Below, piece by piece: positions 1 through 35,461 of a stretch of DNA of 35,461 nt; within the stretch, counting starts at the first letter, position 1; the number at the start of each line of letters is the position of its first letter. The DNA comes from Treponema sp. GTDB taxonomy: Bacteria > Spirochaetota > Spirochaetia > Treponematales > Treponemataceae. The position numbers were made by a program, and so were the translations under genes. A model generated the notes under the pieces. It did not search any database. It had not been told where the DNA came from and was given only the letters and a program-made list of their open reading frames with translations. The stretch spans positions 1 through 35,461 of the forward strand of contig NZ_JAILGZ010000035.1 of the NCBI RefSeq assembly GCF_024696245.1, given 5' to 3'.

Positions 1-396
1 AAGTCCGTTCTTTTTAAGGAAGGTCATGAAAAAGCCTAAACCGAATAAAGGAATGGCAAAGGCTGATATTTTAAAGTTGAACCCGAATATGGAAACTATC
101 CAGGCTGTTACTGTTGTACCGATGTTGGCACCAAAAATAACACCTACAGACTGGGTAAGGGTTATAAGACCTGCGTTTACAAAAGAAACAACCATTACTG
201 TTGTTGCTCCAGATGACTGGATTATCATTGTAATGAAGATTCCGGTAAAGAGACCTATAAATCGGTTGCCTGTCATAAAGCCAAGGGCTTTTTTAAGATG
301 ACCTCCGGCGCTTTTCTGAACACCGTCGCTCATGAGTTTCATTCCGTATAAAAGGAATCCAAGGCTTCCGATAAGCAATAAAATTCTGTTTACCAT
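1..396 (-). CDS. Na/Pi cotransporter family protein, N-terminal part (runs off left edge)
   Basis: The first 132 codons of a membrane transporter are present; the gene continues beyond base 1. The protein opens with a hydrophobic helix, followed by QSSGATTVMVV at about residues 60-70 and GANIGTTVTAW at about 93-103. These paired QSS and GTT repeats are hallmarks of the Na+/phosphate cotransporter family (PF02690, NptA/YjbB type), which moves phosphate or a related anion across the inner membrane with sodium. The ATG at 396 follows a GAGG-type ribosome binding site (about 6 bases away) that lies inside the last codons of the upstream gene. That gene's TAA ends two bases before this ATG, so the three genes Nudix, small membrane protein and cotransporter form one operon. 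The substrate cannot be told from this fragment. Confidence 0.85.
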   Translation of the reverse strand, partial: MVNRILLLIGSLGFLLYGMKLMSDGVQKSAGGHLKKALGFMTGNRFIGLFTGIFITMIIQSSGATTVMVVSFVNAGLITLTQSVGVIFGANIGTTVTAWIVSIFGFNFKISAFAIPLFGLGFFMTFLKKNGL

Positions 397-398
397 AT

Positions 399-704
399 TT
401 AACCTCTAATGGTGGCTATTCTTTCCTTAAAGACAATAATCTGCCCAAGAATACCGCAGGCACATATAATTGTAAGGACGAAAAGGCTTAGTGGAATTAA
501 AAAAGGCAGTATTTCTGCTATAAAACAGAGAATAAGACTGCCTGTGTAGGATGCTGTTTTTTTTGCAGGTAAAATGTTTTCTGCTGCAAGAGTTTTTTTA
601 AGTTTACTTATTTTTATTGAATAGAATATGAATGTTATAATAAAAATCAGAAGGCTCAGGGTACAAATTAAAAGTTCCGGGTGTGTTATTAAAAAATCTA
701 TCAT
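399..704 (-). CDS. small two-helix membrane protein, unknown function
   Basis: I do not recognise this family. The product is about 101 residues with a hydrophobic helix at about residues 9-28, a short basic loop, and a second hydrophobic stretch at about 58-88, so it is probably an inner-membrane protein. I chose the ATG at 704 because it overlaps the stop codon of the Nudix gene as ATGA, which is typical of translational coupling. An ATG at 722 is also in frame, but neither has a clear ribosome binding site. It sits between a Nudix hydrolase and a phosphate-type cotransporter, so a role in transport or nucleotide salvage is possible but unproven. Confidence 0.6.
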   Translation of the reverse strand: MIDFLITHPELLICTLSLLIFIITFIFYSIKISKLKKTLAAENILPAKKTASYTGSLILCFIAEILPFLIPLSLFVLTIICACGILGQIIVFKERIATIRG

Positions 705-1225
705 CTTGTTTTTAACCAGCATAAAAGGGATTTTTTTGCCGAATCAAAAGCTAAAGGCAGGTTTTTTACGTCTTCTTCCGTTTTGATTTCTTTCCATACA
801 AAAGATTCTACTTCAGAGGGCTGAGCCTGCATTGAAGAATTATCAGGAAAGTCTGCAGAAAAGAATAAATCACAGGTTTTGTAATGAATGTTTTTGTATT
901 CGTAGTTGTTTGGAAAACTGCAGATGTATTTTAAGTCATTAACTTTAAGGCCTGTTTCTTCCAGACATTCCCGGCGTGCTGCATCTTCTGCACTTTCGTC
1001 GGCACTGGTAAAGCCCCCTGGAAGGGCAAGGTATCCTTTGCGGGGTTCTTTTGCGCGGACTTCAAAGAGCACCTGATTTAAGGAATTTTTAAGGATTATT
1101 CCTACTGCACTTGCGGTATTATTGTAGAGGTCAAATTCACAATCGGGACAAAACCATTTTCTGCCGTTCATGAGAGTTTGAATATTCCGGCTTCCGCAAA
1201 TGGGGCAAAACTTGAAGTCGTTCAT
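701..1225 (-). CDS. Nudix hydrolase with N-terminal zinc ribbon
   Basis: This protein has 174 residues. It begins with a zinc-ribbon motif with cysteines C7, C10, C26 and C29 (CPIC and CPDC). It then has a complete Nudix box at residues 71-93 (G-x5-E-x7-REC-LEETGL), the Mg2+-binding site that hydrolyses nucleoside diphosphates linked to another group. A zinc ribbon before a Nudix domain is the layout of the NudC/NADH-pyrophosphatase-like and ADP-ribose pyrophosphatase-like families; the exact substrate is not readable here. The start ATG at 1225 has no Shine-Dalgarno sequence, but a good -35/-10 pair lies directly in front of it, so the mRNA may be leaderless. It is the first gene of a minus-strand operon with the small membrane protein and the Na/Pi transporter. 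Confidence 0.88.
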   Translation of the reverse strand: MNDFKFCPICGSRNIQTLMNGRKWFCPDCEFDLYNNTASAVGIILKNSLNQVLFEVRAKEPRKGYLALPGGFTSADESAEDAARRECLEETGLKVNDLKYICSFPNNYEYKNIHYKTCDLFFSADFPDNSSMQAQPSEVESFVWKEIKTEEDVKNLPLAFDSAKKSLLCWLKTR

Positions 1226-1233
1226 ATAAGGAA

Positions 1234-1262
1234 AGTATAACGAAAAGACCGCTGAATGTCAT
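1234..1262 (-). promoter_or_regulatory. promoter of the Nudix operon, apparently leaderless
   Basis: Read on the minus strand, ATGACA (1262-1257, five of six consensus bases) is followed after 17 bases by TATACT (1239-1234), then only 8 bases to the ATG at 1225. A transcript starting about 7 bases after the -10 box would have a leader of about two bases, which fits the absence of a ribosome binding site. Confidence 0.6.
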
Positions 1263-1315
1263 TTATTTGCCTGTAGTTTTTTTAAATAATAAGTGTCTGA
1301 TTTTAATTTATAGTG

Positions 1316-1321
1316 TATAAT
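1316..1321 (+). promoter_or_regulatory. -10 box of the acyl-CoA ligase operon
   Basis: A perfect TATAAT lies 9 bases before the ATG at 1331. I see no good -35 box at normal spacing and no Shine-Dalgarno sequence. If this is the active -10 box, the mRNA leader is only about 2-3 bases long. Confidence 0.45.
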
Positions 1322-1330
1322 AACAACACT

Positions 1331-2974
1331 ATGCCTATCACAAAATATCTTGAAAAAAACGCAGAACTTTATGGAAATGACTGTGCCCTTGTTGAATTAA
1401 ATCCGGAAATGAGGGAAACCCGCCGAATAACCTGGAAAGAGTTTGAACTTACTCAGCCTGAGCCAAACCTTCCATACCGTCGTGAAATCAGCTGGCATAT
1501 CTTTAATGAAAAAGCAAACCGCTGTGCCCACTATCTTCTTGAGAGGGGTGTTCGTAAGGGAGACAAGGTAGGAATCCTTATGATGAATTGTCTGGAATGG
1601 CTTCCTATTTATTTTGGTATTCTTAAGACTGGTGCCCTGGCAGTTCCTTTGAACTTCAGGTATGCATCTGATGAAATTGATTACTGCCTTAACCTTGCAG
1701 ATATATCAGTGCTTTTCTTTGGGCCGGAATTTATTGGCCGTCTTGAAGTTATTTCTGAAAAAATCATGCAGCGCCGTCTTCTTATTTTTGTTGGTGAAGG
1801 AATTGCGCCTTCTTTTTCTGAAAGTTATTTTATGTCTGCAATGAATTATTCATCTGCAAACCTGGATATTGAAATATCTGATGATGATGACGGAGCTATT
1901 TATTTTAGTTCCGGAACAACAGGTTTTCCTAAGGCTATTTTACATAAGCATCGTGCCCTTATGCATTCAGCTGCTGTTGAACAGAAACATCATGGTCAGA
2001 CTAAGGACGATGTTTTTTTGTGTATTCCTCCTCTTTATCATACAGGAGCTAAAATGCACTGGTTTGGTTCACTTATAAGCGGTGGTAAGGCTGTTCTTTT
2101 AAGGGGTACTAAACCTGAAACGGTTTTAAAGGCAGCTTCTGATGAAAGGTGTACAATAGTATGGCTTTTAGTTCCATGGGCTCAGGATATTCTTGATGCA
2201 TTGGACAGGGGAGACCTTAAGATTTCTGACTATCATCTTGAGCAATGGCGTCTTATGCATATTGGTGCTCAGCCTGTTCCAAAAAAACTTATTGAAGACT
2301 GGAAAAAATATTTTCCTCACCATGATTATGATACAAATTACGGACTTTCTGAAAGTATTGGTCCTGGTTGTGTACATCTTGGTGTTGGTAATACAAATAA
2401 AATCGGTGCAATCGGTATTGCCGGTTATGGCTGGCAGGTTAAGATTGTTGACGAAAAGCGCTGTGAAGTTGCTCAGGGACAGGTTGGAGAGCTTGCCGTT
2501 AAGGGACCTGGCGTAATGGTTTGTTACTATAAAAATCCAGAAGCTACTGCAGAAGTAATGGATAAAGAAGGCTGGCTTTATACCGGTGACATGGCTCAGA
2601 TGGATAGTGACGGCTTTATTTATCTTGTTGACCGTAAGAAGGATGTCATTATTACAGGTGGCGAAAATCTTTATCCTGTTCAGATTGAAGACTTCCTTCA
2701 TAAAATGGATGCTGTAAAGGATGTTGCTGTTATAGGTCTTGCAGACAAACGTCTTGGAGAAATTGCAACAGCGATTATAGAAGTAAAGCAGGGTTATACA
2801 TGTACGGAAGAAGATGTAAATAACTTTTGTATGGATCTTCCTAAGTATAAGAGACCCCGCAAGATTATTTTTGCTCCTGTACCACGAAACCCGACTGGTA
2901 AGATAGAAAAGCCTAAGCTGCGTGAAATGTACAGAACAGAAGATCCTTTTGCCAGCATGAAAAGTGGAAGCTAA
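1331..2974 (+). CDS. AMP-forming acyl/aryl-CoA ligase
   Basis: This is an ANL-superfamily ligase of 547 residues that activates a carboxylic acid with ATP and joins it to CoA. It carries the AMP-binding P-loop SSGTTGFPK (about residues 192-202), the YTGD motif and following hinge DRKKDVIITGGENLYP (about 415-450), and the C-terminal catalytic lysine in NPTGKIEK (about 525). It is the first gene of an operon with indolepyruvate oxidoreductase and a second ligase of the phenylacetate type, so aromatic or branched acids are likely substrates, but the specificity cannot be read. I chose ATG 1331 over an in-frame GTG at 1313 because the GTG would sit in front of the TATAAT. The next gene follows after 24 bases. 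Confidence 0.85.
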   Translation: MPITKYLEKNAELYGNDCALVELNPEMRETRRITWKEFELTQPEPNLPYRREISWHIFNEKANRCAHYLLERGVRKGDKVGILMMNCLEWLPIYFGILKTGALAVPLNFRYASDEIDYCLNLADISVLFFGPEFIGRLEVISEKIMQRRLLIFVGEGIAPSFSESYFMSAMNYSSANLDIEISDDDDGAIYFSSGTTGFPKAILHKHRALMHSAAVEQKHHGQTKDDVFLCIPPLYHTGAKMHWFGSLISGGKAVLLRGTKPETVLKAASDERCTIVWLLVPWAQDILDALDRGDLKISDYHLEQWRLMHIGAQPVPKKLIEDWKKYFPHHDYDTNYGLSESIGPGCVHLGVGNTNKIGAIGIAGYGWQVKIVDEKRCEVAQGQVGELAVKGPGVMVCYYKNPEATAEVMDKEGWLYTGDMAQMDSDGFIYLVDRKKDVIITGGENLYPVQIEDFLHKMDAVKDVAVIGLADKRLGEIATAIIEVKQGYTCTEEDVNNFCMDLPKYKRPRKIIFAPVPRNPTGKIEKPKLREMYRTEDPFASMKSGS

Positions 2975-2998
2975 AAAAAATATAGAGGTTAGTAAAAA

Positions 2999-4768
2999 AT
3001 GAAACAACTTATGTTAGGAAACGCCGCAGCTGCCCGTGGTCTTTTTGAAGCAGGCTGTGAGTTTGTTTCCAGTTATCCTGGAACTCCAAGTACGGAAATT
3101 ACAGAAGAAGCTGCAAAGTTTAAGGAGCTTTATTGTGAATGGGCTCCTAATGAAAAAGTAGCTCTTGAATCAGCTTTTGGTGCATGTCTTGCAGGCCGCC
3201 GTTCTTTTTGCGGAATGAAGCATGTTGGTCTTAATGTTGCTGCAGACCCTCTTTATACCATGAGCTACACCGGAGTTAATGCCGGTCTTGTTATTGGTGT
3301 TGCTGATGATCCTGGAATGCATTCTTCTCAGAATGAACAGGACAGCCGTCACCATGCAATTGCATCTAAAGTTCCTATGATTGAACCAAGTGATGCAGAA
3401 GAAGCCCGCAGATTTGCAGCAATGGCTTTTGAAATCAGTGAAAAATTTGATACTCCTGTTTTGTATAAAATGTGTACCCGTGTAGCACACAGTCAGAGTA
3501 TTACAGAAACTGTTGAACGTGTAGTTCCTGAACATAAGGCTTATGAAAAAAATATTCAGAAGTATGTAATGGCACCTGCTAATGCTATCCGCCGTCATCC
3601 TTTTGTTGAACAGAGAATGAAGGATATAGAAGCCTGGAGTGAAACAAGCGGAATTAACAGAATTGAAAAAGCTTCTTCCGGGGCAGCGTCAGTTCTTGGA
3701 GCAGAAGCCGGTAAGGCTGGTATTATTACTTCTTCTACTTCTTATCAGTATGTAAAGGAAGTATTTGGTGACAGCGTAAGTATCCTTAAGCTGGGTATGG
3801 TTAATCCTCTTCCTGCAAATATGATTCGTAAGTTTGTAGAAGGACTTGATGTAATTGTTGTTGTAGAAGAACTTGATCCTATCATTGAACAGTTCTGCCG
3901 TGGTCTTGAACTTGGAGTAAAGATTTACGGAAAGGACATTCTTCCTTTATGCGGTGAGTTCAGTCAGAATATTATTGCCGCTGCCTTTAAGAAAGAAGTT
4001 CATGAAGGTAAAAAACTTGATGTAAATATTCCTGTACGTCCTCCTATTATGTGTGCAGGTTGTCCTCACAGGGGAATGTTCTATGCACTTAACAAACTTA
4101 AGGTAACTGTCTTTGGAGATATCGGCTGCTATACTCTTGGAAGTGTTGCTCCTCTTTCTGCAATGGATGTTACTCTTTGTATGGGTGCTTCATTCAGCGG
4201 ACTTCATGGATGGAATAAATCTGCCGGTGCTGAACATGAAAAGAAATCTGTTGCAGTAATTGGAGATTCAACTTTTATGCATTCGGGAATGACAGGACTG
4301 GCAAGTATTGCTTATAACCAGTCAAACTCTACTGTTATTATTCTTGATAATTCCATTACAGGTATGACGGGACATCAGCAGAATCCTACTACAGGAAAAA
4401 ATCTTTACGGTGATCCTGCCGGTAAAGTTAATCTTGAAGCTCTTGCCCGTGCAATGGGTATTAACCGTGTTCGTGTTGTAGATCCATATAACATGGCTGA
4501 ATGTGAAGAAGCTGTTAAAGAAGAAATTAATGTTGAAGAACCAAGTCTTATTATAAGCCGCAGGCCTTGTGCCCTTCTTAAGGAAGTAAAGCATAAGCCT
4601 CCTCTTGTTGTTGATGCAGATAAGTGCCGTTCATGTAAGATGTGTATGAAGATTGGCTGCCCTGCAATTGCAATGAAAGGCGGTAAGGCAAATATTGATG
4701 AAACACTTTGCACAGGTTGTGGCGTATGTTCACAGATGTGTAAGTTTGATGCCCTTAAAGCTCAGTAA
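2999..4768 (+). CDS. iorA: indolepyruvate ferredoxin oxidoreductase, alpha subunit
   Basis: The large subunit (589 residues) of the thiamine-diphosphate enzyme that oxidatively decarboxylates arylpyruvates to aryl-acetyl-CoA, reducing ferredoxin. The N-terminal half is the pyrimidine-binding domain (GNAAAARGLFEAG, then SYPGTPSTE). The TPP/Mg-binding part includes GDIGCYTLG and VIGDSTF with a downstream N at about residues 373-450. The C-terminus is a two-cluster ferredoxin domain with cysteines C543, C546, C549, C554 and C571, C574, C577, C581, as usual for IorA. A GAGG ribosome binding site lies at about 2984-2987. The beta subunit follows after an unusual 89-base GC-rich spacer. In anaerobes this enzyme is used to ferment aromatic amino acids after transamination. 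Confidence 0.95.
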   Translation: MKQLMLGNAAAARGLFEAGCEFVSSYPGTPSTEITEEAAKFKELYCEWAPNEKVALESAFGACLAGRRSFCGMKHVGLNVAADPLYTMSYTGVNAGLVIGVADDPGMHSSQNEQDSRHHAIASKVPMIEPSDAEEARRFAAMAFEISEKFDTPVLYKMCTRVAHSQSITETVERVVPEHKAYEKNIQKYVMAPANAIRRHPFVEQRMKDIEAWSETSGINRIEKASSGAASVLGAEAGKAGIITSSTSYQYVKEVFGDSVSILKLGMVNPLPANMIRKFVEGLDVIVVVEELDPIIEQFCRGLELGVKIYGKDILPLCGEFSQNIIAAAFKKEVHEGKKLDVNIPVRPPIMCAGCPHRGMFYALNKLKVTVFGDIGCYTLGSVAPLSAMDVTLCMGASFSGLHGWNKSAGAEHEKKSVAVIGDSTFMHSGMTGLASIAYNQSNSTVIILDNSITGMTGHQQNPTTGKNLYGDPAGKVNLEALARAMGINRVRVVDPYNMAECEEAVKEEINVEEPSLIISRRPCALLKEVKHKPPLVVDADKCRSCKMCMKIGCPAIAMKGGKANIDETLCTGCGVCSQMCKFDALKAQ

Positions 4769-4851
4769 GGGGCGTTACGGGGTGTCCCCGTTAGAAGGGG
4801 TAGAGAGCAACAAAGTGCGAACGAGGGGAAGGCTTTCCCCTCCCGGGAGAA
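4769..4851 (+). repeat. GC-rich, hairpin-forming intergenic element between iorA and iorB
   Basis: The spacer between the two subunit genes is strikingly GC-rich compared with its flanks and is packed with short palindromes: CGGGG-TGT-CCCCG (4778-4790), GGGGAA-GGCT-TTCCCC (4825-4840) and CTCCCGGGAG (about 4840-4849). The iorB ribosome binding site GGGAG (4845-4849) lies in its right end. It resembles a mobile intergenic repeat inserted in the operon. The element near 32783-32880 has a similar G-rich flavour, but I cannot show that they are the same family. Confidence 0.5.
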
Positions 4852-4857
4852 GAAATT

Positions 4858-5427
4858 ATGGTTAAAAATATAATGATTGTTGGAGTTGGCGGTCAGGGTG
4901 CACTGCTTGCTTCTAAAACTCTGGGTCAGGTTTTGCTGGATGCAGGCTTTGACGTAAAGGTAAGCGAAGTTCACGGAATGAGTCAGCGTGGGGGTTCGGT
5001 TGTAACTTATGTGCGCTACGGTGAAAAAGTTTATTCTCCTATTGTTGATAAGGGAGAGGCAGATTTTATTGTTTCTTTTGAACTTCTTGAGGCTGCCCGC
5101 TATACGGAATTTCTGAAAAAGGACGGACAGATTGTTGTTAATACTCAGAAGATTGATCCTATGCCTGTAATTACTGGTGCTGCTGAGTATCCTGAAAATC
5201 TTGTGGAGACTATGACTGCATCTGGTTTTAAAGTTGATGCCCTTGATTGTCTTAGTCTTGCTCAGAAAGCTGGTACTGCAAAATCTGTAAATATTGTTCT
5301 TATGGGTCGTCTTTCCAAGTATATGGATTTTTCTGTTGATGCCTGGATGTCTGCTATAGAAAAACTTGTTAAGCCTCAGTTCCTTGAGATGAATAAAAAA
5401 GCTTTTATGCTGGGTAGGGAAAACTAA
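4858..5427 (+). CDS. iorB: indolepyruvate ferredoxin oxidoreductase, beta subunit
   Basis: The small gamma-domain-type subunit (189 residues) that pairs with IorA. It opens with the glycine-rich motif MIVGVGGQGALLASKTLG and carries SEVHGMSQRGGSVVTYVR (about residues 40-58), the signature of the 2-oxoacid:ferredoxin oxidoreductase gamma/IorB family. The length is normal for IorB. Its ribosome binding site GGGAG (4845-4849) sits 8 bases before the ATG, inside the GC-rich element. Subunit balance may therefore depend on how that element folds. Confidence 0.95.
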   Translation: MVKNIMIVGVGGQGALLASKTLGQVLLDAGFDVKVSEVHGMSQRGGSVVTYVRYGEKVYSPIVDKGEADFIVSFELLEAARYTEFLKKDGQIVVNTQKIDPMPVITGAAEYPENLVETMTASGFKVDALDCLSLAQKAGTAKSVNIVLMGRLSKYMDFSVDAWMSAIEKLVKPQFLEMNKKAFMLGREN

Positions 5428-5475
5428 AGTCCTTTAGTAAAAGACTGCTGTGTAAATTATTAAATTGGAGAATAT

Positions 5476-6786
5476 ATGAGTTTAAAGTATTTTCAACCGG
5501 AAAAAGAATGCATGCCTCTTGAAGAACTTCGTAAGCTTCAGGGAGAACGTCTTGCTGCTAATTTCCGTCATGTTTATGAAAATGTAGAGTATTACAGAAA
5601 AAGATGCCAGGAAGCCGGAGTGTCACCTGATGACATTAAGGGACTTGATGATCTGGATAAGATTCCTTTTACATGTAAGGACGATCTTCGTCAGACTTAT
5701 CCTTATGGTCTTTTTGCTGTTCCTATGAGCAAGGTTGTTCGTGTTCATGCTTCCAGTGGTACTACAGGAAAACAGATTGTTGTTGGTTATACAAAAGAAG
5801 ATCTTGATATATGGGATGAGTGTACTGCCCGCCAGCTTGTTGCTGTTGGTGCTGATGAAAATGATATTGTTCAGGTTGCATACGGTTATGGTCTTTTTAC
5901 CGGTGGCTTTGGTGTTCATGGTGGAGCTACAAAACTTGGCTGCCAGGTAATTCCAATTTCAAGCGGTAATACTCAGCGTCAGATTACTTTTATGCAGGAT
6001 CTTAAATCTACAGTTCTTTGCTGTACTCCAAGTTATGCTGCTTATCTTGGTGAGACTCTTAAGGATATGGGGCTTACACCGGATGACATTCATCTTAAGG
6101 CAGGTATCTTTGGTGCAGAGCCATGGACTGAAGAAATGCGCCAGGATATAGAAAAGTCTCTGGGCCTTAAGGCTTATGACATTTATGGTCTTACAGAAGT
6201 TATGGGTCCTGGTGTTGCCTATGAATGTGCTGAACAGAAGGGGATGCATGTTAACGAAGACCACTTTATTGTAGAAACTATTGATCCTACAACTGGAAAG
6301 AGACTTCCTGACGGAGAAAAGGGTGAGCTGGTATTTACTGCAATTACAAAGCAGGCTTTTCCTTTGATGAGGTTCCGTACTAAGGATATTGGTGTTCTTA
6401 ATCGTAAGAAGTGTTCCTGTGGAAGAACTTTTGTACGCATGAGCAAACCAATGGGCCGTACAGATGACATGCTTATCATTCGTGGTGTTAACGTATTCCC
6501 TAGTCAGATTGAAGGTGTCCTTATGCAGAACGGATATCCTGCAAACTATGAGATTCATGTTGGAAGGGAAAACAATACTGATACATTTGAAATTAAAGTT
6601 GAAATGACTGCAGAAAAATTCAGTGATGTTATTTCTGAAATCAATAAGCAGGAAAAACAGCTTGAGTCTGCATTGCTCAGCGTTCTTCAGATTAAGGCAA
6701 AGGTTACTCTGGTTGCACCAAAGACAATTGCCCGTTCTGAAGGTAAGGCTAAGCGTGTAATTGATACCCGTAAACTTCATGACTAG
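5476..6786 (+). CDS. paaK: phenylacetate-CoA ligase
   Basis: A 436-residue ligase of the PaaK family that interconverts phenylacetate (or a related aryl acetate), ATP and CoA with phenylacetyl-CoA, AMP and PPi. Seen motifs are the P-loop SSGTTGK at about residues 93-99, AEPW at about 215, the conserved DIYGLTEVMGPG at about 235-246, and RTDDMLIIRGVNVFPSQIE at about 330-348, all typical of PaaK. The family length is about 430-440. A GGAG ribosome binding site lies at 5467-5470. Next to iorAB the enzyme may re-activate excreted aryl acids or run in reverse to make ATP from aryl-acetyl-CoA; the direction is an inference. Confidence 0.93.
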   Translation: MSLKYFQPEKECMPLEELRKLQGERLAANFRHVYENVEYYRKRCQEAGVSPDDIKGLDDLDKIPFTCKDDLRQTYPYGLFAVPMSKVVRVHASSGTTGKQIVVGYTKEDLDIWDECTARQLVAVGADENDIVQVAYGYGLFTGGFGVHGGATKLGCQVIPISSGNTQRQITFMQDLKSTVLCCTPSYAAYLGETLKDMGLTPDDIHLKAGIFGAEPWTEEMRQDIEKSLGLKAYDIYGLTEVMGPGVAYECAEQKGMHVNEDHFIVETIDPTTGKRLPDGEKGELVFTAITKQAFPLMRFRTKDIGVLNRKKCSCGRTFVRMSKPMGRTDDMLIIRGVNVFPSQIEGVLMQNGYPANYEIHVGRENNTDTFEIKVEMTAEKFSDVISEINKQEKQLESALLSVLQIKAKVTLVAPKTIARSEGKAKRVIDTRKLHD

Positions 6787-6795
6787 GAGTGTGAC

Positions 6796-7227
6796 ATGAC
6801 AATTAAACAGATTTCCATTTTTATTGAAAACCGTAAGAATGCTCTTTCTGAACTTACAAATGTCCTTGCTGAGCACAAAATCAATATCCGTTCTTTAAGT
6901 ATTGCGGATACAAGTGACTTTGGTATTGCACGTATTATTGTTGATAATCCTGAACAGGTTCAGGCTGCTCTTGAGCGTTCTGCATATATTGTAAAGACAA
7001 CTCCTGTTATTGCGGCAGAGATTCCTGATGAAGCAGGCAGCTTAAACCGCATCTTAAAAATACTTGCTGACAATAACCGTAATGTGGAATACATGTATGG
7101 TTTTACAGGTCATAAAACCGGCACTGCCTATATGATTATCCGCTGTACTGATGTTGGAGAGACAGAAAAGATTCTTGATGATAACGGAATCCGCATGGCA
7201 AGTCAGGATGAACTTCTTAAGTGCTAG
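6796..7227 (+). CDS. tandem ACT-domain protein
   Basis: A 143-residue protein made of two ACT-like modules: residues about 3-65 start with KQISIFIENRKNALSELTNV, and residues about 68-140 contain AAEIPDEAGSLNRILKIL. ACT domains bind amino acids and usually control enzymes or report amino-acid status. Stand-alone tandem ACT proteins are often found next to iorAB and paaK, so this one probably senses an aromatic or branched amino acid for the operon. It has no catalytic domain. It lies 9 bases after paaK, and the spacer GGAGTGTGAC provides a GGAG ribosome binding site. Confidence 0.85.
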   Translation: MTIKQISIFIENRKNALSELTNVLAEHKINIRSLSIADTSDFGIARIIVDNPEQVQAALERSAYIVKTTPVIAAEIPDEAGSLNRILKILADNNRNVEYMYGFTGHKTGTAYMIIRCTDVGETEKILDDNGIRMASQDELLKC

Positions 7228-7251
7228 CCTGAAATTTTATAAGGAGTATTT

Positions 7252-7650
7252 ATGACAGAGCTTGAAGAGGCCAGGGAATTTTTTGGAAAGGATACTTTTG
7301 CTTCTGTAACTACAGGAATTGTAATTGATGAAGTTGGTGAGCATTATGCTAAGTGCAGTCTTGAAATAAAGGATGGCCACAAAAATGCATATGGTGGTGT
7401 AATGGGCGGGGCTATTTTTACTCTTGCTGATTATACTTTTGCCGTTGCTTCTAATTTCAGGTCTGTGCAGACTGTTTCTGTAAGCAGCAATATTTCTTTT
7501 GTGGGAATGGCAAAAGGAAAAAAACTGATTGCCGAAAGTTCACTTGTAAAGGATGGCCGTTCAACCTGTCTTTATTCCATAAATATTTGTGACGAACTTG
7601 GAACAAAAGTTGCCTTTGTTACGATAAACGGAATGAAACTTGTAAAATAA
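7252..7650 (+). CDS. PaaI-type hotdog thioesterase
   Basis: A 132-residue hotdog-fold protein of the acyl-CoA thioesterase (PaaI/4HBT) family. The signature GHKNAYGGVMGGAIFTLADY (about residues 41-60) matches the conserved H-G-G-x-x-x-x-L-A-D segment. It probably hydrolyses aryl- or acyl-CoA thioesters made by the upstream enzymes, releasing CoA. An AAGGAG ribosome binding site lies at 7241-7246, 5 bases before the ATG. It is the last gene of the aryl-acid operon; I do not see a clear terminator after it. Confidence 0.87.
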   Translation: MTELEEAREFFGKDTFASVTTGIVIDEVGEHYAKCSLEIKDGHKNAYGGVMGGAIFTLADYTFAVASNFRSVQTVSVSSNISFVGMAKGKKLIAESSLVKDGRSTCLYSINICDELGTKVAFVTINGMKLVK

Positions 7651-7727
7651 AAACAAAACATAAAAAACTTTCCCGGATTTGTGTGGATTTTTGTTAATCG
7701 ATGCAAATATATAATAGGGAGGTTTTT

Positions 7728-8762
7728 ATGAAACTTAAGTTTGTAATTTTTAGTTCTATTATTCTTAGTATAATCCCTGCTGCATTTATTTCCTGCGGCG
7801 GGGATTTTTCTTTTGCTCCGGAAGGGGGTAATGGGGGCAGGCTGTCTGTTCTTACCTGGAACCTGCAGACTTTTTTTGATGGAAAAAAAGATGGCTGTGA
7901 GTATTCTCAGTTTTTGTCTGAAAAATACTGGGGCAGGGATTTGTATCAAAAGAGGCTTAAGAGGCTGACTTCTTCTTTAAAGGAACTGAACTGTGACATT
8001 CTTGTTATGGAAGAAGTAGAAAATGAAGGTGTTCTTTATGATATCTATAATTTTATGGCCGGGGAGTGGGATTCTTCCAGGGTTTATAAATGGGCCTGCT
8101 TTGCAAAGGAAGAGTACGGGGCTATTGGTATTGGCATTTTATCCAGATATCCTCTGGAAAATATGAAGCTTCATTGTCTGGATATTCTTTCTGAAGAAAA
8201 AGCTCAGCCTTCCATGAGACCCCTTCTTGAAGTTGATGTTAAAACTAAAAAAGGAAGCCTTACCCTTATTGCAAATCACTGGAAAAGCATGAAGGGTGGT
8301 AAGGAAGAAAGTGAAGTCTGGCGTAAGAGGGAAGAAGGTCTGCTTGAAGGTATAGTAAGAAAGTGTCTTGAAAATAATAAAAGGGTTATTGCTTTAGGGG
8401 ACTTTAACAGGTCTCTGGAAGATTTTGCTTCTGGTGGAAGTGGAGCTGGATCTGGTATTGGAGGGGAAGGGGTTCTTTTGCGGCCTTATAGAAATCCTGC
8501 AATCTTACCGGAGGGAACTTTTGTTAAAAGCTGCTGGTATTTTGATTATGGAGAAGAAAACAAGGGCAGTTATTTTTATAAGGATGAATGGAGCCGCATA
8601 GATAACATTTTTTATGGTGGAGATTTAAGGCTTGAATATTTTGCTGCTGAAAGTAAGGGGGACTGGTGTGATAAAAAAACTTCCGTCCCTCAGGCTTTTA
8701 CCTTATGGAACGGAAGTGGTTATTCGGATCATCTGCCTTTAAAGGCGGAATTTATTTTTTAA
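7728..8762 (+). CDS. endonuclease/exonuclease/phosphatase-family lipoprotein
   Basis: A 344-residue exported protein. Its N-terminus has a basic start, a hydrophobic core and FISC at residues 20-23, which fits a spirochaete-style lipobox with C23 as the lipidated cysteine. The rest is the metal-dependent EEP fold (DNase I/sphingomyelinase-like), with TWNLQTFFDG, a metal-binding glutamate in MEEVEN, NHWKS, GDFNR and a C-terminal SDHLP. The substrate could be extracellular DNA, a phospholipid head group or a nucleotide. I chose the ATG at 7728 because AGGGAGG (7716-7722) stands 5 bases before it; an ATG at 7701 lacks such a site and would bury the signal peptide. A TATAAT at 7710-7715 lies very close to the ribosome binding site. 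The 3' end overlaps the convergent purF by 11 bases. Confidence 0.82.
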   Translation: MKLKFVIFSSIILSIIPAAFISCGGDFSFAPEGGNGGRLSVLTWNLQTFFDGKKDGCEYSQFLSEKYWGRDLYQKRLKRLTSSLKELNCDILVMEEVENEGVLYDIYNFMAGEWDSSRVYKWACFAKEEYGAIGIGILSRYPLENMKLHCLDILSEEKAQPSMRPLLEVDVKTKKGSLTLIANHWKSMKGGKEESEVWRKREEGLLEGIVRKCLENNKRVIALGDFNRSLEDFASGGSGAGSGIGGEGVLLRPYRNPAILPEGTFVKSCWYFDYGEENKGSYFYKDEWSRIDNIFYGGDLRLEYFAAESKGDWCDKKTSVPQAFTLWNGSGYSDHLPLKAEFIF

Positions 8763-10272
8763 CTGGTTTACCGTTAAGTTCACCTGGAACAGAAATTGGA
8801 TATTCACCTGTAAAGCATCCTTTACAGAATCCGTACTGTTCCGGATTACATTCACGGCAGGCTTCCAGCATTCCTTCTGCACTGATAAAGGCCAGGGAAT
8901 CTGCACCGATTTCCTTGCAGATCTGTTCTTCATTGTGCTGGCTGGAAATAAGCTCGTTTCTTGTAGGTGTATTAATTCCAAAGTAACATGGGAATTTTAC
9001 TGGTGGTGAAGAAATACGGAAGTGTACTTCTTTTGCACCTGCACGGCGTAAAATCTGAACAAGGCGGCGGCTGGTTGTTCCGCGGACGATTGAGTCGTCA
9101 ATTACAACAACACGCTTTCCGTCTACAACAGAACGTACTGCATTAAGCTTTACGAAAACCATGTTTTCTCGTTCCTGCTGAGTTGGAGCAATAAAGGTAC
9201 GGCCGATATACTTGTTTTTTACAATACCGCTGGCATAAGGAATACCTGCTTCTTTTGCATATCCCTGGGCTGCACCAAGACCTGAATCTGGTACTCCGAT
9301 TACAACATCTGCAGGAACCCCGCTTTCTCTTGCAAGGCAGGCACCCATTTTTTCTCTGGCGAGAGTTACAGGGATACCGTCAATGTTTGAGTCAGGGCGG
9401 GCAAAGTATACGTATTCGAAAATACAGGTACGCTTTGAGGTATGTTCACCAAATTCAAAGGAAAGGACACCGTCTTCGTTGATGATTACGATTTCTCCTG
9501 GTTGAATATCCCTTACGTAAGTTCCGTTAAGGGCATCAATGGCACAGCTTTCGCTTGCAAGAATCCAGCCCCCTTCTGTTTTACCAAGGCAGAGTGGACG
9601 GATGCCATTAGGGTCTCTTGCACCTATAAGACATTTTTCTGTCATTACAACAAGGGCAAAGGAACCTTTAATCATCTGAATTGTGTCAGTAAGGGCTTTT
9701 TCAAGACCTTTTTTATAGGATTTTGCAATGAGCTTTACTATAACTTCTGTATCACTTGTAGAAGCAAAGGTACTTCCTGCTTCTTCAAGCATTTCACGAA
9801 GCTGTTCGTAGTTAATGAGCTGACCGTTGTGGGCAACTGCTATACCGCCAAGCTTTGATTTAAGGAACATTGGCTGGGCGTTTTCAAGACTTGTGCTTCC
9901 TGCTGTTGCATAGCGGACATGACCACAGGCAATGTAACCTGTAAGGTTAATAAGGTCTTCTTTTGTAAAGGCCTCTGCTACAGTACCCATTGCCTTGTGC
10001 ATGGTAATCTCGTCACCATTGCTTACGGCAATACCGGCGCTGTCCTGTCCGCGGTGCTGAAGTGCATACAGACCAAAGTAAGCCTGTGTTGCAGCGTTAA
10101 AGCCGCTGGCAGAATAGGCTTCCTGTTTTTTTGTGCTTGATTTTTTTTCTTTGGATTTCTTAGAAGCTTTCTGGTTAAGGTAAATGCCTACAACTCCACA
10201 TTCGTCGTGGAATTTGTCATCTTCAAGAGCTTCAAAAGGATCGTAATCGTTTTTATTGCAGCCACAGTTCAT
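8752..10272 (-). CDS. purF: amidophosphoribosyltransferase
   Basis: This enzyme performs the first committed step of purine synthesis, PRPP plus glutamine to phosphoribosylamine. The N-terminal glutaminase nucleophile is C25 (DECGVVG), so a 24-residue propeptide must be removed, as in the Bacillus-type enzyme. The PRPP loop VVVIDDSIVRGTTS is present. Cysteines in RTCIFEYVYF, KFPCYFG and the pair in GFCKGC match the four [4Fe-4S] ligands of the Bacillus-type enzyme. Odd feature: residues about 34-60 form a lysine/serine-rich insert between the nucleophile strand and the LQHRGQDSAG segment. It lies 25 bases after purE with a CAGGA-type ribosome binding site, so purE-purF is an operon. Confidence 0.96.
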   Translation of the reverse strand: MNCGCNKNDYDPFEALEDDKFHDECGVVGIYLNQKASKKSKEKKSSTKKQEAYSASGFNAATQAYFGLYALQHRGQDSAGIAVSNGDEITMHKAMGTVAEAFTKEDLINLTGYIACGHVRYATAGSTSLENAQPMFLKSKLGGIAVAHNGQLINYEQLREMLEEAGSTFASTSDTEVIVKLIAKSYKKGLEKALTDTIQMIKGSFALVVMTEKCLIGARDPNGIRPLCLGKTEGGWILASESCAIDALNGTYVRDIQPGEIVIINEDGVLSFEFGEHTSKRTCIFEYVYFARPDSNIDGIPVTLAREKMGACLARESGVPADVVIGVPDSGLGAAQGYAKEAGIPYASGIVKNKYIGRTFIAPTQQERENMVFVKLNAVRSVVDGKRVVVIDDSIVRGTTSRRLVQILRRAGAKEVHFRISSPPVKFPCYFGINTPTRNELISSQHNEEQICKEIGADSLAFISAEGMLEACRECNPEQYGFCKGCFTGEYPISVPGELNGKPVKK

Positions 10273-10297
10273 TTTTATTTTCCTGATATAATGAAGT

Positions 10298-10792
10298 TTA
10301 TAATTCTACGTTTAATCCGGATACTGCATTTTTTGCAAGTCCTTCCCGGAATTCAACCAGACGCTTTCTTAAAGATTCATCATTCAGTGCAAGAATCTGA
10401 AGGGCAAGGTATGCCGCATTCTTTGCATTGTTAATGCCTACGCTTGCAACGGGAATCTGAGGAGGCATCTGTACTACAGACAGAAGGGCATCCATTCCCC
10501 CAAGACCATTGGAAACTCCCGGAGTAACGCATTCAAGAGGAACGCCTATTACCGGAAGAACAGTAAGGCTTGAAATAACACCAGGAAGAGCGGCACTTAA
10601 ACCAGCTCCTGCAATGATGACTTTTGCACCTTCTTTTTCTACCTGGCGCACTGTCTGGGCAAGAAGTTCCCCGGAGCGGTGGGCTGAAAGAATGTGTGCC
10701 TTGTAATCCACGCCGTATTCCTTAAGAACAGCGGCGGCCTTTTTCATTGTTTCTGTGTCGGATTTAGAACCGAAAAATATTGCGACCTGCAT
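10298..10792 (-). CDS. purE: 5-(carboxyamino)imidazole ribonucleotide mutase
   Basis: A 164-residue class I PurE that moves the carboxylate of N5-CAIR to form CAIR in purine synthesis. The conserved GSKSDTETM loop and SAHRSGE motif (about residues 9-48) are intact. I place the start at the ATG at 10792, because MQVAIFFGSKSD matches family N-termini and a promoter ends 5 bases in front of it; an ATG at 10807 would lie across the -10 box. It is followed by purF. I see no purK in this window. Confidence 0.94.
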   Translation of the reverse strand: MQVAIFFGSKSDTETMKKAAAVLKEYGVDYKAHILSAHRSGELLAQTVRQVEKEGAKVIIAGAGLSAALPGVISSLTVLPVIGVPLECVTPGVSNGLGGMDALLSVVQMPPQIPVASVGINNAKNAAYLALQILALNDESLRKRLVEFREGLAKNAVSGLNVEL

Positions 10793-10797
10793 ATCAA

Positions 10798-10826
10798 AAC
10801 ATAGCACAAAGGCGGTGAATTTACAA
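10798..10826 (-). promoter_or_regulatory. purEF promoter, apparently leaderless
   Basis: On the minus strand TTGTAA (10826-10821), a 17-base spacer and TATGTT (10803-10798) lead to the ATG at 10792 after only 5 bases. There is no Shine-Dalgarno sequence in that gap. Confidence 0.5.
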
Positions 10827-10862
10827 TTGCCGTTATATAATAAAATTTTATAGTAAGAATAT

Positions 10863-10892
10863 TTGCCTGATTAAGCTAAAAATGGGTATATT
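10863..10892 (+). promoter_or_regulatory. promoter of the alarmone synthetase gene, apparently leaderless
   Basis: TTGCCT (10863-10868), an 18-base spacer and TATATT (10887-10892) stand 7 bases before the ATG at 10900. No ribosome binding site is visible, so the transcript probably starts at or next to the start codon. It faces away from the purE promoter. Confidence 0.5.
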
Positions 10893-10899
10893 TTAAAGT

Positions 10900-11595
10900 A
10901 TGGATAAAGAATTAATAGTAAAAAATGCCATGGGTGGAATGAAAGATTTTACCCCTGCAAAAGTTATAAATACAGCCCTTGAATTTCAGCAGCTTCTTAT
11001 GCTTTATGAGAGCGGAATCAAGCAGATTACTACTAAGTTTGAGATTCTGGAAGATGAATTTGAAAGCAAGCATCAGCGTAATCCTATAAGCAGTATTTCC
11101 AGCCGTATTAAGGACCCTATGAGTATTGCAGAAAAGCTTAACCGCAAGGGGCTGGATCTTACTATAGATAACATGGTGAATAAGCTCCATGATATTGCCG
11201 GAATCAGGGTTACCTGTCCTTTTGTAAGCGATGTTTATCATGTAATGCAGATGCTTTTGAATCAGGAAGACATTAAGCTTATTAAAATGAAGGATTATAT
11301 TAAGGAACCTAAGGATAATGGTTACCGCAGTCTTCATGTAATTGTAAAGGTAGGGGTTTATTTTAGTGACCACAAGAGGGAAATTCCTGTAGAGATTCAG
11401 ATACGTACAATTGCCATGGACTTCTGGGCAAGTCTTGAACATCAGCTTCATTATAAAAAGGATTATTCCATGCCGGATGATGTGGATATTGAACTTAAAA
11501 ATATCGCTGATACTATCTGGAACACTGACAGCCGTATGCAGAAACTTGCAAAAAATATTCCTGGTTTTGTGGAATATGGACCTGAAACAGTTTAA
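10900..11595 (+). CDS. small alarmone synthetase, RelQ/YjbM type
   Basis: A 231-residue single-domain (p)ppGpp synthetase without the hydrolase, TGS and ACT domains of full Rel/SpoT. It shows the RelA/SpoT synthetase motifs: SRIKDPMSIAEKL (about residues 68-80), HDIAGIRV (about 96-103), EPKDNGYRSLHV (about 137-148), and EIQIRT with FWASLEHQLHYKK (about 166-188). It would transfer pyrophosphate from ATP to GDP or GTP in the cytoplasm. It lies divergent from purEF, which is notable because (p)ppGpp controls purine synthesis in many bacteria. The next gene starts 9 bases after its stop. Confidence 0.92.
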   Translation: MDKELIVKNAMGGMKDFTPAKVINTALEFQQLLMLYESGIKQITTKFEILEDEFESKHQRNPISSISSRIKDPMSIAEKLNRKGLDLTIDNMVNKLHDIAGIRVTCPFVSDVYHVMQMLLNQEDIKLIKMKDYIKEPKDNGYRSLHVIVKVGVYFSDHKREIPVEIQIRTIAMDFWASLEHQLHYKKDYSMPDDVDIELKNIADTIWNTDSRMQKLAKNIPGFVEYGPETV

Positions 11596-11604
11596 AATCA
11601 TTGT

Positions 11605-13014
11605 ATGAAATTCTTTAAAGTAACAATACTTTCTATTATATTTACCGGCCTGTTTACGGGATTACTTTATGGTCAGGCAGCCGGTGAGTCAGCTGGGAAT
11701 GCTGGACTGTCTGCAGGAAAATATGCCGGTAAATCTGCGGCTTGGGAATCACGACAGGCTTCTTCCTCCCTTAGTCCTCTTAAACTGATTGAAGATTCCA
11801 TGCTTATATGCGGAATAGACAGAGCTTCTGAAGATTTTTTATATGCAGTTGAAAGGTTTAAGGAATTAGAAGCTGATTTTAATGAAGTTTATCTTGAAGA
11901 TGAAAGCCTTACTGATGAAGAAAAGGCTGAACTTGTCCTTGTTTTTATTCATGACAATGTGCTGACCTCTTATTCCCTTAATCAGAGTTTTATAGAAAAA
12001 ACTTTAGGCAGTGGTCTTTATAATTGTGTCAGTGCCAGCCTTCTTTATGTTGCTCTGGCAAAAAGTGCAGGGCTTGATGTAAGGGCTCAGGTTACTCAGG
12101 ATCATTGTTTTGTTACATTTTATTCCGGGGCAAAAAAGACTGATGTAGAAACTACAAATCCTTATGGTTTTAATCCTGGGGTTAAGAAAAATATTTCTTC
12201 TTCAGAAAGACATAAAAGTTATGTTACTGTTCCAAAAAAATATTATTCAGGCAGAAAGGAAGTAAGTGAAAAAATGCTGGCGGCTCTTCCTGCCCGTAAT
12301 CTTATGTCTCGTTATACGGATGCTTCCAGGGATGATGAGGCTGAGGAACTTGCCATCAGGCGTATGGAATATCTTGCTGATTCTTCTGATGATGAAAAGG
12401 CTGACGCTCTAAATGATTATATTCTTTGCTGCAGGAATCATGCTGTTACTTTAGACAGGCAGAAAAGGTCTGATGAAGGTCTGGCTATTCTTGAGAGGGT
12501 AATGGATGAGTACGGGGCAAGGGCTTCTTTACAGAAAGACTATGATGATCTTTATTACAATGCCATGGTTACTTTTTATAACAGCAGGGATTTTGAAGGG
12601 GGCTGGGATTTTATAAAAAAACACAGTGGCGGAAAATATGTTTCTGTTGATGGCTTTAACAAGGCTAATGACATGATGATTCTTGGCTGGAATGAAAGTT
12701 TTTTTGATAAGGTTCTTAATGGAAAGGATAATGAATTTTCTGATTTGAGCCAGAAGGAAAAATATCTTATTGCGGCAAGGGCTGCTGAAGACGGGTATAA
12801 AAGTAATTCCAGTGTCAGGGAATTAAAAAAATATGCAGATGTTTTTTATAATAACTATGCAATTTGTGTTCATAATGAATTTGCTGCTTTTGCAAATGCC
12901 GGGGATTATGAAAATGCCAGGGCTGTTCTTGAGGAAGGTCTGAAGAATTTTCCTGGCAGCAGTAATCTTAAAAAAGACCTGAGGAATCTGGAAAAGGCTT
13001 TGAAGGGACGGTGA
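11605..13014 (+). CDS. exported transglutaminase-like protein with TPR-like C-terminus
   Basis: A 469-residue protein with a signal peptide (residues about 1-25, cleavage probably near GQA-AG) and then an alanine/glycine/serine-rich linker. The transglutaminase-like core contains the nucleophile-like C141 in LYNCVSASLLYVALA and H167 in TQDHCFVTF, as in the SirB1/transglutaminase-like family. Residues about 240-469 are helical with repeat-like segments such as YENARAVLEEGLKNFPGSSNL, resembling TPRs. The role is unknown; a periplasmic cysteine peptidase or cross-linking enzyme is possible. It has no clear ribosome binding site and starts 9 bases after the alarmone synthetase stop, so it may be translationally coupled. 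Confidence 0.75.
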   Translation: MKFFKVTILSIIFTGLFTGLLYGQAAGESAGNAGLSAGKYAGKSAAWESRQASSSLSPLKLIEDSMLICGIDRASEDFLYAVERFKELEADFNEVYLEDESLTDEEKAELVLVFIHDNVLTSYSLNQSFIEKTLGSGLYNCVSASLLYVALAKSAGLDVRAQVTQDHCFVTFYSGAKKTDVETTNPYGFNPGVKKNISSSERHKSYVTVPKKYYSGRKEVSEKMLAALPARNLMSRYTDASRDDEAEELAIRRMEYLADSSDDEKADALNDYILCCRNHAVTLDRQKRSDEGLAILERVMDEYGARASLQKDYDDLYYNAMVTFYNSRDFEGGWDFIKKHSGGKYVSVDGFNKANDMMILGWNESFFDKVLNGKDNEFSDLSQKEKYLIAARAAEDGYKSNSSVRELKKYADVFYNNYAICVHNEFAAFANAGDYENARAVLEEGLKNFPGSSNLKKDLRNLEKALKGR

Positions 13015-13016
13015 GG

Positions 13017-13607
13017 TTAGAGTACATCGTCCAGACTGCTAAAGCCATCTGCGGAATTTATGAAGCCGTATTCAATCCAGATGTAAGCTTTGTTCGTTAT
13101 ATATGAAGCTTTAGTATTTATCCCCAGGCTGATAGCGATGAGTCCATCAAAATTATTCATTGTATCTTCAGTTGCTTCCCAATCAGCTCTGTATGTTCTT
13201 GCCCCATCTGCCAGGGCGTTCATCCAGTATTTGTCATCTTTCCATATTGTGTCATTTGAAAGTTTATTAATCATTTTAAACTTTCCGTATTTTCTTTCTA
13301 AAGGTGAGAGAATTTTTGAAAATTCCAGTTTAATTTCCGTACCATAATCATTTGTATTAATTTCTTTACTTACACCTTTTATGTAATAAAGGCCCTGGGT
13401 CTCATTTACCCATACCACATAGCCGTCAAAAAGAGGATGGCTTTTTAGGGGCTGAATATAATACCTGTCATCTGCAATATATTCAGGTTCTTCTTTACAG
13501 GCAGCTGTTACTTCTTCTAAAGTCATACCCATATTAAGTCCAAAGGGACCTGCAAAAGCAGCTGTAGACAAAATAAGAAATAAAAAAATAAGTGGTAATT
13601 TTTTCAT
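13017..13607 (-). CDS. small secreted protein, unknown function
   Basis: I do not recognise the family by name. The 196-residue product has a clean Sec signal peptide ending AFA before GPFGL (about residues 1-19), then GLNMGMTLEEVTAAC, an opening seen in small periplasmic spirochaete proteins. The rest is mixed strand and helix with many Tyr and Trp and no evident catalytic motif. A GGAGG ribosome binding site stands 4 bases before the ATG. Its stop lies two bases from the stop of the convergent transglutaminase-like gene. Confidence 0.7.
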   Translation of the reverse strand: MKKLPLIFLFLILSTAAFAGPFGLNMGMTLEEVTAACKEEPEYIADDRYYIQPLKSHPLFDGYVVWVNETQGLYYIKGVSKEINTNDYGTEIKLEFSKILSPLERKYGKFKMINKLSNDTIWKDDKYWMNALADGARTYRADWEATEDTMNNFDGLIAISLGINTKASYITNKAYIWIEYGFINSADGFSSLDDVL

Positions 13608-13679
13608 TGTAACCTCCAGTCAGCTGGTTTTTGAATAAAAAAGAGTCTTTTTAAATTGTAACATGGTTTTTGTAAAATT

Positions 13680-14471
13680 CTATTTTATAACACTAAGTAT
13701 TTCGTCCTGAGTCATGGGACGCCAATGGCCCGGGAGAAGGGATGGGTCTAAGTGAAGGTTGCCCATGGATGTGCGTTTAAGGTAAGTTACCTGGTTGCCT
13801 AAGGTTTTTATCATGCGTTTGACCTGGTGGAATTTTCCTTCGCTGATGGTAAGGCTGCATTCATCTGGAGAGAAAAAGGTAAGTTGTGAGGGCTTACAGG
13901 TAAAGGCTGGTTTGTAACCTGCAGAAGTGTAGTTGTGTTCAGCTTCTATAAAAAAGCCCTGACTGCATTTTTTTATATAGTCTTCCTGTTGTAAAGGGGA
14001 GCATTCTTTTTGTAGTTTTATGTAGTAGTTTTTGTCACAGTGAAATTCCGGGATTGTGATTCTGTGGCTGTAATCTCCGTTGGTTGTGATTATAAGAAGG
14101 CCTTCTGTGTCAGAGTCAAGGCGGCCAACGGTGTGAAGGGTTCCCAGTTTGTATTTGTCTGCTTCTTCTTTAAGGCTTTGAGGAAGGTCCTGAAAAACTA
14201 AGGTGGGGTCAGTTTTTAGATTTGGATCTTTGTAGTTGGAACATATACGGCCTGACTTTTTGTTCATCATGATATAAATGTCAGGCTGTAAATCTGAAGG
14301 ACTGCCGTTAATATTAATTGTGTCTTCAAAAAGATTGATTCTTGTACCGCCGGATAAAATCCTCTGGCCGTTTACTTCAAAAACATTTCGCTGAAGAAAA
14401 CGGCGGATTTTTTTGTTGGTGGAAAATCCTCTTCTTGCAAGTATTACGTCAGTTCGTTCCAGAAAGGGCAT
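13680..14471 (-). CDS. RsuA/RluB/RluE/RluF-family pseudouridine synthase
   Basis: A 263-residue rRNA or tRNA pseudouridine synthase. The N-terminus (about residues 3-60) is an S4 RNA-binding domain. The catalytic motif is GRLDSDTEGLLIITTNGD (about residues 116-133), whose first Asp is the nucleophile of this family, and the late HQVKRM motif is also present. The members of this family differ in rRNA site (16S U516, or 23S helices) and the sequence alone does not tell me which. It lies 6 bases downstream of purC and is probably co-transcribed with it. Confidence 0.88.
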   Translation of the reverse strand: MPFLERTDVILARRGFSTNKKIRRFLQRNVFEVNGQRILSGGTRINLFEDTININGSPSDLQPDIYIMMNKKSGRICSNYKDPNLKTDPTLVFQDLPQSLKEEADKYKLGTLHTVGRLDSDTEGLLIITTNGDYSHRITIPEFHCDKNYYIKLQKECSPLQQEDYIKKCSQGFFIEAEHNYTSAGYKPAFTCKPSQLTFFSPDECSLTISEGKFHQVKRMIKTLGNQVTYLKRTSMGNLHLDPSLLPGHWRPMTQDEILSVIK

Positions 14472-14477
14472 CTTTAA

Positions 14478-15329
14478 TTAGAGGTCTTTTCCTGTAATCT
14501 TTTTTACGCACTCGTGATAGAGGGCACTTGTTTTTGCAACAACATCTGCAGGAATTGATTTGATGTTTGGATCACCGGCAAGGTTGTTGTCTTTAAGCCA
14601 GTCACGAACAAACTGCTTGTCGTAGCTTGCAGGGCTTGTTCCTGTTTTGTAGGTATCAAGATTCCAGAAGCGGCTTGAGTCAGGAGTAAGAACTTCGTCT
14701 CCAAGAACAAGGTCGCCGTTTTCATCAAGACCGAATTCAAATTTTGTATCTGCGATGATGATGCCGTTTTTGTAAGCATGGTCATAGCATTTTTTATAGA
14801 TTGCAAGAGCTGCATTCTGAATCTTAGTTGCAAGTTCTTCACCAAGATCTTTTTTCATGTAGTCAAATGTTACGTTGATGTCATGACCTTCTGCTGCTTT
14901 TGTAGATGGGGTAACGATAGGCTCTTCAAGTTTTTCTGCCTGTTCGTATTTTTTGTCAAAGCTGTGTCCGAGGAATGGTTCACCCTTTTTGTATGCTTCA
15001 TACATTGAACCGAACATATATCCGCGTACGATTACTTCATAAGGAATCATCTTAAGTTTTTTTACAAGGATTGTGCGTCCTTCGTATTCACTTTTCTGGA
15101 ATTCAGCAGGCATGTCTTTAAGGTCTGATGAAATCATGTGATTCTTTACGATGTCTTTTGTAAGACCAAACCAGAAGTTAGAAAGTGCATTAAGAACCTT
15201 ACCCTTGTCGGTAATCATGGTTGGCAAAATTACATCGAAAGCACTGATACGGTCAGTTGTTACGATAACCATTCTTCCGTCTTCAAGGTCGTAAACTTCA
15301 CGAACTTTTCCACTGATAATCTTTTTCAT
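14478..15329 (-). CDS. purC: phosphoribosylaminoimidazole-succinocarboxamide synthase
   Basis: SAICAR synthetase (283 residues) joins aspartate to CAIR with ATP in purine synthesis. The N-terminus GKVREVYDLEDG with TTDRISAFDVILP matches the ATP-binding entry of the family. The conserved IADTKFEFG and DEVLTPDSSRFW segments (about residues 192-222) are present. A GGGGT-type ribosome binding site lies about 6 bases before the ATG. It is separate from purEF here, so purine genes occur in two units about 5 kb apart. Confidence 0.95.
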   Translation of the reverse strand: MKKIISGKVREVYDLEDGRMVIVTTDRISAFDVILPTMITDKGKVLNALSNFWFGLTKDIVKNHMISSDLKDMPAEFQKSEYEGRTILVKKLKMIPYEVIVRGYMFGSMYEAYKKGEPFLGHSFDKKYEQAEKLEEPIVTPSTKAAEGHDINVTFDYMKKDLGEELATKIQNAALAIYKKCYDHAYKNGIIIADTKFEFGLDENGDLVLGDEVLTPDSSRFWNLDTYKTGTSPASYDKQFVRDWLKDNNLAGDPNIKSIPADVVAKTSALYHECVKKITGKDL

Positions 15330-15395
15330 TGTTTTACCCCGGATTTTTACAGCGGCTTTTTGGAGCTCACTGTTTGTTTTCTGAAGATTTTACTG

Positions 15396-15416
15396 ATTTA
15401 CAGGGGCCTTGTAAAT
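15396..15416. promoter_or_regulatory. inverted repeat upstream of purC, possible operator
   Basis: ATTTACA and TGTAAAT form perfect 7-base arms around a 7-base GC-rich centre. The site lies about 70-90 bases before the purC start, where an operator or a promoter-overlapping site would be expected. The factor is not known to me. Confidence 0.35.
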
Positions 15417-15447
15417 GTTTGCAAACTTAAAGACTTGTAATTAAAGG

Positions 15448-15489
15448 CTGCCGGAGGATATTTGTTATCCATATTATATCCGCCGGCAG
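15448..15489 (-). terminator. hairpin after the symporter gene
   Basis: CTGCCGG and CCGGCAG, extended by GGATAT and ATATCC after one mismatch, form a 14-position stem 12 bases past the symporter stop. The minus-strand T-run after it is weak (CCTTTAATT), so it is a candidate terminator rather than a certain one. Confidence 0.5.
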
Positions 15490-15500
15490 TATTGTTGTTT

Positions 15501-16985
15501 TTAGTCTTCGTCCTGCGACTGGTAACCTTCCTGGTATTCAGGGAAGTTTGAAATCATCGGTTCCAGGTCTTTTTTATGAATCTTTCTGTCTACGTAGTTT
15601 TTTGTAATTTTTGCTACAAGAGGACTGAGTGAAATTACGCCGATTAAGTTAGGAATCATCATAAGGCCGTTAAAGGTATCTGATAAGTCCCATGCAAGGG
15701 AAAGGCTCATTGTTGAACCAAAGAAAATCATTACTACAAAAGCAATTTTATAAATTACCTGAGTTTTTTCTCCAAAGAGATACTGCCATGCTGTGGCACC
15801 GTAATGACTCCAGCCAAGAACTGTAGAAAAGGCAAAGAGAAGAATAGCAATTGCAATAAACTTAGGCCCAAAGCTTCCAAAGACTGTAGCAAAAGCTTCT
15901 CCTACAAGACCGGAACCTGCATTTGTGGAAATCATCTTACCTGTTTCAAGGTCGACAAGTCCGGTAGAAAGAATGGCAAAGGCTGTTAAGGAACATACGA
16001 TAATTGTGTCAGCAAAGACTTCGAAAATTCCCCACATACCCTGACGGACAGGTTCCTTTACATTTGAAGATGAATGAACCATTACAGAAGAACCAAGACC
16101 GGCTTCGTTGGAGAAGGCTCCTCTTTTAAATCCCCAGGTTATTGCAAGCTGAATGCCGTAGCCTGTGATTCCCCCTGCTGCAGAATTTAAACCAAAGGCT
16201 CCCTTTATGATTGAAGTAAATACAACTGGAATCGAAGAAATGTGGGTAAAGAAAATTACCAGGGCACCAAGGATATAAATTACTGCCATAAATGGAACGA
16301 GTTTTTCTGTAACTGCTGCGACTCTTTTAAGACCTCCAAGAATTACAACGGAAGCAATTGCAAGGAGAATAATTCCGCTGATCCAGGTTGGAACGTTAAA
16401 AGCTGATTCCATGTTTCCGGCGATTGAATTTACCTGACTCATGTTACCGATTCCAAAGCTTGCAATTAAACAGAAGAGACTGAATAAAACTGCAAGGACT
16501 GTTCCTGCATGTTTGAAGCCTTTATATTTACCAAGACCATCCTTAAGGTAATACATGGCTCCACCGTGCCATTCACCTTTGCTGCCTTTTCTTCTGAAGT
16601 AAATTCCAAGGACGTTTTCTGAATAGTTTGTCATCATGCCGAATATTGCCATAATCCACATCCAGAAAATTGCACCAGGTCCTCCAAGAATAATGGCTGT
16701 TGCAACACCTACAATGTTTCCTGTTCCTATGGTTGCAGCCAGGGCAGTGCAAAGACTTTGAAACTGAGAAATGGCTTTATTTTCTTTTGAAGTGTGGGCC
16801 GTTATTTTTTTGTCTTTGAAAATTGCACCGATTGTTTTTTTAATCCAGTGAGTAAAGCGGGTAAATTGAAAACCCTTGTTTACTATGGTCATAAGAAGAC
16901 CGGCAATAAAAAGAAGTGCAATGCCGAATGTTCCCCAGACAATTCCATTTACGGAAGAGTTGATGTTTGTAATTGTCTCAATCAT
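15501..16985 (-). CDS. alanine/glycine:cation symporter (AGCS family)
   Basis: A 494-residue membrane protein with about 10-11 hydrophobic helices. It matches the AGCS family, which imports alanine, glycine or glutamine with sodium. Characteristic segments include ATIGTGNIVGVATAIILGGPG (about residues 83-103, here spanning two motifs), MWIMAIFGM, GPGAIFWMW and KRGAFSNEAGLGSS (about 287-300). An AGGGGGC ribosome binding site stands about 4 bases before the ATG. A strong hairpin with eight following T residues lies in its leader, so expression is probably set by attenuation. It is divergent from pucR, and both lie beside an amine-catabolism operon. Confidence 0.92.
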   Translation of the reverse strand: MIETITNINSSVNGIVWGTFGIALLFIAGLLMTIVNKGFQFTRFTHWIKKTIGAIFKDKKITAHTSKENKAISQFQSLCTALAATIGTGNIVGVATAIILGGPGAIFWMWIMAIFGMMTNYSENVLGIYFRRKGSKGEWHGGAMYYLKDGLGKYKGFKHAGTVLAVLFSLFCLIASFGIGNMSQVNSIAGNMESAFNVPTWISGIILLAIASVVILGGLKRVAAVTEKLVPFMAVIYILGALVIFFTHISSIPVVFTSIIKGAFGLNSAAGGITGYGIQLAITWGFKRGAFSNEAGLGSSVMVHSSSNVKEPVRQGMWGIFEVFADTIIVCSLTAFAILSTGLVDLETGKMISTNAGSGLVGEAFATVFGSFGPKFIAIAILLFAFSTVLGWSHYGATAWQYLFGEKTQVIYKIAFVVMIFFGSTMSLSLAWDLSDTFNGLMMIPNLIGVISLSPLVAKITKNYVDRKIHKKDLEPMISNFPEYQEGYQSQDED

Positions 16986-17009
16986 ATGAGCCCCCTAAAA
17001 TTTAAGAGT

Positions 17010-17053
17010 GAGAAAAAAAAGAGGCAGAACTGTATAAACAGTTCTGCCTCTTT
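17010..17053 (-). terminator. terminator-like hairpin in the symporter leader
   Basis: On the minus strand a perfect 15-base-pair stem (arms 17053-17039 and 17032-17018, loop of 6) is followed by a run of eight T. The structure is a textbook intrinsic terminator, but it stands after the likely promoter and only about 25 bases before the symporter start codon. It is therefore a candidate attenuator, unless a separate small RNA ends here. Confidence 0.7.
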
Positions 17054-17064
17054 GCATTAAGGTA

Positions 17065-17093
17065 AAAGTACGAAAATATTTAATTAAAGTCAA
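17065..17093 (-). promoter_or_regulatory. candidate symporter promoter
   Basis: On the minus strand TTGACT (17093-17088), a 17-base spacer and a weak TACTTT (17070-17065) would start RNA near 17058, just ahead of the leader hairpin. Confidence 0.35.
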
Positions 17094-17164
17094 CAGGTAA
17101 GTGGCAGGTATCAACAGGGGTGGGATAACAGAAATTTTCCTTACGGGCAGGGCCATTATTTACA

Positions 17165-17193
17165 TTGACTGTTTTGATAATTGCCTGTTAAAT
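17165..17193 (+). promoter_or_regulatory. candidate pucR promoter
   Basis: TTGACT (17165-17170), a 17-base spacer and TTAAAT (17188-17193) would start RNA near 17200. The -35 box lies in a 14-base string, TTACATTGACTGTT (17160-17173), that occurs identically at the ridA promoter. Confidence 0.5.
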
Positions 17194-17211
17194 TTTCTTT
17201 ACAACTGCAAT

Positions 17212-17260
17212 GGCGCATTCTTTTCTAAATATTTTAGAAAGGGGTGCGCCTTTTTGTTTT
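17212..17260 (+). terminator. terminator-like hairpin in the pucR leader
   Basis: GGCGCA (17212-17217) pairs with TGCGCC (17245-17250), and the stem continues inward with TTTTCTAAA against TTTAGAAA. TTTTTGTTTT follows. The pucR ribosome binding site (about 17273-17278) and TTG start come only about 20 bases later, so this is a leader terminator or the end of a small RNA. Confidence 0.7.
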
Positions 17261-17283
17261 GTAAAAAGATACAGGGGACGTGA

Positions 17284-18465
17284 TTGATTACAGTAAAAGA
17301 AATTTTAAATCTTACACTTTTTAAGAAGTTTAAAATCCTTACAGGAAGTGAATACCTTACAAACACTGTTACTACTGTTGTAATACTGGAATATGAAAGT
17401 ATGAAAATTGAATATTCCGGTTACAGCTACGGTTACTTTGTGCTGGCTTCATATTTTTTTGCTTCTTCCCTTCCGGATCTGGTTCATGAATCCCTTAAAA
17501 TTTTAATAAGCCGCCATGTTTCCGGAATTGCAATAAAAATGTCTCATGGTGATAAACTGCCTGAAGAAATAATTGAACTTGCAAATAAAGAAAAGGTTCC
17601 TCTTCTTGTTTTTTACGAGGAGTTCATGGAAGATCTGATTATTAACATAAATGAATCATTAAAGACCAGGGCACAGTTTATTATTCAGGAAGAAAAATTA
17701 AATGATATTTTGAATAATGTTTCTGACAGTAAGGATGTTCCAAAAATTGCCAGGGAGATTAATTCAAATTTTAAAAATAAAATTCTCTGCGCTTATCTGA
17801 TTTCTAAATCTCCTTCTGCAAATCTTCAGGTCCATACTTTTTTTGACAGGCTTATGCTTAACAGTTTACAGCATCCGGAAGAAAGCCCTTCCTGGTCTTT
17901 TGTAAAAAACGGACACAATCTTATTTTAATTTGCAGTTTTAATCCGGAAGAAATAAAGGAACTTAATTTTCTTACTTACATTAAATATGTACTTCAGAAA
18001 AATGGAATTAAGGAAGATATGTTTTATACCGGTTACGATACTGCTGCTGAAGATCTGGAAAATTTAAGGGCAGCAGTTACTAAAGCAAGAATAGCGTCTC
18101 AGGTTTGTCTGATTAAGGGTGAAAAAATTTTCCCTTACAATATGACTGGTGTATCTAAATATATTGTTGCCCTTAGTGAAAATGAAATTATTCGTAATGA
18201 GATAAAAAAAATAATGTCTCCTCTGGAAGAGTATGACTTTAATCATGGTGGAACTTTAATAAAGACCTTGCTTTCCTATGTAAAAAATAATATGGATTAC
18301 ATTAAGACAAGCAATGAGTGTTTTCAGCATATGAATACTATTCGTTACAGAATCAGAAAATCTATGGAACTTTTAAATTTAAAGGGAGATGAATCAAATG
18401 AAGAGCTTAATCTTTTAATGCGCTGTTATCATTTGATAAATACTCTTTCTGAAGAAAGGGAGTAG
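17284..18465 (+). CDS. PucR-family transcriptional regulator
   Basis: A 393-residue regulator of the PucR/CdaR type. The N-terminal PucR domain (about residues 5-125, with SGYSYGYFVLASY and KEKVPLLVF) is thought to sense a metabolite. The C-terminal HTH_30 (about 320-385, with TLLSYVKNNMDYIKTSNECF and HMNTIRYRIRKSMELL) binds DNA. PucR-type proteins control catabolism of purines, amino acids or polyamines. The start is a TTG at 17284, placed by the AGGGGA ribosome binding site 6 bases before it; no ATG fits. Its leader holds a terminator hairpin. It probably controls the symporter and the ridA-gdh operon; this is inferred from position and a shared promoter string. Confidence 0.88.
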   Translation: MITVKEILNLTLFKKFKILTGSEYLTNTVTTVVILEYESMKIEYSGYSYGYFVLASYFFASSLPDLVHESLKILISRHVSGIAIKMSHGDKLPEEIIELANKEKVPLLVFYEEFMEDLIININESLKTRAQFIIQEEKLNDILNNVSDSKDVPKIAREINSNFKNKILCAYLISKSPSANLQVHTFFDRLMLNSLQHPEESPSWSFVKNGHNLILICSFNPEEIKELNFLTYIKYVLQKNGIKEDMFYTGYDTAAEDLENLRAAVTKARIASQVCLIKGEKIFPYNMTGVSKYIVALSENEIIRNEIKKIMSPLEEYDFNHGGTLIKTLLSYVKNNMDYIKTSNECFQHMNTIRYRIRKSMELLNLKGDESNEELNLLMRCYHLINTLSEERE

Positions 18466-18473
18466 TTTTATTT

Positions 18474-19085
18474 TTATAGTCTCTCTTTTTTTAAGTCGTT
18501 GAGTTCCGTGCTTAGTTTTGTCCAGTAACTTATGCAGCTTTCCTCTGATGTTTTTCTGCCGTAGTGCATGGTTCCTGCTTTTATGTAAATGGAATCTCCT
18601 GGATAGAGGAAGTAACTTTTTTCCTCAATCTGAATTTCAAGACTGCCAGAAATTACAATGCCAAGTTCATCATGTTCATGTTTTGAAAACTGATAAAGTT
18701 GGTCTCCGCTGATGGTCATGGCAGATACTTTAAAATCTGTTGCTCCCTTAGTCATTGAGGAATAACTTAAGCCGCTTTCCTTATCCTGAAAAAGAATTTT
18801 TCTGTCATCAGTGCGTACTATATTTTCTTCAGGACTTTCTTTTTTTTCATTTACGTTTATTGTTCCGGCTGTTTTTTCTTCTACTTCATTTTCTTTTACC
18901 AGAATATCATTCAGGGTTATATCAAGTGCATTGCAGATTTTATGAAGTACATCGATTGTAGGACTTGTCTGGTCCCGTTCAAGGTTGCTCAAAAAACCCA
19001 GGGAGAGATCTGTTTTTTCTGCAACATCTGCAAGAGTAATATCCTTTGATTTTCTTAATGTCTTTAACTGTTTTCCTATACCCAT
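18474..19085 (-). CDS. XRE-family regulator with C-terminal cupin
   Basis: A 203-residue regulator with an HTH_3 domain at about residues 4-60 (LRKSKDITLADVAEKTDLS, then LSNLERDQTSPTIDVL), a Glu/Lys-rich linker, and a cupin sensor at about 118-190 (KHEHDELGIVISGSLEI, then YPGDSIYIKAGTMHYG). This layout (PuuR/SinR-like) is common in repressors of amine, polyamine and amino-acid catabolism, where the cupin binds the substrate or product. It is transcribed away from the ridA operon and shares a 220-base AT-rich regulatory region with it, so it probably controls that operon and itself. It converges with pucR with an 8-base gap. Confidence 0.9.
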   Translation of the reverse strand: MGIGKQLKTLRKSKDITLADVAEKTDLSLGFLSNLERDQTSPTIDVLHKICNALDITLNDILVKENEVEEKTAGTINVNEKKESPEENIVRTDDRKILFQDKESGLSYSSMTKGATDFKVSAMTISGDQLYQFSKHEHDELGIVISGSLEIQIEEKSYFLYPGDSIYIKAGTMHYGRKTSEESCISYWTKLSTELNDLKKERL

Positions 19086-19106
19086 TTTGTTATTTTACCT
19101 TAAAAA

Positions 19107-19135
19107 ACTTTAGCATGTTTTTGTTTTTTTTTCAA
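19107..19135 (-). promoter_or_regulatory. candidate promoter of the XRE-cupin gene
   Basis: On the minus strand TTGAAA (19135-19130), 17 bases, TAAAGT (19112-19107). The start codon at 19085 follows 21 bases later, with an AAGG about 11 bases before it. Confidence 0.4.
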
Positions 19136-19203
19136 AAGATTTTTCATTTTTCTGAAATATTTACAATTTTTCTCAATAACTTTAATTTTGGTGAAAAATT
19201 ACA

Positions 19204-19232
19204 TTGACTGTTAAGGCTTAAATGTCTATAAA
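19204..19232 (+). promoter_or_regulatory. promoter of the ridA-gdh operon
   Basis: TTGACT (19204-19209), a 17-base spacer and TATAAA (19227-19232) give a good vegetative promoter 73 bases before ridA. The -35 box lies in TTACATTGACTGTT (19199-19212), identical to the pucR promoter. Confidence 0.65.
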
Positions 19233-19242
19233 GTTCACATAA

Positions 19243-19279
19243 ATGAAAATTACTTAGATGTAAATTAAATAATTTTCAT
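19243..19279. promoter_or_regulatory. inverted repeat in the ridA leader, possible operator
   Basis: ATGAAAATTA (19243-19252) and TAATTTTCAT (19270-19279) are perfect 10-base arms 17 bases apart, just downstream of the ridA promoter. A further ATGAAAAATA follows at about 19283. The placement suits a repressor site for the XRE-cupin protein, but the region is very AT-rich, so chance pairing is possible. Confidence 0.4.
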
Positions 19280-19305
19280 AATAATGAAAAATAAGAGGTG
19301 AGTTT

Positions 19306-19722
19306 ATGGAAGAGGTATTCAAAAGAGTAAATGTTCATGGTGGTGCTGCATATGAGGATTTTGCCGGATATGCACGTATTGCGATTGCAGGTCCTTTTGC
19401 TTATGTGTCAGGAACAACTGCTGTTACTCCGGAAGGAACTGTGTACGGAGAAGGTGATGCTTATGCCCAGGCTAAATACATCTTTGACAAACTTGTGGGG
19501 CTTCTTAAAGCAAACGGCTACAGCTGTGAAGAAGTTATAAAAGTAAATATCTGGACAACAGATGTTTCTAAAAATAACGACATTACAAAAGCTTATGCTG
19601 AATATTTTAAGGAGTTCCGTCCGGCATGTTCATGGATTGGTGTTGCTTCCTTAAACAGACCTACACAGCTTGTAGAAATTGAAATGCAGGCAATTAAGGG
19701 TGCAAAAATTGTTAAAGCATAA
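19306..19722 (+). CDS. ridA: RidA/YjgF-family enamine/imine deaminase
   Basis: A 138-residue Rid-family protein that hydrolyses reactive enamines and imines to keto compounds and ammonia. It shows the family features VSGTTAVTPEG (about residues 34-44), QAKYIFDKLVGLL and a late FRPACSWIGVASL. The catalytic Arg of true RidA is normally in IRxxR near the C-terminus; here the segment is FRPACSW, so this may be another Rid subfamily. Ribosome binding site AGAGGTGAG at 19294-19302. It is the first gene of an operon with FAD amine dehydrogenase subunits, whose imine product would be its natural substrate. Confidence 0.88.
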   Translation: MEEVFKRVNVHGGAAYEDFAGYARIAIAGPFAYVSGTTAVTPEGTVYGEGDAYAQAKYIFDKLVGLLKANGYSCEEVIKVNIWTTDVSKNNDITKAYAEYFKEFRPACSWIGVASLNRPTQLVEIEMQAIKGAKIVKA

Positions 19723-19811
19723 AACTGAATGAGAAAGATTTCTGACAGCTCTTCATTTACGTCCTGCTGTTGGAATGGTTTTCGGACTTTGAAAACAGAA
19801 AGGAGTAAAGA

Positions 19812-20138
19812 ATGAGAATTGAAGAACATCCGATTTTAGGCGAATACAAAAAAGGAAGAATGGTTCACTTCACATTTGATGGTGCTGATTACACAGGATG
19901 TGAAGGTGAATCAATTGCTGCAGCTTTAAAGGCAGCCGGTGTTATGACTCACCGTTATACATCTAAAAATCATAAACCCAGGGGAATCTTCTGTGCAATC
20001 GGCAGATGTACAGACTGTGTAATGATAGTTAATGGTCAGCCTAATGTAAGGACATGTATAACTCCGCTGGCAGAAGGAATGACTGTTCAGACTCAGTATG
20101 GAGTTCAGACTAAGGAAGACTGGGAGGCAGCTCAATGA
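19812..20138 (+). CDS. (2Fe-2S) subunit, HcnA/sarcosine-oxidase-alpha N-terminal type
   Basis: A 108-residue plant-ferredoxin-like protein (Fer2_4 family) corresponding to HcnA of hydrogen cyanide synthase and to the N-terminal domain of heterotetrameric sarcosine oxidase alpha. The [2Fe-2S] ligands are C61, C66, C69 and C82 (CAIGRCTDC then RTC). It is an electron-transfer subunit of a multi-subunit FAD dehydrogenase formed with the next genes. The AAAGGAG ribosome binding site stands about 7 bases before the ATG. Its stop overlaps the next start as ATGA, which couples the two subunits. The 89-base gap before it contains a small hairpin (GTTTTC/GAAAAC) and nothing else I recognise. Confidence 0.9.
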   Translation: MRIEEHPILGEYKKGRMVHFTFDGADYTGCEGESIAAALKAAGVMTHRYTSKNHKPRGIFCAIGRCTDCVMIVNGQPNVRTCITPLAEGMTVQTQYGVQTKEDWEAAQ

Positions 20139-21718
20139 AAAGACATGAATTAATAATTATTGGAGCAGGACCTGCAGGTTTAAGTGCGGCCATTGAAGCA
20201 AAGAAGAATGGGATGGATGTAATTGTATTTGACGAAAATGCCCGCCCTGGTGGTCAGCTTTTTAAGCAGATTCATAAGTTCTTTGGATCAAAGGAACATC
20301 ATGCAAAGGAAAGAGGTTTTAGGATTGGTGAAGCTTTATTAAAAGAAGCAACTGATCTTGGTGTAAGAGTAGAACTGAATGCCACAGTAATGGGCATTTA
20401 TGAAAATAAAGAAGTGACTGTAAAGATGGATGGAAGCGTTCATCATTACAAGGGTGATTACATAATCATTGCCACTGGTGCTGCAGAAAACATGATTCCT
20501 TTTAAGGGCTGGGATACACCAGGTGTTATTGGTGCTGGTGCTGCTCAGGCTTTAATGAATCTTCAGGGAGTTCAGCCTGGACAAAAAGTTCTTATGGTTG
20601 GTTCCGGTAACGTTGGTCTGGTTGTAAGCTTTCAGCTTCTTCAGGCAGGTTGTGAAGTTGCTGCTGTAATTGATGCAGCTCCCCGTGTTGGTGGTTATGG
20701 AGTTCATGCTGCAAAGGTTGCAAGAACAGGTGTTCCTTTTTATCTCTCCCATACTGTTATAGAAGCAAAGGGAGGAGACAGGGTTAAGTCTGCTGTTATT
20801 GCTCAGGTAGACGAACATTTTAAACCTATTCCTGGAACAGAAAAGGAACTTGATGTAGATACAATTTGTATTGCTGTTGGTCTTACACCTATGAGTCAGC
20901 TTGCCAGTAACGCTACCTGTAAAATGGAACTTCTTCCTTCAAAGGGTGGAAACGTTGCTCTTTGTGATGAACATGGTGAAACATCTGTTAAGGGAATTTA
21001 TTGTGCCGGTGATGTTGCCGGAATTGAAGAAGCCAGCTCTGCAATGATTCAGGGTAAGAATGTTGCAAGTCATATCTGCATGAAGGCCGGATATATTGAT
21101 GAAGATGAATTCAATACAAAGTATCACGGATTCCAGGCAGCACTTGGTGAATTAAGGCAGGGAATGTTTGCTCCTAAGAATAAGGGACGCAATGACTGGA
21201 AGACAACAGATGAAGGTTATCCGATTTCCAGAAATCTTCTTGCAAAAGGATTTGTAACTGATGAAGAAATGAAATTCTTTCCTGCTGCAAAAACTGATGT
21301 GGAAGGCATTCATCCGGTAATTGAATGTACACAGAATATTCCGTGTAACCCTTGTCAGGAAGCATGTAAGTTTGGCTGCATTATGGTTGGCGCAAATATT
21401 ACAAGAATACCTGTTCTTAATGAAAAGAAAAAATGCATAGGCTGCGGTATGTGTGTTGCAACTTGTTCCGGTCAGGCAATCTTTCTTGTTCATAAAGAGT
21501 TTGAACCAGGCTACACAAGCATAGGCTTCCCTTATGAATTTTTACCAATGCTTAAGACTGGAGATAAAGGTAAGGGACTGGATCGTTCAGGTAAGCCTGT
21601 ATGTGATGCAGAAATTATCGATGTAAAAACTTTACCTGCAATGGATAAGACGGCAGTAGTTACCATGAAGGTTCCTACTGAATACGCAGATACTGCACGT
21701 TTCTTTAAGCTGGCGTAA
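20135..21718 (+). CDS. FAD/NAD(P)-dependent dehydrogenase subunit, HcnB/OoxA type, with [4Fe-4S] domain
   Basis: A 527-residue pyridine-nucleotide-disulfide oxidoreductase-like subunit. FAD binding is shown by LIIIGAGPAGLSAA at residues 4-17, a second GxGxxG (VGSGNVGL) at about 152-159, and the late CAGDVAG at about 290-296. The C-terminal part carries cysteines C398, C404, C407, C411, C415 and C434, C437, C440, C444, which look like a two-cluster ferredoxin-type domain. Typical HcnB/OoxA proteins instead end in a BFD-type [2Fe-2S] domain; here that domain is the next, separate gene. The enzyme would pass electrons from an amine or amino acid to a carrier. The substrate is unknown. Confidence 0.87.
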   Translation: MKRHELIIIGAGPAGLSAAIEAKKNGMDVIVFDENARPGGQLFKQIHKFFGSKEHHAKERGFRIGEALLKEATDLGVRVELNATVMGIYENKEVTVKMDGSVHHYKGDYIIIATGAAENMIPFKGWDTPGVIGAGAAQALMNLQGVQPGQKVLMVGSGNVGLVVSFQLLQAGCEVAAVIDAAPRVGGYGVHAAKVARTGVPFYLSHTVIEAKGGDRVKSAVIAQVDEHFKPIPGTEKELDVDTICIAVGLTPMSQLASNATCKMELLPSKGGNVALCDEHGETSVKGIYCAGDVAGIEEASSAMIQGKNVASHICMKAGYIDEDEFNTKYHGFQAALGELRQGMFAPKNKGRNDWKTTDEGYPISRNLLAKGFVTDEEMKFFPAAKTDVEGIHPVIECTQNIPCNPCQEACKFGCIMVGANITRIPVLNEKKKCIGCGMCVATCSGQAIFLVHKEFEPGYTSIGFPYEFLPMLKTGDKGKGLDRSGKPVCDAEIIDVKTLPAMDKTAVVTMKVPTEYADTARFFKLA

Positions 21719-21737
21719 GTCCGGCGAGGATGGGATT

Positions 21738-22070
21738 ATGGCAAAATTAGTAAGGGTTGCAAATAAAGAAGCTTTTGAAGAAAAACCTGGAGATGACATG
21801 ATCATCTGCCGCTGTGAAGAAATAACCAGGGGAGAAATCCGCCGGGCAGTACATGATGGTATGTGTACCATGAATGAAGTAAAAAGATATCTTCGTTCTG
21901 GTATGGGACTGTGTCAGGGGCAGACATGTCAGCGTCTTGTTCAGGGAATTATTGCCAGTGAATTAAAAACAAAACCTGGTGAAGTAGGAATGATTCAGGG
22001 CCGCGCACCTGTTCGTCCTGTAGAGATTGGAATATTCAGTCAGAACATTACTGACGTGCAGGAGGAATAG
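21738..22070 (+). CDS. BFD-like [2Fe-2S] protein
   Basis: A 110-residue protein with the bacterioferritin-associated-ferredoxin-like (Fer2_BFD) fold. The cluster cysteines are in IICRCEE (about residues 23-29) and LCQGQTCQ (about 56-63), spaced as in the C-terminal domain of HcnB/OoxA. It therefore seems to be a split-off domain of the dehydrogenase. The C-terminal tail (GRAPVRPVEIG) also matches the end of HcnB-type proteins. It starts 19 bases after the large subunit and ends one base before the next gene. Confidence 0.87.
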   Translation: MAKLVRVANKEAFEEKPGDDMIICRCEEITRGEIRRAVHDGMCTMNEVKRYLRSGMGLCQGQTCQRLVQGIIASELKTKPGEVGMIQGRAPVRPVEIGIFSQNITDVQEE

Positions 22071-22071
22071 A

Positions 22072-23211
22072 ATGTTAGAAAAAAGAACTGCAGATGTAAT
22101 CATAATTGGCGGTGGCATTATGGGCTGCTCAACAGCCTACCGCCTTGCTAAAGAAGGTCTTGATGTTCTGGTCCTTGAAAAAAAAGAAATTGGAAACGGA
22201 GGCTCCTGTCGTAATGCTGGTGGTGTCAGACAGTCGGCTCGTGATCCTAAAGAACTTCCTCTTGCAATGTATGCCGTTGCAAATATATGGCCGGGATTAA
22301 GTGATGAACTTGGTGTGAATGTGGAATATGTTCAGAAAGGAAACATTCGTCTTGGTCTTACAGAAAAAGATATTGGAATACTTGAAGCCCATACGGCTAA
22401 AAGTACAAAGGTTGGTCTGGATGTAAAGATGATTTCCGGTGATGAAGCCAGGGAAATTTGTCCTTACATGTCTAAAGAAATTATTGCTGCAAGCTGGTGT
22501 CCTACAGACGGACATGCAAACCCATTGAAAGCAACTCTTGGTTATTATCGTAAAGCTCTTGAACTGGGAGTTACTTTTATAACAGGAGTCAGGGTTCTTT
22601 CTTTACAGAAAGTTTCTGGCCGCATACGCAAGGTAGTTACTGATGATGGTGTGTATGAAGCAGGTCAGATTCTTTTGTGTGCAGGTTATGAATCAAGGGC
22701 TATTGCCAATACTGTGGGAATTGATGTTCCTGTAGAGCGCCAGTTTAACGAAGTCTTAGTAACGGAAGCCATGCCAAAAATGTTCGACATTATGCTTGGT
22801 GTGGCAGGAGGTGAGTTCTATGGGCATCAAAGTGAACATGGATCTTTTGTACTTGGAGGCAACAGTGGTTTGCAGGCATTTACTTCTAACAATGCAGGTG
22901 AAAACTTTGTAACTAACCCTCTTACAGCTCCAAGTATTTCAAGAGGAATCATGCGTTACTTTCCCTGCTTGAAAGATGTAAAAGTAGTTCGTACATGGTC
23001 CGGCTGGTATGATCAGTGTATCGATGTTCTGCCGGTTATTGACAATGTAAAGGAAGTTCCAGGACTTACACTTGCATTTGGATTCAGCGGACACGGGTTC
23101 GGTATTTCCCCTGCTGTTTCTCTTGCACTTAAGGAACTGATTACAGAAGGTAAGTCTTCAACTATTGATATTAGTCAGCTTACATATGACCGCTTTAAGA
23201 CTAAGTCATAA
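22072..23211 (+). CDS. FAD-dependent amine/amino-acid oxidase subunit (DAO family, HcnC/OoxB type)
   Basis: A 379-residue DAO-family flavoprotein, the likely catalytic subunit. The FAD-binding motif DVIIIGGGIMGCSTAYRL is at about residues 7-24, followed by VLEKKEIGNGGSCRNAGG. A DAO-type GFSGHGFGISPAVS segment lies near the C-terminus (about 344-357). It corresponds to HcnC, OoxB or D-hydroxyproline dehydrogenase beta and removes hydride from a C-N bond to give an imine. I chose the ATG at 22072 because AGGAGGAAT (22060-22068) precedes it; an in-frame start at 22027 lies inside the previous gene. Confidence 0.9.
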   Translation: MLEKRTADVIIIGGGIMGCSTAYRLAKEGLDVLVLEKKEIGNGGSCRNAGGVRQSARDPKELPLAMYAVANIWPGLSDELGVNVEYVQKGNIRLGLTEKDIGILEAHTAKSTKVGLDVKMISGDEAREICPYMSKEIIAASWCPTDGHANPLKATLGYYRKALELGVTFITGVRVLSLQKVSGRIRKVVTDDGVYEAGQILLCAGYESRAIANTVGIDVPVERQFNEVLVTEAMPKMFDIMLGVAGGEFYGHQSEHGSFVLGGNSGLQAFTSNNAGENFVTNPLTAPSISRGIMRYFPCLKDVKVVRTWSGWYDQCIDVLPVIDNVKEVPGLTLAFGFSGHGFGISPAVSLALKELITEGKSSTIDISQLTYDRFKTKS

Positions 23212-23229
23212 AAAAAAGGAGAAGTAATT

Positions 23230-24369
23230 ATGAGTTTTCCAAGAGTAGATTTTCTTTATTTAAGTGAACCGGACATGATTAAAGCCGGAGTTCGTGATGT
23301 TATAGGCTGTACCAACTGCATGGAAGAAGTTGTAAAACTTTTGTATAAGGGAGATTACCGCATGGGTGGCGAAAGTGGTAACTCTCACGGATGTATGGTT
23401 CAGTTTCCTAAAGAACCGGAATTTGAAAATATGCCTAAGGATGGACCAGACCGCCGCTTTATGGCAATGCCTGCTTATCTTGGCGGTAAGTTTGATATGG
23501 CAGGATGTAAGTGGTATGGATCAAACGTAGAAAACAGAAATAAAAAAATGCCGAGATCCTGTCTTATGCTTACATTAAATGACAAGGAAACTGGAACCCC
23601 TGTTGCCCACATGTCAGCAAATCTTGTAAGTGCTTACAGAACTGCAGCAATTCCTGGTGTAGGAGTTAAGCTTCTTGCAAAAAAAGATGCAAAGATTCTG
23701 GGAATTGTAGGACCTGGTTACATTAACAATATCATTATTGAAACCTTTGCAGCCCTCAGGCCTTCACTTGATACTCTCAAGATTAAGGGAAGAGGTAAGG
23801 AATCAATTGACCGCTGTATTGAGTACGTTAAGAAAAACTGTCCTCAGTTTAAGAACTTTATTATTTGCGACACCATTGAAGAGTGTGTAAGGGATTCTGA
23901 CATTATGAACTTTGCTGTTTCTACTCCAACTGGTGGTTCAGAAACTTATCCATGGATAGAAAGGGAATGGGTAAAGCCTGGTGCATTAATCTGTACTGTT
24001 GGTGCCCTTAATACAAGTGAAGATTTTATTGCTGATCCAAAGACAAAGCTTGTTGTGGACAATACAAAGATGTATGACACATGGGCTGAGGAATATCCTT
24101 ATCCTACTTTTGAAAAGTGGTTCATCTTTGGTTCAAAGTTTACAGACATGATTCATGACGGCAAGCTTACTAAAGACCGAATGGAAGACATTGGTGGTAT
24201 TGCTTCCGGTGCTATTCCTGGAAGAGAAAGTGATGATCAGATTATCCTTTATTCGATTGGTGGAATGCCTGTAGAAGATGTTGCCTGGGGAAAGACCTGT
24301 TACGAGACAGCCCTTAAGATGGGAATCGGAACAAAGTTAAATCTCTGGCAGGAACCTTACAGTTACTAA
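23230..24369 (+). CDS. ornithine cyclodeaminase/mu-crystallin-family protein
   Basis: A 379-residue member of the OCD/mu-crystallin superfamily, whose members are NAD(P)-linked ornithine cyclodeaminases, alanine dehydrogenases or ketimine reductases. The substrate-side HMSANLVSAYRTAAIPGVGV (about residues 121-140) and Rossmann motif ILGIVGPGYINN (about 155-166) are clear. It is a little longer than the usual 320-350 residues, with an N-terminal extension. In an operon with an imine-forming oxidase and RidA, a ketimine or imine reductase or a deaminase role is plausible; proteins of this size are sometimes labelled tyramine oxidase subunit B, a name I cannot verify here. AAAAGGAG precedes the ATG. 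Confidence 0.82.
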   Translation: MSFPRVDFLYLSEPDMIKAGVRDVIGCTNCMEEVVKLLYKGDYRMGGESGNSHGCMVQFPKEPEFENMPKDGPDRRFMAMPAYLGGKFDMAGCKWYGSNVENRNKKMPRSCLMLTLNDKETGTPVAHMSANLVSAYRTAAIPGVGVKLLAKKDAKILGIVGPGYINNIIIETFAALRPSLDTLKIKGRGKESIDRCIEYVKKNCPQFKNFIICDTIEECVRDSDIMNFAVSTPTGGSETYPWIEREWVKPGALICTVGALNTSEDFIADPKTKLVVDNTKMYDTWAEEYPYPTFEKWFIFGSKFTDMIHDGKLTKDRMEDIGGIASGAIPGRESDDQIILYSIGGMPVEDVAWGKTCYETALKMGIGTKLNLWQEPYSY

Positions 24370-24383
24370 AGTTTTATAAGCCT

Positions 24384-24414
24384 GCATCTCTTCTGCAGTC
24401 TGTAGGAGAGATGC
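24384..24414 (+). promoter_or_regulatory. hairpin between the catabolic and ammonium parts of the operon
   Basis: GCATCTCTTC (24384-24393) pairs with GGAGAGATGC (24405-24414), 10 pairs with one G-T. It lies 20 bases before the amt start and just before its GAGGAGG ribosome binding site. There is no T-run, so it is more likely an RNA-processing or translation-control element than a terminator. Confidence 0.4.
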
Positions 24415-24433
24415 TTTAAGAGGAGGCTAAATA

Positions 24434-25669
24434 ATGAGCACAACTTTTTTATTTAATTCAGTCTGGGTGCTGTGCGCTTCTGTTTTTGTATTTTTAATGC
24501 AGGCTGGTTTTGCCTGCATGGAAAGCGGATTTTCCAGACCAAAAAATGCATGTAATATCTGGTTAAAAAATCTTTGTGATTTTTGTGTTGGCGGCCTGGT
24601 TTATTATTTTGTTGGTTTCGGTCTTATGTATGGAGAAGACTGGCATGGGATTATTGGTATAAACGGTTTCATAAATCCTCTTAGTCAGGATCTTGAAATC
24701 TGGAAGACAAACAGTGAGCTCTCTCCGGAAATCTTCCTCCTTTACCAGACCATGTTCTGTGCAACAACGGCTACAATAATTTCCGGTTCTGTTGCTGAAC
24801 GTTTTAAGTTTGATTCTTACCTTATTGTAAGTGCAGTTATGACAGGATTTATTTATCCGGTTATTGGTCACTGGATCTGGGGTGGTGGATGGCTTAGCAG
24901 TATCGGTGTTACAGATTTTGCCGGTTCCCTTGCAGTTCATACTGTTGGTGCTGTTGCAGCATTTATGGGTGCCCTTCTTGTAGGCCCACGTATCGGAAAG
25001 TATACAGCAGACGGAAAGTCCAATGCCATTCCGGGACACAGTGTTCCAATGGGAATCTTAGGCGCACTTATTCTCTGGTTTGGATGGTATGGATTTAATC
25101 CAGGTTCAGAACTTGCTTTAGACGAAACAACTTTTTACACAACAATTCCTACAACTTTAACAGGTTGTGCAGGTGGAATTGCCGGACTGTTTGTAAGCTG
25201 GATTCGTTATGGCAAACCTGATCCAACACTTGCTGCAAACGGTGCTCTTGCTGCCCTTGTAGGTATTTGTACTGTTGTTGCAGAAGTAACACCTCTGGGG
25301 TCTGTGATTATGGGTCTGATACTTGGTGCATTAATCTGCTTTACAATTCCGTTTGTGGATCAGAAGCTTCATGTAGATGATCCTGTTGGTGCAATTTCAC
25401 TCCATGGTGGAAGCGGTATTACAGGTGCCCTTCTTGCAGGACTTTTCAGTTCATCAAAGGGACTTCTTTATGGTCATGGTGCTTCTTATCTTGGAAGTAT
25501 GGCAATTGGTGTTATTGCAGTTGTGGGATTTGCCGGTATAACAACTTTCATCACTTTCTATATTCTTAAAAAGACTCTGGGAATCCGTATTCCAGAAAAG
25601 GTTGAACTTAACGGTCTTGATATAGAAGAACACGGTATGCTGGCTTATCCATATTACAACATGCGCTGA
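24434..25669 (+). CDS. amt: ammonium transporter
   Basis: A 411-residue Amt/MEP/Rh channel with about 11 membrane helices. The N-terminal helix ends QAGFACMESGFSRPKN, the family hallmark. The twin pore histidines are in LAVHTVGAVAAFMGALLVG (about residues 172-190) and ISLHGGSGITGALLAGLF (about 319-336). It moves ammonium into or out of the cell across the inner membrane. It is followed by a PII gene, the usual partner that plugs Amt. Within this operon it would recapture or balance ammonium released by the dehydrogenase, RidA and Gdh. Confidence 0.96.
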   Translation: MSTTFLFNSVWVLCASVFVFLMQAGFACMESGFSRPKNACNIWLKNLCDFCVGGLVYYFVGFGLMYGEDWHGIIGINGFINPLSQDLEIWKTNSELSPEIFLLYQTMFCATTATIISGSVAERFKFDSYLIVSAVMTGFIYPVIGHWIWGGGWLSSIGVTDFAGSLAVHTVGAVAAFMGALLVGPRIGKYTADGKSNAIPGHSVPMGILGALILWFGWYGFNPGSELALDETTFYTTIPTTLTGCAGGIAGLFVSWIRYGKPDPTLAANGALAALVGICTVVAEVTPLGSVIMGLILGALICFTIPFVDQKLHVDDPVGAISLHGGSGITGALLAGLFSSSKGLLYGHGASYLGSMAIGVIAVVGFAGITTFITFYILKKTLGIRIPEKVELNGLDIEEHGMLAYPYYNMR

Positions 25670-25700
25670 TAAGTTTTTGAGAAATTGAAGGAGGCATTAA

Positions 25701-26075
25701 ATGCAGGTTACAAGTCAAATTAGCAACATCACAGTAATTTTTCGCCCTGAGAGATTCAATCTTCTTAAAGATGCTCTTAAAGGCATGGGAATACTGGGAA
25801 TGACAGTTATTCATGTTGAAGGCTGCGGACTTCAGGGTGGTAAGGTTGAATATTACCGCGGCTCTGAACTTAAGATTGATCTTCTTCCAAAAACAAAAGT
25901 TGAGATTATTGCACCTACAGAAAAAGTAGAAGCAATAATTGAATCAATACAAAAGGTTCTTAAAACAGGAGAAGTTGGAGACGGAAAGATTTTTGTTTAT
26001 GACGTTCAGTCTGTAGTAAGAATCAGAAACGGATCCAGAGGACTTGAAGCCCTCTCCTGTAAAGAAGATGAATAA
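25701..26075 (+). CDS. PII nitrogen-regulatory protein, GlnK-like
   Basis: A 124-residue PII protein linked to amt. The T-loop region (about residues 41-62: GCGLQGGKVEYYRGSELKID) and the C-signature VGDGKIFVYDVQSVVRIR are intact, so it should bind ATP/ADP and 2-oxoglutarate. Tyr52 aligns with Tyr46 of E. coli GlnB, but the position of the uridylylated Tyr51 is Leu57 here. Control by GlnD uridylylation is therefore unlikely, and the protein probably acts only through ligand binding and direct contact with Amt. The GGAGG ribosome binding site stands about 7 bases before the ATG. Confidence 0.93.
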   Translation: MQVTSQISNITVIFRPERFNLLKDALKGMGILGMTVIHVEGCGLQGGKVEYYRGSELKIDLLPKTKVEIIAPTEKVEAIIESIQKVLKTGEVGDGKIFVYDVQSVVRIRNGSRGLEALSCKEDE

Positions 26076-26098
26076 TTAAAAATAAATGGAGGCAACCC

Positions 26099-27355
26099 AT
26101 GGATAAGTATGATCCATATGAAAATGTAGTAAGAGTAATGGAAAAAGCTATGGATGCCGGACACATCAATAAACAGATGTTCGAAATCATAAAGAATCCA
26201 CAGCGTGAAACTAAGGTTTATCTTCCTGTAGAAATGGATGACGGAAGCGTAAAGGTTTTTGAAGGCTGGCGTGTTCAGCATTCAAATATCAGGGGCCCTT
26301 TTAAGGGCGGAATCAGGTTTCATCAGAATACAAATCTTAGTGAAGTAAAAGCTCTTGCTGCATGGATGAGCTTAAAGTGTGCGGTTGCCAATATTCCTTA
26401 CGGAGGTGCAAAGGGCGGCATAAGGGTAGATCCTTCAACTCTATCTAAAAGGGAATTAAAGGCACTTACCCGCCGTTATACTTTTGCAATTGCTCCGATA
26501 ATTGGTGCTGATGTAGATATACCTGCTCCTGATGTAAATACAAACAGTCAGACCATGGCATGGGTTCTTGATACTTACAGCCAGCTTCAGGGAAAGCCTT
26601 GTCCTGGAGTTGTTACAGGAAAACCTGTTGAACTTGGGGGCTCTAAGGGAAGAAATTCTGCAACTGGTCGCGGTGTTGTATTTGCAACAAAGTTCCTGCT
26701 GGAAAAAGAAGGGCGCAAGCTTGATGAAGTGTCTGTAGTTATTCAGGGAATGGGAAATGTTGGCAGTAATGCTGCAAGAATTTTTCATCACAGGGGAGCA
26801 AAGGTAATTGCTGTCAGTGATGTTAGCGGCGGTATCTACAAAAAGACAGGTCTTAATATAGATGAGATAAGCAGTTTTCTTGCCAGCGGAAAATTTATGA
26901 TAAAGGATTATTCCGCTCCTGATGTAGAACACATAAGCAATGAAGAACTGCTTTTGCTGGAATGTGATGTTCTGGTTCCTGCTGCTCTTGAAGATACAAT
27001 TACGGCTGAAGTTGCTGAGGCTGTAAAGTGCAGTTATATAGTAGAAGCTGCAAACGGTCCTACAACTGCAGAAGCTGACGAGATTCTTGATAAGAGAGGC
27101 ATTCCTGTTATACCGGATATTTTTGCAAACTCTGGTGGTGTAATCGTTTCTTATTTTGAGTGGGTTCAGAATATTCAGGAACTTACCTGGAACAGAGAAC
27201 AGGTTAATGAAATGCTGGAAAAATTAATGACAAGAAGTTACAAGGAACTTGAAGATATTGTAGAAGAATGTCACTGCAGCTGGAGAATGGCAGCCTACAT
27301 ATCAGCACTGCGTAAGCTTATATATGCGGAAGATATAAAAGGTATTTTCCCATAA
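26099..27355 (+). CDS. gdh: glutamate dehydrogenase (Glu/Leu/Phe/Val dehydrogenase family)
   Basis: A 418-residue hexameric-type dehydrogenase interconverting glutamate with 2-oxoglutarate, ammonia and NAD(P)H. It shows IRGPFKGGIRFH (about residues 64-75), the catalytic lysine K105 in PYGGAKGGI, and DVDIPAPDVNTN at about 141-152. The Rossmann motif GMGNVGSNAARI is at about 217-228. The length matches NAD-dependent bacterial and archaeal forms of about 415-420. It closes the operon, is preceded by GGAGG and is followed by a strong terminator. It would link amine-derived nitrogen to central metabolism. The coenzyme preference is not determined. Confidence 0.95.
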   Translation: MDKYDPYENVVRVMEKAMDAGHINKQMFEIIKNPQRETKVYLPVEMDDGSVKVFEGWRVQHSNIRGPFKGGIRFHQNTNLSEVKALAAWMSLKCAVANIPYGGAKGGIRVDPSTLSKRELKALTRRYTFAIAPIIGADVDIPAPDVNTNSQTMAWVLDTYSQLQGKPCPGVVTGKPVELGGSKGRNSATGRGVVFATKFLLEKEGRKLDEVSVVIQGMGNVGSNAARIFHHRGAKVIAVSDVSGGIYKKTGLNIDEISSFLASGKFMIKDYSAPDVEHISNEELLLLECDVLVPAALEDTITAEVAEAVKCSYIVEAANGPTTAEADEILDKRGIPVIPDIFANSGGVIVSYFEWVQNIQELTWNREQVNEMLEKLMTRSYKELEDIVEECHCSWRMAAYISALRKLIYAEDIKGIFP

Positions 27356-27379
27356 TGTATATAAGAAAATAACCTCCAT

Positions 27380-27432
27380 GACCCGCTGGTAGTATGAAGA
27401 TGTTCACATGACTGCCGGCGGGTCTCTTTTTG
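27380..27432 (+). terminator. intrinsic terminator after gdh
   Basis: GACCCGCTGGTAG (27380-27392) pairs along all 13 positions (two of them G-T) with CTGCCGGCGGGTC (27412-27424), followed by TCTTTTTG. It lies 24 bases past the gdh stop and ends the nine-gene operon. Confidence 0.9.
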
Positions 27433-27457
27433 TTTATGGAGGAATCTATTAAGGAAT

Positions 27458-28666
27458 TTATTTTTGCAAAAGTTTTACCAGTGTCTGTTCTGCCTTTAAT
27501 TGTGAAAGGAGAGTCTGACTGCGGGCTTTACTTTTTTCTGCTGCTTCTGGATTTGCCTGTCCCTGTTTTTTTACTGCACGGATGAGGATATTTTTAGGAG
27601 TGTGGCTCATATCTATAAACTCAAGCATCTGTACTGAATAGCCGGATTGTTCAAGAAGTTCTCCCCTTAGGGCATCTGTTGCAAGAGCAGCAAAGCGTTC
27701 CCTGATAATGCCCCAGCGGTTAAGGCTGGCAAAAGGACTTTCTTCTGTAAGTTTTGTTTTTTCCAGCTGAAGGTTAATCTCGTGCTGGCAGCAGGGTACA
27801 CTGAGAATTGCTTTTGCATCGTGACTTGCAGCATAGTTAAGGGCGTAGTCAGTTGCCGTATCACAGGCGTGAAGGGTTATCATTATGTCCGGAGGATTTT
27901 TATAACTGAACTCTGCAACATCTCCAATATAAAAATTAAGTCCGGTGTAACCGAATTCTTTTGCAAGGGAAGAGCATTCTTTTATTACCTCTTCTTTAAG
28001 ATCAAGGCCTGTAATTTCTACAGGGATTTTTTTTAGTTCTTTTAAAAAATAGTAAACTGCAAAGGTGAGATAGGATTTCCCGCAGCCAAAGTCTGCTATG
28101 TGAAGGGGGCGTTCTTCTGTAAAGCCTTCCTGTCCCGTGCAGAGTTTTGTTACATCCGGAATTATGTCATCAATGAATTCAAGAAAGCGGTTTATCTGAC
28201 GGAACTTGTCATATTTTTGTGCAATGACTTTTCCTTCTTTTGTCATAACTCCAAGCTTAACGAGAAATGGAACAGGGATTCCTTCCTGTAAAATATAATT
28301 TTTCTTTTTGTTAAAAAGATTTTTTTTATTTTCTTTAGCAGCTGTCTGTGCTGAAAGTTTTTTAGTGATTGTTTTAATTTCTCCGTGGCGGTTTGCCATG
28401 CTGGTTATTTCTTCTGATTCTGTACGGCATACTGTATTTTTAAAAGTTGTGCCCGCATGCTTTTTGTAAAAGTCTTCTGCTTCTGTCTGAGTCATGCTTT
28501 TATGAAAGGCCTGTTTTTGAGTAAAGAATTCTGCACTGTAAGTTGCTTTTGCAGTAAGTGAAGAGGAAGGATTTTTCTGAATGCGGATTTTTATATAATC
28601 CCTGTCCAGCAGCCCTTGTTCCTGAATATTTTTTACAGGCTTAGAAAAAGTAACGCTTAGAATCAT
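27458..28666 (-). CDS. SAM-dependent methyltransferase, METTL25/RRNAD1-like
   Basis: A 402-residue protein whose C-terminal half is a class I methyltransferase. The SAM motif I is IADFGCGKSYLTFAVYYFL (about residues 191-209), followed by ITGLDLK, then LHACDTATDYAL and SVPCCQHEI (about 264-290). The HACDTATD and PCCQHE strings are typical of the METTL25/RRNAD1/GSTCD-like group, conserved in bacteria and eukaryotes. The N-terminal about 130 residues are variable and basic and may bind RNA. The likely substrate is RNA, but this is not shown. The ATG at 28666 has no ribosome binding site; a perfect TATAAT stands 5 bases before it, so the mRNA may be leaderless. It is downstream of the restriction-modification operon but probably separately transcribed. 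Confidence 0.8.
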   Translation of the reverse strand: MILSVTFSKPVKNIQEQGLLDRDYIKIRIQKNPSSSLTAKATYSAEFFTQKQAFHKSMTQTEAEDFYKKHAGTTFKNTVCRTESEEITSMANRHGEIKTITKKLSAQTAAKENKKNLFNKKKNYILQEGIPVPFLVKLGVMTKEGKVIAQKYDKFRQINRFLEFIDDIIPDVTKLCTGQEGFTEERPLHIADFGCGKSYLTFAVYYFLKELKKIPVEITGLDLKEEVIKECSSLAKEFGYTGLNFYIGDVAEFSYKNPPDIMITLHACDTATDYALNYAASHDAKAILSVPCCQHEINLQLEKTKLTEESPFASLNRWGIIRERFAALATDALRGELLEQSGYSVQMLEFIDMSHTPKNILIRAVKKQGQANPEAAEKSKARSQTLLSQLKAEQTLVKLLQK

Positions 28667-28671
28667 GCCTG

Positions 28672-28677
28672 TATTAT
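28672..28677 (-). promoter_or_regulatory. -10 box of the METTL25-like gene
   Basis: On the minus strand a perfect TATAAT (28677-28672) stands 5 or 6 bases before the ATG at 28666. No convincing -35 box or ribosome binding site is visible. Confidence 0.4.
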
Positions 28678-28716
28678 AGAATATTTCTGCAGCTTTAGGT
28701 ACTGGGGGTGGGGTTT

Positions 28717-29604
28717 TTAATCAATTGGTAAATCAATTCCATCATATGGTTCAGATTCATGAAACTCTAGAATATCCTGAAGAGGTACATCAGAGTATTT
28801 ATAAATCTTTTTTTTGTAGTTTTCTTTGATGGCAAAATTATCAAGTTCAATTCTGCGTTGTTTTGATAATTCAAGAAAGTCAGTGCTTTGTTCTAATCCT
28901 AAATATCTTCGGTCAAGAATATTTGCTGCTATCCCTGTTGTTGCAGAACCTGAAAAAGGATCTAATATCCATGCATTAGGTTTTGTAGATGCAAGAATAA
29001 TCCTTGCTAATAAAGGAAGAGGTTTTTGTGTAGGATGTTTACCACAGGATTTTTCCCATTTAGCAATAGCAGGTAAACTCCATACATCTCGCATTTGAGT
29101 TCCGCCATTTATTGATTTCATTAAATCATAATTGAAATAGTGAGGTGTTCGTTTTTCTTTTCTTGCCCAGATAATAAATTCTGTTGAATGAGTGAAAAAT
29201 CTACATGAAAGATTTGGAGGAGGATTAGTTTTTGCCCAAGTTATGACGTTGAGAATTCTGAAGTTTAACTCGTTTAGCATTTGTGCTACTGAAAAAATAT
29301 TGTGGTAAGTGCCTGAAATCCAGATAGTTCCATTTTTTTTGAGCTTATCCCTGCAAAGAGAAATCCATTGACGATTAAAGTCATTATCTTTTTCAAATCC
29401 TTTAGATTTATCCCAGTCGCCTTTATTTACACTAACTTGTCTTCCACTTTGAACCGAGATCCCTCCATTTGATAAAAAATATGGAGGATCTGCAAAAATC
29501 ATATCAAATTCAAAATTGATATTTGGAAGTAATTCTAAGCAGTTACCTTGTGCGAGAGTAAAGTCAAAATTGTCTGATCGATACCATGGATGAATTGAGA
29601 TAAT
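28717..29604 (-). CDS. dpnA: DpnA-type adenine-N6 DNA methyltransferase (second GATC methylase), unusual start
   Basis: A beta-class DNA adenine methyltransferase: catalytic motif IV MIFADPPYFLSNGG comes first and SAM motif I DPFSGSATTG comes near the C-terminus (about 90 residues before the end). It closely matches M.DpnA, which methylates GATC including single-stranded DNA. The first ATG is at 29502, but family members have about 30 more residues before DMIFADPPY. The window encodes such residues in frame (FTLAQGNCLELLPNINFEF). This upstream stretch has no ATG, GTG or TTG, only ATT (29604, 29595) and ATC (29601) behind a G-rich ribosome binding site, and then reaches the stop codon of the upstream gene in the same frame. 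The exact start is therefore uncertain; I give the longest option. Confidence 0.85.
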   Translation of the reverse strand: MISIHPWYRSDNFDFTLAQGNCLELLPNINFEFDMIFADPPYFLSNGGISVQSGRQVSVNKGDWDKSKGFEKDNDFNRQWISLCRDKLKKNGTIWISGTYHNIFSVAQMLNELNFRILNVITWAKTNPPPNLSCRFFTHSTEFIIWARKEKRTPHYFNYDLMKSINGGTQMRDVWSLPAIAKWEKSCGKHPTQKPLPLLARIILASTKPNAWILDPFSGSATTGIAANILDRRYLGLEQSTDFLELSKQRRIELDNFAIKENYKKKIYKYSDVPLQDILEFHESEPYDGIDLPID

Positions 29605-29613
29605 TTCCCCCCT

Positions 29614-30720
29614 TTATTGAAGCTTGATAAATGAATGAGAATTAATACAAAATATTTTTATTTTTTCTTCATAAGACAAATCAACTTTTTTTCGCTTTAT
29701 ATTCCCAACTTCTGGAGAAATTAAGAATGCGCTTATTTGATAAAACTCTTCTTCACTTGTTATAGATTCAATCCAGTGTAAATATCTAACTACTTGGTTA
29801 TATGCTTTTGCTGTAGCGCCACTTTTATCTTTTTTCAATTCTATTATTACGTTTGGAATAGTTCCATTTTTTATTGGGTTTTTTAAGCTGTATAAACAAA
29901 TGTCAGCTCTATCCATATTCATTGGCTTAAATGGGCAGATTGGAACTTGTCGACAAAGAATATAATCATCTGTAAGAAAATCAGAAAATGGTTTTAATGA
30001 AGATAGAATTGTAAACTCTAATTGAGCCTCATTTACTAAATCATCTGTTACATTAACTAGACCTTCCTGAAAAAGAGTTTCACTTCCATTTTTGATTATT
30101 TTTTCGCAATTAAAATAATCGATTTTATTTTCAGATTTCAATATTAATGATTTTAATTCTTTTACTTCACCTGGGGTTAATGTGCAAAATCCTAATCCCT
30201 GCATACTGTTTGATGGTAGTGGATATGGATAAGTTTTTCCTAATTGGAAATATAAATCATCAGAAGTTATATATTTTCCTGTGTCATCTGTTTTTGTGAA
30301 TTGAAAAATAAAAGGTTGAGCTTTTTTAGAATCTTTTACCTTGAAGACCCCTGGAGTTTCTGTCGCTTCATAACGAGGTGATTCATCCCAAAATAAATTT
30401 GCACTTGTCTTTCTTCCTAATGGACTATTTAATCCATTAATATAAAAAGAGCCAATTTCTTTGTTTCCATAAATTTTTCCTCCGTAATAAATTTTTCTCT
30501 TTATGAAAAAAAAGACATCAGTTCCTTCGCGACTACATGCATAATCTGCTAAGACAGAAAAATGTCGACTCTGTGGAGAAATTTTATCGTTATTTATTGG
30601 TTTCATACGAAAAATATATAACCCTCTATTTAGATATAACTTAAGAGATTCTTCATCATACAGAGCAATAAACAAACCTCCAGAAATATGTTCATTAGAA
30701 GTAAAATTAAAAAAGAACAT
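29614..30720 (-). CDS. NucS-like PD-(D/E)XK nuclease inside the DpnII operon
   Basis: A 368-residue protein I cannot name. The C-terminal region resembles the NucS/EndoMS catalytic domain: E231 and E235 in EAQLEF, D273 in RADICLY, then E294 and K296 in VIIELKK, and Q309 in NQVVRYLHW, i.e. a D-x20-E-x-K nuclease site with the QxxxY helix. The N-terminal half (GGLFIALYDEESL, then GTDVFFFIKRKIYYGGKIYG) is strand-rich and looks PUA/EVE-like, a fold used to read modified bases; this part is only a guess. Its ATG overlaps the DpnII stop as TAATG, and dpnA follows, so it is a true operon member. Standard DpnII operons have no such gene. It may cut modified or mismatched GATC DNA. Confidence 0.72.
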   Translation of the reverse strand: MFFFNFTSNEHISGGLFIALYDEESLKLYLNRGLYIFRMKPINNDKISPQSRHFSVLADYACSREGTDVFFFIKRKIYYGGKIYGNKEIGSFYINGLNSPLGRKTSANLFWDESPRYEATETPGVFKVKDSKKAQPFIFQFTKTDDTGKYITSDDLYFQLGKTYPYPLPSNSMQGLGFCTLTPGEVKELKSLILKSENKIDYFNCEKIIKNGSETLFQEGLVNVTDDLVNEAQLEFTILSSLKPFSDFLTDDYILCRQVPICPFKPMNMDRADICLYSLKNPIKNGTIPNVIIELKKDKSGATAKAYNQVVRYLHWIESITSEEEFYQISAFLISPEVGNIKRKKVDLSYEEKIKIFCINSHSFIKLQ

Positions 30721-31583
30721 TATTTAAATACCTCATTCATTACATCATTTTGCATATCGTTGATACTATAAATATCATCAAGAACATCAAAAGTTTCTTC
30801 AAGATTACTAGCAGCTGATTTCCATCCCGCACCATCTGTAAACCAGACGAACTTTGCACCTTTTACATTTTTCATTTCAGTCGCAATTGTTTTATAACTA
30901 CGGGCTGTTTCATTAAGTTTTGAACCACCACTTCCATAGAAATTTGTTTCAATAAGATAGATACATTTATCAGTCTTTACAACGAAGTCCCAGCGTTTTT
31001 CCATTTTGCCTTGATTTGAAACTGCAGATAAATCTATATTCCATTTGCGGGAAACTTCCGAAATATACATTTCTTTGAAATAATTAATTTCCTTTTTAAA
31101 ACCTGCTTTTTGAATATAACTTTCAACCAGATCTTCCATTTGATGACCGCCTCTATTTTTACGTCCATTTGAATCGAGACCCGTTTCAACGCCTGTTACA
31201 TAGTCATATAAATTGTTGATGATATGATTTGATAGTAAATTAAATAAACCTGTTTTTTCCATAAAGGTTTTATAATCTTCTAATGTATTTTCTTTTTTAT
31301 TAAAATTATAAGTTTTTACGTTTCCATTTTCACCGGCATATATTTCATATTCTCGGACTGCCAATAAAATAGGAATACACTTCAATGTTTCGGGATATTT
31401 AGTTATTAGATTTTCAAAATCGACTTTTATATTTTTTGAGCCTATTAAAGTGTTTAGAATATTTAATTCAATTTTTATTGAATCGACATTTTTGTACACT
31501 TTATTAAAATCAATATAATATCCATAATCAGCGATACTACATTTAAATTTAGCAATCCAAGTTTTAAAATTTCTTTTATTCAT
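30720..31583 (-). CDS. dpnB: DpnII-type restriction endonuclease (GATC)
   Basis: A 287-residue type II endonuclease very similar in length and sequence pattern to DpnII of Streptococcus (about 288 residues). It should cut unmethylated GATC. Shared landmarks are YYIDFNKVYKNVDSIK near the N-terminus, NTLIGSKNI, VTGVETGLDSNGRKNRGG (about residues 145-162), and KCIYLIETNFYGSGGSKLNE (about 205-225), with the PD-(D/E)XK-like catalytic E in IETN. It also carries a late WFTDGAGWKSA motif. It starts 9 bases after the Dam-type methylase stop. The partner methylases flank it on both sides of the operon. Confidence 0.95.
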   Translation of the reverse strand: MNKRNFKTWIAKFKCSIADYGYYIDFNKVYKNVDSIKIELNILNTLIGSKNIKVDFENLITKYPETLKCIPILLAVREYEIYAGENGNVKTYNFNKKENTLEDYKTFMEKTGLFNLLSNHIINNLYDYVTGVETGLDSNGRKNRGGHQMEDLVESYIQKAGFKKEINYFKEMYISEVSRKWNIDLSAVSNQGKMEKRWDFVVKTDKCIYLIETNFYGSGGSKLNETARSYKTIATEMKNVKGAKFVWFTDGAGWKSAASNLEETFDVLDDIYSINDMQNDVMNEVFK

Positions 31584-31592
31584 TAATTACTC

Positions 31593-32486
31593 CTAAAATA
31601 TACTTACTATATTACTGATTATTAATTCATTTATTGGACCGCGTTTTCTTGCATTACTATTTACCATTCTTGAGGCGTGGACTCTTTCTATATGAAAATT
31701 AGCATATAAATTATCAAAGAAATTATCTTCTGTATTTGCATTTCTAGGATCTGAATTACTAACTACAATATGAGCTCCTTTATTAGCCATTTCTGTAACA
31801 AAATTACCAAGCTGAATTTGCTGAGTATCTGAAAACTCGTTTTCACTGTAAGATGTGAAAGATGAAGTCGCTGTTAGAGGTCTGTATGGAGGGTCTATAT
31901 AAACAAATGTATTTTTATCAATAAATTCTCTACAATAGGAATAATCTCCAACGTGCATTTGCACATTTTGCAAAAGGCGACTACATTCGCGTATGTTGTT
32001 TTCATCGCAAAGTAGAGGATTTGTAGCATTATTGAATGGAACATTAAATAGGCCTTTTTTATTTACTCTATAAAGACCATTAAAACAAGTCTTATTGAGA
32101 TAAATAAAAAGAGCTGCTTTTTCTAAATTTTTATCACGTACGTTTTCTAAAATAAACTGATTGTAAGATGCTCGTTTAGCTAGATATAATTCTTTGCGAG
32201 CTTCTGGAACAGTTATCTGATATTCTTCCTGGAGTTCATATAATCGATTTATAAGATTGTCAGGAGTATTTTTGATGTTTTGATATAAGTTTATTAATTC
32301 AGAATTAATGTCATTAATTAAGATTTCGTGAGGGGGATTTGGTTGTTGTAAAACATCAAATAGAACTGCACCACCACCAACAAAAGGTTCGCAATACTTG
32401 GTAAATGTATTTGGATAATGATGTCTCAGCTCTGATAAAAGTTGAGTTTTTCCACCTACCCATTTTATAAAAGGTTTTGCTGCCAT
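31593..32486 (-). CDS. dpnM: Dam/DpnM-type adenine-N6 DNA methyltransferase (GATC)
   Basis: A 297-residue alpha-class D12 methyltransferase. SAM-binding motifs KWVGGKTQLLSEL (about residues 8-20) and EPFVGGGAVLFDV (about 33-45) lie in the N-terminus, and the catalytic motif VYIDPPYRPL is at about 195-204. The alpha order (motif I before IV) is the same as in Dam and DpnM. It methylates adenine in GATC and protects the host from the adjacent endonuclease. It is the first gene of the operon. A GGGG sits about 12 bases before the ATG, a long gap, so the ribosome binding site is weak. Confidence 0.95.
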   Translation of the reverse strand: MAAKPFIKWVGGKTQLLSELRHHYPNTFTKYCEPFVGGGAVLFDVLQQPNPPHEILINDINSELINLYQNIKNTPDNLINRLYELQEEYQITVPEARKELYLAKRASYNQFILENVRDKNLEKAALFIYLNKTCFNGLYRVNKKGLFNVPFNNATNPLLCDENNIRECSRLLQNVQMHVGDYSYCREFIDKNTFVYIDPPYRPLTATSSFTSYSENEFSDTQQIQLGNFVTEMANKGAHIVVSNSDPRNANTEDNFFDNLYANFHIERVHASRMVNSNARKRGPINELIISNIVSIF

Positions 32487-32511
32487 TATGTGTAAAATCC
32501 CCTTTTTCTAT

Positions 32512-32541
32512 AATATACTATAAATTTACAGATTTTTACAA
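32512..32541 (-). promoter_or_regulatory. candidate promoter of the restriction-modification operon
   Basis: On the minus strand TTGTAA (32541-32536), an 18-base spacer and TATATT (32517-32512) precede the dpnM start at 32486. Start of RNA would be near 32504, giving a leader of about 18-20 bases. Confidence 0.45.
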
Positions 32542-32782
32542 ACTTTATATTTCATAAACGTGTCAAAGAACAGCACTCTTATCAAATAATTCAAATTTTT
32601 AATATAATTTTTTTATATCGTTCGTTTTATCATATCTTTTAACATGAAAACGTCTAATTTCCCCTAGCATCTGGTAACTGTTATTCTAACATTGCCACAA
32701 TATTGCCGGGGTTGCTTAGGCAAAATTGTTAACTGCTTTTAGGGTTTCTTTATTAGAAATTTTCATTTCATTCTATAAAAAA

Positions 32783-32880
32783 TAAATCCCAGCCCCGATT
32801 GTAAGGGCGCGGAGCGTCGACCGGAACGGAGTGAGGACGATGGAGCGGAGGCGGAACCCTGAAAAGCGGGTTTGGATTTA
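32783..32880. repeat. GC-rich element with terminal inverted repeats before parA
   Basis: A 98-base block bounded by TAAATCC (32783-32789) and GGATTTA (32874-32880), with CCCCG and CGGG just inside the ends. The interior (about 32800-32870) is strongly G-rich and purine-rich with repeated GGAGCG/GGAACGGAG words, in clear contrast with the AT-rich sequence on both sides. It looks like a small intergenic repeat unit. The remaining stretch, 32542-32782, is AT-rich and holds no gene or motif that I recognise. Confidence 0.5.
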
Positions 32881-32920
32881 CATGCTGCTCCAAAGGTCAA
32901 AGGGGGAAAAAAGCTCTAGT

Positions 32921-32954
32921 ATGTGAAACAATTTTTTGCTAGAATGTTTCACAT
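32921..32954. promoter_or_regulatory. everted parS half-sites at the parA promoter and start codon
   Basis: ATGTGAAACA (32921-32930) and TGTTTCACAT (32945-32954) are perfect 10-base inverted arms with a 14-base gap. They contain GTGAAACA and TGTTTCAC, the two exact halves of the bacterial parS consensus TGTTTCACGTGAAACA, but in the reversed order. The gap contains most of a -10-like TAGAAT (32940-32945), and the right arm ends in the first bases of the parA start codon (32953). It is a likely autoregulatory operator bound by ParB or a related protein. Confidence 0.6.
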
Positions 32955-33708
32955 GGGAAAAGTAATTGTATTTGTTAATCAGAAGGGTGGGGTTGGAAAG
33001 ACAACTTCTTCCATAAACATTGGTGCTTACATTGCGGTTGCAGGTAAAAAAGTTCTGCTTGTTGATTTTGACTCTCAGGGTAATATGTCCAGTGGTGTTG
33101 GTGTCAGCAAGGATAAGCCTACTATTTATGAAGTGATGGCAGAGGCTGCTACTGCTGAAGATGCTATTAAGCATACTAAGGTTGCCAATCTTGATGTTAT
33201 CAGTGCTTCTATTGATCTTGCCGGTGCTGCAATGGAACTTGTAAACCAGACTGACCGTAACTTTTTCTTAAAGAAGGTTCTTGATACTGTTCGTGATAAA
33301 TACGATTACATTCTTGTAGACTGTCCTCCTTCTCTGGGTATGCTTACCCTTAACGGACTTTGTGCTGCTGATGAAGTTCTTGTTCCTATGCAGTGTGAAT
33401 ATTTTGCTCTTGAAGGAATTACCCTTCTTCTTCAGACAATTCAGCAGGTGCAGAAGGGGCTTAATCCTTCTCTTAAAATCGGCGGTATTTTCTTTACTAT
33501 GTATGACAGCCGTACCCGTCTTGCACAGGATGTTGTAATGCAGGTTAAGAGTTACTTTAAGGACGTTGTTTTTAATACAATTATTCCCCGCAATATCCGT
33601 TTGTCAGAAGCTCCTTCTCATGGTGAACCAATCTGTATTTATGATCCGGGTTGTATTGGTGCCAAGAGTTATCAGAAACTTGCAGAAGAGGTGATTAATC
33701 GTGGCTAA
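32953..33708 (+). CDS. parA: chromosome-partitioning ATPase ParA/Soj
   Basis: A 251-residue ParA-type ATPase that moves or positions DNA with ParB. It has the deviant Walker A motif NQKGGVGKTTSSINIG (about residues 8-23), VDFDSQGN (about 39-46), and the Walker B-type YILVDCPPSLG (about 114-124). The length matches chromosomal Soj proteins of about 250-260. I chose ATG 32953: MGKVIVFVNQKGG fits the family, and a TAGAAT box ends 7 bases before it. GTG 32923 and ATG 32944 would run through the promoter and operator. No ribosome binding site is seen. It overlaps parB by 8 bases. Confidence 0.95.
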   Translation: MGKVIVFVNQKGGVGKTTSSINIGAYIAVAGKKVLLVDFDSQGNMSSGVGVSKDKPTIYEVMAEAATAEDAIKHTKVANLDVISASIDLAGAAMELVNQTDRNFFLKKVLDTVRDKYDYILVDCPPSLGMLTLNGLCAADEVLVPMQCEYFALEGITLLLQTIQQVQKGLNPSLKIGGIFFTMYDSRTRLAQDVVMQVKSYFKDVVFNTIIPRNIRLSEAPSHGEPICIYDPGCIGAKSYQKLAEEVINRG

Positions 33709-34714
33709 GAAAGGCGGACTTGGTGCCGGAATGGGTGCTGTTTTTCAAAGTGAAGGCATGTCTCCGGATTCAATAAATGAAATAATTCATGGAAATAATT
33801 CTGCTTCTGGTATTTCTTCAAGGCCGGAAGCATCTCTTCTTCATACTGCTGAAAGTTCTGTTGTAAGAACTGGTGTTCAGATAAAGCCAAATCTTCCAGC
33901 TGGTATTTATGCTGATGAAAACGGAACTCTCTGGGTTGATCCAAATCTTTTAAAGCCAAATCCACGTCAGCCTCGTCAGTATTTTGATGAAGATCAGCTT
34001 AAGGAACTTTCTGAATCAATTAAGCAGGAAGGTGTTCTTTCTCCAATTATGATTGAAGATGCAGAGGACGGTACCTTCTATATTATTGCAGGTGAACGCC
34101 GTACCAGGGCTTCCCGTCTTGCAGGTCTTAAAAGAGTTCCTGTTCAGCTTAGAAAATATTCTGACGTAAAAAAACTTGAAGTTGCACTTATAGAAAATAT
34201 TCAGCGTACTGATCTTAATCCTGTAGAAGAGGCCCAGGCTTATTACAAGCTTATGGAAATCGGAAACCTTACTCAGGATGAAGTTGCACAACGTGTTGGT
34301 AAAAACCGTTCTACTGTTGCAAACTGTCTTCGTCTTCTTAAACTCCCAGAAGATATTCAGCGTGCTCTTGTAGAAGGAGAAATTACTTCCGGTCATGCCC
34401 GTGCCCTTTTAAGTGTAGAGAATGCTGCTGACCAGAGAATTCTTTTTGCAAAAATTATGGGACAGGGAATGTCTGTAAGGGAAGCTGAGGCTTTGTCCCG
34501 TGAGATGAAGGATGCACATCAGAAACTTCCATCTTCTTCCGGACAGAAGATGCAGGATAACAGGGATCCTAATTATATTGCACTTGAACAGGCTATTATT
34601 GAATCTCTGGGAACAAAGGTTCAGCTTAAGGGAAACTTTGATAAGGGTAACATTACTATCAGTTACTTTAGCAAGGATGACCTGGACCGTATTTACAATC
34701 TTCTTACCAAGTAA
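33701..34714 (+). CDS. parB: chromosome-partitioning protein ParB/Spo0J
   Basis: A 337-residue ParB. After a variable N-terminal tail of about 80 residues comes the ParB/Srx CTP-binding domain with LLKPNPRQPR and the GERRTR motif (about residues 130-135). It is followed by the helix-turn-helix EVAQRVGKNRSTVANCLRLL (about 195-215), which binds parS, and then a C-terminal dimerisation region. The tail is longer than in many chromosomal ParBs. The start is GTG at 33701, with GAGGTG (33688-33693) 7 bases before it, and overlaps the end of parA by 8 bases, so the two are co-translated. Confidence 0.95.
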   Translation: MAKKGGLGAGMGAVFQSEGMSPDSINEIIHGNNSASGISSRPEASLLHTAESSVVRTGVQIKPNLPAGIYADENGTLWVDPNLLKPNPRQPRQYFDEDQLKELSESIKQEGVLSPIMIEDAEDGTFYIIAGERRTRASRLAGLKRVPVQLRKYSDVKKLEVALIENIQRTDLNPVEEAQAYYKLMEIGNLTQDEVAQRVGKNRSTVANCLRLLKLPEDIQRALVEGEITSGHARALLSVENAADQRILFAKIMGQGMSVREAEALSREMKDAHQKLPSSSGQKMQDNRDPNYIALEQAIIESLGTKVQLKGNFDKGNITISYFSKDDLDRIYNLLTK

Positions 34715-34720
34715 ATAAAA

Positions 34721-35428
34721 GTGGCAAATCCATATATTTACAGTCTTATTGATAAGGCTGTTTACGATTATTCACTTATAGAAAAGGGTGACCGCATTTT
34801 AATCGGAGCTTCCGGTGGAAAGGATTCAACTGCATTGATTGAATACTTTGCCTTCCGTAAGCTTCGTAAGGATGCGGATTTTGATTTTACAGCCCTTCAT
34901 ATTCAGTCTGAATTTGGTGGTCCCATTCCTGAAGGTATTCGTAATCTTTTTGATGAATGGAATGTGGATTTTAAGCATATAGAAATTGATGTTCAGGGTC
35001 GTCTTGCTGCAGGAAAAAAAATGAGCTGCTACTGGTGTTCTGCTCAGCGTCGTAAGGAACTGCTTGTTTATGCAAAAGAGAATGGCTATAACAAAGTTGC
35101 CCTTGGTCATCACATAGATGATATTCTTGCAACTGTTATAATGAATGCCCTTCAGAAAGCTGAGCTTAGTACAATGATTCCAAAGCTTAAGCTGGAAAAT
35201 TTTCCTGTTACTTTAATCAGGCCTTTGTGCTATACGCCGGAAGATGTAATTATTGAACGTGCTAAGGAAATGGGATACTTTGGCTTTACCTGTACCTGTA
35301 ATTATCAGGACAACAGTGGCCGTAAGGCTGCCAGGGATAAGCTTGAGTATCTTACTGGTGGTGACAGAATTCTTAAGGAACATCTTTTTAATGCCCTTAG
35401 AAAAATAAAGCCGGAGTATCTTCCGTGA
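34721..35428 (+). CDS. TtcA-family tRNA 2-thiocytidine/thiolation ATPase
   Basis: A 235-residue PP-loop ATPase with GASGGKDSTALI (about residues 29-40), a CYWC pair at about 104-107, GHHIDDILAT (about 129-138) and a later CTCNYQ. This fits the TtcA/TilS-type tRNA sulfur-transfer family, in which a 4Fe-4S cluster or zinc is held by the cysteines. It would adenylate a tRNA base for thiolation. It starts with GTG 6 bases after the parB stop; no good ribosome binding site is visible, so translation may be coupled. The product is a little shorter than E. coli TtcA (about 311). Confidence 0.85.
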   Translation: MANPYIYSLIDKAVYDYSLIEKGDRILIGASGGKDSTALIEYFAFRKLRKDADFDFTALHIQSEFGGPIPEGIRNLFDEWNVDFKHIEIDVQGRLAAGKKMSCYWCSAQRRKELLVYAKENGYNKVALGHHIDDILATVIMNALQKAELSTMIPKLKLENFPVTLIRPLCYTPEDVIIERAKEMGYFGFTCTCNYQDNSGRKAARDKLEYLTGGDRILKEHLFNALRKIKPEYLP

Positions 35429-35461
35429 ATATAGTTTTTTACAGTAACAGTGCCATTAATT
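35425..35461 (+). CDS. first codons of a following gene (runs off right edge)
   Basis: GTG at 35425 overlaps the TtcA-like stop as GTGA, and GGAG stands at 35412-35415, 9 bases before it. The frame stays open to the end of the window and reads MNIVFYSNSAIN. A hydrophobic first strand suggests a Rossmann-type protein, but 12 residues are too few to name it. Confidence 0.5.
   Translation, partial: MNIVFYSNSAIN

Follow-up and report, generated by a model that had tools for sequence, protein, structure and literature searches.

The pneumococcal DpnII cassette consists of three genes (PMC3573125), and the DpnII restriction-modification (R-M) operon of the Treponema sp. genome studied here has four. 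What is the fourth, a nuclease-like gene that we call gene X, doing there? We analysed a stretch of 35,461 nucleotides (the window), which is an entire contig from a genome with a completeness of about 99%, and compared its operon with those of other genomes.

The operon and the start of dpnA

The four genes follow the order dpnM-dpnII-X-dpnA, all on the minus strand (Table 1). A DpnII endonuclease, a Dam-family methylase and a DpnA-like methylase lie in one operon, as expected for a DpnII-type R-M system. The ATG of X and the stop of dpnII share one base (TAATG, base 30720), and the X stop lies 12 bases from the dpnA start. The ORF coordinates, this overlap and the co-directional neighbours confirmed an earlier note on this DNA, which had placed X in the operon between dpnII and dpnA. 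Among three X relatives at 66-68% identity, dN was low and dS high or saturated. This pattern indicates purifying selection and excludes a chance ORF; judged from the substitutions, X is a selected gene.

Table 1. Features of the DpnII operon in the window
Feature	Position	Strand	Evidence or remark
dpnM-like Dam-family adenine methyltransferase	31593..32486	-	PF02086 4e-60; TIGR00571 3.4e-86; first operon gene
Predicted DpnII restriction endonuclease (GATC)	30720..31583	-	PF04556 1.6e-106
Gene X, 368 aa, cargo of the dpnII-dpnA slot; probable N-terminal EVE/PUA-like part and predicted C-terminal NucS/EndoMS-like PD-(D/E)XK nuclease	29614..30720	-	
X N-terminal part, residues ~14-195, probable EVE/PUA-like reader	30136..30681	-	placed as the EVE match in the G066 relative
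X nuclease domain (predicted), residues 225-368	29617..30048	-	invariant residues, predicted element order, Foldseek
X active-site codons (predicted)	D273 29902-29904; E294 29839-29841; K296 29833-29835; Q309 29794-29796	-	
Exchangeable dpnII-dpnA slot	29602..30719	-	blastn of whole operons and census
Shine-Dalgarno-like AGGGGGG ahead of the dpnA ATC	29607..29613	-	
dpnA-like single-strand-DNA-type adenine methylase, 294 aa, ATC start	28717..29601	-	PF01555 5.7e-56; start from comparison with 36 other Treponema dpnA

The dpnA gene of the window has no ATG, GTG or TTG start, and its frame opens at ATC (29599-29601). It is not alone in this: the initiator is ATT or ATC in 18 of 37 Treponema dpnA genes (AUU at 16 loci, AUC in the window and in L056). 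The dpnA protein sequence is conserved upstream of the first ATG, so the region must be translated. In one of the 18 genes (L041), a TTG also lies in frame shortly before the initiator. A purine-rich Shine-Dalgarno stretch lies ahead of every one of the 18 ATT/ATC-started genes vs. one of the 16 ATG-started ones left after removing near-duplicates (Fisher p 9e-9, uncorrected for relatedness). From the sequence context, the combination looks like a means of keeping translation of the single-strand methylase weak and tuned.

An exchangeable slot between dpnII and dpnA

DpnII was detected in 36 of the 196 genomes of the genus Treponema and in 33 of 393 Bacteroidales genomes. For the census of the dpnII-dpnA gap, we extracted the loci of 38 Treponema and 22 Bacteroidales DpnII operons and classified their genes. 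Most Treponema operons, and about half of those from Bacteroidales, had genes in the gap, and these genes ran in the direction of the operon. Thus, X is not the unique extra gene that the earlier note had supposed, but one of many slot cargoes. The classic three-gene restriction system seems to act as a chassis on which second weapons can be exchanged.

The 60 operons held about a dozen unrelated genes in this position, or nothing. The occupants included a 182-aa family without Pfam match (C0; 10 loci in both phyla), the C2/C4 superfamily (families joined by hhalign at 98% and 2e-14), PDDEXK_11, a Mrr_cat-like nuclease of 156 aa, DUF6996/6997 (a type II endonuclease model in PADLOC), a second DpnII, AIPR (three loci, one with HNH_2), DndB/DGQHR proteins, a 445-aa protein and an 80-aa protein (Zn80). 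The set is mostly nucleases and abortive-infection-type proteins; "defence slot" is therefore a majority reading, with the C0, C2/C4, 445-aa and Zn80 occupants having no assigned function. In one operon (L047), the gap spans 670 bases without an ORF of at least 75 aa and perhaps holds decayed cargo. Genes of the C2 family also occur outside the operon, downstream of dpnA and on the opposite strand (L107 and L109).

DpnII proteins that are 95-99% identical carry different cargo: the content differed in 70 of the 78 pairs with a DpnII identity of at least 90% and in 28 of the 32 pairs with at least 95%, these pairs not being independent of each other. On the DpnII tree, cargo switches between neighbouring branches. 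When the window was compared with its 12 nearest operons by blastn, similarity ended at most about 16 bases from the dpnII stop, mostly at the stop itself, and returned at +1114 to +1137, where +1119 is the dpnA start. In operons with an empty slot, dpnA overlaps dpnII (L068, L070, L071) or lies a few bases from it (L063). The dpnII-dpnA slot is exchangeable and its borders are precise almost to the base; cargo with such clean borders could be exchanged by recombination in the conserved flanking genes.

A second exchangeable junction is the gap between dpnM and dpnII, which was occupied in five operons (L005, L042, L044, L059 and L066). It holds X in L005, a broken Mrr_cat-like gene in L059, a C2 relative in L066 and, in L044, a 179-aa protein that looks by eye like an ADP-ribosyltransferase; a 101-aa frame is also among the contents of this set.

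Other DpnII loci are decorated in different ways. Two DpnM proteins carry C-terminal extensions that resemble ParB/DGQHR (L046, L067), and a third DpnM carries an extension that resembles an ADP-ribosyltransferase (L018), all as judged by eye. In Fusobacterium vincentii (L009, 4874-6434), DpnM and DpnII are followed by a Mrr_cat nuclease and a different N6/N4 methylase that replaces dpnA. A scaffold labelled as human gut phage (L011, MT838632.1) has the order dpnA-Mrr_cat-dpnII-TIR-AIPR, with AIPR in two pieces.

Domains and relatives of gene X

The C-terminal half of X is, on its predicted structure, a PD-(D/E)XK nuclease whose closest match is EndoMS/NucS. The model places D...ExK on an alpha-beta-beta-beta-alpha-beta core (helix 231-246, strands 253-258, 273-278 and 291-295, helix 304-320, strand 330-335), with pLDDT of about 33 to 89 over the core elements and the highest values in residues 300-368. 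It comes from an AlphaFold run with three relatives, in which full-length X reached pLDDT 43 and was usable for the C-terminal domain only. The Foldseek search proposed in the earlier note returned PD-(D/E)XK enzymes, with EndoMS (5gke) on top (E 7.9e-5, probability 0.89). The active site that it had read from the letters (D273, E294-x-K296, Q309) was unchanged in an alignment of five full-length relatives, as was Y313. On VIA-align, NucS (2vld), EcoT38I and Avs3 tied at Z 6.0, so "NucS-like" is a fold-level label and not family membership.

In line with this, profile libraries assigned X to no curated family. The NucS model of NCBIfam (NF003270) scored E 0.079 and 12 bits against a cut-off of 216, which leaves X outside the EndoMS/NucS family, and NucS_C gave no match in Pfam up to E 1. 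HSDR_N_2 was the sole Pfam trace (7.8e-4) and NucS the sole NCBIfam trace, both below cut-off. PADLOC and PHROGs had no match for X, and sequence searches of the PDB returned chance matches only.

The N-terminal half, from which the earlier note had guessed a PUA/EVE-like base reader, probably is such a reader, judging from the relative in G066. There, Pfam detects EVE (6.2e-5, 23.5 bits vs. a curated cut-off of 23) next to a nuclease domain homologous to that of X, in the position and layout that correspond to the N-terminal half of X. The whole-length alignment of the X family with this protein (E 5e-9) is driven by the nuclease part. The proposal stands by this relative; X itself gave no such direct match, as EVE (PF01878) had no Pfam match in X or its relatives in DpnII and MutH/Sau3AI operons, and we withheld a fold assignment from an AlphaFold model of the N-terminal half alone (three relatives, pLDDT 33).

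Where do relatives of X occur? A Bacteroidales MAG (L002) has X (68% identical) in the same order as the window, dpnM-dpnII-X-dpnA, and a contig of the IMG/VR viral collection (L005; 66% identical) has dpnM-X-dpnII-dpnA. X is thus found in three DpnII operons of different origin and at two positions, as an embedded accessory gene conserved within an R-M unit. It is also rare: one of the 38 Treponema and one of the 22 Bacteroidales DpnII operons carry it, and no further full-length X was found in 296 Spirochaetota and 393 Bacteroidales genomes (totals that include the two carriers). Except for L005, scans of plasmid, phage and most viral collections gave no close relative. A weak Spirochaetota match (G155) was set aside because its frame is broken or spurious.

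A phylum-wide profile search added a distant relative of full length in G915, whose nuclease part matched at 3e-7 and whose N-terminal part matched separately in that frame. From this relative we reached a protein on a Haladaptatus plasmid (1e-18, with 95% of the query covered). Both adjoin an endonuclease of the MutH/Sau3AI family (PF02976, 2.4e-37 and 1.4e-14) and m5C methylases. Relatives of X are therefore linked to two kinds of restriction operon, and the neighbourhood search that the earlier note had proposed found them within restriction operons in L002, L005, G915 and Haladaptatus. The G915 copy may be broken or badly read, because both its methylase and the 5' end of its X relative contain frameshifts. 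Seven other plasmid MutH/Sau3AI loci that we inspected lacked an X relative, so the Sau3AI link consists of two cases only.

DpnII and Sau3AI both cut GATC and leave identical GATC ends. Thus, all five full-length relatives probably lie in GATC systems, and GATC restriction may be their common factor. Looser relatives share the nuclease part alone, or the layout. In G1206 (L168, 584-2904), an EVE-like/NucS-like protein lies directly behind a lone DNA methylase with a 4-base overlap, and from its sequence this pair is a candidate two-gene restriction system. The G066 relative, with the layout of X, has no restriction gene nearby; the architecture is therefore not confined to R-M.

Proposed role and comparison with known systems

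We favour, with some confidence, that X is a second DNA endonuclease of the restriction type embedded in the operon, one of the rotating accessory genes of the dpnII-dpnA slot and a second line behind DpnII. The EVE/PUA-like part would read DNA and the NucS/EndoMS-type part would cut it. Co-expressed with DpnII from one operon, X would attack invading DNA that has escaped DpnII or been left incomplete by it. It would probably act in a GATC context, as suggested by the shared DpnII and MutH/Sau3AI partners, and be blocked on the methylated GATC of the host; its target could be unmethylated GATC or the GATC ends left by DpnII or Sau3AI. The earlier note had raised the possibility that X recognises modified or hemimethylated GATC. 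We rejected a dependence on m6A-GATC or hemimethylated GATC on logical grounds: DpnM makes both forms across the host genome and would turn the host into a target.

Three other roles deserve weighing. X could be a guard-type suicide nuclease that, like PrrC for EcoprrI, is restrained by DpnII or the methylases, is freed once DpnII has been disabled by an anti-restriction protein of a phage or by DNA modification, and then kills the cell. PrrC is a known precedent of an embedded guard (PMC12707154), X would be in fixed co-expression with DpnII, AIPR (tied to abortive infection in the literature) is among the other slot occupants, and TIR and AIPR adjoin the DpnII gene in L011. However, X has the look of a DNA nuclease that includes a reader part, and its relatives occur with complete R-M sets or a lone methylase, which fits direct restriction. 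We regard the guard role as unlikely, though ahead of the other two.

A repair or processing enzyme of the NucS/EndoMS or Vsr kind, acting on mismatches or on broken GATC ends from restriction and not as a defence effector, seems more unlikely still. The nearest fold, EndoMS/NucS, is a mismatch endonuclease, the same ends are left by DpnII and Sau3AI, and two X relatives partner m5C methylases, where deamination of m5C gives G:T mismatches. But DpnII operons have m6A methylases only and need no deamination partner, the slot in other genomes holds unrelated nucleases and AIPR rather than repair genes, and the likeness to NucS is limited to the catalytic core, with profile scores below cut-off (NucS 0.079; NucS_C 0.011). 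The mismatched GATC and repair coupling that the earlier note had also raised gained no direct support. Last in our ranking, and improbable, is a type IV-like role, in which X would depend on modification and cleave phage DNA that carries modified bases in or close to GATC and is refractory to DpnII. Such an enzyme would complement DpnII, and EVE/PUA-like parts are known modification readers, with EVE-HNH enzymes that cut modified DNA (PMC7641849, PMC7897488). However, the reader part of X is only probable, and m6A-GATC cannot be the trigger in a host whose own GATC carries m6A; another modification would be required, and none is indicated.

Beyond the favoured role of X as a second endonuclease, a wider model can be sketched, which we put forward only tentatively and consider rather doubtful. 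The DpnII operon of Treponema and Bacteroidales would be a standing chassis with two slots for rotating second-line effectors, including a GATC-context EVE-NucS-type nuclease shared with Sau3AI-type systems, and loss of the first line to phage counter-measures would trigger the second.

The usual picture of type II R-M is a fixed set of methylase and nuclease. If the DpnII operon does carry a slot for swappable effectors, each occupant would be a candidate new defence gene whose partner and co-expression are already known; in the libraries searched, the families of C0, C2/C4 and X bear no functional name. Operons that differ in the slot alone would also allow a direct test of an old question, namely whether embedded genes guard restriction or supplement it. 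The open-access literature that we searched contained no account of an exchangeable slot in DpnII operons, and absence there is not proof. Accessory genes embedded in R-M operons are already known, with PrrC, AIPR and the hypothesis of immunity-suicide coupling (PMC12707154, PMC3506569, PMC2292703).

Among known systems, the Streptococcus pneumoniae DpnII cassette (dpnM-dpnA-dpnB) likewise unites a Dam-type methylase, DpnA and the DpnII endonuclease in one operon (PMC3573125). However, its order is methylase-DpnA-endonuclease, whereas the Treponema operon has the endonuclease second, an extra gene in an exchangeable slot and a dpnA that starts at ATC. EndoMS/NucS (5gke, 2vld) shares with X the PD-(D/E)XK core with D, ExK and Q and is the best fold match of the model, but the N-terminal half of X matched the NucS N-terminal domain by no test here, and X sits in an R-M operon. 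The MutH/Sau3AI systems, such as pneumococcal DpnIII, likewise cut at GATC, and X relatives occur in two of them; these systems differ from the window operon in the endonuclease family and in their m5C methylases. Finally, PrrC in EcoprrI and AIPR in R-M operons are, like X, accessory genes embedded within an R-M operon (PMC12707154, PMC3506569). PrrC is an anticodon nuclease of a type I system, whereas X is a predicted DNA nuclease of a type II system and occupies a slot whose content is exchanged.
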